In this document: piece after piece, positions 1 through 64,000 of the stretch | Layout: the number at the start of each line of letters is the position of its first letter | How positions within the stretch are numbered: the stretch's first letter is position 1 | Source of the DNA: Tribonema minus | Taxonomy: Eukaryota > Sar > Xanthophyceae > Tribonematales > Tribonemataceae | Length of the DNA stretch: 64,000 nucleotides | Reading direction: 5' to 3' | Assembly: GCA_017506865.1 (NCBI GenBank) | Contig: JAFCMP010000180.1 | Location: forward strand, 1 to 64,000 | The notes under the pieces: generated by a model | Told to the model about the DNA's origin: nothing | Databases searched by the model: none | Seen by the model: only the letters and a program-made list of their open reading frames with translations | Position numbers and translations under genes: made by a program

Positions 1-538
1 GCATTTACGGTGAGAGCGGTGAATATTTGCCTTAACACCTTTCCTCTCTTCTTTCTGTAGTCACTGTCTCTTCTGTATGGCACAATGCCTCATAGTGGGC
101 TCACGCGCTTGGCTTTGGTACAGCGTGATTTACACAATCGTCTCCGACGATGGTGCCAGTACAGTGTTATTGATGCATCCTAGCTGAGGCACTGCTGAGG
201 CTTTGTCTGGTGCCTCTCATTCTCTCATAGCTGCCCTTGCCCTTGCAACTGGCTAGTGCATGCCGCACGCGCGTTCGCGTTGTCTGCGCGATTCTTGTCG
301 TGGAGGGGCTATGGCCACACCTTTAAGTCACCCTGGGAAGAAGGCTGGGCTACCGCCGTTGATATGGAGATACTGCGCCATGTCGGGGCTAAAGAAATCC
401 TTCCTAAGAGCACGTCCATGGTGCGTTCACGCACATAGAACTGTCAGCAACATCTGTCTTAACCGCAGCCATGCATTGACCAACACCACATGATCTGCCA
501 GCGACGTCTTGCGTCTGCAATAGGATCTCAGTAGTAAG

Positions 539-724
539 TCAAACCTTGCTGAGGTGTACATACATAGCTGTGTGGGGAGCTTTGTCTGCAATGCGCTGCC
601 CATGATGGTTTACGGTCGCACCGCCTTCTACCATGGCGCGCACATAGAGTTTTCCTTTGGGCGTCTGAGAGTTGCTTTGTAACGCGTACGACGCGGACAC
701 AACATCTGCCTGGAGGTACAACAC
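539..724 (-). pseudogene. Retropepsin-like protease fragment
   Basis: A short frame contains KLYVRAMVEGGATVN, which resembles the active-site strand of retroviral-type aspartic proteases (usual form D-S/T-G-A followed by hydrophobics), here with VEGGA where Asp-Thr/Ser-Gly-Ala is expected. If homologous, the catalytic Asp is replaced by Glu. The fragment lies downstream of the methyltransferase in the element's orientation. Only about 60 codons are open and no second motif is visible, so the call is tentative. Confidence 0.35.
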
Positions 725-1595
725 CGGCTACTGGGCGTTATGTACTCCACTGGATGCCTCCGACTTCGGAGCTCTATAAACACTCTAACCGAGCTAGGCA
801 TCATGGGACCCCTACGGTAAAATGCCTACATTAGTACTTGCTGGTCCTTCGGTTTTGTGATCTCTTCTGTGATATTCTTAATTGTCTCTGCCACCTCAGG
901 TGGGCTGTTGTCGTAACTTGTCCTGACACCTGGCACATGGTCTAATATGCCTAGAGACTGAGCATCAAGGCCAGCGCGCCTGAGCGCTGCCTTCACTCAC
1001 CTGGGGCAAGGCGCGGGTCTGTACCGCCGCCGAGCTTCTTGCGTGCCGCTGCGGCCGCAATGGGTGGAGCACTGATTTCTGTGTCCAATGTCCATGTCGT
1101 CTGCGCTACTGCAAACGCTCATAACTGACTGTGAGTCCCACTCAGAGTCAGACCCTGAGTCAGAGTCATCGACTTCCACGATGTCAAGCCATGCCGGCTG
1201 CACCACAGCCAAGTCTACCTCTGGCTCTTCCCATGCACTGCGCATCGGAATTATGGGTACCTCTGCATACCCTGCATGATGCGCCTTTGCATGTATGCTA
1301 CGCGCCACTGCTGCTGAGCAGTGTGCACTTGACGAGGGCGCTGCGTGTACCGCGTAGCGGCCTGCACCAGCGAACCACTCTGACCAGCCAACCAGACGGG
1401 GGCGGGCAGTCAACTGAATGCCTCAACGTAGAGTCTGACCTACGCGGCAAACGTACCTGTTTGTTCTGGCAGTGTGCACAGGCCTGAGGCCTCAATTGCC
1501 ACGAACAAGTGAAATGCCATCTCTGGGATGAACAGTCTGCAATGTAACGCCGTACATCACTACTGCATGCACTCGCTGGTAATTCATGATAATAG
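725..1595 (-). other. Element interior without recognisable domain
   Basis: Between the methyltransferase and the protease-like fragment there are only short overlapping frames on the element's coding strand (997-1413, 1298-1495). One has a Cys-x2-Cys (CAHC) and another a Ser/Asp-rich acidic stretch. They may be decayed linker sequence of the polyprotein; no family is recognised. Confidence 0.3.
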
Positions 1596-2697
1596 TCATG
1601 AGCACTGCCATTTCCGCAAGCGACAGCAAGCGGGCAGATGCCACTGGACCAGCGTCTTTTGCATGTGCAACATAACTCGCAGTGGGCCTACCAGGCAGTC
1701 TGCGCACTGGGCTAGGCAACAAGCCATCAGCATCCAAACACCAGGGTGCTGAGCACTGCATGGTTGCAAGAAGAATGTGCGTTCGGGGCAGCGCAAGCGA
1801 GAGCGAACAGATGTGGGTCTGCTTTGTAAACGCTTGGTATTTATTACCGCACCGAACCTCTGGAGTGCCTCACGTGAGGCCACCCCTGCTGGTACTATGA
1901 CAATGTACACTCTCTGCCTCCTGCAAGGTACTTCAAACTCAGAAGCCTTTAACTTGGCAATGTACAGCATGTAACCAGCCGACTTGAGAATGCGTACTGC
2001 GCGTGCAAACGCGCGTGACACTAGCACTCCTGGCACATTCTCATACAACACCACCCGAAGCTTGGCCCGCACGATGAGCCGTGCGGCATGGACCGTGCAC
2101 TCGGCAGCTTCGCCCTCGACCTTCTTGCCCTCCGCAGAAAAATCTGTGCAGGGCGGCGAGATGGTGGTGACGTCAGGTTTCTCGTCGATGAGACGTGCAA
2201 CAACCTTCGCATCAGTGATGCATGCAGTGAGCGTGGGCACTTCTGGATGAACTTCATGCAGAGCCTCAATTGCCTTGACGTCTTTGTCAACTGCGAGCAC
2301 TGTGCGTGTTACAAAACCTGCTCTGAGGTCAACTTACCCCCAGCTATGGCGCTCCTAGCGCCCCACAGCAGATAGACGCGTGTTTGATAACTCTGGGTGG
2401 TGGCTCTGGCCCACCCTCAATTGCCGCCATCTGCGCGCGCAAAGAGACATCGTAAACAGCGTCAGTGGCATGCTCAGCTACCTGTGCCGAACATGCATCT
2501 GCTCTAACTACACCAGGCAATTCACTGATTGCTGATGCTGAACTTGCAGCAGGCAAGTCACTTTCTACCAAGGCAGCAGACAACTGCAAGTGTGATTCAC
2601 CTTGGCGGTGCTTTTCTGCCATCCTCTTTCGGTGCGCAATGCACTGAGGGCAGGTAGTCTTGTGCCGCATAAGTGTGTCCCAGTCTCCCTGGTTCAC
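1596..2697 (-). pseudogene. C5 cytosine-specific DNA methyltransferase domain, broken between motifs I and II
   Basis: The family's motifs occur in canonical order: motif I as SICCGALGAP (about 2347-2376), a motif II-like AVDKD (about 2286), motif IV SPPCTDFS with the catalytic Cys at 2148-2150, motif VI ENV (2034-2042) and motif VIII RRQRVYIV (about 1910). These enzymes transfer methyl groups from S-adenosylmethionine to C5 of cytosine in DNA. A TAG at 2344-2346 and a frame change separate motifs I and II, and a second shift near 1760 leads to a frame with a motif IX-like segment (RLLSLAEMAVL) that ends at 1492. No clear motif X was found. The domain lies in the same orientation as gag and directly after its knuckle, so it belongs to the element rather than to a host gene. 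Confidence 0.75.
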
Positions 2698-3541
2698 TCT
2701 GCAGCCAAGACACTTGAAGTTGCTCTGGGGCTTGGCTCCGCCGCGCCGTTATCGCCTGCGGAGCTAGCCTTGCCCTGCGGCGCGCGGTCGCTGACTCCAA
2801 GCTGGCGACGCTCGTTAGCGCTCAGCCCCGCCAACACAGCGCGAACAGCCGAAAGCTTATTCTTCTTTTTATAGCGATGGTCGTTACTGACCACGCTCCA
2901 CCCATCCTTGGCAGGGCGCTTGCCTGTGTCAGAGTAGGGGGGGTTGAGATGTGTGCCGCGGCCATTGCAGACACAACATTTCGAGTCTCGCGCTCGTCAA
3001 TAGGCGCTGCCTGCCACTTTTGCTGGGCAGTTGCCACGACCTTGGGAAAAGCGGTGTTCTTTAGATCCCAGGTCTCATACATGCCGTTTACTTCTTGACG
3101 GCAGCATAATGGCAGTTCATGAACGAACTTCATACGAACAATTTGCTGGTTGTCCGCGCAGCCGGCGTCGTGCGCGGCTGCAACTACCTCCCTGCCCCAC
3201 ACTTCGGGGCTGGTACCGGAGGTACGCGTGAGTTCATGATACTTTTGAAGTGCTATTTGCCTGGCAGATGTGCTATCGTACGCTGCCGTAAGGCATTGCA
3301 CCATCTGCTCATAAGACAAATCACTAAACGCACGAGTTTCTAGCATTCCCGTGCGCTCATTGGTGACTGCGCTGGTCAGATCAGCGTACTGACTCTTGGT
3401 CAGACTCTGCAACAGCGCTTCTGAGTAGGCCGACTTGGGCACGCCACGCGTGTCGCAGCTACGCTCAAAAGCTCTAATGGAAGCTTCAAGCCTGCCTACT
3501 TGCGTTACAATGACGACGCCAGTGCCGCCGAAACCCTCAAG
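2641..3541 (-). pseudogene. Gag core and Cys/His zinc knuckle, frameshifted
   Basis: This continues the 593-codon gag frame after a one-base shift. The core (about 2890-3541) resembles retrotransposon gag: an alpha-helical stretch with a conserved look around FERSCDTRG and YHELTRTSG, including Trp-Gly and Gln-rich segments. Near 2880 the frame changes again, and near 2740 once more, leading to a knuckle at 2641-2718 with spacing C-x2-C-x12-H-x3-C-x2-C. In related elements such a knuckle binds the RNA genome. Three frame changes in 900 bases show that this part can no longer be made as one protein unless several frameshifts are programmed, which is unlikely. Confidence 0.5.
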
Positions 3542-5286
3542 TCAACTTTGGGTTTCCGCGCCGTCATGGCAACTGAGGAGTACGAGGGTTCTACTGCCCC
3601 CGCAGTCCTAATGCTCTCACCTAGAGCCGATGCGCTGGTGGCTACGCCGGCCACTGCGCCATCTTCACGCGGACTCGCAGCTGCGCCGGCTGCGTCGTCG
3701 TCCGACGTGTCGGAGTGCCCGTCAGTGTTGAGGAACGGGTGCGTCACCAAGCTGCGCGGGTAAGTGTCCGCAGCTAGGCGCGCCTCCTCGGTGACCAGAG
3801 GCGTGTTCTCGAACTCCCTTAGCATTCGCCAGAGTTCCGCCTCCTCACCGTCGCCTGTGCCGAAGGCGAAGCGATGCCAACTATTGGACCGCTTACGGTG
3901 TTCACCTATGGTCAGCAGCTCGCCGAACTGGCTAGCTTTGAAGTCATGACCACGTTTTTCCAGAAGTGCAACATTATGCTTGCGCACCTCTTCGGCCTGC
4001 TCCGCAGCGAACGTCCGCGCCATCGGCAGCAGTGAGTTCTTCACCATGTTCTTGCTCTCACTAGGAGCTCTGGTGACGCGAAGCTGGAGCTCGCCAAGGC
4101 GTTCGTAAAGGGCACGCTCGTGAATTTCGGCGAACGTTGCAGCCGTTTTGGCGGCCTTGGCAGCTCGCTTATGTGCCTCGACGCGAGCTTCGATGCCCTC
4201 ACGCCACTGGTCATAAGCCTCATCTGTGCCCTCAGGATCAAAGGGCACACCACCCTCATCACCAGATGACTCAGAAGACTCGAGCAGTTGCCTAACTGCC
4301 CTCCGTCGCTCTGCCGCTTGTTGCTCAACTGGCTTTCGCGGTATGACGGGCGCGCTACGTGGCACAACTGGCGAACTTTGCACGACTGGCACGCTACGTG
4401 GCACAACTGGCACACGCCGCGCCTTACCACTTGCACCCCGACGCGGCTGCGTCACAGGCGATTTATCTGAGGCTTCAGGGGCCCTCGCTGGTGCAGTATA
4501 GTATGTGGGAGCCACTAGCCTAGCTGACGGCTTGGAGCTCTGAGGCGTCGGAGCCGCCGGTGCTACTTCAGGCGCCGCAACTGGGACCCGTGCACCGCGC
4601 GTAACCGACGTCTTGGCCGGCTGACTGCGCGCGACCTTAGGTGGGGCCACCGCGGGCGCAACCAGTGCTGCAACTGGCACTGTGGACTTTGCAGGTGCTG
4701 GCGCCGCAGACTTCGCGGGCGCTGCCGGCACAGCTGGCGCGGCTACCGGCACAACTGGCGCGGTTGTTGCAGCTGCACGCGGTGTCTTGCGTGGGCTTTT
4801 CGTTGGTGCGAGTTTTTTCTCAACAGCTGCACGTGCAAAAGCTTCTTCGCCTTCTGCTACCTGGGCTTCGCTAAGCATAATGCCCATTGCTGCAAGCTGT
4901 TCTCTTTTCTGCCTCAAACGTAACTGCCTTGCCACTATGGCTTCGGCTTCTGAGCCGCCACCGCCGGGCTCGTCGCTGGACTCAGCGAAATTACGTATAA
5001 AAGGAGGTGCGGCACCAGTGACTACTGATTCTGTGGACCGTACCGAGGCAGACGTGTCGGGCGCGCTGGCACCGACCTGGCTGGGTTGTGCGGACGCTGC
5101 CGCGGGCCGGGGAGGGGGGCGTGACGGCTTGTCACCCGAGCTTGGTGCGGGGCGCGTAGCGGAGCGCTGACCGCCCTTGTTGCTCTTAGCAGCAGTGCTG
5201 CCAGCAGGCCTAGCACCGCCACTAACACCTCCGCTGCGGCTTGACCCACTCGTTGGCTTCTTGGAGCCATGGTCAGTCTTGACCAT
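3505..5286 (-). CDS. Gag-like polyprotein, N-terminal part
   Basis: A 593-codon frame opens with ATG at 5286. Residues 1-350 are basic then Ala/Pro/Ser-rich low complexity. From about residue 350 it becomes acidic and then helical with many charged residues, as in capsid-type gag proteins. The last 14 residues before the stop are out of frame: shifting by one base at about 3535 gives a sequence that continues smoothly into the gag core at lower coordinates. No catalytic motif is expected or seen. It would form the particle shell of the element. The assignment rests mainly on position before the core, knuckle and protease-like remains; the N-terminus itself has no family signature I can name. 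Confidence 0.55.
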   Translation of the reverse strand: MVKTDHGSKKPTSGSSRSGGVSGGARPAGSTAAKSNKGGQRSATRPAPSSGDKPSRPPPRPAAASAQPSQVGASAPDTSASVRSTESVVTGAAPPFIRNFAESSDEPGGGGSEAEAIVARQLRLRQKREQLAAMGIMLSEAQVAEGEEAFARAAVEKKLAPTKSPRKTPRAAATTAPVVPVAAPAVPAAPAKSAAPAPAKSTVPVAALVAPAVAPPKVARSQPAKTSVTRGARVPVAAPEVAPAAPTPQSSKPSARLVAPTYYTAPARAPEASDKSPVTQPRRGASGKARRVPVVPRSVPVVQSSPVVPRSAPVIPRKPVEQQAAERRRAVRQLLESSESSGDEGGVPFDPEGTDEAYDQWREGIEARVEAHKRAAKAAKTAATFAEIHERALYERLGELQLRVTRAPSESKNMVKNSLLPMARTFAAEQAEEVRKHNVALLEKRGHDFKASQFGELLTIGEHRKRSNSWHRFAFGTGDGEEAELWRMLREFENTPLVTEEARLAADTYPRSLVTHPFLNTDGHSDTSDDDAAGAAASPREDGAVAGVATSASALGESIRTAGAVEPSYSSVAMTARKPKVDLRVSAALASSL

Positions 5287-6970
5287 TTATGGTGTATCCT
5301 GCACACGATTCACGCGCATGAAGCTGAGTGCGACGACAAAACCATGATTTTAAATTGTCAGCGCACGAGCCGTCTATGCCCCACACGCCTCTGCACGAGG
5401 TCTGATGCTACTAGGGCACTCTGAACTGCAAGCCAGCCAGTTTGACATAGCAGTTGTACAGATCGACCGCGTTGTCAATTCTGCAACACAATTGCGGCCG
5501 TACAATCATGAAGCAAAATTGCATCGCTTTGCTCTTAAGCTAGACTCCTCTCCCCCTTCTTTGCAAAAAGCTAGTCATATCAGCTTTAGAGCAAATTACT
5601 AAGGAAGAGCATGCGGTAGGGTTTTTATTCTAGTCATAGGCAACCGTTACAGCCAGAAAAGTGGCAGCGCATGCCCCTTTGTGCGCTTATTCTCGAGACT
5701 TCTCGAGTGCAACCACTTAACACTGTCTATGACAAGTCACTACCGTTTCTGTGACTTCTGATACACAAGCTATCACGTGTCCCCCCTAAAGGATCTCCGC
5801 GCGTTCTCCCGGGAGACTCTGGTGCGTTCGTGACGTGATAGTGTACGGCGCGCAAGCTGGTGTACACAGCGCGCTACCGCACGGGTCTACCCTCGATGTC
5901 CTATATGGGTCCACGTGACCACGTTCATCAACCACAGATGAGCCGCAGAATAAGGCCAGCTAAATGAAGTTGCATGTTCATTGCTGCTCAGACCCGTGCA
6001 GCACGCACTGCGTCGTTGACATCAAGGGGGCGGGTCACGACGTAGCGGTGCACCACTACGCCGCCCCGTCATAAGCATTCTAGTGCAGGAACCTAGCGTG
6101 ATTAACGTTTAACTCGCTTCCCACGGCTGTTCTTTACGTATTGCTTTACGTAATCTGGGTCCTCGAAAGGCTTTGACACGATTCGAGCAGTGATACATTG
6201 GACAGCGATCACCACGCTGCTGCCCTTGCGGGCGGGGTTAGCACGAGGTAAGGACTGTCTTCGGGTGCCAAATTGAAGCGGCTTACCTTGTGATGCTGTC
6301 ATGAATGCAAACAAGCAAGCTGGAAGAGCAAAACAAGTAGACACGCTTCAGAGAACTCAAATGAAATGTTATGCGAAAGGAAACGCGATGCGCTTACCGG
6401 ATATTTTATTCTGCTGCTGAGAGACGGAAGGCTTGGGGCTGGACGATGGCTGGCACAGCAAGGTTCGGGCTTGCTGCTTGCAGGGGGGGTTCTGATGCTG
6501 TGCATACCACTTTGATGTGCCCTTTGGCATGTGACCCAACTAGTTGCACCTGCCTTCAACTAAGGTCAGGCCAGCTCTCAATCACATGTCAAGGTCTACA
6601 CCGACTACACAGGTCTACTGAGACCTGTGCCAACCTGTGAGGTGTAACTGCCTGTAACTGTCTGAATACACCCCCAAGCCGTATCACTATACGCAGTATA
6701 GATTATATATACGTTATAATTATACGTTACACGCCATATAGGAAATCCCATGATACGCTGGTCGGCAACCCTAAACGCAACGCAACGCACATGACACCGC
6801 GCGCTGCGTTGCGAAGTCTCGTCGCGAGACAGCCACACGTCGCCGTGCACTACGTTGCGACATCTGTTCTGACACATTGCAAGACTCGACGGTCGCATTT
6901 GAGGCACCTGAAACGGGGCCTTGCGCTGCAGCGCAGCTGACGGCATGCGGGGTCGATCTTGCGCCTGATT
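5287..6970. other. Non-coding stretch upstream of the gag frame
   Basis: This should hold the 5' LTR and leader of the methyltransferase element, but I could not find a matching second LTR copy in the window, nor a convincing tRNA-complementary primer site. Short open frames are unsupported. The part at 6665-6735 is locally AT-rich (repeated tata/atac words). Confidence 0.3.
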
Positions 6971-6974
6971 CTTA

Positions 6975-7014
6975 GGGTAAGGGTTAGGGTTATCACTTAG
7001 GGTTAGGGTTAAAC
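6975..7014 (+). repeat. Interstitial telomere-like TTAGGG tract
   Basis: Several copies of GGGTTA/TTAGGG occur within about 40 bases, interrupted by a short non-matching spacer. Similar short tracts recur at 26538-26575, 27048-27110, 27575-27607, 52918-52932, 53320-53330 and 54840-54855, some inside introns. They suggest that the genome uses the TTAGGG telomere type, but none is a chromosome end. Confidence 0.7.
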
Positions 7015-8121
7015 TTCAAGTTAGTTAATTTGCGTGCACAGACTGTCGGCCACCAACAAGTAAGCAAACACATGCGCCCGCGTCACGCACATGACCCGGC
7101 CGGCCGCCCGCAACGCCATCACAGCCCTATTCCTCAACCTAACTGCGCAGCGCTGCCCTGCGCGCCAGGCAGCAGCAGCCGCAGTTTGCGGCTGTCTACA
7201 TCAGAGCTGCTGTGGCCTGCAGTAGCGCTGCCGCTGCGGCACCGGCAGAGTCCTGCACTGTCCAGGCTGCAAGCCTGCCGCTTATGAATAGATGTGCTGC
7301 AGAGCGCAATGCGCATCCGGACAGTGCTGCTGGAAAGCCATTGCATGCACCAGCTGACTCACAGCGCGACTCGAGAACATCACACATTGGAGTGAACATG
7401 TTTCTAGGTACATTACATGGCCAGAAGTGTAACTTTGCATGCTCTCAAGTGAGAGCACGCAAATGAAGTGCCATGCAGGTGTTACACTTCACAAAGCACA
7501 CATACACACCAAATAGAAAAGAAAGCGCACAGTTGCTAGTGCTCGGTGTCTGCTCGCCGCTATGTGCAGCTACTCTGGCGCCGTAGGCATTCGCGACAAA
7601 GCTTGCGGCAAAAGCAACGGCGGCACCGCACCTGAAGGATATGCATTTATGCATCAGCACTTCAAAAAGTGTTATCTAAAAAGCATGTAATAAGGGCACT
7701 CACCTGAAGGACTCCTGCAGGTGGGTCTGCGCGCCCATCTGCCACTGTCGATGCCAGTGGCCTTGGCCTGGTAGCGCGTGACCACGCCGCTGGGGTCGGA
7801 CAAAAACAGCTCGGACAAGAACAGCTGCGGCCCCTGGTCTGCATACCCTGCTATGAGCAGCGCGACGCCTGCGCAACAGGGGGGGGGGGGGGGGGACACT
7901 TGTTGACTCAATGTTTAGGCATATGCCACATGGGTCTTGGGTTTGAGTGATGGGTTCCCCTGGGATCAGAAAAGAATAGCTGCAACTTGTTGGACCCCTA
8001 ATCTAACTTGACTGGTCATTTCTGGAATTGACAGAGTAGCTCTGCCAGGTGCCCACCGTCAGTGACCGCACTACTCGACAAGGTTGTGTGGAGCGTCACA
8101 GTGCGTGGACTTGTGCATGTA
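7015..8121. other. No gene recognised; contains a 17-G run
   Basis: Only short, compositionally random frames are open. A homopolymer of 17 G lies at 7879-7895. I see no coding, RNA or element signature. Confidence 0.5.
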
Positions 8122-8175
8122 TGTACGTATGGACTTGTATTTATAAAGGCCCAAGGGAGGCCGGGTTGCCTATGC
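8122..8175. repeat. Copy 1 of a dispersed repeat
   Basis: This segment closely matches 9141-9200 (shared words include gtatttataaaggcccaagg and gccgggttgcctatgc); copy 2 has a few substitutions and six extra bases. Weaker similarity continues for about 40 bases beyond both copies. Because the second copy lies just past the stop codon of the minus-strand retroelement, this is probably a truncated 3' end of another copy. Confidence 0.65.
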
Positions 8176-8179
8176 CGAC

Positions 8180-9140
8180 TTGCAGCAGCCTCTCTGTGCG
8201 CCTTGTTGCCTCGAGCAAACAGGCGTGATGCGGTGGGCTCAGCTCACAAGGGCGCCTTACAGTAGCTGGGAGAATGCTGCGATTTTGGGGGCCCTATCAT
8301 CTCGGGCTGTCCGGTACAGAAAGGAGGATGCGCTGAAATCATCAAGGGCCTGCAAGGCAACTGCCAGGTCCTGCGCAACCAAGAAGGCAGATTTGTGAAA
8401 ATGCTGCAAAATTGCCAATTTTTAAATGATGAGATTGTAATGTGCCCCACATCAATTGTTGGCGGTTCATGATGTGCACAGTACGGCGGCAGTCATCGGC
8501 CAACGGTGAATTAAGTTAAAAGGGTTTCAAGTTTATTACTTTCAAAGAACAAGTAAATGCTTATCGCGCGCCTTGATTGGTGCTTCACTGCCTGGCGTGC
8601 TGCAAATGGCTGCAGCGTGTACATGGCCAATTGACATTTGGCCCCTGCTGCTCACAATTTCACGTTGCCAAGATCTCGCTGGCCATTTCTGCAGGCAGCA
8701 AGGGAAGCGCGGGTCCCCTCACATGCTTTTCACACACTGCGAACAAGACGTTCATGTTTTAGAAATGCTACGCTTGATGATGCTATCGATATTTTGACCC
8801 TATTGTTCTAAAGCCCTGCCACTCTTAGGCAGCACAGTATTGCAGCACAGCGCTGCAATGAATGACACAGCTACAGCACTTACAGCTGGCCTCAAGAGTC
8901 TCTAGGGCGATCACAGGAAAGTGTAGGCCGCCTCAGTCATCTCGCTCTGGTATTTTCGTTGGTTCATTGAAATTACGAACTCATGTCCAGTGTGGATGCG
9001 ATGCGTTCAGGTATTGCCGCCACCAGATTGTGACATGCCACATGTGTCAACTGTATCTCGCCTCATATGACAAGCATTTTATAGTTAAATTGTGCAACAG
9101 GCTAAAAGTGTATACTGTAGTACCTGGTTACCAAAGCAGG
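8180..9140. other. No gene recognised
   Basis: Lower GC than the flanks, with only short unsupported frames. It separates the two copies of the dispersed repeat and may be old insertion debris. Confidence 0.4.
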
Positions 9141-9200
9141 TGTACGTATGGACGTGTATTTATAAAGGCCCAAGGGTCCCGGAGGCCGGGTTGCCTATGC
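9141..9200. repeat. Copy 2 of the dispersed repeat, 3' flank of the RT element
   Basis: Matches 8122-8175. It lies about 30 bases beyond the stop of the minus-strand endonuclease frame, the place expected for the 3' UTR of a non-LTR element. Confidence 0.6.
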
Positions 9201-9229
9201 AATCGAAACGCTTGCGTCAACGCAGCAGC

Positions 9230-10723
9230 CTAGTCTGCGCTGTGCCCTAGGAGTTTGGATACCGGCGCCGCAACACAGCCCAGCATTCGCGCTCCACGTG
9301 TGTATGCCATGAGGCGCTCCGCCAACTCCCGCGCCAGCGATATGCTCAGCTCAATGTGGATCTGACGCTTAGCTAACCCGGCCTTGCGTAACACATCTGC
9401 CTCCCCCCCCCCTGAGCACAGTGCTGAGTGCATTGCCAACTCCTTAACAAAAAGGCTTGTCTGCTTGCCCAGCCGTCCGTACGACTCCTGCACGAATGGC
9501 ACAAAAGCCCAAGATGACGTCAAGGTGCCGGTGTGGTGCTTGACCTTCGCGTCCTCCCCCACCCCAGCAGCATAGCCGTCCGTGTTCGAGGCATTTGTTT
9601 TGCCTGTCAGGTGCGAGCTCGCTGTGGGCGCGCGCACACTTGTGTCTAGCACTATTCCCTTGTTACGGTATGCACTGCTAAAGTGCAGACACCCTGGGTC
9701 AATGACTGTGTCCGCCCGATACCCCGGTACCTTGAAGACGCTAGCGTCCTCATTGCGGACAATAGAGACATGGCGCTGTCTCAAGATGCGCTGTAGGCAC
9801 CGCTGTTGGGCAGTGTGTGTCGCGTTGTGCCCCCGTATGTGCTGGCTGGGGCAGCTGATCGCATGCGTGGAGGTGGGGCTCACGTCACTGCACCGCCATG
9901 GGCACACCTCGCCCTGTATGCCCCACCCGTCTATAAAGATCGCAACCAAAATCATCGTGGCTGCTGCCATACTGGACATGGGCGCCGCACCCGGGCGGTC
10001 ATTGGCAGCGGGTGGCACGCTCATCCACGCCATTGCCCCGGACGCACGCTGGCTGCGCAGCTGCGCCAGGACCCGCGCGCTAGCCTGTTGGCGGCGGCGG
10101 CTGGTGTCACGCGAGTCACCAATAAGTGTAGCCTGCGTCGGCTTGCCCACGGCACCAGCCGAGGCAGCCTCTAGGTCCTCCACCAGGCAGTCCTCGTATT
10201 GACGTCGAAGAACATTTGAAAGGCCGGCTTGTAGTCCGTGCGTGAAGTGACCGCGCCGGCGGCGGGGCACTACCTTCCTGCAGATCTCGTCAGCATAGGC
10301 CTCCCAGTCGTCGTCGTCGTCCTCCGGCCCGCCGCTGCAGCTGCTTTCTTCCGCGCTAGTTTGTGTTTTAGCGGGCGTGAAAGAGGCAGCCGTGGCAGCG
10401 GCTTGAGGGCCAGGTACGGTCGCCGCCGCAGCGGCCGCCTTGGCGCCAGGCACAATGCCGTGGGTGTGTGGGGCTGGCTCAGTGGTCCCCGTCTCCGTGA
10501 CGGCAGTTGCGGCGTAGATCGCTTGCACCGCAGTGGGGAGCGTCGACGCTGCGGCCGTCGTATCTGCTGCCCACCGTAGCAACGATCATCCTGGGAGCTG
10601 CTCGGCCACTGTGACAGCTGTGCGTGATTTTTCGCCGCAATCAGCTGTCAGCGCTCGCGTAGAGCATCGCACGGCCTCGATGATTGGCGGCAGTCCCTGG
10701 TCCTCGCGTATTGCGCATGAGTG
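9230..10723 (-). pseudogene. Restriction-like endonuclease and C-terminal region of the RT element
   Basis: The 450-codon frame below 10582 is in the same frame as RT, separated by a short in-frame segment with two stops (10724 and about 10589). Its second half shows GYRADTVID, then GIVLDTSVRAP and FVPFVQESYGRLGKQ, the pattern of the C-terminal restriction-like endonuclease of R2-type elements, which nicks the target DNA. The Asp residues in RADTVID and VLDTSV are candidate metal ligands. The first 130 residues are Ala/Thr-rich linker. Part of this coding segment (9775-10033) is exactly repeated in inverted orientation at 14666-14924. Confidence 0.65.
9775..10033 (+). repeat. Inverted repeat arm 1 (259 bp)
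   Basis: As far as read by eye, this segment is identical to the reverse complement of 14666-14924 over 259 bases. It lies inside the endonuclease coding part of the retroelement. Perfect identity implies a recent duplication compared with the decay of the rest of the element. Confidence 0.9.
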
Positions 10724-12568
10724 CTACGCGAACCAGGTGACTGCGCCGTGTTCGTCAGTGCCGAGCCTCAGGGCCCCTGCTGCCACAGTGGCATGAATTA
10801 TTGCAGGCCGCAGTGTTGTGCATGCCTGGGCCGTGTATGCGGCTGGTGCCAGTAGCCCCAAAAGCGGCATGCCCAGACCGCTTCGTCGCTCCGGCAACCG
10901 TGACGCCCGCAGTGGCACTGCGATGTCCGTGAGTTCTGGCGGGCCCAAGCGCGGCAATACCAGCACGCTGCCACTGCTGGCTTCCTCATTGTCACCAGCA
11001 GTGCAGGCGGCCAGCAGGTGTGACTTCATGACTGCCGCGGTAGCGCAGCCGTGCAGGTGCAGCATGCGTTCAAGCGTCCATGCACAGAACCCGTCAAATG
11101 CGTGCAGCCATGTCTCACTCAAAGCCGTGTCAACGACCCGAGCTAAGAAGCCCATGCGCTTCGTCAGTGACCTGCGCAGAATGAACTGTGCTGCCTGTAG
11201 GTGATGCCGCGCCATTCCAGCTAGCTGCCACGACAATCGCCATGTCCCTGCGTCAACAAGATGCTTGCTCATGGCAGCATGCACATAGGCTGGGTGCCCT
11301 ACCGGTACCCCGACCGACGTAAAGCCCTGACTGGATTCTGGCATGGTGGCGTCCACAAACGGTATGTCAAGGGCGCGCAGGCGTGCTCTGGCCGCTTCAT
11401 CAAACACTGTGCCGCGCATGGCGATGGCCAGCGACTTGTCTGGTCGAACGCGTAGGCCCCCTGCCGCAAGCCGACGGATCACCTCTGCCACCCCAGCGGC
11501 CGCTGCATCGTCGAAGTAGGCAGCTTGCAGCACGTTGAGGTCATCCAGGAAAGCGCAGTGCGGGGCTGGCGGTTCCGCTGTGCTGTGGCCGTAGGCCGGC
11601 ATACTGCCGGGCGTCGCATTCACTCCATCAGGGTAGAAGAGTAGGAAGGCCGCTGCCACTGCAAAGTACAGCGGCCCTAGAGGGTCCCCTTGCTGGCACC
11701 CTAGGTGGGAGCAGATAATGCGAGCTTAACCGTTCACCTCCACTCGCATCTCTGGGGCAGTGTCACCACAGTATACGGACTCAAAGTGCGGGAGCAGCTC
11801 CGGACAGAAGAGCATAAGTCCCCGCACAATGCCAGTGGCGGCGCGATCCACACTGTTAAATGCGTTCTCACAGTCCAGCTGGATTGTGGTGCCATATAAC
11901 TCGTGCCACACGCGCGCGCGCGCGCGCTGCCACATGCTCGACGCCAGACCAGTATCCTACGCCAAACTGCGACATGGAGGCCAGCAGCCCCGATATTTTG
12001 CCCTTGACACTCCGTGCCGCTTTGGACCCGAGGAGTCTGCGCCAGACACTGGAGCAGGCGATCGGACGCCGCTTCTGTCTTATGCCTGAGAGGGCCGCGG
12101 CGCGGAGAAGCCGTTGCGATTGCTCCGGCAGCAGTTCGGGCTCAACAAGCAGCGTCGTGAACACCTTGGCCAGGTGATGGGCGAATGCTGGTTCCATCAC
12201 ATCCGATTCTGAATCACCAGCTAGTCCTGGCGAGGCACTGCCCACGGGGCGGGTGGCTGCTTTCACTGGTGCACCAGGCCCAGCGGCCATCAAGAGGTGT
12301 TCATAGCGTAAGCCGTCCAGCCCTCCTGCCTTCCCCACCCCTGCTGCGGACAAGGTCGACAGTATGTCTGTCGCCTCCACCTCGAGGCGCCGTCCGGCTG
12401 CGCTGGCAGCATCCTCAGGCCTATCGCTGCGATCATGCGCCTGACCCGATTCGAAGACGGGACTGCCGCTGCCAGCGGGCCCGGCGGTCGTTGCCACCCC
12501 TGCGCCGTGCAAGCAGTGCCGCCGGGCGTCGCGTACCAGGCCGCGCACTTGCTCCATTGGCGTATCGA
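10724..12568 (-). pseudogene. Reverse transcriptase domain of non-LTR element
   Basis: RT motifs are present in order: GGLDGLRYEHLL and RQKRRPIACSSVWRRLLGSK (fingers), QFGVGYWSGVEH, then QLDCENAFNSVD (motif A, about 11845-11875), QQGDPLGPLYFA (motif B, about 11660-11700) and the catalytic FLDDLNVL (motif C, about 11540). It would copy the element's RNA into DNA. The frame slips in the CGCG run near 11915 and has a TAA at about 11726-11728 between motifs A and B, and stops at 10724. The catalytic aspartates themselves are intact. It resembles RTs common in algal and oomycete genomes. Confidence 0.85.
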
Positions 12569-14665
12569 CTACCCCGGGCCGGGTGCCAGTTCAGGGTGCT
12601 TTGCTGCCAGCACCTGTGCCGTGACCTCGTCTGCTGGGGCGCATGCTTCACGCGCCTCTAGTCGTGCGGCAGCCAGGCCTACCCCCCGTCGCTTGCCTGA
12701 GAGGGCAGCGCATGCTGTTTGCTGCCTGGAGTCAGCCTCCGTCCAGTCGGCATCGAAGTTCGTTTGTGCCGACGCCGTTACGGTAGCTGCGTTATTTGGT
12801 TTGGGGGCCCGCAGCGCCGCTGCTGCTGACAGCGTCTTTCTCAGTAGCTCCGCAAAGTCGCCAGACAGCAACGCTGCCAGCCGGGCCGCAGGCGGCATAC
12901 CGGTTCCCTCCGGTTGCCTACCAAAGGCCATTGCTGCTAGCAGGTGCAGCAGCCTGTAGCCGCGCTGCACTAGAGTCTGAGAAACCTGATGAGCAAACGC
13001 CCCGGCACCATGGTGGAGGCGCACCCGTGCCGCCTCACGTGCACTGTCTGTGGCGTCCGCCAGTAGTCGTGTGGCGTGCTCCACTAGCCGTGCCCACTGG
13101 GTGCACTGCAGCTGAGTGCGGAAGGGGTTGGCAGTCGTGGTGAACCGTAGCAGCAGTAGATCCGCCTCATTGGTCTGGTCAAGTGCGTGGACGACCGAGG
13201 GCGTCGAGAGGTCCCAAGCCAGGGATGCTTGTGCCTGGGGCTTTGAGGGCCTGCCACTGGCGGTGGTGGTCGGGGGGGGCGGAGACGCGGCATCGTCCGG
13301 CGGGTCCAAGTCCATGTCCGCCCATCCCACGGCCGTCCCGTGGGGGGGGCTGCTGTCCTGCAGCCTTAGGCTGTTAGACTGAGTGCGGCTGCCGGCGCTG
13401 CCAGGCGGTGCCGCAGCAGCTGCCGTTCGGCGCCGGCGTTGCGCGCCGGTTGCCGTGGCCGCCGGGCGTTTCTTGCTGGACTTTGAGTTGGCAGCGCCAC
13501 TAGCCGGCACCGCCGGTGGCTTTGGAGGACCTGGTGTCGCTGCGGCAGCCCCCGCCGCCGCGGCCGCGCCGTCGCTACCCGCACCCCCGCCCTCGGACTG
13601 GCCCAAGGGTACTGCCGGGCGCGCGCGCGTGGGGGCGCTTTCATTCCGTCGACACGTGTGGCATGGCGAGGTCAGCGCGCATTGCCTCTGCCCCGCGCAA
13701 GCTGACATATGGACCAGACCGCAGGCACCTGTGCATGCACTCAGCTTCTTTACCGCCCGTAGGAAGTCTTCTGCCGTGCAACCATACATGGTGCTCATCT
13801 CCTGCACACGCTTGGCATGGTGTGCCCCAGTGTTGCAGGTACTGCTGCCTGAAGGGGCACGGTCACCGGATGGGTCGTGATCAACCTGCTGCCGGATGCC
13901 CTTGGCGTATGCTGCCGCCGGATTTTGCTGACAGTGTGATGTGCTCGCCTCAGGGTTCAGCATCGACCTCGTGCAGCTACCACCGTTGAAGTGGGCCACT
14001 ACCGGTGCCATGCGGCTCGCAGCTGACAGTTTGCCTCGCTGTTTGCTGTCCTCTTTCTGACCAAGCTGCCAAAATGCCAGTGTGCATAGTGGACACCTCA
14101 GTGGCTCAGGCTGCTGTGGCAACTGCAGCGCAGTACGGGGCTGTGTCCGACTCGGAGCCGTGATGTGGGTGCTGTCAGCTTGAGTGGTCGCCGACGCTGT
14201 CACAGTGGTTGGCAAGGGCGGAGCTGCCGCAGGGGCGACAAGCAGTTCAAAGTGTCCCACATTTGTATATAGCCCAGGCGGCGTCCACAGCACATCCAGA
14301 TGGCAGTCAGGCTGAGCTGGAGTTGCCGGTGCGAATACCGCTGGCAGCCCCATCAGTTGTGCCAGCACCAGCCCTGTTGATTTTTGCGTGCTGCCAGTGG
14401 CCTGAGGCTCGGCCTGCCACACCGTCACCGAGACCGCGTAGACCGCGGCAACAATGGCCCACACAGACAAACCGAGGGGCCGTCCCCACACGCCCTCTTC
14501 CTGTAGGCGCTGCAGCAGGAGCGTGTGCCCGCTGTCCGCGCTGTCCGTTTCATTTGTGCCGTACTCGATTGCGAGGCAGCGAGCGCGTGTCCCGTACGTG
14601 TCGAATTGTTCACGTGTACACGCAGGTTGGGCTGCTGCATGCGCGGTCAGTTGAAGCAGGTGTAC
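12569..14665 (-). pseudogene. Retroelement N-terminal region with OTU-like peptidase segment and Cys clusters
   Basis: The open frame extends to 14893, but everything above 14665 is the inverted endonuclease copy read antisense, so the genuine part begins below it. Early in it is a segment EEGVWGRPLGLSVWAIVAA followed about 75 residues later by GHFELLVAP. These resemble the second half of OTU cysteine proteases (W-G-x-x-L-E-L-x-A-x-A and the terminal His). The Cys-containing first half is absent, consistent with the 5' rearrangement. Further on there are CPLC and CHTC pairs, then a long Ala/Pro/Ser-rich linker. The frame ends at TAG 12569 after a one-base slip in a CCCGGCCCGGGG run and continues as RT. 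Confidence 0.5.
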
Positions 14666-14924
14666 ATGGCGTGGATGAGCGTGCCACCCGCTGCCAATGA
14701 CCGCCCGGGTGCGGCGCCCATGTCCAGTATGGCAGCAGCCACGATGATTTTGGTTGCGATCTTTATAGACGGGTGGGGCATACAGGGCGAGGTGTGCCCA
14801 TGGCGGTGCAGTGACGTGAGCCCCACCTCCACGCATGCGATCAGCTGCCCCAGCCAGCACATACGGGGGCACAACGCGACACACACTGCCCAACAGCGGT
14901 GCCTACAGCGCATCTTGAGACAGC
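14666..14924 (-). repeat. Inverted repeat arm 2 (259 bp)
   Basis: Exact reverse-complement copy of 9775-10033. It replaces the expected 5' end of the element and abuts directly on the palindromic SINE-like arm starting at 14923. Confidence 0.9.
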
Positions 14925-15030
14925 AACCTTTTGTGGTACAGTTGGAAGTGCCCCTGTCTTAACAGTAAGCCCCACTAACTCCTCCAACTGTTAAGACAGG
15001 GGCACTTCCAACTGTACCACAAAAGGTTGC
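14923..15030. repeat. Palindrome: 42-bp perfect arms with 24-bp spacer
   Basis: Positions 14923-14964 and 14989-15030 are perfect reverse complements (core words ttttgtggtacagttgg and its complement). The right arm belongs to the direct SINE-like unit; the left arm is an extra inverted copy fused to the inverted endonuclease piece. Confidence 0.9.
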
Positions 15031-15094
15031 GCGTTCTCTGGTCAGACTTTCTTAACCAGATAGACAGTTGCCTCACATGCACCCCTACCTCACA
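14977..15094 (-). repeat. SINE-like unit, copy A
   Basis: 118 bases nearly identical to 15236-15353. On the minus strand the unit contains TGGTACAGTTGGAAGTGCC, which resembles an RNA polymerase III A box within a tRNA-like head. Confidence 0.6.
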
Positions 15095-15213
15095 ATCTCC
15101 CCGACTCATTGTTTGACTTGGTCCCCAAGTCGCGTTGCCGGTGGTTTTCTGTTTTTTTTCACCGGGTCTGATTTACCAGCACCCGGGGGGAGGCTGATGC
15201 TGAAAAATCCGAA

Positions 15214-15353
15214 GACTTTGGTGGGTATCGAACCCGACTCCTCCAACTGCTAAGACAGGGGCACTTCAAACTGTACCACAAAAGGTTGCGGGCTATCTGG
15301 TCAGACTTTCTTAACCAGATAGACAGATGCCTCACATGCACCCCTACCTCACA
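15214..15353 (-). repeat. SINE-like unit, copy B, with B-box-like motif
   Basis: The 118-base unit (15236-15353) repeats copy A with a few substitutions. On the minus strand it is followed by GGAGTCGGGTTCGATACCC (15220-15240), which matches the tRNA T-arm/B-box consensus GGTTCGANNCC. Together with the A-box-like TGGTACAGTTTGAA, this suggests a tRNA-derived SINE or a decayed tRNA gene. The T-stem pairs only partly, so a functional tRNA is unlikely. Confidence 0.5.
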
Positions 15354-15364
15354 GCATCCATTCG

Positions 15365-16162
15365 TTGGATGTTGCTGCCGATGTTGACAGCGTCAGCCAG
15401 GAGGAAGCTGAGAACAGCTGTCATGAAAACGAGGCAAACGACGAAGCTGATGGCGCCTGCAGCAGCGGCTTGGACGCTGGTGATAGCAGGGATGCAGGCA
15501 GTGACGAGTGGCACTCCGACAGCAGCAACGACTGCAAGCCAGTGAGGAAGTCCGCGCGCATCGCCGGACTCGCAAACGGCATACCTCGTCGACGTGCAGC
15601 AACCGCGTCCTGTGCGCCGTCGTCGTGCGCTTCCACTGGCAGCGTTGGAGGTGCAGCTGGGACAGGGAAGGCGAAGGGCAAAGGCAGTGCCAACCGCCCG
15701 CGACCAAAGCAGCAACGCAAGCTGTGCCAGCATGGCAGGAAGCGTTACTCTTGCAAGGACTGTGGTGGTGCGGGGGTCTGCGAGCATGGCAGGGAGCGCC
15801 GCAGGTGCAAGGACTGCGGCGGTGCCGAGATATGCCAGCACGGCAGGCGACGCTGCAGGTGCAAGGACTGCGGTGGCGCGGAGATATGCCAACACGGCAG
15901 GCAACGTTACTTTTGCAAGGACTGTTTGGGGGTGGGGATATGCGAGCATGGCAGGCAACGCAGCAGGTGCAAGGACTGTGAGGGGTCGGGCATTTGCGTG
16001 CACAACAGGCAGCGGTACCAGTGCAAGGAGTGTGGTGGCGCGGGCATATGTGAGCACGGCAAGCGGCGCGACCGCTGTAAGGACTGTGGGGGGTCGGGTA
16101 TATGTGAGCACGGCAAGCGGCGTTCCTACTGCAAGGTATGCACACAGCGCCGTGGTGCATGA
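15365..16162 (+). CDS. CxH-CxxC repeat protein, copy 1
   Basis: A frame of about 265 codons starts after the SINE-like unit. The first 75 residues are acidic (Asp/Glu/Ser), followed by a basic patch (RKSARIAG) and then eight tandem 18-residue repeats of the form C-x-H-x6-C-x2-C with consensus ICEHGRxRxxCKDCGGxG. The four conserved Cys/His per repeat look like zinc ligands. Similar short repeats are common in algae and oomycetes without a settled function. No ATG lies in frame (the frame opens at a TTG), so the true start is probably in an upstream exon joined at the CAG near 15353, or the gene is 5'-truncated. It is homologous to the C-terminal half of the copy at 19395-21099. Confidence 0.6.
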   Translation: MDVAADVDSVSQEEAENSCHENEANDEADGACSSGLDAGDSRDAGSDEWHSDSSNDCKPVRKSARIAGLANGIPRRRAATASCAPSSCASTGSVGGAAGTGKAKGKGSANRPRPKQQRKLCQHGRKRYSCKDCGGAGVCEHGRERRRCKDCGGAEICQHGRRRCRCKDCGGAEICQHGRQRYFCKDCLGVGICEHGRQRSRCKDCEGSGICVHNRQRYQCKECGGAGICEHGKRRDRCKDCGGSGICEHGKRRSYCKVCTQRRGA

Positions 16163-16540
16163 AGACGCTTCCGACTCGGCACTACGGCGGTGTTCTTCCG
16201 CTGCTGAGCATCATCCAGCAATGCTATAATGGTACTTCGAAGTACGTGTTTTCTGTTTCATGGTCTGGCACAGCACATCCGTTCGTACACAAAGTGCAGA
16301 TGACTTTTCAGCTTAATTTTGAGGAAACATGGTCGCTCACTAGGTGACATGTCACCGCCATTCTCTACAACTGCTTACGCAACATCGTTGTGCAGCACAC
16401 ATGACCAGCCAGGAATCTGTGCATGCACACTTTTGCTTTGTACTTTTATTATATTCCACTTGTGGCTGTGGAAATGCCATGTTGTAGGTGTGTCGCCTTG
16501 TTCTCACTCTTGGATGTAGCATGCAAAGCTTGCACGCCAC
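16163..16540. other. 3' flank of the CxH gene, no feature recognised
   Basis: Non-coding by composition. No polyadenylation signal could be assigned with confidence. Confidence 0.4.
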
Positions 16541-18490
16541 GCCCCGCCCCCCACATCACCCCCAACAAAGCACCCGCAAGCGACTGTCCCCCACATACTA
16601 GCAGGGATACCAAACAAAGCTACAAGACTCTCCCCCCACAGACAGACCCGTCTTAGGGCCACCCAGCTCCACGCAGACTCCATCTCAAAGTTTTCATGCA
16701 GGCCAAGGTCACCATAATGGGCCCTGGACTGGAGATTGTGGCCATCTACGTGAACCCCGATATCATAAAGATAAGCAGAGGGAGTCACTGGGCGCCAGGC
16801 GCTGACGCTAGAAAGAAAGGCTATATAACTAAGCAAAGCATAGCCTCCTTGATGAGCGGGACGGTGGTTCACCGGGCCTCCCATATCACCCCCAACAAAG
16901 CATCCTGTACTTTTTTATTAATTTGTACTTTTATTGATTTCGCTTTGCAAGGGGCGCGAAAAGCCCTCTCTTTGGATGTGCACTCAATGCAACATTCCTT
17001 CTCCGAAGAGAGACTCAACCGCAAACAGGCTTCCCCCTCTTCACACTACCACCAACACCCCACAACCAAACCCTACTTAGGGTTGCCCAGCCGTGAGGCA
17101 CACTTGTCCCGTCTTGAAAAAGATTTATGCAGGCCTGGGTCGCCTTTGACAGCGCCCAGAACTGAGGACCATGCTGACACGTCTGAATCACGCCTCTAGG
17201 CAAAATGATCACTGGGCACCAGGCACTGGTGCTAAGGGTATCAATGCTGTTGCTACGAAGAGTCCAACCCAACCCCAACAAACCCCATCCAAACCCCGAT
17301 CGGTCCCCACTATCATGCTGCACCAAAGTGCCTAAGCTACTGCCTCTACACGACCAGACCCACTTTGAGGCCTCCCGTGTCTCTGCCAAAATGGTCCTAA
17401 CCGTGAACAGCTTTGTGCAGGCCTGGGCTACTGGTAGCAGCGCCCAGAACTGAGGACAATGGTCATGGATCACTAAGCGCCAGGCACTGGTGCTGCAAAG
17501 GCTGATGCTGTCACTCCAGCAAGCATATCTACTAAAACCCGCCCTTCTATTTGCTAGTATTACCCCCCCCGGTGTCCCCGGCCGCACACTGGAACCCCTG
17601 CTGCGAACTCCTTCCTCCTGCTGCTCCTGCTCCTGCTCCTCCGCGCCGCTCCCGCCAGGCAGCTGCCGCCGCCTGCCCCGTCGCCGCGCACAGGCGCCGC
17701 TCTCTAACCACATGCCTTGGACAACACTCCGCAGAGTTGTATGACTAACAAATAAGGGTGCCGCGAGGCCCCAAGATAGTGTCCTTGTGTCGGTTGTGGG
17801 TTGAAGGCGTGCGCCATCGCCGGCGGCAGGGACGGCGGCGGATAGGCTCCGGTCTTCGACGGTGTGGTTGCAGGTGTTGGTGTTCGCGTTGATGATCTTG
17901 CCGCAGCAGGCAGCAGGCTTGACACTCGGTCGCTGCGTCGGCGTAGGCCACCAAGCAGGCGAAGCCGCCACCTGCCTGCGCCGTCGCCGCATCGCTGACC
18001 CTCCCCACGGACAAGACTCTGAAAGAGTGTGCGTAACAACAATCAAGGGTACCGCTACGTCCCAAGATAGTGTCCAGATGTGAGGTGCTGGGGCAGCAAA
18101 TGCGGTGTACGGCGGCAAGTGCTGGTGGAGGCAGCGCAGGTCCGATGTCCACAGTCGCCGATGCAGCAGTCGGGGCCAGAGGTGCCAGCAGAAGCTGCGG
18201 TTCGCCGCCACACGAACAACACACCATGGGAGTAGGGTCAACAATCCAGGGTGCCGTGAAGCCCCGGGATAGTGTCCTTGGTGGCGAACTTCAAGCGCAG
18301 GTTGGTCGGCACATGGCGGAAAAGGCACGAGCCCTGGCGACGGCCGAGCAGGCGTAGTCTGCAGCAGCTGCGCACAGCTGCATGAGCCCCACTCCTTCTG
18401 CTTCAGCCACGGATCAGCTCGAAGAGCAATTGGTATGACAATCAACGGTGCCAAAAGGCCCGAAGATAGTATCCTTGGGTGGCGTGAGGG
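16541..18490. repeat. Diverged tandem repeats of about 200-330 bp
   Basis: Several units recur with heavy divergence. A word like ggtgccg(c/t)gaggcccc(a/g)agatagtgtcct appears at about 17757, 18046, 18246 and 18446, each preceded by a similar ggacaa...gtatgac(t)aacaat block. A second pair, gcaggcctggg...agcgcccagaactgaggac, is at 17130 and 17418, and ccaacaaagca(c/t)cc at 16563 and 16889. Long antisense open frames across it (for example 17015-18532) follow the repeats and are not supported as genes. It looks like an old satellite or multi-copy element remnant. Confidence 0.55.
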
Positions 18491-19394
18491 GAGGGAAGTA
18501 GCTGCTCGTGCTGCTTGAGAGGCGAACTGCAAAGCTTTTCATGTCCTTGCCGATGCCGCGAGCTCGAACGTAATGCTCCTCTGGCCTGCTGGTGCTGTGT
18601 GATAAGGGGCTCCAAATGTGCGGCTGAAATGTGGCAGGTGCTGCTGCGGCGCGCCAGATGCACCATGGCTGGTGAAACATGCTAGGCGCGCCAGACAAGC
18701 AGCCCCCACCCTCCACTTCATGGCGCTGCCACACCTTTCGATGTTGGCGAGCTGGCCCGGGGGAGGCAAAACGTGTGTTAATTTGTACTCGAAAACATGT
18801 TCAGCCTGCAAAACAGTGTTAGCGGGAAGTGGCGAACGCAACTAGTTGACACATGTGCGACAATTATGCTTTGTGTAGGAGCTGATACCTTACTTATGAA
18901 GGCCCTGCGGGCAGCTGGGCTGGCTTCAGTAGTGGTATCCTGCTTGAGCTCCAGAATGCAAGTTGGTCCAGAGAGTGTTGAACTGCAACCACATCAGCGC
19001 TCAGCCAGATTCTTGAATCAGACTAGTCCTCACTCAAAGGTCCTATGAACGGACAGACCTAAGACATTGTATAGCCAGACTTTGGAGAACAGCAAAGCTG
19101 TCTGGACTGTTCTGAAGTCTGTTCAACACTAGAGCCAAATCTTGTCACCACACGTGACAACCTCAACCATTATGGCGGCAACATTGTATGCAATCGGGTG
19201 CCCTGGACGCAAGCCATCACATTGCATGACCACCTACCTCACATACGTACCTGATGAACATGACTTGCGATGAGGGGCAGCAATGAGTGTTCGACTGCAA
19301 TCGACTTTGAAAATCAAACTTTAAGTGCCTAATGTTGAAGTGCATCAAATTGGATCTCATCCAGTTGTGACCGTGACTGTGCCCACAGAGACAT
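18491..19394. other. No gene recognised
   Basis: Mixed-composition sequence between the tandem repeats and the second CxH gene; only short unsupported frames. Confidence 0.4.
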
Positions 19395-21099
19395 ATGGAC
19401 GCGCGCGAAGGTGCATCAAAGGGCCGCGTCTCCAGCAGGAGCGGGGTGGCGATGGGGCAGCCGGTAGTTGCGGCTGGCCTGACACCACTACAGCGGTGTG
19501 AGCTGCAAGCTGTCGCAGAGCCGGCGATGGGTGCCGGTGCGTCTATGAGGGCACGTGATGTAAGTAAAGATCAGAAGAGCTCGTTGATGCAGCAGCAGAG
19601 GGCGATTGCCCCGCTGAAACTGGCGGAGCGCTTGCAGCAGCACGAGCAGCAGGAGAAGCAACAGCAGGAACGACAGCAGCGCCAACAGCAGCAGCGGGAT
19701 CACTACTAGCAGCACCTGTGCCTAGTGCTGGAAGAAAACAGGCAGCAGCGTATCACGATTCAGCAACTCAGAGATGGGCAGGGTGTCTCCATGCGAGAAA
19801 TGCAACGGGAGCTTGAACAACAGCAGGAAAGGCTGCGGGAGCTACAGGAGGTTAACAAGCGGCAGAGCGTCGTGAGCAAGGAGCAGCACAGCACACTGTG
19901 CAAGCTGGAGCAGGAGATTGGGCAGCAGCAAGCTGCCAGCCAGCAGCAGCACGCAAGGCTGTGTGAGCTGCAAGAGGAGATTGCGGGGCAGAGACTTGCG
20001 AGCGAGCCGCAGCAAGGCAGGCTGCTAGAGTTGGAGGAGGAGAACCGGCAGCAGAGGGTCATGATTGCGGATCAGCAGCGCGCTTCAAAACCCAAGCAGC
20101 ACCAGCAACAACAGGTAACAGGCGCGGTGCGGAAGGCGCTTGGGCCGGTAACCAGCGCACAGCAGGGTGCACGCAAGCGTAAGGGGGGTGTTTGGGGCTG
20201 CACCCAGTCCTCGCTGGTCCTCTCCACAGGGGCATGCCAATCGCAGACGTCGATGACAGCAACTGACAGCGGCAGTGGCGGTGGCAGCGCTCAAACAAAG
20301 GCCGTCACCAGATCGGTGGGGGAGGCGTTGACCGCGCGTGACGCCGGCGGAGGCGATGGCGACTGCAGCGGCGACGACTGCAGCATTTACGAGTTGGAGG
20401 CCGACGAAGCCGACATAAGCCGAGGGCTGATGGAGGGCAAGAGTAACGACCACGAAGCCAGCAAGAACGACGCTGACGACGGCAGCAGCAGCGGTCCGGA
20501 CGCCTCCGACAGCACCTACGTCTGCAGTAACAACGGCGAGCACGCGGAAAGCTCATGCGACGAGCGTTTGGTGGCCGACGGTAGCAGCGATGCAGTCAGC
20601 GATGCCTCGGACTCCGACGGCAGCAGCAACTGCAGGCCGGCGAGGAAAGCCGCACGCATCGCCGGTAACGCAGACGGCATCCCTCCCCGACGTGCCGCAG
20701 CTGCATCCAGTGCGTCGCGACCGCGGCCTTCCAGCGCTGGGAGTGCAGCTGCGCCGGGGAACGGGAAGGAAGGGGAAAGGGAGGGCCAAGCGCCCACGAC
20801 CGAAGCAGCAGCGCAAGCTGTGCCCGCACGGCAGGCACCATTACTACTGCAACGACTGTGGGGGGGCGGGGATCTGCGAGCACGGCAGGCGACACCGCAC
20901 GTGCAAGGACTGCGTCGGCTCGGGGATATGCGAGCACCGCAGGGAGCGCCGCTACTGCAAGGACTGCGGGGGTGCGGGGATCTGCGAGCACGGCAGGAGA
21001 CGCTGCGGGTGCAAGGAATGCGACGGCGGCGGGGGGCTGTGTGATCACGGCAAGCGGCGCGGCAGCTGCAAGGACCGCAGACAACGCCGCGATACATGA
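19395..21099 (+). pseudogene. CxH-CxxC repeat protein, copy 2, with coiled-coil N-terminus; one stop and one frameshift
   Basis: From ATG 19395 a Gln/Glu-rich stretch with heptad-like pattern (many QQ/LEEEN) extends to about 20100, followed by an acidic Ser/Asp region and the same basic patch (RKAARIAG) as copy 1. Five C-x-H-x6-C-x2-C repeats then run to 21099, the last missing its final Cys. An in-frame TAG at 19707-19709 splits the coiled coil, and a one-base shift near 20760 separates the basic patch from the repeats. Either this is a pseudogene or the assembly has two small errors. Identity with copy 1 is clear in the basic patch, the PRPKQQRKLC lead-in and the repeats. Confidence 0.6.
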
Positions 21100-21561
21100 A
21101 GACACAACAATCAATGTCATGCATTTGGTCTATGCCTCCTTGGTGTGTTGTAGTCACTCGCCGTTTGGATGCAAATGCTTGGTGTTCTGATGTTTCTCAT
21201 TCGCCAGATGTTCAGATGTTGCCATGCCTGTGTTGGCGCCACTCATTTTGCTCGGTTTCCGCTGCACGCGTCCCACCCTCATGAACTGCAGCGGCCCCAC
21301 CTGCTGTGCGCACTCATCAGCGCACTTGCCCCTTGCAAAGCTGTATGATACTAGACAGCACATGTGATTTCAATCTGGTATGGTAGTGCCGTTGTAGCAG
21401 ATTGACGTCATGTCGCGTGCTGTGTAGCCACGATGTAAAGCTCACTGCTGGTGCAGCGCTGCCATACAGGCCAGGTGGTTTTCATGTTTCTGTGAGTTGA
21501 ACATGTAGTTGAACTCAGTGGTGAAGTTTGAAATTCCGAGGTTTTTCTCGCTCGCAGAGAC
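21100..21561. other. Intergenic region upstream of the lipase
   Basis: Contains the lipase promoter by position. I see no recognisable box; the sequence is less GC-rich than the flanking exons. Confidence 0.4.
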
Positions 21562-24500
21562 ATGGGGCCTGCTGGCTGCTGCTGGCTGGCCCTGCGTGCA
21601 CTGCAGCTTGGGCTGCTGCTGTCAGGCTCCTACACAGCGCAGTGCTTCAGCTACACAGGCTTAGCAGCATGGCGCCAGAAGAGCATGCCAGCGCTGCATG
21701 CCAGCAGGCAGACTACTACAGCCTCTCCCAGCGACAGCAGCTTTCAAGAAGGCATGGGAGCTACGGAAAGCAAGGACGAGCTTCGCTCAGTGGAGACAGA
21801 CAAGTATGGCCTCGAGGCTCCGCCGCAGCAAGCTTTTGGTGAGATTTCGTAAGTTTGTTGCTTGTTGCCAGCGCACCCGAATCGGTGTTCACTTGTAAGC
21901 ATCCTGCTGCGCAGATAATGTGTGCGATGCCTGCATGCGTACATCGACGGCACGAGGTCCACTTCTGCTGCACAGCTTTCCTGGTGGTGCTGCTTACTAT
22001 GGCACCTGTCCTCATCCGTCGCAGATATCACGACAGCCGCCCTGGCTGCGGGCTTTGCCTTCGAGAGCTATAACGACCCCACTGTGTACTGGAAGGGGAG
22101 CCACACTGCGAGTGGTGAGTGACGCTCTGTACGCGCGGTCTGCGGCTGTTGGAATCTTCGCGCAGCATCAGCGCGAAGCAGCGCCGGCGCGCGCACTACT
22201 GCAGTTTGCAGCACAGTGCACACCACCTCGCACGCAACTGATTGCCAGAGCGGCCACGCGCGTCAGCAACAGCATGCACGCGCTACGGGGGCAGCGCGCG
22301 TTTGCCACAGTGCCATGAGATTACATGAAAATGGTCTGTTTTGAAAATTGTGTCTGCTGTCGTTGGGCCGCGCGCCGCTGCCGGCACCTGACTGCGTCGC
22401 CCCCCTATGCCGCCCCCCCGCGTGCTGCTGTCCATCAGGCAAGGGCATGGCCTTCCTGTCGCCGCGCTTCGTGCGCGACACGTTCACCGGCGAGCTCACG
22501 GCCACGGTGCTGCACGTCGAGAACCGCCACAAGCCGGGCGCGCCGCTAGGCTTCAAGGCATCCGCCGCGGTCGTGCTGGAGGACGACTGGCTGTCGACCA
22601 GCGCGGAGACAGACGTGCGTCATCATGAAATCTTCAGCAGTAGAAGTTCACAGCAGTTTGGATCTGCTCAGACATGCGTCACTGGCTTCGCTACTGATTC
22701 TGGAAAAACACTTAAAAGTAGAAGTTGAATCTGCGACTAGGGCGGGGCTTCAAGGCATCCGCCGCCGTCGTGCTAGAGGACGACTGGCTGTCCACCGGCG
22801 CGCAGACAGACGTGCGTCGCTTGCTTCGTTGCTCATTCATGATGAAAGCTGGAAGTGCAAGTTGAAATTGTGATTAGGTGGGGCAGAGTTCCCCCCCGAT
22901 GACCTACTGTACGGCAGCAGCACTTCGAAAGCATACCAGAGCTGAGCGCTGCTGCTCCTGCGCATGCATGCGCGCGCGCAGGTCAAGGCCGCGGGCTCGC
23001 GCTTCCGCGCCATCTGGAAGGAGGACTTTGCGATGCCCGTCGTCGACGCCGCCGCCGCGCGCGTGCGCGTCACCCTGCGCCGCGTCAACTGGCTCCCCGA
23101 CTTCACCGGGCGCAAGGCCATCGCGACGCTCACCCTGCCGCTGCGCGAGGTGCTGCCCGGCGTCGCCGGTCGTGATGGCGGCAGCGGCGCAAACGGTCTG
23201 CACTCGACTGGCGACGGCAGCAAGCTCAGCAGCGACGGCAATGGCAGCGCAGGCGGCGGCGGCAGCGGCTGTGGCGCCGCCGCCACCGCGGACGGGCGCG
23301 ACGCGGCGCTCGGCGGCAGCGACAGCGGCGACGGCGGCGCGGGCGAGGGCCGCCTGCTGCAGTGGGCGGGGTGGGTGGACTTTGAGACGGTGCCGCCGCG
23401 CCGCGGGCGCAGCTCGTACCGCGCGCTCGTGCAGCTGGTGTACGTGCCGGCGGCGGCGCGCGTCGCGTGCGCGCCCGCCCTCGGCGGCGGGCCGCGCGGC
23501 TCGACGCCCGGCATGGACTGGCGAATGGTCGCGCACCAGGTGAGGCGGCGGCGGCGGCAGCGGCGGTGGCAGCGGCGGTGGCGGCGGCGGCAGTGGTTCG
23601 CAGCCCGTGCGTGCGGAGCGGCAGCGCTCTGTTCGCATGTGTGGCAGTGCTCAGTCTACGCAGGTAGCAGCGTTCCGCTGCAGCGCGGGCGGCGCGCAGG
23701 CGCGCAGTGTCGCTGCTCAGCGCTTTGTGTGTGTGCATCAAGGGGGGGGGGGGGCAGCAGGGGATGACACGCGCGGCGCGGGGAGTTCGCTTCGCGATGG
23801 TGGCACGCCGGTCATGGCGCCGGTCGGGCTGTGTTTGTCATGCTAGCTGCGCAAATGACGACTTCACAAACATTTGAGAAGGCTCAGCACAGGAAGGGGG
23901 GAGCGGAGGGGCCTGACGGCGGTGACGCCGGCATAAAGCACAGCATAGAGATGACGCTTGCGCTGCTGCAGACAGCGCGGACGCCCGCCCTTCAGCACAC
24001 CATACGCAGCTCGGCGCGCACGTGTTCAGTTCAGCATCTGCCGTTGACGTGCTGGCTGCTGAGCGTCACTGCCTTAATGGTCGGCACACGCGCCGCAGAG
24101 CACGCGCATGCATACGAGCCGCAGAGGCAGCAGCTCAAGAACTTTGAATCATGCGGCTGCAGTGGCGCACGCATGCTGTCACCGTCGTGTCAGCGCTCGT
24201 CATGCGCTGCTCATTCGACCCCTCATCCTTCAACACCGACCTCCATCGGAGTACGTGTGCGGTTCCACTTCAGCATCATGTGTGACTCTCCCCCTCCTCC
24301 AGGTGGCACGCCTGCCCGCGACACTCGCACTCATCATTGTTGTGCTCTACATACAGTATGTGAACACTCAGCATTACGCCTGGACGAGTCGCCCCTCCAT
24401 CGTTCAGAGTTAACATACTTGCACACACATACTCTCGCGGCAGGCAGCGCGACTTCAACATCACGTGTGACGCTTCCCCTCCTCGCAGGTCGCGCGCCTG

Positions 24501-27500
24501 CCTGCGGCGCGCGCCATGGAGCCCATCGCGCTCATCACCGACGAGTCCACAAACGCGCAGTGCGTCGTGTGGCACGACGCGCCGCGCCGGCGCCTCGTGG
24601 CCGCCTTCCGTGGCACCGCGTACCTGGCGGACGCCGTGACGGACGCCGCGTTCGTGCAGGTATGTATATGATTGGTGATTTATATTTACCTGCGGGTTCT
24701 CTATGTCAGCGGCGAGTGCGCTTGCTGCACGCCCGTGCACAACAGTGGTTGGCGCTGATGGGCAGCTGCGCGTCTACAGCGCCGCCGGCAGTTACAACAG
24801 TTTCCGCACAGCCCCCGAGTGCTGACGGTTCACTCAACTTCAAGCGCTTGGCTCATCTGGCAAGCATGGGTTTGGTGTGCTGCAGCCCTGAGCCGCAGCC
24901 ATGACGCCTCGGCACACCGACGAGTAACCCAGACAATCGCCCCCTCTTGCCCTCCCGCCTTCAGCACCGCCGCTCGCATCCTCACCGCCCGCGCCGCCGC
25001 CGCCGCCGCTGCCGTTGCCGCTGCCGCCGCCGCCGCAGGTGCCGCTCAGCGCCGACGTGGTGCCGCGCGACGCGGCGTGGGCGCGCTTCGCGGCGGCCCT
25101 CGCGCGCTCGCGCCTCGCCGCCGCCGCCGACATCCTCCGCTCACAGCGCGCCGCGCTGCGCGCGCTCGGCACCGGCCCCACCTCCGCCGCACGCCGCGCG
25201 TACATCGACCTTGGCGACGTCGCGAAGGCGGCGGCGGCGGCGCTGGCGGCGCTGCGCGCGGCGGCGGACAAGGCCGCGGCGGCGGCGGCGACGACGGCGG
25301 CGGCGGAGGCGGGCGACGCTGCGGGCGAGGGGGCGGACGCGGTGGCGGCGGCGGCGGGACCGAGAGGCGATGGCGGGGCGAGTAGGGGCTCTGGCGACGG
25401 CGGCGCTGACGGGGGCGGCGACGCGCATGATGAGGCACCGCCGCCGCCGCCGCCGCATGTGGAGGAGGCAGAGCAGCAGCTGGCGGCGTTTGTGCGCGCT
25501 GTGAGTGGGGAGGGCGCTGCTGAGCGTTGTGCACACCGCATGCATGCAGCTGAGCTCTGCAGTACAGCAAAAGGCTTTCACTCATCCGCACGTGGGCGTG
25601 CTGCTCCGAAATGCTCACAAAGCACGCGATAATGTTCGAAGTGTACGGCACTGAGCTGCGATCTGGGGTCATGCAAAATGCGGATGGGATCAATGCACCC
25701 TCGCCAACGCGTCCTTGCTTCTTCCTAGATCCGCCTATTCTTACTGCTTGGTGCGCGCCCCGCCCCCCTCCTGCCTCCCTTTGTCCAGCAGTTCACTAAA
25801 CGCTAACTGCGCCGGTGCCTTCTAGGCAGCACGTCCTCGCCACTCCACCGTCTGCCAACTGCTGCCAACAATGCACACCTATCTTGTCTTCGACCAAATT
25901 CACGCTGACAACACCGCTGCACAACACTCTCGACTGCCCCCTTCCTGCCCCCCCCCCTCCGCTCCTCAGGTCCACCAATGCCGACAGCGCGGCCGTCATT
26001 CACAGCGGCGCGCTCGCTGTCCCTCCAGGTCTGCTAGATGCTGCCAACAACACGCCATGGCGTGCTATGGCGTCCATGTGCACGCCAACACAGCGTTTCA
26101 CAACACCTCTAACCTCACCCCCCCACCCCCCCCCCGTCCCCCCCCGCCAATCGCCCAGTACTGACAGCACCTTACCCCCCACCCCCCAAAACTACCCAGT
26201 GGTTTACCAACGCCGACAGCGCGGCCGCAGTCGACCCGTCGCGCCCGCCGCCCCCATCCTCCACCGTCCTCAACGTCGTGGGCGGCGCCGTGCGAAAGGG
26301 GGCGGGGCTCACGCAGAACGCCCTGCGCAGCGCCGGCGGCGCGCTACTGAATGCGTCGGCGGCGTCGCCGTCCGGCGTCGGCGGCAGCAGCGGCGGCGCG
26401 CGCAGCGGGGGCGGCGGCGGCGGCGGCGGAGACAGCAGCAGCGGCGGACGGTGGGGCGGCGTGAAAGATGATTCGCCGGAGCGGCGTGCGACACGGCTGC
26501 GCGCGGCGCTGCTCGAGGTGGGCGGAGCGCTGCTGGTTAGGGTTTGAATTAGGGTTGGGGTTAGGGTTTGAAGCTTTGAAGACAGGTTATGTTGAGCGTT
26601 TGGGTTAGAGGTGGGTTTTGCACTGTGGACAGTTAGGGTTGAGGTTGCGGTAAACAAGGGCGAGCATCAAATTGTCATGAACCTGTTGCCTGCTCAGGTG
26701 GTGAAAACCGTTTCACTGCGCTATGTGGATTAATTGGGGAGCGCGATACTATTCTGTTCGTTGTCGAGTCACCTCATCATGGCGTGTTGTCTGCTTCTGT
26801 CACGAAGTTGTGCCTTCACCGACACCACTCGCATTCATTCATTTACGGCATGATTTCACCCGTTGATTCATGAATATGACGCTTCACGCAGGTCATCGAC
26901 GTGGCATCGCTCAGCGACGAGCTGCTGGTCCACACGGGCTTCCACAAGTCGTACATGGGCATCCGCGCCGCGCTCGCGGACGTGCTCGCGACGGTGCTGC
27001 GGGGCAGCGGTGAGTCCTATCGCCTCCCCTCGTGGTGTTTTCATTGCCCTAACCCCAGGGTTGCGGTTAGGGTAGGGCGTGGGGGCTAGGGTTAGGGTCA
27101 GGGTTAGTAGTGCGCTGAGTCATACGTACATGCCTGTAGGCATCCTAGGCTTGCAGTGTTTTGTGTGTACTTGCGCTAGGGGTGCGGCCATGGTAGGGCG
27201 TTGGGGCTAGGGTTAGGGTCCGGATTAGTGCAGCGGTGAGCCATACATACATGCCCACCCTAGGCTGGCAGTGATTCAGTGGGGATGCGGCTAGGGTAGG
27301 ACGTTGGGGCACGTGCTTGGTCTGTCGCAGCTGACATTACACTGGCGAGCTCGCGCTAAGCTGCCGCGGCAATAGTTGAAGGCACTGCGAAGGGGAACTG
27401 TGCGCATAGTCTAGGCGCTCCCTGGCCTAACCCCGACCCTTACCCCTAACCCAGTGCTCGCACCTGTTTTTGCAGCCCCGGCTCGAGCCCAGAGACTTTG

Positions 27501-30500
27501 AGTGACAAAACACCTCGCTCTGATCGCACCTTGTTCAGGACCAATGCACCATACGTCATGGGCTGGTCATGACCTTGGGGTTAGGGTTAGGTCTAGGGTT
27601 AGGGCTCACTCCAGCGCCTCAAACTCATCTCTAGCCAAGTGTCACTTCAACCTGTACCCTTGCGCGCGCGCGCAGGCGAGGACGTCACGGAAGCGACGCA
27701 CGTGTATTTCACGGGGCACTCCCTTGGCGGCGCGCTGGCCACTCTCGCCGCGCTCGATGCGGCCAGGAACGGCATCCGCGGGCGCGCGCCCAAGGGCATC
27801 ACGGTGAGTGCAGCAGCGCTCAGCCGATATCGAGGCACTGGCAACTGACCACGCCTAGAGGTCTGCTATCTTTCACAGTGTTTCCATAGAAGCGTGCACG
27901 TGTGAGAGCCAGCGCGCCCAAGGGCGTCACGGTGAGTGCAGCAGCGCTCAGCTCATATAGAGGTATGCATGCGTGAGAACGGCCGCGCGCCCGAGGGCAT
28001 TGTCACGGAGCGTGCAGCAGTGCTCAACTGATTGAGACGTGTGCACATGTGAGAGGTAACTGTGGTGGCCGCGCGCCCAAGGGCATCACTGCTCAGTTGA
28101 TATGGAGGTCTGTATGAGAAGTAATTGTTGGTGCGCATTGAGACGCTCTTGTCGCAAGGTTTTTGTGGGTTCTGGTGGCAGGCCTGACAACACGGTGACC
28201 CATCTGGGGCTTACAGCGCTCAAGGGCATCGCAGCGAGTGCAGCCGTGCTCAGCTGATTCTGGGTACGCATGTGTACATGAAATATGCGTGTGCGAGTCT
28301 GCACACGGTACTGGAAGCAGCCTTGTGTCTGACTGAACTGTCGCAGCCGCTGTGGCAGCACACTCCGATACCGTCGGAGGAGGCCATTTGATGCATGTGG
28401 CGCAACCACTTGCGCGCTCTCTAACGACGGGACAGTTTCGTGAAACGACATCACTTGGACCACCCGCCCGACTGCACGCGTCCCCTCCCCTGCAAAGTCC
28501 TGCGCGTGAGCGCCAGCGCTGTGTCGCAACCTGCCTTTCAGGCGGGGTCCATGCCTGTATGCATGGTTCGCAGCCCGCATGTGTGCACGAGCAGCAGTGC
28601 TCATATTCGCCCCACGCAACCTTGCTCAGCGCGCCATGCGTTCAACGCCGTCGGTCCCCGTGTGCGCGCCGCGGCGCATCGTGTCCACCAGGCGCGTCGC
28701 CTCGCCGTGCGCCGTGTCCTTCTCTGCAGCGATGACGTCGCGCGTCTGGCCCGGCAAGCTCGTGCGTACAAGCAGCAATTGTCAGTGCGCATCGAGACAC
28801 TGACAATCCCTAGAAGACCAACTGTTCACAAGGTACACGTAGACTCTAGTAGCAAGCAGGACACCATCTAGGCTTTTCGGCGCCGTCGGCGAGAACATTA
28901 AAAATGAGAAAGTGGCGCAAAAACGGATGCCATCGCCGCGGACCTACTGCATGTACACCGGCACTGTCGCAGCCCGCGCGCGTGCGCAAACAGCAGCAGC
29001 GCTCATCTCCACCCCTTGCAGCCTTGCTCAGCACGCCATACTTGTGTGCGCCTACAGTGTGTTGCAACCACGCTATGCGTTGACCGCCACTCATGCGTAC
29101 GCGCGCAATGTCCTGCCGCAGATGTACAATTTTGGGAGCCCGCGCGTGGGCAACAACGCGTTCTCTGCGCTCTACAACTCGCTCAACGGCGACTCCTTCC
29201 GGCTGGCGCTGGAGTTCGACGTCATCGCCAACCTGCCGCCGCGCGTCGTCGTCGGCAGCTTCACCGAGTACGAGCACGTCGGCCGCACGGTGTTGCTCAA
29301 CCACCAGGGTGCGTGTCATACATACATACCCCTTGCCTGAGATGTTGAGCAATGTCATCACGTGTGCAAGTCCTTATGGGCGGCTGTTGCCGACTGCGAG
29401 TGTCGCGCATGCAGACCCCTTGCCTGCTGCCTTGTTTGAGCAATGCCATCTTGTGCACACGACCCCGTGGGCGACTTTGCCGAGTGTGAGGACGTGCCAC
29501 CAGGGCGCGGTGGCGTGTCGCGATGTGTGCGCAGCAGTAACATACGTATCCCATCTGCTTTGTTGAGCAATGCCGTGTGCGTGCGTCCTCGTGCGCAGCT
29601 TGGCCGGGCAGGAGCGCATTGGCTGCAGAGTGAGCCAGGGGGCGCGCGTCGCGATGCGTGTGCGGCAGCACACGTATTGCAGAATCTACATGCGTTGCAC
29701 AAGCTCTGCGCTTGGTCAATGGGGTGCGCCCATGTGTCATCGACGCACCCGCATACACATCAACACCTCCTGTATTTCGGTTCGGTGACAGTGTCTTGCA
29801 GCATGCGCGCACTCGGGTACCTTGCGGTACGTTGCATTCAGTGTTTAGATCTGCGCTAGGGTCAGGGCCAGCATGCACTCGCATCATCGCCAAACAACGC
29901 CGAGACGCACCCCCCTCCCCCTCACCCTGCGATGCAAACTCGCCTCGCCACCGAAACCGACACACGCATTGCGCGCGCACCCCGCGCGGCCCCCCGCTAC
30001 ATACGCAGGCCAGCGCGGCGTCAGGTGGGTGGAGGGCGAGAGCGAGGGGGAGGACCCCGTGCGCCGCCAGCAGGAGCGCGGCGCGGCCGTGTTTGAGTCG
30101 CGGCGCGCGGCGCTCAGCTTCACTGCCGGCGGCGGCCTCGTCGGCAGGCACCGCGAAGTGGTGAGCGCGGGCATTAACGATGTTCTAACCCTAAACTTAG
30201 CTCTAGGTCAGCAGCGCTCAGCTTCTGGTGGCGGCCTCGTCGGCAGGCACCGCGAAGTGGTGAGCGAGGACAGGAAGAGGAGAGGGATGGTGTTAAGCGT
30301 CGCGTGCGATGCGGCGTCGGCGGCGGTCGGCGCCGCCGCCGTGGACAGGCACCCCGCAGGGACAAAACAAGTATTGCTACAGCAAAGCGCGAAAGAGGAG
30401 AGAGAAGTGGCGGCTGTTCAGTGATGCCTGACTTCAACCCTAGCTCTAGGTCGCCGGCGGGCGTCGCCGGCGCGGTGGACGGGCTGTGTGCAGCGATAAA

Positions 30501-31387
30501 GCGAGAAGAGTTACAGAGCGAGTGATCGTCAGTGAGCACCAAGCCACGGCGTCGCAGCAGTAGATGAAGACTATATATATGGGATGCAAGCATGACATTA
30601 ATCATCTGAGGATATTCACGCCCCCAGCAAGAAAAAGTACAAAGCTACTCGGCGCGTCCGGCGCGTCATGGCGAGCTGCCGTTGAGCCGCGCAGCGCCGC
30701 CAAACTGCGGTGTGAGCAAGCAGCCGACAGCAGCCCTGTGCGTGTGTTGTCTCGTCGCGACGCGAGGCGGAAAAAACGGGGCAAACCTTAAGTCTAAAAC
30801 TTGCATCGGAGTGACACCCACGCTGATCGGTCGCGCTGCATGTTGAGCATGTGCGATGGGCCGCTATTTTCGCGTAGCATGTCCGTGAGCGGATGCGTCC
30901 GCTCGTGCGCAGGCGCAGCCAGGGGCGCCGTGGCGTTCTCGACTCTGCAGCGTCGGCGTTTGCGCCGGCAACACGAGTCCATTGAAGTATACTTCAAGTA
31001 CTCGCCGACCTCGTCTGGTACCACTGGCGGCAGCATGCGCTGCCCGCGCGCGTGCGCCGCCTGAATGTTTTGCTGATCGCTGCCATGGCGCGGCGCGGCT
31101 CTGCTCTGACAGGGCAGCGGCGCGCGCTCTGCTCTGACAGAAGGCTGTGCAGGGGAGCCCGCGCACCACTCACTCACATCACTTCTACTGACATCACGTG
31201 AAGGCACTCGCGTGGGGCGATTCAGTTTCTTCCGTGCACATCGATGAATGCGTGAAACGCCGCACGTCATGTGCTCACAACGCCGTGCGCTGCTGCTGCT
31301 GCTGACGCCGCGCAGTCGTACTTCATCGCCATGTGCGACGCGCTGGGGCGGCCGCTGCCGGATTTTCTGGAGGAGAGGCGCACGTAG
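21562..31387 (+). CDS. C2-domain class-3 lipase (alpha/beta hydrolase), 12 exons
   Basis: Proposed exons: 21562-21838, 22025-22114, 22439-22614, 22982-23539, 24489-24659, 25039-25500, 26200-26517, 26892-27009, 27676-27803, 29122-29308, 30009-30160, 31316-31387 (about 902 aa, phases all agree). It should hydrolyse ester bonds of acyl lipids. Residues 1-25 are a hydrophobic leader ending in AQC-F, which suggests ER entry and possibly onward plastid targeting. Residues 125-365 form a C2 domain (LTATVLHVENR, WKEDFAMPV, TLPLREVL), which typically binds membranes. The lipase part shows FRGT (oxyanion side), VHTGFHKSY, the nucleophile elbow GHSLGG (Ser about 739), FGSPRVGN, FDVIANLPP (Asp about 799) and RHREVSYF (His about 876). 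Ala/Gly-rich inserts (residues 450-680) separate FRGT from the Ser. Gene-level call is firm; small exon-edge errors are possible. Confidence 0.85.
22737..22822 (+). repeat. Duplicated 3' end of lipase exon 3 with its donor site, inside intron 3
   Basis: Repeats the exon segment ending in GACAGAC|GTGCGTC with about 10% difference, and keeps the reading frame of the encoded GFKASAAVVLEDDWLSTGAQ. It lacks its own clear acceptor. Confidence 0.8.
24273..24333 (+). repeat. Duplicated acceptor and start of lipase exon 5, inside intron 4
   Basis: Parallels 24459-24520: a pyrimidine-rich tract, CAG and the exon start (gtggcacgcctgcc versus gtcgcgcgcctgcc). Confidence 0.7.
25965..26000 (+). repeat. 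Duplicated acceptor and start of lipase exon 7, inside intron 6
   Basis: The words CAG, accaatgccgacagcgcggcc mirror the exon-7 start at 26200 (accaacgccgacagcgcggcc). Confidence 0.7.
27904..28250 (+). repeat. Tandem copies of the lipase exon 9 end plus donor, inside intron 9
   Basis: The junction gcgcgcccaagggcatcacg|gtgagtgcagcagcgctcagc (27783-27823) recurs at about 27913, 27988, 28072 and 28213 with growing divergence, embedded in a tandem repeat of 75-140 bases. Confidence 0.75.
30207..30266 (+). repeat. Duplicated end of lipase exon 11 with donor, inside intron 11
   Basis: Copies ggcggcctcgtcggcaggca ccgcgaagtg and the following gtgagcg of the true junction at 30160. Confidence 0.8.
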
Positions 31388-32680
31388 GCCGCCGATGCGC
31401 GCATTGCGCCGCATCTGCACCTGGGTCGGTTGACGATGGTACATGCGTTCAATTTTGTCGACAGCAGAGAGCGCACTGCCGGTGCCGCCCTTAGCTTCTG
31501 TACCCAGGGCGCGCACACGGCACCACTGTATTTTATCGCAGCCGCGGCCTGTTGAGAGGCAGCGGCGATCCTGTGGAAATTTTGACATGATGCTGGTAGC
31601 ATCCCCTGCAGTAAGGAGTTCTGTCAGATTGGTCTATGCCGCACCCATGGTGTGAGACAATAGGCTAGTAGGTTGCTGCCACTGTCATTCTGCCAGGTTG
31701 AACCGGCAGCGTGTATGCACTGACGCGCACAAGATGAGGTCCAGGTATCATCATTACATGTCATTCCTGACGTAATGTCCGATAATTCCACCAGATGCTC
31801 TTCACACCCATCTCGTCGTCTTGCTCCTTGCCTTGTACACTTCTATTTCTCCCTGGAGCCTTGGTGCGATGTTTTTGTGGTTGTTAGCGTTGCGTAAACC
31901 GCCGTCACCATGCCCACCCTTGATAGCTTCTGTCAGTTTGCATGACCTCAACTTCAAGCCTTTGGCGCAGGTTCTTGCAGTGAGTTTTCCATGAAAGACC
32001 AAACGGACCGTGTCATCATTGTGAAGTTCGACGATTCTGAAGTTGTTCACTCACCCTTTGTGGCGCCAGTTGATTGATGCAACGGTGTTGTGCAAATGTG
32101 GAAATATTCGCTGCTTCCGTACCTGTGCAACTCCTTGCATGCATCCTGTCAAATGAAAAACACCAACATGCTTCGAAGTAGTTGTATGCCGCTCCCCAAC
32201 TTCTTGGCATAGATCAATGGGGAATGCCATCTCTACACAGCTGCGTGATGTACCTGGATCGGCGATGAACAACATGCAACATGTGGTCATAAAAATGACT
32301 CAATATGGCAACAGGGAGAGCTGAAATGTGAACACGTTGCTATTCCGAATGGCGGACGCGAAAGTGCAGTTCGTCGCGCACACACACTCGTGCGGCCCCA
32401 TAGATTGCGCCATCCACGTGTTGCGGGGGGTGCGTGCGCGCCCGGCCACCAATCACAAGTCTGACTCCGAGTCCCCAACTACGCGGCGGGCGCGGGCGTG
32501 AGAGCGCAGCGCGCCCAGGGTTTTGGCTGAACCCTAGGCGTCCGCATTTAGGGCTTTGGCTGAGCCCTAGGTGCAAACTGCCGCGCGTGCCCCGACCTAA
32601 GCTACTCGGGCGCGGCGCACTGAAAGCGCCAGCGCCGCCCCCCTCCATGACCATCTGCCCCACGCATTCGCATACAAGGC
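31388..32680. other. Convergent intergenic region
   Basis: Lies between the 3' ends of the lipase (+) and the PRRC2-like gene (-). Minus-strand frames at 31802-32290 are open over about 160 codons with one stop and look like a decayed, unidentified protein rather than random sequence, but no family is recognised. Confidence 0.4.
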
Positions 32681-35600
32681 TCACGCAGTGGCAGCCGGCG
32701 CCGCCGCTGCTGCTGCTGCCGGCGCCGCTGCTGCTGGCGCAGCCTTGGGCGCCGCCGCGTGCTCCGCGGCCGCGGGCTTGGCATCACCCGCCTTCTTGCC
32801 GCCGTTCCCGCCCCCCGCGCCGCGGCGGTTGTGCTGTTTGCCGCCGCGCCTGTTGCCGCCGCCGGCCTTGGGCTGGCCCGCAGCGCCATGCGGCTGCTGC
32901 TGCTGCTGAGCCTGCTGCGGCTGCGCCTGCTGCTGCTGCGCTCCCGGCGGCGGCGGCGTGCCGCCGTTGGCCGCCTTGTGCGCGCCGCCGCCCCTGCGGC
33001 CGCGCGCCCCGCCGCCGCCGCCGCCGCTGCCGTTACCATTCTGCCCCTTCTCCGCCTTCGTGCCAGGTGCCTGCGGGGCAGTGACCGCCGCAGCGGCGGC
33101 GGCAGGCGCAGCAGCGGCTGACTCGCCTGCAGCAGCGCCACCGTTGTTGCCGCCAGGCGCCGCAGGCCCATTGCGCGCAGCATGAGCCTTGGCCTTCTGC
33201 GCTTTGGTCGCGCCCTGGGGCGCTTTCTTGCCAGCATGGCTGGCTGAGCCCTGCCCCTGGCCGGGCTTGGGGGTGCGGCTCCCGCCGCCGCGCTGCTGCT
33301 GCTGCTGCTGCAGCTGCTTGCCCGGTGCCTGCGGCAATGCAGTGAACAGGGAGCGAGCATCGTGAGCGAGCGTACTTGCAGAGCGCTTTGCGAGCTGCAG
33401 CTAAAGACCAACCTCCGCTGCACCAGGCAGGTTGAATATGCCGCACAGAGCCTCTCGACTCGTGTGTGAGCGATGGTGCAGTGCAAGTGTAGTTTGAGCG
33501 CTGCGGCGCATTAGTACTTGCCTGTGTGCAAGGCTCCAAGAGCTACATGTCAGTGGCTGCAGTTCGATGAACAACTGCTGAAATGGGTGCTGCGCCAGGT
33601 ACAAGCGTGGACCTCACGATGCGGGCTCACGTCGGACACCACCTAGCCAAGCCTCAACCTCAACACCACATACCATATTGTTGAACTTCAGATCGACCCT
33701 TCTATGATGGTCAGCCGGTAGGCATCGTGCTAGCCACAAGCCGAAGTCGTTCAGAGCGCGTCCAATGGAGTGAGCATTACCCTTGCCACGAACACTGTGA
33801 AAACAGTCCATCCACCACCGGCGCTGACATGAGACTGCATTGCGCTCACGCGGCGAATAGCGAAGCGGCGCGGCGATCTGTGGCATGCGCGCACCTGGTT
33901 CGTAGGCCGTGGAAGGATAGGCTCCGCCCCCCCCCCCTCCAGGCCTGCCGCCATGCGTGCTGGCTCCAACTCAGGTCCGTCCATCAGCCCCCCATCCCAG
34001 GCTGGCACCTGCTGCGGCTGGTGCTGCGGCATATGCAGCAGCGGCTGGTGGTGCTGGTGCTGGCGCGCGCGCGCCGCTGCCGCCGCCGCCGCCGCCGGCG
34101 CATGCTGCAGCGACACCTGCTGCTGGTGGTGGTGGTGGTGCGGCGCCTGCTGCTGCTGCTGCTGCTGCGGCGGCGGCAGCGGCGCCAGGTACTGAGGCGG
34201 CAGTGGCAGCAGCGGCGCCCGCAGCGCCGGCGACGCGACGCGCGAGTGCAGCGGCGGCGGCTGCTGCTGCTGGTGCACAGCTGCGGCCTGCATCATGTAC
34301 TGCTGCTGCTGCTGATGCGCTAGGTGCCGCGCGGCGGCAGGCACAAATGCGTCCGCAGCAGTGTTCAGACCTGCCGCGCTCTTCTCGCTTGCAGCCGGGT
34401 CGACGACTGCCTGCGCGGCCGCGCTGCCGTTCATGCCGCCCCAGTGGGGCTGCTGCCGCTGCTGCTGCTGCTGCTGCTGGGCGTGGTGCAGCGGCATGCG
34501 CTGCTGCGGCTGCGGCGGCGGCATGAGCGGCGTCTGCGCCAGGCGCCGCGCCTGCTGCTGCGGCGACGGCGTCACCTGCGGCATCCCACTGAGCGGCGAC
34601 GCGTAGTACCCCTGCGCGGTGTGCAACCCCGCCGTGGCTGGTATTGCACCCGCCCACGTCTTCTCCATCCCCGGCTGCAGCATGAACGAAAACTGCCCGC
34701 CGCCAAACGCTGCCGCCGTGGCAAGCCCCGTCAGCGGTGCGGGCTCCGCCGCTGCCGCCGCCGCCGCCGCTGCTGCTGCCGCCGCCGCCTCCTCGCCGCC
34801 CGACCGCGCGTCCTGCTTGCTGAACCCCGGCGGCGAGGGGACGTTCCACGTGATGGGGGACACCGCAGTGCCGCTGCCCGCGGAGGGGGGCGCCCAGTCC
34901 GGCGCGGACATGGGCAGCCCCTGCTGCGCGGCGCCGATGTGCGCGCCGCGCGGGTGCGCGCCCTGCGCGCTCCACGTCGCCGCGCCGCCCGGCACGCCCG
35001 CCGCCGCCGGCAGCGTCCACGGCAGCGGCGCCGACGCGGCGGACGGCACCGCCTGCGAGCCAGCGAGGCTCGGCGAGTTGAGGAGCCCCTGCGTCGCCGC
35101 CTCCGCCTCGTCGACCGGCAGGAGGCGCTGCGCGACGGCGTCCGCAATGATCTCCTCCCGCGGCACCGCCGCCGTCGCTGCTGCGCTGTGCGCTGCGCGC
35201 TCCGGCGAGCTACGCTGCTGCTGCTGATGCTGCCGCTGCGGTGCCGCAGCCTGGTGCGGCCGCACCGCGGCCGCATCTGCTGCGGCGGCGACGGCGCCGC
35301 CGCGCGGCGACCGCGTCCGCGGCGGCAACCCCCCCTTGGGACTGGGGCTCAGCAGCACTGTGCCAAACTGAATGGAGGCCGCGAAACCAAACTCGCTGTC
35401 CACGCCGAGCCCCCCGAGCGACGGGCCGTGCCACCTGAGCGCTGGCTCCGGCGGCGGCGGCGTCGCCAGCTTCCGCGCCACTGCGGCGGAGGGCGTGGCC
35501 GGCGCCGCCGCGGCGCCCTTGGGCTTGGGCTTCTGCACCACCGCCAGCAGCGGCGGCGGCAGCGCCACGACCTCATCGCTAACAGCAGCGGCGGTGGCGG

Positions 35601-38600
35601 CGGCAGCAGCGCCCGGCGCAGAGCGCGCGAGCTCTTCTGCGGCCAGCTTTTCGGCGTGCCGTTCCGCGGCGAGCACCGCGGCAGCGGCCTCTGCGGCTGC
35701 AGCCTTCTCAGCAGCGGCCTTTTCGGCGGCGGCTTTCTCTGCTGCCGCCGCAGCCTTGTCTGCCGCTGCCTTCTGCTTGGCCTCGCGCTGCGTGCGCGCC
35801 TTCTCAGCCTTGGCGGCAGCGGCGCGCTCCTTTTCCGCCTGCGATGACTCAGTGGCAGAGGACATTGTCCTCAGTGCCATCATGTGCATATGATGGGTGG
35901 GGCGTAAACTGCAAGTTACTGGCGCCACCGCGGCTGTAGCAGCTGTGTGGCCAATCTTGCAATGGTCAGTGGGATGCTGGATGACTGGCAGTGTGAGCAG
36001 CGCTGCCACTGCAAGGTACCATCAGCATCTGATCGCTGATCACAGGACACTTTCATGTGGTGTTGTTCGTTGACTGTGATGGCCCTGGCCAGTACCTTGA
36101 CAGGCTGGTGAAACATGGAATGTGCAAATATGGCTGGCACCACACCGTAGGCAGCACATTCGCCTGCACAAATGACAATGACTCTGCATTGCTCGAGTGC
36201 TTGTCACCAAGCACACCATTGGGTGCCTCAAGAATCAGGCAAGTGTTGTCGCAGTCATGCAAAACAACCCACTGGGTCCCATACTGAGCACTGCTTACTG
36301 CACTACAGCTCCGCTGCGCGCTTCCTTTGTTGACTGAACTGCTGCTACTGCTGCTGCAGCATGTCAGCCTGCAAAGCAATGCACTCCGGACCGCCCACAT
36401 ACCATGTAGCTCCCATACAACACATCAGCGCCAGGCCTTTCCTTCAACTCTGAAACGCTCCAGACCCAATCTTCGATAGAACCACACCGACGCACCTTGC
36501 GTGCCGCCTTGCGCGCCGCGGCAGCCTCCGCGGCCTTCGCCTCCGCCGCTGCCTTCTCCCAAGCCTCGCGCTGCTCCCGGCTCTCCTTCGACCGCGTCTT
36601 CTTGCTCTTCACGACCTCAAACTCGCTGTCGTCGCCGCCGTCCGCCACCACGCCCCGCTGCTGGTCCACCACGACCACGCCCTCCGGCAGCGGCGCGTCG
36701 CCGGCCTCCGCCGCCGCCGCCGCCGCGAGCACGGCGTTGAAGTCGCCCATCTCCGCCTCCTCCGCGGCGCGCTTCGCCTTCTTGCGCTGCCGCCGCTCCT
36801 CGCGCAGCTTCTCGCGCTCGGCCGCCTCCCTCTCCTCCTTGGCCGCCGCCTCCGCTTCCGCCGCAGCCTTGGCAGCCGCCGCTGCTGCAGCTGCTGCCGC
36901 CGCTGCTTTGGCAACATTCTTGGCTGTGCTCGCGTCCTTGCGCGCCGCCGGGCCGCGCAGCTGCTGCTGCTGCGGTTGCTGCGCCGGAGCAGCGCGCTGC
37001 TGCTGCTGCGGCGGCTGCGGCGGCGGCTGCTGCACCGGCGGCGGCGGCGGCGGCACCGGCGGCGCTGTCCGCCGCCGCGCAGCGTCCGTGTCAAAGATCG
37101 CCTTCCACGCGTGCAGGAAGGGGTCCTGCTCGCCGTCGGACGCGTCGCCCGACACGACGATGCCCTCCGCGTTGAGCTTGTACAGCGCGCCGCTGGTGCG
37201 CGGGGCGCGCACCGACCGCGCCGCCGCGCGCGCCGCGCGCGCGTGCCGCGCCGCCTCGTCCGCCGCCGCCCGCGCCGCGCGCTCGCGCCGCGACCGCTCG
37301 TGCTGCAGCTCCCGCCGCCGCAGGCGCTCCTCGCGCCGCCGCTCGTGCTCCTCCTCCGCCGCCGCGGCCTTGGCGTCCTGCGCTGGCGCCGCCGCCGCCG
37401 CCGCGAGCTGCGCGGGCTCGGCGGCAGCAGGCGCGGCGCCAGGCGACACTGCTGCGGGGCTCGCATCCGCCTTAACAATCTCGACCGCAATCGGCGCCGG
37501 CGCCGCCGCCGCGGGAGCAGCTTCTGGCGACGGCCGCGCAGTGACGGGCGACTCCGATTTGTGCTTGAGCTGCTCATCCGCTTCACGTTTGGGAGGCGCA
37601 GATGTGACTGCCGTGAGCTTGCCAGTCTTGGGGTTGTACAGCTGGCCGGCGCCGCGCGGCTGGTTGGCGTAGGCGTCGCCGCTCGCCAGCTGCGGCCGCG
37701 GCATGGGCTGCACACGGTCGCCGAATGGGTGTCACACGGTGGTTCAGAGTCAGACAGTTTGTCAAAGTCAGATTTGAGCGCGGCAGCCAAGCTCTGCGTA
37801 CAAGGGAAAAGCTTTGTGGCATGCGCAGCAGGCGAGCCCGCATGCGCGCCGGTCGACAGAAAGCACCATTCTCCATGACAAAGATCACGCATCTGTGCAT
37901 CAAAGGCGCCAGCAAAGATATGGCAGCGCGGCAGGACAGTGCGCAGGTTAACACTAGGCATGGCGCACCTGCATGATGTGCTGAGGTTGCGGCGGGGGCA
38001 CGTGCTGCCACGCCGACACTGCAGGCGCCGGTGCCTGCTGCTGCGCCTCCGGGCTGCGTGGCTTCTGCGCCGCCGCCGCTGGTGCTGCAGCCGCCGCCGC
38101 CGCTGCCTCCGGCGCCGCCTGCTGCCGTGGGTTGACGAGCTTGTGCAGCAGCAACATGGGCGTCTGCTCCACAGGCTTGGCGCGCTGCACAGGTGATGGC
38201 TTCTGCTGCTTCGCCTCTGATGCCTGCTGTTGCTGCTGCTGCTGCTGCGACAGCGGCTGCGGCGGCGCCTGCTGCACTGCCTGCGGCGGCCGCTGCAGCA
38301 GCTGCTGCGGCTGGATCGCGGGCGGCGCCGGAGGCTGCGGCGCCGGCTGCAGGCGCGGCGACGGCGTGTGCCTCGGCGCCGCCGACGCCACCACTGCCGC
38401 TGCCGCCGCATGCTGCATCGCGCGCGGCGACGGCGACGGCGCTGGGGCCAGTGCTGCCGCAGCGGACGGCCCCGGCGCCACCATACTGTAGGGATCCGCG
38501 GCAACCTGCACGCTGTACGGGTCTGCGGCGACCTGCACGGGGAAGGACGGCTGCGGCTGCGGCGGCAGCGACGGTGGCAGCGGCTCCACCTGCGCGCCGG

Positions 38601-41600
38601 CGCTCGCCGCGCGCTCCCGCCACAGCTCCTGCTGCACCGCGCCGCCGCCACCGCCGCGCTCGGGCGGCCGGTCCTCGGCGGCCGCGCTGGCGGCGGCGGC
38701 AGCAGCGGCGGCTGCCGCGTCGCGCGCCTTGCGCTCGCGCTCGAGCTGCAGCTGCTCGAGCTCGTGCCGCGCGCGCAGCGCCGCCGCGGTCGCCACCTCG
38801 TCGTGCTGCGCCAGCTTCTTCTCGCGCTCCGCCACGCGCCGCGCCTCATCCGCGACCGCCTGCACGGGGTACAGAAAGCGCGTCAGCGTCGTTCAGGGCT
38901 CGCACGCACGCCGCGCTGTGCGGTGTTGCGAGGCGCGGCCGCCACGCGCGCGAACGACAAGCATGCGCCCGCAGAAGCTGCAGCGCTTCTGCGCGTGCAG
39001 CGCCCGTGCTGCTCTCATGTGCTGGCGCGCATACAGGCGCTGTGTGTGCGGCTTGACGGCATGATGGGGATATACCTATATACATGTGAGGGGGTGGACG
39101 GCGAGATTGCAACAGCGCAGATTAGAAACCAAAACAAGCATTGACTTAGTTCAGTAATAAGTGAATGACCTTCGTCCAGACAGCGCGCTTCACATGCAGT
39201 GATTGCATTTGCAGTTTCATAAGGCACAAGCGGCACTGCTCTTGACAGAATGTAATAACCGGGGCGCATCTGTCAAAGTCCACTGCACTGCTCATTGTAC
39301 CCACAAGTGCGCTCCTGAAAGCAAGACTTCATGACGCAGACATGCATTTGAATTAGGCAAATTTGGTGCCAGTACTTTTGAGCACATCCTGCAATCGTCT
39401 ACGCCACTGAAGCCAAATGCGTGTGCGGTCATCTCTCCATATGTGTTGGTCTGAGCAACTGCATACACAAGGACCCAACAGTGGTATATGCTGATGGATC
39501 AGCCGGTCTTGCCCGCAGCAGTTGAAATACATGAAGATATGCATGCATTTTGACCGCTGCAGCAGTCAGTCAGGAACGCTGTTGCCGGCAGTTGTGGTCG
39601 TCTAGCCAGTTGCTGCGCTGCCAAGAATGTGTATGGGGTATGTATATACGCACATGATAAACATCAGTGCTCAGCATAGGCGCGCGCGCACCTCCTCGTC
39701 GACCAGGACGCGCGTCACCGACGGTCGCCGCTCCGGCACAGCCGCGGATGTATATGGGTCGCGCGAGTCCAGGCCGCTGCGTGCGCAGCAACGGTAAGCA
39801 CGGGAAAGACCAGTGGTCAGGACTTCAAGTGAACTGAAACTTGAATGCAGGGACACATCTGGCGAGCATTGTCTGCACAACCTATGAAGCGGTGTTAGGC
39901 AAGTGATGTGCAGCAAATATACCCCGAGTTGTGTATGCCGCTGCACGTGTGGCTACGGTCAGCGACAGAGAGAGACAAGAGGGGTCAGTACTTCAAGTGC
40001 CACTTGAAGTGATGCTGATGCCTGGCACACATGTACACTGGCCATGCAGGTGAGACCAGCACTTGCCTGCATGTGCCAAAATCAGATATGTGTGCCAAGC
40101 TCCTTCTCAAGTACAGGAGTACATCTTCAAGTGGGCGAGTTTGTCAGCCATTTGATTTGACCTAGTAAACTGGTAGGATATCGTTGACCAAGCAGGGTAG
40201 TGGTGCAATGCACAACACATACCAGCGCTCATTCAGGGAGCATACACAAGGGGCACAGTAAGCATGTGAAGTAATGGAATGGTAGGGTCCCCCCAAACCT
40301 GCAGCGGAAACCTTGTTCTAGCCAGGGCAGCAATGACACCAGCTTAGATTCACCTTTGCCCCCAGAATACCACTTCCAGTAACCTGCATCTGCAGGCAAT
40401 TGAATGACGGTGCCAAGTGTACGAACATGCGGCTTTGCAGCCAAATCATGGCTCAACTGCGAGACTTGAAGCCTCTGCTTTGCCGCTGACATCAAGCCCC
40501 AGTCAACGGCCCCACAAATATACTCCCCTGGCCACCCGCCACGTATCTCCGCAACCACCTCTGCCCCCGTCACTCCACCCAAAGGGCCCACCTGATTTGA
40601 CTATTCAATGCCCCCAGAGCTGAGCGCTGCTCACCTGGAGCTGGAGGCGCGCTCCCGCTGAAAGCCGCCCCCCGCGTCCCCCTCCCGCGCCGCCGCCGAC
40701 CCCGCGCGCCAGTCCTGCGTCTCGTCCTTGCGCCAGCTGGGGTTGGGCGTGCCGCCGCCGCCGCCGTCGCGCCCCCCGCTCCGCAGGTCCACGCTGTCCC
40801 TGCGCTCCAGCGGCGCCCTGTCGAAGCGGCGGTCGAAGTCGTGGCCGAAGCCGCGCGCGTGCGCGCTGCCGCCGCCGCGCCCGGAGGGGTAGTCGCCGAA
40901 CCCCCCCCGCTCGCCCCCCCGCTCGCCCCCCGGGGGGGGGCCGAAGCGGCTCGGCGGCGGCGGGCCGCGCTCGTACCCCCTGTCGGCGCCCCACGCGCGC
41001 TCCGGCGGCGGCCCTCTGTCGAAGCCGCGCGCCGACGCCGAGCGCTCGTAGCCGCGGTCTGGGCCGTCATGGAAGCCGCTGCCGCGCGGCGCAAAGCCGC
41101 CGCCGCCGCCGCCGCGCTCGCCGCGGTCGCCGAAGCTGCGGTCGTAGCCGCGCTCGTACGGCGCGCGGTCGCGCTCGAACCCGCCCCTGCTGCCGCCCGC
41201 CCGGTCAAAGCCGCCGCCGCCCCCCCCGCGGTTGAACCCGCCGCCGCCGCCGTCCGAGTCCCGCCGCAGCGCCGACCAGCGCCCGCCACCGCTCTCAAAG
41301 GCGCGCCCGGACCCTGCACGCTCATAGCCCCTGTCGAAGCCGCCGCCGCCGCCGCTGCGCTCTGCGCCCCCCTGAGGCGCCCATTGCCGCCCCCTCGCAT
41401 CCTCGGGCCCCGGACTGTCGCCCCATGCGCGGGACGGCGGCGCCGCCGCCGCGCCGCTGTCTCGTCGCACCATCGGATCGCGGGGATCAGCGGCGGCGGC
41501 ACGGCCGCCATCGGTTGTGTGCGCGCTGTTTTGCTGCTCGCCGCCCCTGCCGCCGCCGCCGCCGCCGTCGGCCTGGGCCGCCGCCGGCGGCGTGTCATCA

Positions 41601-42169
41601 CGGAGGCTGCCGCCCGGCCGCAGCTGCTGCTGCGGCGGCCGTTCTTGAACGCCGAGACCTGGGAACTCGCTGGGCCGCAGGCCTTGCCCCTGCGGTGCAC
41701 TGTCAGCGCCACCGTCGCGTTGCCAAGGCGCCGGTTTCGAGTTTGACAGAGACGACAGAGTCCGGGACGGCTCTGGCTCGGGGGGAGGGGAGGCGTCATC
41801 CCGTCCCGCCCCCCACCCAGGGCCCCCCTGGGGTACAAGTGTGACATTAATGTCTTGACCATTGTTCTCACGCCTCAAGCTTGGGGTGTTGACCGGGACC
41901 GGCGCGGTTGCCAAGCCGCTGCTCTGCCTGCCCTTTCCCAACACCAGCAGCCTTCCGCCACCATACCTCGTGCTATCTCCTCCCGCCCTCCCGCTGCTCG
42001 CCGGCGCCTTTGTGAGGGCATTGAGATTCTTCGATGCAAAAGTCTTCTTGGTGGTTAGGGGGCCGGAGGACGGCGCCGGCGTGGCCGCGGTCTCACCACC
42101 ATTTACGGCGGGAGGAGGGTCGGCGCTGTGGATCGACCAAGGCAAAGGCAGCACTTGCGAGGTCAGCAT
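32681..42169 (-). CDS. PRRC2/BAT2-like protein with PAM2-like motif, 6 exons
   Basis: Proposed exons (minus strand): 42169-40635, 39776-39692, 38859-37969, 37707-36496, 35838-33895, 33328-32681; about 2104 aa, all phases agree. Residues 60-115 carry the BAT2/PRRC2 N-terminal signature (LLVLGKGRQ, TPSLRRENNGQDINVTLVPQ, GWG), shared with animal PRRC2 and plant MOS1, proteins linked to translation initiation, stress granules and mRNA processing. Then follow an RG/GG- and Phe-Asp-Arg-rich region (about 250-480), a GAGQLYNPKTGKLTAV block (near residue 855), charged coiled-coil segments, FEVVKSKKTRSK (near 1215), and very Ala/Gln/His-rich exons 5-6. Around residue 1730 (34330-34375) GLNTAADAFVP fits the PAM2 consensus LNxxAxxFxP, which binds the MLLE domain of poly(A)-binding protein. 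Start ATG is 42169. It shares a divergent promoter with CSN8. Confidence 0.8.
40229..40591 (-). other. 120-codon open frame inside intron 1 of the PRRC2-like gene
   Basis: Same strand as the host gene and open for 120 codons with ordinary, non-repetitive composition (for example AGYWKWYSGGKGESK), unlike the host exons. It could be a relic of an insertion or an alternative exon. I do not recognise it. Confidence 0.25.
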
Positions 42170-42879
42170 TGAGATCTGAGCTTGCTGACACGTCCGACAG
42201 GGGACATGCTGGCAGCGCAGATCCTACTGCGCTACAGCCCTGCACCCGTTGCGCCTCAGACACTGTGTGGATCCAAAAGGCCGCTGCCGCTACAAAGTCA
42301 GGCCAGCTGCCAGGCGCACAAAACGACCCCTGTGAGATGCCATTTCTCCAGCCGTGCGCGTCTGATCAACGAACCTGCGCCACAAAGCGCACGGTCCTGA
42401 GCTAGCTCTGCAGACACGTTTGAAGCAAGCCTTTCTTTTCTAGAGTGAAGGCGGGGTGCGGCACTCGAGTTGGCAATCGGGACAACCAGTAGCACCGCTT
42501 ACCTGGCAGCTGGGGACTCGCTGCTCATCGCCAGCCCCGAGGCCGCCTTGTTGTCTGCCTCTTGGGGCTTTGATCACCTTCGAGGTCGATCAAGGGCGGC
42601 AGTGCCCAATAAAAAAGGACAGCAAAAAGAAGCACACACACACACCTACCTCTGCTGTGTTATCGTCCGGCACTAGCAGACAGCGGCTGACTAGGTCACT
42701 CGTTTCATCGAGGCATTTGTGTGGCCACTGGTGTCAGAGTTGCAGCAGATCCATTGTACAAAAAAACAAGACAGATCGTGTCGCGAATTGGAGCAACAAG
42801 ATAGCCTTGGATCTGCCTGGTGCAAGAGTGCTTCTAGAGCCAGCAGCAGCTCATAGCTTCAGGGTTTTCTGACTGAGAA
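42170..42879. promoter_or_regulatory. Divergent promoter region between the PRRC2-like gene and CSN8
   Basis: The two start codons are 710 bases apart and point away from each other. No TATA box at a useful distance is evident. A short CA-rich microsatellite lies at about 42633-42650. Both genes concern general protein production or turnover, so shared control is possible but not shown. Confidence 0.45.
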
Positions 42880-44850
42880 ATGGCAGCACGTGCACCTTCA
42901 GAAGCTCGGCTCCAGTCTCTGCTCGACTCTGGCCAGCTCAAAGGCGCGCTCAAGATGTGCGAAGATCTGGAGCTGGAGTCGTCAGTTGTTGCGGTGCCAA
43001 CTGAGGGAGCAGCGAAGTGCCGCAAGGTTCAGATGGCGCTCTACCTGCTGCACGGCGACCTGTGAGTAACACAGCACCACAATATGCAACTTGATTGAGT
43101 CCTCGGGTCTCTTCAGATAAACTGCAACTGTGGTTGCACGCTTTTAAGCACCCTGTGACGCTGCTTGCTGCTTCATCGATGTGCCCCACTGCGAGCTCTG
43201 CACTGTTGCACAGTGCCATGACTCTCGTGGGTCTGCTGCAACCATGCGTGGTTGGCCAACAACACACTCTCTGCTCGCAGCTGAAAGCCTCGGCCTCCAG
43301 ATCGGTCCCTCCCCTCATGCCACATGCGGCCATCCCGTCCCCCATCGCGCAGGTGCAACGCGCGGCACCTGTGGCGCCGCCTGCACCCCACCCTCAAAGC
43401 TGCGGACGGCGAGACGGCGCTGCTGTGGGAGGTCGGCAAGGCGTTCTGGCGCAGGGACACGGCCGCGGCGTACGCGGCGATGAACCGCCAGTGGAGCGCT
43501 GACGTGGGCGGGCTGGTTGCGGCGCTGGCGGAGAAGACTCGCGGCGCGCAGCTGCGGCAGATCGGGCGCGCGTACCGGGCGGTGCCGCTGGCGCGCGTGT
43601 GCGCGATGCTCAGCGTCGACGAGGCCGCCGCGCGGCAGTGTGAGTCTGGGAATGCGACGTGACGTGCAGTCTCTGAGGGGTATGTAGGGTTAGGGGGATC
43701 GTGTGTGATGTGTGAAGAAACTGGTGCCTCCGCACAGCAGTGTGAGCCTGATATAGAAGTTGGCGCAAAGATGCTGTTTCCTGTGATGTGTTGCACCTGA
43801 CGTATGAAGCTGTCGTCAATGTGGATTGCATGGGTAGCAGTCATCAAGTGGCGCGTACTGCCGTGCACTGCTGGGCCAGGCTCACAGACATTGTTGCAGC
43901 TAGAATTGAACTTTGTGCAAAAAGTCGGAATGACATGCGCATGCTTAAAGCTCGAGCCATCACAACCGGCCTTGCGGCACTGCCAAGGTGCTGCAGCGGC
44001 GAAGTGACGGGCATCAATGCACCACTGCGAGCAGCGAAGGGAGCCGCCCGTGATGTTGTAACCCATGCCGACCCAGTCAAACGTGCATCTTTCAGCATGG
44101 CTGTGAGCTGTACGCGAGTAGCTTCAAAGCTCAATCGCGCTGCGCAGCGCTGTTGCCACGGCGAGCAGCATCCCAAAGCCTCCGCAATGCATCTCAAATA
44201 GGCACGCTCGCCGTTGACGCAAAAGCCTGCGCGTTCGGCGATCCGCCACAGCAACGCTCCACGTATGCTAGACGGCCCTCTAAGGTAGACGCTCTGCTGC
44301 ACCTCTGCGCCGGCTCTGTATTGATGACGTCACAGTCCTCCGCCTGCGCGGCATGCGCTCTCTGCGACGTGCACTCCACGCGCCGCGCGCAGTTGCAGCG
44401 GCAGCAGCACACCACCGCTGCGCACGCGCATCCGCGCCGCCGCCGCCGCTGCCGCCGCTGCGGAACGCCCTCGCTGAGCGCTGCCCGCAACCGGCGTTCG
44501 CGCCCCCCCAAACCCCCCTGCCTTTCGCCAGTGCACACACCTCGCACGCATCCACAGCACACCGAAACCACACCCTCCGTGCTGATCTCCTGTCCCTTCA
44601 CGCCTTTCGCGTTCATGCACTCGCTCATGCAGCCTGCGCAGCGTGCGGGTGGCCAGTGGAGGAGCCGCCGCAGGACAACGGCGGCGGCGGCGGCGGCGCC
44701 ATGGTGCGGCCTTCGCCGCTGCCGCGCGACGGCGCCGCGGCGCGCGCGCTGGGCGCGGACGTCGAGGCCGACCTCGCAGCGCTGGCCAAGTACATGACGT
44801 TCCTGGAGGAGAAAAGGGCGATCGGCGGCGCTGCGCATGCGAGCGCGTGA
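42880..44850 (+). CDS. CSN8: COP9 signalosome subunit 8 (CSN8)
   Basis: Proposed exons 42880-43061, 43353-43639 and 44642-44850, giving 225 aa with matching phases. CSN8 is a PCI-type subunit of the COP9 signalosome, which removes NEDD8 from cullins and so controls SCF ubiquitin ligases. Recognisable family features are CNARHLWRRL after the first splice, LWEVGKAFWRRDTAAAYAAMN, LVAALAEKTR and the winged-helix-like part VPLARVCAMLSVDEAA, then GWPVEEPP and a final helix (ADLAALAKYMTFLEEK). Length fits the family (about 200 aa) apart from a Gly-rich insert in exon 3. Intron 2 is about 1 kb and has no clear feature. Alternative PCI subunits (eIF3k, Rpn12) fit less well. Confidence 0.8.
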
Positions 44851-46215
44851 GCGCGGCAGCGGCGCGGCGGATGTACAAAGGGGTGGAGGAGGGGGAGGGG
44901 GGGGGGTCTCACACGGCTTAGGCGGAAGCATTCAATCACAGCACACGCGCGCGCAATGCGGCACTCACGGAGCACTAAGGCTTTGCGCTCGTTGTTGTGC
45001 TGCGTGTGTCGCTGCATGGTGCCTGCTATGCATTCGGTCGTGTCGCCGCGGCATGCGGTTCTTCTGCTGTGCTGCGCCTTGAGCGTGTCTGTACTTCAAG
45101 TACTTGTATATGGATCTCAGCAAGTGACCTGTGTGCGCATGTCACGGCATTGCCCTCGTGTACAGACGACGCGATATGCAAGCAAAGTCTCCTCGCGAGT
45201 GAAATGGCATGGCAGTAAATGCCCATCTGGCTGCGTAGGATGATGCCATACCAAAATCATATGGTGTGCTTCATCCACACCACATGACACAAGAAGGTAT
45301 GCAGACACGACCGGATGCTGCTTGGCAAACAGCTGGAGGTACAGAAGCACGTGTTGCAGCATGGGGACGTGACCAGTGATCGACTAGGTAGTGCATTGGC
45401 CACGGTTTTCCTTGACGTGAGCATCAGAACGTGTTGGCACATGTTGATGCAGGCGCAAGGCATTGCCAGCAAGCAAGGATGGTGATACATTGCACAGGGA
45501 GGCGTTGATGCTCAGCGTGATCTGTCTCTGTTGGGATGTCAAAGCAGCAACAACCATTGGCATCGCCCAGTCACCTCTTACGGCAACCCATGCCATTGTG
45601 AACAGCCGGCGGTGCTCACATCATCATTGTGGACAGGCTAGGGAGGCCGTCTGCCAGAGTGTGTGCTTTGGAGTATGCATACAGCCTTGGCATGTGTGCG
45701 GTCATCAACATCATTCAGTGGCATCACAGTTACGATTGAATGTTGCCAAAGAATCAGGGCAACCCTGTAATGTCATGCGCTGCCAGGGTCTCTGAGGCCG
45801 ACCCCTAGGTGGACACAAACAATTAGAGTCAGAATGGATCATCAAGGGTTTGCTCGCAGCAGCGATGGCAATCTTGCCAGCTATGCATCACCAAAATTGT
45901 CAGCGTTGTTTTTGACACTCGCTTCTTGCTCTTTCCCAAGAACATGATTGGTGATTGCTGCGCTCCCACAAACGTCTGAAGCAACACAATGAATTCGGAA
46001 TTCAAACTCATGAGTGCTTCGATTCGCAGGTGCAGCCTGTGCCAGGCACCAGTTGCAGAAGAAGAATGGTACAAATGAGGTATGAGAACACTAACAACGT
46101 TCCCACTCGGGGCGCCTTGAGCGCCAGGCTCGGCGTTGCCATGCCGGTCTGCATTCACGGTTGCAGTACAAACATTGCTTTGTACAGGGAAGGGCTGCGC
46201 AGTCTTGCAGCTGCG
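44851..46215. other. Convergent intergenic region with a possible decayed coding relic
   Basis: Lies between the 3' ends of CSN8 and the kinesin. On the minus strand, 45117-45596 is open over about 160 codons with one TAG and reads like a real but unidentified protein (VVSAYLLVSCGVDEAHH, TQPDGHLLPCHFTREE). Another open piece is at 45829-46158. They may be one broken gene or mobile-element remains. Confidence 0.35.
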
Positions 46216-47662
46216 TCAGCTGCCCCAGCTCCGCATCGGCGGCGCGTACGACAAGGCGCCATCCACATGGGCGGCGGTGCCGCTGCTGGCGGCAGCAGCG
46301 GCGCTCGCGCTGTTCTGCAGCGCCCTCTGCGCCGCCTCCAGCCTCAGCCTCACCGCATCCGCTCTCATGTCTCTGCCTACGCCTACAGCGGCGCCGCCAG
46401 CGCAGCCTCCGCCGCCGCCCCAATCCAGTGAGCGCGCAAGCAGCGGCACAGCGCCACGATCGCCATCGCTGCCAGCTGCGGCACCGGAGGTGTGTTGCTC
46501 TGGCTGCGGCGAGCCAGGCGCGCTACGCGCAGCAGCATACCACTGCAGCGGTGGTGGCGGCGGCACGAAAGCCGCATCAGGACCGGTCGTGCTAGACGGA
46601 GAGTACGGTCCCGGCGAATGCTGGGAGTTCGCTGGCCCCGGCGTCAGTCGGTCCGCTGCAGTGGGCGGCGGCGGGACGCCGCCGCCGACATAATCACCGC
46701 CGCCATTCGCACTGTCGCCATGTGACGGCTGCGGCGGCGTGCGTGGCGCGTGCCGCAGGCTCATATCCGACGGCTTGCAGCGCTCCGCTTCCGCAGGCCA
46801 GTGCCGCTGCTGCTGCCGCGCGCCGCCCAGGCTGCGCGCGCTCGCCGCTGGCGGCGGCAGCGGCGGCGGCGGCGGCCAGTCGCCGCGCTCGTACGTCGGC
46901 GGCGCGCTCCGGCGCAGCTGCATGTGCGCGTCCGCAGCGGCAGCGGGCTGCGGCGGTGCCGCCGCTGCCGTGCGAGCGAGCGCTGCTGCGGACTGTGCAC
47001 GTATGGCGTTCATCTGCGCCACCAGCGCTGCAGTGGACGCAGACACACTTAATGTCGCCGCTGCCGCGACCGCCGGCGCCGCTGCTGCTGCACAGGCATG
47101 CCTGTCTGCTGCTGCTGCTGCTGCTGACCGCCGTGACGCAGCAGCATTTGCGGCGGGGCTGCAGTGCGCGCAGCGTGGTGGCGGTGGAGGGTCCGGTTCC
47201 TGTGACAGCGGAGGAGCGTCAAGTGGCAGTCGATTGCACGGGGCTGAGAGATTTGCAGTTGAAGTTTCACACATGCAACTTGGCAGTGGAGTGACCTCCG
47301 TGCATCACTTCTGCTAATTTGCCTGCGCGCCTAACTGTTTTGAGCTTCAAGCATGCGCATCAACTGATGAACCTCGCAGTATGTGGTAGCGCACAGCGCT
47401 GCTCGCGGCGGTGCACGTGACTGGGATCGCTCCACGTCAAGCGCGGAGATGACCGGCACAGGGACTTGACGTTCCAGTCGCCTAGCATTCTACAACTGAG
47501 GCAAGCATGGCATACCAGAGCTGCAGAACCAGCACGGCGATCTTCACCTGGTATTGCGTCCATACGCCCCCCGCCCCCTGCCCCCGCGCCTCGTCGCTGC
47601 CATCCGCAGCGGATGCTGCGTGTGGCTCCGCCGTGCGGAGCCCTGCCTCGTCATTGTCGAAG

Positions 47663-47695
<33 letters not shown>

Positions 47696-50600
47696 GGCGG
47701 CGGCGGCTCTCCAGTGCCCTGCAGTAAATGCGGCAGCAGGCCAGGCGCGCCTGCCGAAGCGTGTCGATCGTGGCCGAAGCGACCTTGCTCCCCCTCCTGC
47801 GATCGGCGCAGCCTGTGCGCCAATGCAACGTATGGCGGAGGCATAGTTGGGCTGTGGTGAGGCTTTGGGAGCGCATGCGGGAAAGTACATGGTGCGCAGC
47901 GCAAAGCACTGCAGGCACGCATTGTGAGCGTGCCAGGGCATATGCTGGAACGAGGAACTTGACTGCGGAGAACATACCGTTTGGCGGAGCGACGCATGTT
48001 TCTGTGGCGTTGGTTGCTGTCTTGACTCTGCCGGTATCTTCACAAAAGCGCGGCGGCTGTGAGCCTGCGACTGGTGCCGAATGCAGCGAATCATCTCGGC
48101 ATACGTGGTGGAAGTGCCACCGTCACAGTTGCACGTGTGCTGGGGTCCAACACATGCTGACGCTTCGATTAGCACCGAACCTTAACCATAACCTGCACCA
48201 TGGTGCCTGCAGCAGTGATGCAATGCGACAGCACTGGCACCATCACCATCACCGGCGCTGACAGCAAGCAGCAACGCTGAATCAGGGCCGCCATAGGCGA
48301 AGCTGGTGGCGCCAACCGGCGACAACACAATCCTTACTCCGACGCTCACAGACAACCCCGCCACCGCAGGCGCTTATCGCTGCAAGCGTTGACAGCCCAT
48401 GACCGAAAGAAAATGCCCACACCGCACGTGGACTCAGAAGGAGCTCACCCACAGCAGCACAAATGAACTGCATGTAACTGTCGTGTAACTGCCAATGGGG
48501 TACCGACCTGGCCACGACCTCGTCGCGCTCCAGCTGCAGCTGCTCCACCTGCTCGCGCAGCTGCTGCACGGCGGCGCCGCCCCCCTGCGCGCACGGCCAC
48601 CGCAACGGCAACAGCTTCGTGCATGAGGAAGGGGCGCTCAGTGAAGCTTGCGTTCTCGTGCACAATGTTCAGCAGCAGGGACACATTGTACTCAGGGTCA
48701 GCATACTGCGGTCCCAGGCCCATGCAGGCCTGGCGTCTGCAGCACCTGACAGCAGAACTGCTGAAGCGAGCTGGCGGCATCGGAACCTCAACCACTCCGC
48801 TCGGTGCGCGTCCAACTGCCAGCCTCTACGACAACGAGGCCCTGACTCCGGTCCCCACGCATAAGCGCGCGGCCTTCAACACTAGCGCAGTCCTACACGA
48901 TGCAGCTCGCTGCAATCTGATTGCCAGCGTATGCGCCGCCGCTGCCGCCTTGCCGCGCAGACGCAATGCGGGCAGCACACGCGCGCACCTGCGGCGCCAG
49001 CTCCGGGTTCTTGCGCAGCAGCTCGTTGTGCGCAAACTCCCAGTCGACGACGGCGCCGCCGCCGCCGCCGCCGCCGCGCCACCGCGCGTGCTCGAACCGC
49101 AGCACGTGGTGCCGCCCGAAGAAGACGCGCGCGTGGTGCGTCAGCAGCACCGGCCGCCGTCGCCGCTGCTGCTGCTGCTGTGGATCAATTTCGTCGTCGT
49201 GCGGCAGCGCTGCTGCTGCCGCGGCGGGAGCGGCGGCGCCGCGCGACATGAGCGTGCCGTTGACGTACACGGCGGCGCCGTCCAGCGGCAGCAGCGTCAC
49301 GAGGCCGCCCGGCGCGTGCGTGACGAGCGCGTGCCGCGGCAGCACGTCGTCCGCGCTGCGGCGGCGGCGGCAGCGCGGGGGCACGTGGGCACGGCGGCAG
49401 CGCGCGTCAGCACATGGGGTGTCGGGGGGGTTGGGGGGGGGGGGGGGGCATGTCTGCAATGCTGGGGATTGGCAGTGCCTGTGTCACAGCAGGGGAGTCA
49501 GTAAATTATCATGGACTAAACTGTCTGCGTATCATGTCGTCACCCAACGAGCCGCACAACCGTGCCCTGCATGTTCCGTCACGCTATGAGCCGCATGGGC
49601 GCATTCGCTGTTCTGCGCAAAAATGAAATGCTGTCGCCTTCTGCTGCCCGCCACCGCCACAGAAAAGCAAAAAATTCAATCATGAATCATTATCACTAAA
49701 GTGAACAATGCGTAAATACTTACCAGAGCTGGACGTTGGCGTCCTGAGCGCTGCCCACGACCGCCGCAGGAAGCGTGAGCAAATGCATGAATCATGAACT
49801 CAGTATTGTTATAGTAACCAATGCGTGAATACTTGCGTGAATGGATAACTTCAGTCATGAGTCAGAATCATCAACAAGTGAATGATGTGTGAATACTCAC
49901 CAGAGCTGGATGTCGGCGTCCTGAGCGCTGCCGACCACCGCCGCGCCCTCCGCGAGCGCGTACACGAGGCACTCGCTGAACAGCGGGTCCTGGTTCAGAT
50001 TGACGAGCCGCGGGAGTGTCGCATCGGTGTTGTAACCGCCGTAACCGCCGAAACCGCCAGCAGCGTCATCGTCAGCGGCGGCAACTGAGCGCTGCGGCGC
50101 GGCGGCGGCGCGCGCAGCCGCCTCCTCGGAGGAGCGCGCCACCGCTGCGGCGTCGTGGACGACGGCGGCGACGGTGGTGCGCAGCGCCTGCGGCGGCGCG
50201 GCGGCTACCGAGCACTGCAGCAGCTGCTGTATGCGCGCCTCCTTCTCCAGGACCTGCTCGGGGGGGGGGGCGGTGTGTGTGGGGGGGGGGGCGTCAGGGG
50301 GGTTTGGTGTGACTGATGCAAATGCGGGTGTAGCGGCGGCGTGCTGTAGCGGTAGCTGGGCATTCCAGCAGCTGCTGCTCCATCATTCTCCGCTACGCGA
50401 GCTTTGAGGTCAGCGCGTGGCGGCACACAGGGGGTCTATCACCGAGATCAATCGTGCGAAGTGAGAGTCGTATCGATGGGTGAGGTGCAGTGTGGCACGC
50501 CTTGTGCACGATGTCTGCCGGCCGAGCACGCATCTGGGCCCATCACGCAGCACGTGATGCCGCTGTGTACCCACAGCAGCAGTCCAACACTCTCCTGCTA

Positions 50601-53600
50601 TAGAAACTTCACTCACAAGCGTCTGCAGCCGCTGCAGCTCCTCCTCCATGGACGGATCCAACACATATACAACAGAGCGTCCGCTGCCGCTGCCGCCGCC
50701 GCCGCCGCCGCTGCCGCTGCCGAGCCCCCAGTCGGCGTCGCGCGCCGCGGGACCCTCCCGTGCCTCCGCCAGCTTCCGCCGCAGGTGCTCGACCTCCGCC
50801 ATGAGCTGCTGCACCATGGGGTCGCCGCTGCCGACCCTGGCTTGCTGCAGTTGCGGGGCGCGAACGGAAGGGGGGGGGGGCACCTGTGCTGAGCGCTGTT
50901 GCAGGCGGCGAAGTGCGCGGCGGTGAAGTGCGCGGCGCGCGTAGGCAGCAGGCATGCCGCGCGTGTCACGAGAGCGATCGCGCCTCCTCGCGTGCGCTGC
51001 AGACGTCCCGTCGACGCCTGCCGCCGCTGCCAGAGCGAGAGAAGCGGCGGCCCGAAGCATGCACTCCGTGAAGGCGCCGCGTGCACAGACGACCCTGGCC
51101 CTCCGGGCAAATCACAAGCGTGGCCGCACAGCGCAACGCGCCGTGCCATCTACAACTTGCAGTTGTTCCGGGACTGCGTGTGCGCGCGCGCCCCCTCACC
51201 TCATTCACACGCGCGTGCGTGCGCACTGCCTTGGCGCGCTCCGCGTACTTGAGCGTGCTCAGCGTCTCCTCAAAATGCGCCGCCGCAGGCGAGACGCACG
51301 CGAGCACGACCGTGCGCGCGTTGCCGCCGAGGCTCTCGCGCAGCAGCCGCGTCAGCGCGCTGTTGCGGTACGGCACGAACGCCGCCGCCGCCGCCGCGGC
51401 GCCGCCGCCGGCCGACGGCGTCAGCGGCGGCTGAGCCGCGCTGCCGCCCTTGCGCTGCGCCTCGCTCAGGGCCTGGGACGCGGATGAGAATTGCGCAGAC
51501 GCGTTTGATGCGTGCGTTACAGCCAGGGTTGGGGGGGGGTGATGCGCAATGAAATCAGCAGGCAAGTGGCGCACGTGGCAGCGGCGCGGCAGCCGCAAGA
51601 GCTGCGCGAACATGAGCGCCTGTTGCTGCGCGCGCCCACTGCAGCGGTTGCGCACGGCCTGTCGCAACGTAACGAGCGGTTGCCTACCAGCCTTGTTACT
51701 GTATGCCGCCTAACGTGGGCATGGAGGTGACCACAGCGGCAAAAGACCGACGTCAGTCGTGTGCTGCCAGAAGCGAATGCACCACGGCCCCTGTCCGCTG
51801 GCAAGTGCCTGCCGTAATCGCCCCGGGCAACGTGACGGCAGCGCCATACAACCGCCATCAGGCCACAGGACTGAGGACTGCTGCTTGGCGGGCGCACATA
51901 CCAATGCCACGAACGACAACCGCCCCGGTGCTCTCACACACACAAATCTCCCTGCTGGTCACTGTGATGAATGATGCGCCTGCGATGCCGACTGAAGCAG
52001 GTACGCGAATGCTGTACATACAGTGAAAACGCGGGCACTCATGCATACATACCTTGATGCGGCTGCAGTTGGTGCTGGGGGCACGCCGCGGGCACGCACC
52101 CCAACCCTCAAACTTGAAGTAAGACCTCACCATGCTCTACGCCTGCATACACAACTCACTGCCAGGTCACAGCACTGAGCACAATCGCTTGGCGGCAGGT
52201 GCACGCCGCGAGCGACCGCAACTGCCGACGCGCACCCAGCGTCCGTACAAGGCTTCCTGTCCTTCACTGCGAGGAACGACGCACGTGCGATGTCAATTGA
52301 AGCAGTTTCGTGAGTGTTGGATATACAATCATACCTTCATGCGGTTGCAGCTGGTGCTGGGGCAGCCGCGCGCCTCAAACCTCAAACTTCAAGTAAAACT
52401 TCAACTCGCTCCACGCCTACACACGTAGAGCTCGTGCGACCCACCTTGATGACATCGCTCAGCGCGGCCAGGGAGCGGTTGATGCTGCCCGCCTCGCGCA
52501 GCCGCAGGCCCGCCGCGCCCGTGTTGCCCACGCGCTCCGACCCCGCGAGGTCCACCAGGTTCAGCCGCGAGACCTGGCGCCACGCGGACATGCAGCGCGG
52601 GCACGGGAGTCAACTTGTGGAACTTGATGTCACGCAGCGGCGGCGCGGCGGCGGCGCGCGCGGCGGCGCACGCGATGCAGAGTGCTGCCCAGCAATCGAG
52701 GCTCGCAGCGACATCGAGCCTCTGCACTGCAACCGTCACCGTAAACCTAAGCGCGTCTCCGACCCTTCGAGGTCCACCAGGTTCAGCCGCGAGACCTGGT
52801 ACAGCACCGAGTGGACGCGCAACGCAGCACGGGAGTGAATGCGTTGCGCGGCGGCGACGCGTGCAGCGCCGCCCAGCTATCGAAGCCCGCGGCGAGACCA
52901 AGCCTCCGCACTGCAGCCCTAACCCTAACCTATGCGCGGCTGCCTCCTCCACACGGCGAGCCAGCACCGGGGCGAGACCTGCCGCCACGCGGACACGCAG
53001 AGCGGCACGGGAGCAAACGCTTGTTGCGTGCCGGCGCGCCGCAGTGCTGCGCTGCAGAGAGCAGGCTGCGGGAGGTCGAGCGCTGACTCGTGGCCGCACT
53101 CGTGCTGCGTGGGGAGGGAATTGCTGCTGCCAGCGGCATCGAAAACCTGCGCCCGTGCGCGCGCGCCGGGGTGCGCTGTGCAGCCATTGATGCCGTTGGG
53201 ACGAGCGTTGGGGTTGCGAGCATGCTTCCAATGCCCTGAGGCAGTGACGGCGCCGCCTCGCAGGCACCGACCCGAGGCGGCCGCCCCACGCCCGGCGCTC
53301 GCAACGGCGCATGCGCCGGCTTAGGGTTAGTTTCAAGACACCGAGCGGCCGCACCGCAGCGCCATCACGCGCTGGCGAACACAGCGTCGCGTCGCGTAGA
53401 GGCGGTGCTCTTTGATGGGCGGACCGAGAGGCGGCGCTGGTTCTTGCTCAGCCGGCAGCGCCGCAGTGCGCGTCACGCAGGCACATGGTGTACGGTCGGA
53501 CGACTGTCGGCGGATAGGCACTAAAGTTAGGTGAACGTAACCCCGAAGCATCACCACCGCCGTCGCCTCCACAGCGGCTCGCAGACTGCTGCTGCCGGTC

Positions 53601-56600
53601 CGCCGTTGTGCATCGCGTGCAACCAGTCGACGCGATGACGCATCACGACACGACGCATGCGTTCTGGTCCCTGCCCTAACCTTACCCCCAGTGCTCAACC
53701 ACCACCCTCTGCTGCCTTCATTAGCCGCTGCTCCGAACGGCGTCACCGAGGAGCACATGAATCACAGCAAAAATGGGTGCGGCACTGCTCGCCTTCTCAT
53801 GCACGGGCCCGCTGGCCGCGCCGCCGCCGCGCTGCTGCCGGAACGTCACTGTGAAGATGGCGTGGCTGCGAGAGCTGTAGGCGTTCGCGTTGGTGGTCGC
53901 AACCGTGCGCGCCTGCGCTCCGAACGCGATCAGCCGAGCGATCTGCTCCAGCGATGTAGGGGGCGTGGGACGCAGGGGTTGGGGGCAAGGTCGGTGAGTC
54001 ACCACTGCCAATTTATGAAACTTCAACATGAACGTTGGCAACACAAACGTAAGCGTAGGTGGTCGCGACCGTGCGCGCCCGAACTCCAAACGCAATCAGC
54101 CGCGCGATCTGCACCAGCGATGTAGGGGGCGTGGGACGAGGGGCGTGGGACGGGGGCAGGGTTAATGACCCACCAATGGTGATTTATACAACAACTTAAG
54201 AACGAATGCTGGCAGCGCAAACGTAAATGTTGGTGGTTGCGGCCGTGCGCGCCTGCGCGCCGAACGCGATCAGCCACACGGTCTGCGCCAGCGGTGTGGG
54301 GGGCGTGCGACTGGGGGGGGAGGGGGGGGCAAGGTTGGTGAGTCACAACTGCCAGTTTTTGAAACCTCAACATGCACGCTGGCAGCACGAACGTGAACCG
54401 TTTGTGGTCGCAAGCAGTGGTGCGCGCTTGTGCGCCGATCACGATCAGCCGCGCGATCTGCACCGGCAGTGCGGGGGATGGCGGGGACGCGGGTGGGGTG
54501 GGGTGACTCACTGCTGGCAGCAATGTGGTGACCTCAAACATCGATGCTGGCAGCAAGCATGAGCGGCAGCGCGAGGCGCAGGCTGCTGCAGCCGAGACGG
54601 GTGCGGTGCACGTCCGTGCCGCCGTGCGCACGGCGCGCAGTCAGAAGCACCATGTGGATGTTCGCCGCAGCGTCCAGACACAGGAGCTTACCTCAACTTC
54701 AACCGCCAACCTCCAAGAACTGACCGGCGACCAACATGCGGCCGAGCGCAGACCATCGTGCCTGTAACACATCCACGCATACCTCGGAGCATACAAAAAA
54801 CTGCTGAAGTGGGTCCGCGCGTCACTCCACCTTCACCCTTACCTAACCCTAACCCTGGCCGAGGTGCCCCGCGCCAACCAGCTGCGCCAACGAAGCCGCT
54901 GCGACGGAGCACTTACTTCGCCAATCATCGGTTGCTTTACTGGAAATGTTTGGCCACAATCACGAGCGCACAGGCAACACTCACCACATCATCAGATGTG
55001 TTACCGTACCTCGATGGAATAGGTGATGTAGGGTTGCGGTTAGGTCTAAGGCGTGGGTTAGGGGTAGGTATAGAAGTACACTGTGTACCTCATCGTAGCT
55101 GGTGACGGACACCACGGCGAGGCCTTCGACGTACGCTCCGTACGCGAGGTCCTCGCGCACAGGCAACAACCACCACATCATTGAATGTATTACCTCCTCC
55201 TCCTTCAAATGTCCTGCCAAATTGTGGGCGCACAGGCAACAATCACCACATCGTTTTAAATGTGTCACCTCATCGTAGCTGGTGACGGACACCACGGCGA
55301 GGCCTTCGACATACGCTCCGTATGCAGGGTCTTCGCGCACGCGCAGCGTTGGCGGCGCGCGCCCCGGCGCCGCCTGCGGCCCGAACAGGTCCCTGACCTG
55401 CTCATTGTAGATTTCGAGGTAGCTCACCTGCTCCGCCGCGAGCGCAGGGAACGGAGGGGGGGGGGGCTGAGTGTTTGTAAATGAAATGAAAGGGGGGTGA
55501 GCATGGAGCGTCGGCCCATTACTTCTATTTGATGAGGGTGAGCAGGGCGGTCAGGTGGGGCACCTGCACTCGGGGGCGGCGCGCGCGCAAGGGGGCAGCG
55601 GCAGCACTCGCGGATCCTTCTGCGCCAGCGTGCTCTGCAGCAGCGCGCTCTCGCACACAGCTCTTGCTGCAGCGCTCAGATGCTGCCAGTTCCGCGGAAG
55701 GTACGCTCCACGGTGGGTGGGGCAAACACGGAGCAATGAGAGGGAGGGCGGGGCGCACGGGAGCCCCAGCGTCAGCGCTCGGCGGGGCGGCGGGGCGAGC
55801 GCTGAGGCGCTCCGGGCAGCGGCGAGCAGCGGGCATGGAGCATCACCATCAGCGTCCGCTGCTGCTGCAGGCCAAGGTGATGTGGGCATCCCGCCCGCGG
55901 CACACGGACACACTTGGGACTGTAGTGTGCGCATCAGCTCGAATCATGGGGAGATGGCCTGCGCGACGCGCAGCCGCGCGGCGGAGCGCGCCAGCGCGGC
56001 GGAGCGCGCCAGCGCAGCGGTGCAGGCGGCGCTGCCAGCAGGTGGAGGGGGGGGGCGGGGGCAGGCAGCAGGTGCGGAGCGCTGGGCGGACGGCGGCACA
56101 TGCTGAGCACTGACGGCCGTGCATGCTGGGCACTGACATGGCAGCTGTGCGTGTTCCAGTTGAGCGCTGCCTCGCACGCGGACGCCGTGGCGACGTGCAC
56201 AACTGCAGCACCCGCGCATCGTGCCGCCTGGGAGCGCTTCGACGCCATCGACGCGGAGGGTTCGCAGGCTTGCGTTCGAAGAGCCGCAGCCTGCCCCAAT
56301 GCTGATGCAGCAGCACGCCGGCGGGCGGTGCGCGACCGCAGTTCGCTGCCCAGAGCGTGGCTTTCCAGCTTGAAGCTAAACTGCGTGCCGTACCACATGA
56401 CGTGATAGCGGAGGCGCCGCGAGGTCGCGCACGGGGTCCCGACCCCCAGCTGCGACGGCAAGGACGGCTGGAGGCTCGCGAGAACTGTGACACCTGCTGT
56501 GATACCAAAATACATACAATCACCCCCCACACACATGCCCATGCAGCAGGCCCCAGAAGCATTCCATTTGGCTACGCCTACGCCACGCGTGCATTTTGGC

Positions 56601-58284
56601 CGTCCCTCGCGCATGCAGCACTGCGCCGGTGCAAGCAGCGGCGGCACTGCTCCAGTGAAAAGGACTACTGTAGAGTCAGGGCCAGTGGTGATGAAGCTCC
56701 GATATGCAGGCAGCAGTGCTCACCTCCACCCCAAAGCTGAGTTCTGCGCCGTCGCCGCCGCCGTCGCAGCGCGTGGCCTCCGCGATTTCCGCAAAGAGGC
56801 TCTCGCAGATGCGCGGGATCAGCCCGTCCTCCTCGTCGCCCGCGTCTGCCTGAGCGATGCGACGCTCCTTAGGATTAGAATTTGGATCGGAAGTGAGGAC
56901 CGTCTGCCTGAGCTCTGGCGCTCAGGAAACGTCGCCACGCACGGCGGGCAGATGAGACAGGAGGGTATGGTGACGAGAAAACCAGCTGCTGCCAGTGGCT
57001 TTTCTTGAATGCCTTGAGCCTCCAGCTTCTCCGTTGGCGTGAGGGCACAATCGTGATCAGTGCCAATCTCATGCATTGAACGCTTTAATGACCCCGACCA
57101 TGTGCAACCACACAAGTCATCAGTGCTCAAAGGCATTTATTACCATTCCTGTGACTGATCCAGCTGTGCTCAGGTCATTTGCCTTCATCAGATTTGTGAT
57201 CAACATGTGTTGTAGTAAAGTTAAAGTAAACTTGAAGTTGGGACTGTCCGCACCTGGCTGCGGTGGACAGGCTCCAGCCCCATCATAGAATACGACTTGC
57301 CGCTCCCCGTCTGCCCGTACGCCAGTATCGTGCAGTTGTAGCCCTGCCACGCCTGCTCCAGAGCGCGCGCTCCAATGAACTTGTACACCTGCGTGAGTGA
57401 AGAGCGCGCAAGGGAGATGCGCGCTGTCACCTGAGGGTGAACCACGGTGCAGTGAATGCATGTACTTCGAAGTATACACTGAAGCCAAGTTGCTACTTAG
57501 AGCTGACGCACTACGCTGCCCGGAGCATACGGCTGCAGTGGCGCGTCAAATGGAGTTGGCGACCGCAGGCACACATGCAAGTGCCAACGGGACTGTTGCT
57601 TTTGAGAAGCGCCGTGCTCACTGCATGTTGCCATCAGTTCACGTCATGCACTGAAAAACACTGGCGCGACAGTGCTGGAGCAATGCGGCAGTGCTGCATG
57701 GATGCTGCATGCCGACAACGCAAGGTTCAACTGTACCTCATTTTGACCGCTGTAGTGCGGGTCCTCAATGTTAGCGCTCCAGAAGCAGTGGTCAAACGTG
57801 AAGTGCCGCGCCCAGGCGTTGATGTCCAGGGTCTGGCCGCTGTCCCTGGCTACTGCCGCCGCTGCTCCAAATGCTGTGGGGTCCACGAGCACGCAGCTGT
57901 TGCCCTCCACCGATATGATGGTCTGAGTGCCCGTGTACTCCTCGCTTGGCAGCACAGGCCGCACCCGGACGCACACCTGGGGAGAATCACGTTGTTACAG
58001 TTGCAGTTATTCAGACCTTTCTCCTCGTGTGTAGCAGTATGAGCGCAGCGCGTAGCACTTGCAGTGAATTGTTCAAGTACGGTAGCAGCAGCTAGCTGGC
58101 TGCTTGCTTGTTCACACCCCTGACTCACCTGTATGTTGTCGCCCTGCTTGCCATTGGCAGCACACGGGGAACCCGGCAGGGGTGACGGGCCTCTGCTGCT
58201 GATGCTGGCGGTACTGCCTCGCAGAGAGCTGGCGCGCAGAGACTGGACATGGCTGCTACGGCGAGGGCTCGACGACCAGCTCAT
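46216..58284 (-). CDS. Kinesin-3 family motor with FHA domain, 14 exons
   Basis: Proposed exons (minus): 58284-58129, 57976-57737, 57388-57254, 56849-56724, 55427-55269, 53942-53793, 52573-52445, 51472-51200, 50844-50617, 50253-49901, 49355-48989, 48584-48508, 47812-47548, 47199-46216; about 1213 aa, phases consistent. It is an ATP-driven microtubule motor. Visible motor motifs: [10 protein letters not shown] (start), [15 protein letters not shown] (P-loop, about residue 156), [21 protein letters not shown] (switch I, about 295), [10 protein letters not shown] (switch II, about 328) and [16 protein letters not shown]. After a neck coiled coil, [17 protein letters not shown] begins an FHA domain (about 610-745: [26 protein letters not shown]) and WEFAHNELL follows, as in KIF1/KIF13-type kinesins. 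The tail is Gln/Pro/Ala-rich; no PH domain is seen, so cargo binding is unclear. Exon 6 probably ends at a GC donor. Confidence 0.88.
49721..49765 (-). repeat. Duplicated end of kinesin exon 10 with donor site, inside intron 10
   Basis: Copies the coding end (gacgccaacgtccagctctg versus gacgccgacatccagctctg) and the following donor, here GTAAGT, in the true exon GTGAGT at 49900. Confidence 0.8.
52760..53015 (-). repeat. Copies of the start of kinesin exon 7 inside intron 6
   Basis: At 52760-52800 the exon-7 start with acceptor recurs (gaggtccaccaggttcagcc, gcgagac|ctgg). The adjoining intron piece recurs again at 52963-53015 (gcgagacctgccgccacgcg). The copies lie upstream of the true exon on the coding strand. 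Confidence 0.7.
53892..54475 (-). repeat. Four tandem units of about 170 bp carrying the start of kinesin exon 6
   Basis: The exon-6 acceptor and start (aaccgtgcgcgcctgcgctc, cgaacgcgatcagccg) at 53892-53945 recurs at about 54058, 54232 and 54400. Units keep the CAG acceptor region in varying condition. The true exon is the one that continues into the switch I motif. Confidence 0.8.
55098..55160 (-). repeat. Duplicated end of kinesin exon 5 with donor, inside intron 5
   Basis: Matches 55267-55335 (ctcatcgtagctggtgacgg, acaccacggcgaggccttcg). On the coding strand it lies downstream of exon 5 and ends in a GTACAC donor instead of GTGACA. Confidence 0.85.
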
Positions 58285-58976
58285 GAGTGCCTTCGCCTCA
58301 TCTCAGTACATCAACTTACAGTTCACGTGTGCCTTTGGCGTTGCGCTTGTTGCTGTTATTCAAATGCTGACCAGCTTTGAGCGCAGGAGCGCAAGCACAG
58401 CCTCGGCTATTTCCTCTAGAGGTAGGTACACAAACACACACACTGAATACACACCAACTGGCAGGCCAACGGCCCAAGTTCCCTAGGGTTTGAAGTTTAC
58501 TTTGCGCGCTTCTCAAAATCGAATTTGCAGGCCTGCAGGAGGCAGGCGAGGCTCACGCTGCAGGCGACCCCTGCCGCAGCTGTTTTGGCGCGTCGGAGCG
58601 GTTTGAGAAGGGAAGCAGCGGCGCCAGCTTCACAGGGCGAGGCGAAAGCACGGAAAGTGAACTTTGAGAGAGATCAGGCAATCTTGCAATTTTGGCACCT
58701 CGTTGCGCACATGCCGAAAACGACACGCAGGACCGGCGCCAGCCCGCCCATGCCTCAGCCGCAACCACGCTGTGCTCAGGGCATGCGGCTGCACAGAGAG
58801 TTAAGCATTCCAGAAGGGTCGGGGAGCCCGGAATGCAACACTTCGCCCAGAGCCTGCACCCCGTCGTCGGCGGGCACAGCTCTCATGCTGAGGTAAGCAA
58901 AGTCATCATGGGCCAGTGCGAAACGACTTTCGGTGTCAGCGATTTCTTCATCTCGAGATCGTCTGACGGCGTGCCG
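58285..58976. promoter_or_regulatory. Divergent region between kinesin and the F-box-CDK-cyclin gene
   Basis: Contains the kinesin 5' end and, on the plus strand, possibly an upstream exon of the next gene: ATG at 58711 opens a frame that ends at a strong donor (CTGAG|GTAAGC at 58892). I could not connect it with certainty. Confidence 0.35.
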
Positions 58977-61900
58977 ATCCTGCCCTCAGCGCTCCTGCTG
59001 CATGCATGTTGCACATTAAACCCCGAATGCAAGCCGTTAAAGTTGACGGACATCATGTTGACCTTGGCTTCGTCCCTGCGCCGTGACTGCTAGAACCAGG
59101 CCGCAATGCTCGCCGGCCGAAGGTGCACGCAAGCGAGGACGGCGGTCGACAGCGCGACCCCATCCCCGAACTGTGACCGCCAGAGGCACCCCGGCGGAAC
59201 TGCTCATTGCAGATGCGATCCTGCAACAGGTGCGTTACTGCGACGGACTCGCTGTGCATTGCATCGCCACTGCTATTAATTTCCCGATGCATGTGCTTGA
59301 GCCTCGAGAGCAACGGCTTCTTGCTTCTGTAATCAACTTTAGGAAGGTCAAGGGCAACTTTTTGATGCACGCGGTCGCAAGGCCGAATCTACGCCAACAC
59401 TGTCTACAACCTCGTGGTGCGGTGCGCAGGTTTTCTCCTTCTTTGTGAACCAGCATGGCGTGGATGAGGAGGAGGTGCACGTGGCGAAGCAGGTGTGCCG
59501 GCGGTGGCGGGACACGCTCGGGAGTGCGACGCTGCTGTGGCGTGACGTGCCATGGGAGCTGCCGGGAAGGGGGTTGAATTGGGCGCGCTTTGAGTGCTTG
59601 GGAAAGAAGGCCTCTGGTACAGAGGGAATATGCTTCAGGTGCCGGGATCGCGCCACTGGCAGGGAGCTGGCGCTGAAGAAGGTAAGCCTATGTCGAGGTC
59701 AGATGACTCAAAGTCATTGAAAAGGCGCACCACGTATCCGAAAGCAACTACGCTGCTGCACAGCCACCGCAGCGTAGACCGTGCAGATATCGCTCAACGT
59801 CAACTACGGCCTGAGCTGTCAGATGCTAACGGAGCAGCTCGCAGCAAAGTTCAAGAGGTTCGGAGCCACCGTTGGCGAATTGCGTAATCTCATGGTACAC
59901 TCTGTGAACTCGATACAAGCTGTGCGACCAATTGGTGCACGCAATCCTGCTGCATTACTAGTGCTCTACGTACAGCTTGAACATGCCTGATGATAAATTG
60001 GGCCATGACGCCAACTTGGCACAAGGGCCGGCGTTACCAAGTTGCCCGCCATGGTCTCCCCAAAGCTGTACGACATGGATGGGCTGAGGCGCAGCATGGT
60101 GCTGGCAGCACACAGCACACGCGCAAAAGCGTTGCAAGGCCTGGCCTGTAATCAGAATGCCACTAATGTTGAAAAAGCGTTGCACATGACCATATGGTTG
60201 TCGCCGGTGAAAGGTGTGCCTGGGCGCCTCTTGAATCCCCGCGCGTGTGTACTATCGTGGCGGTGCCAAGTCAGAACGCTATTGAGAACGTGTCTAATGT
60301 GCACGGCTTAGCAGCTGGCTGGGTCTCAACTTGCATGTGCCCTTCGCACCTGTGGTCTGCGCTCACGGAACCCAGCGGTAACACGTAGAGCATTGCTCAC
60401 TCCGTTGCGGAAATGCCATTGCAGAAAAACAGCGCATTCGCATTCAGTGTAACGCAAAACCTGCAACAGCGCAACATTGCACAGGTGTCGACGTTGGACA
60501 GGAATGCTGCATGACAATGAAGCTTGAAAGCGCATACCGCCTCCATCACCCGCGAACGCCACCGCTGCCCTGCAAGCTGGCTGCGACCATGCCGCACCGT
60601 ACGCTGCGGTCACGTTGTTGCAGCGCGTACGCGCATCCCAGCTCCCCATTCCACGGGCGCTCCCTCGATGTGACGATTTCGGCGATGCTCATCGCACATG
60701 CCCCCCCCCCCCCCTGCACAGGCGCGCGTCTACCCGCAGGGCGAGGGCGTCCCCTACTACATGCTGCGCGAGCTGGCGGTGCTCCGCGACCTGCGCCACC
60801 CCAACGTCTCGCGCCTGCGGCACGTCTCCCTGCACGACCACCAGCTGCGCGTCTTCTTTGACTTTGTGCCGCAAACGCTGCACGACTTCATCAACCCGCC
60901 GGCGGCGGCGGCTGCGGCAGCGCACAGCAGCGGCGGCGGCGGCGGCGACGCTTTGTTTGCGCTGATGCTAGGGGATGCGGCGGCTGCGGCGGCGGAAGGA
61001 GAGGGGGGGTACGAGGCTGCTGCTGCGGCGGCGGCAGCAGCGGCGGAGGCGGACGCGGCGGCGGCGGCGGCGGCAGCGCATGAGCCCCCAGGCAGCCCTT
61101 CCAGCTCGGGCACGGCGCAGCGGCCGACGCCGGTGCCGCAGCGCCACCTGCAGCCGCTGCTGCGGCAGCTGCTGCTCGCCGTGGCGGCGTGCCACCGGCG
61201 CGGCGTGCTGCACCGCAATCTGAAGCCGAAGCACGTGCTCGTGCGGCCGCGGGAGGGCGCGGCGGCTGCGGGGGGCGCGGCGGGCGGCGACGCGCTCGCG
61301 GGCGCGCACCTGCTGCTCAGCGACTTTGCGCTGGTGCGGCTCGCGTCGTATCCGCGGCGCGCGTACACGAGCGAGGTGGTGACCCTCTGGTACAGGTACG
61401 TGCCGACTGGCTGCCTGTGGCGTCTTGCGTCTGTGCTGATGGCAGCAGTCGTGCGCAGCGCGCCGCCCGGTGCTGTGCGTGGCCAGGCCACCAGCAGCAT
61501 GAGGCGTGGGGCGGCCTGAATTCTTGTGCTGTTGCGTAGCTCGTTGTTGAGTGCTGTTGCGTGCAGCCTAGCGGATGAGCAGCGATGCGTTGTGAGCTGT
61601 TTTGGATGTGACCAGTCCTTGCGGTGTTGACGCCAGTCGTCTGCCGCACCCCGAAGGTGCGCCCCACCCACGTTTGCTCTGTTGCAGGCACGCTGACAAC
61701 CCTTGTCGCGCTGCCGCTCTGCTCGGCCCTGGTAGCGCTGCTGAGATGCTGCACATCCATTCCATTTTATCATGGAAATCTCATGCGCCATCCACCCGGC
61801 CTCCGGCTGCCGCAGCGCAGCTCCGCTGCAACTCCGACCACACACCCCTTCCCCACCCGCCCTTCCCCCCACACACCGTAACTGCCGCGAAACCGCCGCC

Positions 61901-63573
61901 GCCGCAGGCCGCCGGAGCTCCTCATGGGCGCCGAGAAGTACACGCCCGCGGTCGACATGTGGTCCGCGGGCTGCATCTTTGCGGAGATGGCGCTCGGGCG
62001 GCCGCTGTTCACGGGCATCAGCGAGATCGACCAGCTGTTCCAGATCTTCAGCAGGCTCGGCACGCCCGACGCGCGCGCGTGGCCCGACTTCACGGCGCTG
62101 CCCAACTACTCGTTCGCGTTCCCGCACTGGGGCCTGCGGGTGAGCGCCGCCGCCGCCGCCGTGCCGAGCGCTGCTGCTGCAGCGGCCAGCGCGTACCGAT
62201 TCGCACTGCCTGCTGCAGCGTAAAGTGGAGACTGTTTTCCGCGTGCGGGTCGGCCGTACTCGCCGCAGGGTCGGGGCGCTGCTGCAGCCAGCGCGCTGCA
62301 GTCCGCTGTCTGCTGCGGCATCCAGCGGAGTCCACTTTCCTCAGTGGCGGCTCAGCCATGGTCGCCGCAGTAGAGGATCAGCGCTACAGCCGCGGCCGCT
62401 TCAGGCGCTGCCGATCTACTTGATCACATCCCGAGGGCTGAGCTGACATTGACTGCTGCTGCTGCTGCGCCTGCCGGCGCGCTGCTGAGCTGTGCCAATG
62501 CGGCGTTGCTGCCCGCCGCTGCGACAGAGGGTGGCGGAACGGCGGCTCATCACGCTGCCTCGCGGAGCGCTGGGCACTGGCTGTGCTATGCCGCTGCATC
62601 GCAGTTCTCGAGGGTGCTTCTGGAAATGTTGGCAGCCGTAGGTCGACAGCCTTCATTGACCTGGCGCTGCCCCCCCTCTGCTGTCCTTGTACTGACACGG
62701 GCTGTGTGGTGTAGCGCCAGAAAGCGCGTGATGGCCGGTTCTGTGGAGGGAACAGCAGCCCGATGTCAAGGGCGCAGCGTGCAACTAGCCCCTGTGCAGG
62801 CTGCAGCGCTCAACTCGCTTCCCTGCATGCCTGCGGAGCGAGCTCTCATGCACGTCACTTCCAGAGCCAACGCTGCGCCGCTGCCGCCGCCGCGCCCCCC
62901 CCCCCCCCCTCCGCTCGCAGAACCTGCAGTCCGCATTCCCGACGCTGGAGCCGCGCGCAGTGGACCTGCTCGATCGAATGTTTACCTATGACCCAGCGCG
63001 CCGCATCACCGCGGAGGAGGCGTTGCGACACCCGTACCTCATCGACGCCGACGTGCCAGTGCTCCGCTGCTGCCGCCGCCGCCGCCGCCTCGCCGCCGCC
63101 GCTGCGCATGCCGCCGGCAGCGGAAGCGACGGCGGCGGCGGCGGCAGCAGCAGCAGCAGCGGCAGCGACGATGATCAATTCAGCGACAGCGACAGCAGCT
63201 GCGACAGCGAAGCCGGCGGCGGCAACAGTTCAGCGGCGGCAGCAGCGGCGGCGGCGGCGCCGCTGCTGTCACGCGGCCCCAGCCAGGACCTGCTCACAAT
63301 GCGGCGGCCGCCGGCGCGCCTGCGCGTGCCCGAGGGGTGCAGCGAGGGGGCCGTGCTGTACGTGCGGCACCTGCATCGGGTGCAGGCGCGTTTGGCAGCA
63401 TCGACGGCGGCGACGGCAGCAGCGATGGGTGGTCATGGTGGTGGCGGCGGCGGCGGCGGTCCAGCGCTGCGGCCCGACCACCGCAGCATGCTGGTGGACT
63501 GGCTGGTGGAGGTCGTGGACGTGTTTGAGATGTGTCAGCGCTCGGCGTTTCTGGCGGTCGCGCATATGGACAG
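58977..63573 (+). CDS. F-box - CDK-type kinase - cyclin fusion protein (3' end beyond window)
   Basis: Proposed exons: 58977-59003 (tentative; upstream start unresolved), 59430-59681, 60722-61395, 61908-62139, 62921-63573, phases consistent. The N-terminus reads as an F-box (LPSALLLH, then VFSFF and VAKQVCRRWRDTL...LWRDV), the Skp1-binding module of SCF ubiquitin ligases. Then comes a CDK-like kinase: SGTEGICFRC (Gly loop), ALKK (ATP Lys), PYYMLRE in place of PSTAIRE, LHRNLKPKHVLV in place of HRD, SDFALVR in place of DFG, YTSEVVTLWYR (T-loop) and PPELLMGAEKYTPAVDMWSAGC. An Ala/Gly-rich insert of about 80 residues precedes helix E. The kinase C-lobe (DPARRITAEEALRHPYL) and a cyclin-box start (RSMLVDWLVEVVDVFEMCQR...LAVAHMDR) lie in the same uninterrupted exon. 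HRD-to-HRN removes the usual catalytic base, so activity is doubtful. Confidence 0.8.
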
Positions 63574-64000
63574 GTGAGCGACGAACGCGTGTGCTCGGGC
63601 TCATGGTTTCAACCTGGCTCCTGTGAGCTCGGGGTTGTATGAGCTGCCGAGCGCGCTGGTCGAGTTCTGCCCTGCGCAGTGCTATTTATTCAGCATGGGC
63701 TCTTCGGGCTGTGGCTGCGCGCAGCGCGCCGGCACCTCAGGCGCAGGGACAAGCGGCAATGCGGATTGCGCGTGTCCTGCTGCTGAGAGCGCCAGTGTGC
63801 TGCAGTGCCAGTGGTAGTTTCCCCGCAAGTTCAATGTTAACATCGTGCTGAGGCGCTCGCCGCCCGCCTTGATAAATGTCGCTCGCAGTCACCGCTTTGG
63901 ATGGTATTGGCGCTTGCGTCAAGCGCCCTCTGTAGCGCGCGCCCTCTGTGGCGCGCACCTCGTTCTCACTGCGTCTCCGTACGCGCAGTCAGGCGACTAG
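63574..64000 (+). other. Intron of the fusion gene, running to the window edge
   Basis: Begins with the donor GTGAGC after the cyclin-box start. A possible acceptor (ACGCGCAG) is at 63981-63988, but the 12 following bases do not read like the next part of a cyclin box, so the next exon is probably outside the window. Confidence 0.5.

Follow-up and report, generated by a model that had tools for sequence, protein, structure and literature searches.

An F-box, a CDK-type kinase domain with replaced active-site residues and a cyclin in one gene of Tribonema minus: a candidate SCF receptor in a stramenopile protein family

The xanthophyte Tribonema minus (Stramenopiles) carries a gene whose predicted product joins, in this order, an F-box, a CDK-type kinase domain, a cyclin box and a cyclin C-terminal domain. 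The kinase domain is probably catalytically dead, as judged from its active-site residues, and belongs to a family in which those residues have been replaced in the same way. We favour, with moderate confidence, the reading that the protein is a substrate receptor of an SCF ubiquitin ligase, in which a pseudo-CDK permanently bound by its own cyclin would serve as a binding surface and not as a kinase. The domain parts, their order, the replacement of residues and the spread of the family are strongly supported, being observed directly; docking of the kinase and cyclin in cis, binding of Skp1 and recruitment of substrates by the ligase are what we infer beyond these.

The gene lies on the forward strand at 58711-66534 of a contig of 109941 bases. 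The window, by which we mean the whole stretch of 64,000 nucleotides that was analysed, covers bases 1-64000 of this contig, and the last four of ten exons (64130-64259, 64587-64652, 65252-65569 and 66139-66534) lie past its end. The preliminary description had placed the feature at 58977-63573, an extent that falls inside the gene but is too short, the gene running from further upstream to beyond the window. All nine introns are GT-AG, the exon phases fit, and the predicted product has 1010 aa. Exon 1 (58711-58892), with the start ATG, a low-complexity N-terminus and the donor GTAAGC, is the least certain, having been placed by frame and phase rather than by homology. Exon 2 (59100-59229), whose phases fit, provides a basic stretch and the first F-box helix, and exon 3 (59430-59681) the remainder of the F-box together with the Gly-loop region (GTEG) and the beta-3 Lys, so that half of the F-box and the Gly-loop region do share an exon, as had been proposed. 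Exon 4 (60722-61395) holds the PYYMLRE helix, the HRN and DFA motifs, the T-loop and an Ala-rich insert, and exon 5 (61908-62139) the kinase C-lobe. Exon 6 (62921-63573) continues as one open frame from the end of the C-lobe through a low-complexity linker into the start of the cyclin box (MLVDWLVEVVDVF..., 63488-63573), bearing out the earlier claim that both ends of the kinase-cyclin join lie in one exon.

A partial NCBI model of the locus, P0001 (616 aa), is likewise a fusion, beginning within the F-box and ending within the cyclin C-terminal domain; relative to it the ten-exon model gains the first F-box helix and a VIRKRY tail common to many relatives. Long GC-rich in-frame repeats at 60880-61100 and 63060-63470 encode Ala/Gly-rich inserts in the kinase domain and the linker, parts of which P0001 omits. 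Since the gene crosses such low-complexity GC-rich sequence, an error of gene modelling or assembly that joined two neighbours has to be weighed. We consider this very improbable: the join lies within one exon, the kinase precedes the cyclin in all 89 fused proteins that could be read, three MMETSP transcripts with this order are marked complete (P0060, P0070 and P0072), and four kinase-cyclin fusions of Phytophthora infestans were checked by RT-PCR according to the available part of a 2010 paper (PMC3019232). A chance or false fusion was rejected on these grounds.

Elsewhere in the genome the best candidates listed for the F-box-kinase part reach no more than 67% similarity, and this in short segments, so that the gene appears to be single-copy. 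It stands head to head with a kinesin motor gene, the exons of which occupy about 51000-58290 of the window on the reverse strand (Pfam Kinesin was found in three of five pieces tested), with about 430 bases separating the apparent starts. Four TTAGGG units occur in the intron after exon 9 (contig 65589-65639). Upstream of the start codon, an E2F-like TTTGGCGC is present at 58584; it was set aside as no evidence because the motif is rarer in the window than expected (10 occurrences against a mean of 17.5).

On the 1010-aa model Pfam recognizes Pkinase (1.7e-42), Cyclin_N (3.7e-29) and Cyclin_C (1.7e-11) above their cut-offs, whereas F-box-like, at 22.5 bits, falls just below its cut-off of 24.3; of the three profiles that the preliminary description had suggested for a search, Pkinase and Cyclin_N are thus clear and the F-box is borderline. 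Exon 2 matters for the F-box-like score, which is 24.1 bits when this exon is included and 13.7 bits when it is left out. A profile built from the F-boxes of 47 relatives, Tribonema being left out, gives the Tribonema F-box 54.9 bits, while the highest score reached by any of 200 shuffles is 0.9 and by any of eight control kinases 3.5. In a set of 47 relatives, at E 0.01, Pkinase and Cyclin_N are found in all, Cyclin_C in 43 and F-box-like in 31, the remaining 16 having no F-box-like match at this threshold. The predicted model P0003 places helices at residues 45-56, 67-74 and 78-84 of this region, so that sequence and modelled helical fold both point to an F-box, and matches to Skp1 are present in the T. 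minus genome. That the F-box, the CDK-type kinase fold and the cyclin belong to a single polypeptide, as proposed, is in this way upheld by the gene model, Pfam, the predicted model and the family profile together.

What the preliminary description overlooked is that the kinase looks dead. It had imagined a self-contained cell-cycle module, a view that, in the sense of a working kinase, finds no support in the sequence, as replacements affect the catalytic Asp, the Asn that binds Mg and the Gly of DFG. CDK2 provides the reference for these positions, with its catalytic base, Mg-binding residue, Wee1 site and T-loop phosphate clasp. Where an active CDK would have HRD, the Mg-binding Asn and DFG, the T. 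minus sequence reads HRNLKPKH (61211-61234; D127 to Asn and N132 to His) and DFA (61322-61330; G147 to Ala), and GTEG (59616-59627) puts Glu at the place of Tyr15. Among 98 fused proteins aligned to CDK2, with rows gapped at a site excluded from its denominator, these changes are present in every readable case: Y15E in 90 of 90, D127N in 89 of 89, N132H in 90 of 90 and G147A in 94 of 94; V18 is Cys in 83 of 90. The surrounding scaffold is kept, with K33 in 88 of 91 (the other three have Arg), E51 in 89 of 90, D145 in 94 of 94, and the T-loop Thr at T160 (61367-61369 in T. minus) in 92 of 92, along with R50 (90/90), R126 (89/89) and R150 (93/93). Of the 148 proteins collected, 100 have the YYM.RE helix, and HRD is absent from every one of these. 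Eight CDK-related loci of T. minus itself were compared, and all six in which both motifs are readable have HRD and DFG; the other two, L022 and L024, have no readable motif pair.

The pattern is not fully invariant. Six relatives (P0127, P0143 and P0145-P0148) have DFS, not DFA, while keeping HRN and GTEG; they have no Pfam cyclin match, lie outside the 98, and are possibly fragments or a kinase-only branch. In Phytophthora, P0112 and P0115 show GSEG, DFALAR and KPRH or KLRH variants, yet retain HRN, and these two, with P0043 and P0044, are additional, longer-branched copies.

It could be argued that the domain is a kinase of low or unusual activity, the Asn of HRN and the His of KPKH still permitting transfer and the fused cyclin making it constitutive. 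The beta-3 Lys, alpha-C Glu and DFG Asp are kept, so ATP may bind, and ErbB3 has HRN with weak activity. We nevertheless regard this as quite improbable, because three catalytic or metal-binding positions have been replaced jointly in all readable fused rows. A decaying kinase would be expected to vary at active-site positions, whereas the fused family is fixed there, and identical changes in distant relatives suggest a binding platform rather than an enzyme.

The cyclin part looks fit to hold a CDK. The motif SK[CTM]ED, with the CDK-contact Lys, occurs in 93 of the 98 fused proteins; among these 93, from which the further cyclin counts are taken, Glu295 (cyclin A numbering) is present in 86 of 91 readable, and T. 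minus retains both Lys266 and Glu295. The docking groove is partly kept, W217, E220 and Q254 each being retained in 78 of 93, with M210 mostly replaced by His, I213 mostly by Met and I281 mostly by Cys. Predicted structures are consistent with this: AlphaFold models of two whole multi-domain chains are compact and confident (pTM 0.89 and 0.87), and fold searches match the kinase part to CDK2 and the cyclin part to cyclin A. The Foldseek and VIA rows listed are matches to the kinase and cyclin, and of the 50 Foldseek rows listed for the kinase part, 47 come from entries with a cyclin or Spy1/Speedy in the title. Read together, the pTM values and fold matches suggest that the kinase and cyclin may dock in cis.

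The same residues could also serve a decoy or inhibitor that titrates its partners, either a true CDK captured in trans by the cyclin or CDK regulators captured by the pseudo-CDK, with the F-box acting mainly to have the protein itself destroyed at a given cell-cycle stage. The kept CDK-contact residues of the cyclin would suit such a role, as would the kept T-loop Thr and Arg triad, which could offer a binding site to CKS or a CDK-activating kinase; the T. minus genome has CDK-type kinases with HRD and DFG as well as CKS matches, and a role of the cyclin in regulating protein stability has been suggested as a possibility (PMC3019232, available part). We hold this reading to be unlikely, though less so than residual kinase activity, as the high pTM suggests that the cyclin would already be occupied in cis.

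Searching related genomes for the same domain order, as had been recommended, showed that it recurs in oomycetes, in a labyrinthulid and in other ochrophytes. At least 98 proteins carry kinase and cyclin, these being the ones with precomputed Pkinase and Cyclin_N matches among the 148 (one source listing gives 120 of 440), and 47 of the 98 also have a Pfam F-box; the 98 rows are kin to one another and rich in oomycetes, and hence are not independent observations. The fifty proteins without a cyclin match were left out and include true CDKs, plant kinases and fragments; HRN is present in 23 of them, six of these being the DFS proteins. The kinase precedes the cyclin in 89 of the 98, P0001 among them, and follows it in none, nine being unreadable by motifs. 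The architecture is found in many oomycetes, in two brown algae (Choristocarpus and Discosporangium), in Chrysoparadoxa and Phaeothamnion, in the labyrinthulid Hondaea, and also in many environmental and transcript sequences. The names of Ectocarpus, Saccharina and diatoms are absent among the matches listed (120 of 440, with many rows unlabelled), and losses of the family in some lineages are likely.

A tree was made of 50 rows, and in it every group with a label (12 oomycete rows, five ochrophyte, two labyrinthulid) forms one side of a branch with support 99; the other 31 rows have no group label and include two outgroup CDKs and P0122. The labyrinthulid group is represented by Hondaea only, since its second row, P0113, labelled Durusdinium, was assigned by hand. 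Two apparent members from outside the stramenopiles, P0113 of Durusdinium trenchii and P0122 of Batrachochytrium salamandrivorans, sit among labyrinthulid-side rows, probably as contaminants of the assemblies concerned. The P. infestans protein P0112 falls inside the family and apart from the outgroup CDKs, and P0115 is in the family listing. As far as these sequences tell, the family tree follows the organisms, and it is simplest to suppose that the family arose once, before the labelled groups separated; recent gain in Tribonema was rejected because relatives lie in three stramenopile groups. In a profile search favouring divergent members, with a threshold of E 1e-10, 78 proteins were listed, their E-values leaving a gap between 1.7e-133 and 3.2e-46; no ciliate or apicomplexan names occur among those 78, many rows of which are unlabelled, in a search that needs shared five-residue words.

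We return to the SCF receptor as our preferred reading because the catalytic sites are replaced while the scaffold and the CDK-contact residues of the cyclin are kept. The cyclin would act in cis, holding the kinase domain in an active-like conformation incapable of phosphate transfer, and with Glu at the place of Tyr15 the pseudo-CDK could not be switched there by Wee1 and Cdc25. The F-box would hang this fixed CDK-cyclin surface on Skp1-cullin, and substrates or partners of CDK-cyclin, such as cyclin-groove ligands and T-loop or CKS-type partners, would be brought to the ubiquitin ligase. In favour of this we count the pTM values, the CDK2 and cyclin A fold matches, the F-box-like match, the tree and the genomic Skp1 matches; against it, the borderline Pfam score of the F-box, the partly kept cyclin groove and the six DFS relatives. 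More tentatively, and with less than even confidence, we propose that the family is an ancestral stramenopile SCF receptor: a dead CDK, permanently held by its own cyclin and bearing a phosphomimic at the place of Tyr15, in which the CDK-cyclin surface, released from catalysis and from control by Wee1 and Cdc25, reads substrates. If this is true, a CDK-cyclin complex has been kept for binding, and tied to protein destruction, from oomycetes to algae to labyrinthulids, raising the question of how cell-cycle control here compares with the textbook scheme of animals and yeast. As a single chain, the protein allows direct tests of pseudo-CDK function, and a method for transforming T. minus has reportedly been published (PMC7139823).

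The 2010 paper on kinase-cyclin fusions in P. infestans is reportedly the work of Judelson and Ah-Fong. In its available part it describes an Asp to Asn change in subdomain VIb, suggests that the fusions are inactive, and reports that relatives occur in two ciliates, in Theileria and in oomycetes besides P. infestans, and that they are absent from two diatoms (PMC3019232); the preliminary description was thus correct in recalling oomycete CDK-cyclin fusions. The T. minus protein resembles these fusions in the order of its parts, the CDK kinase domain standing ahead of Cyclin_N and Cyclin_C, and in having the HRD Asp changed to Asn (HRN, 61211-61219), and it groups with the P. infestans protein P0112. 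The kinase-cyclin fusion and the catalytic Asn are therefore already known. The term F-box has no match in the available main text of PMC3019232 and is not in its Table 2, and, unlike the family described here, no ochrophyte or labyrinthulid relatives are named there. No description of the three-domain protein was found in the available portions of open-licence PMC full text, including those of PMC2872877, PMC3038932 and PMC6170502. Databases already label the F-box (Pfam) and name it in some fusion entries, and as regards databases the earlier statement that no such fusion with an F-box was known is incorrect: entries for Achlya hypogyna and Thraustotheca clavata are titled "cyclin-dependent kinase with F-box domain". 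What the present analysis adds is the F-box as a shared feature, the further changes fixed at the active site, the conservation of the scaffold, and the members from ochrophytes and labyrinthulids.

Other known systems share parts of this design. Tetrahymena CYC13 and a fusion from Eufolliculina likewise join a cyclin to a CDK in one gene, the N-terminal 35% of CYC13 having no recognised similarity according to the available part of that source (PMC3143110). Cyclin F (CCNF), an SCF receptor, combines F-box and cyclin in a single chain as in Tribonema, and the role proposed here is comparable. To our knowledge, cyclin F has no kinase domain. The Tribonema protein departs from the cyclin F layout in that a kinase domain sits between the two shared parts; at the sites of the family's CDK-contact Lys and Glu, human cyclin F carries Arg and Met instead. 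In a cyclin tree 17 family cyclin boxes form one group with 100/100 support, and a sister relation to cyclin F receives p-AU 0.445 on a long branch, a value that neither favours nor dismisses it; a cyclin F into which a kinase was inserted is thus a candidate origin. CDK2-cyclin A differs in consisting of two chains, with an intact active site and no F-box, whereas in Tribonema all parts lie in one chain around a kinase domain whose active site has been replaced.
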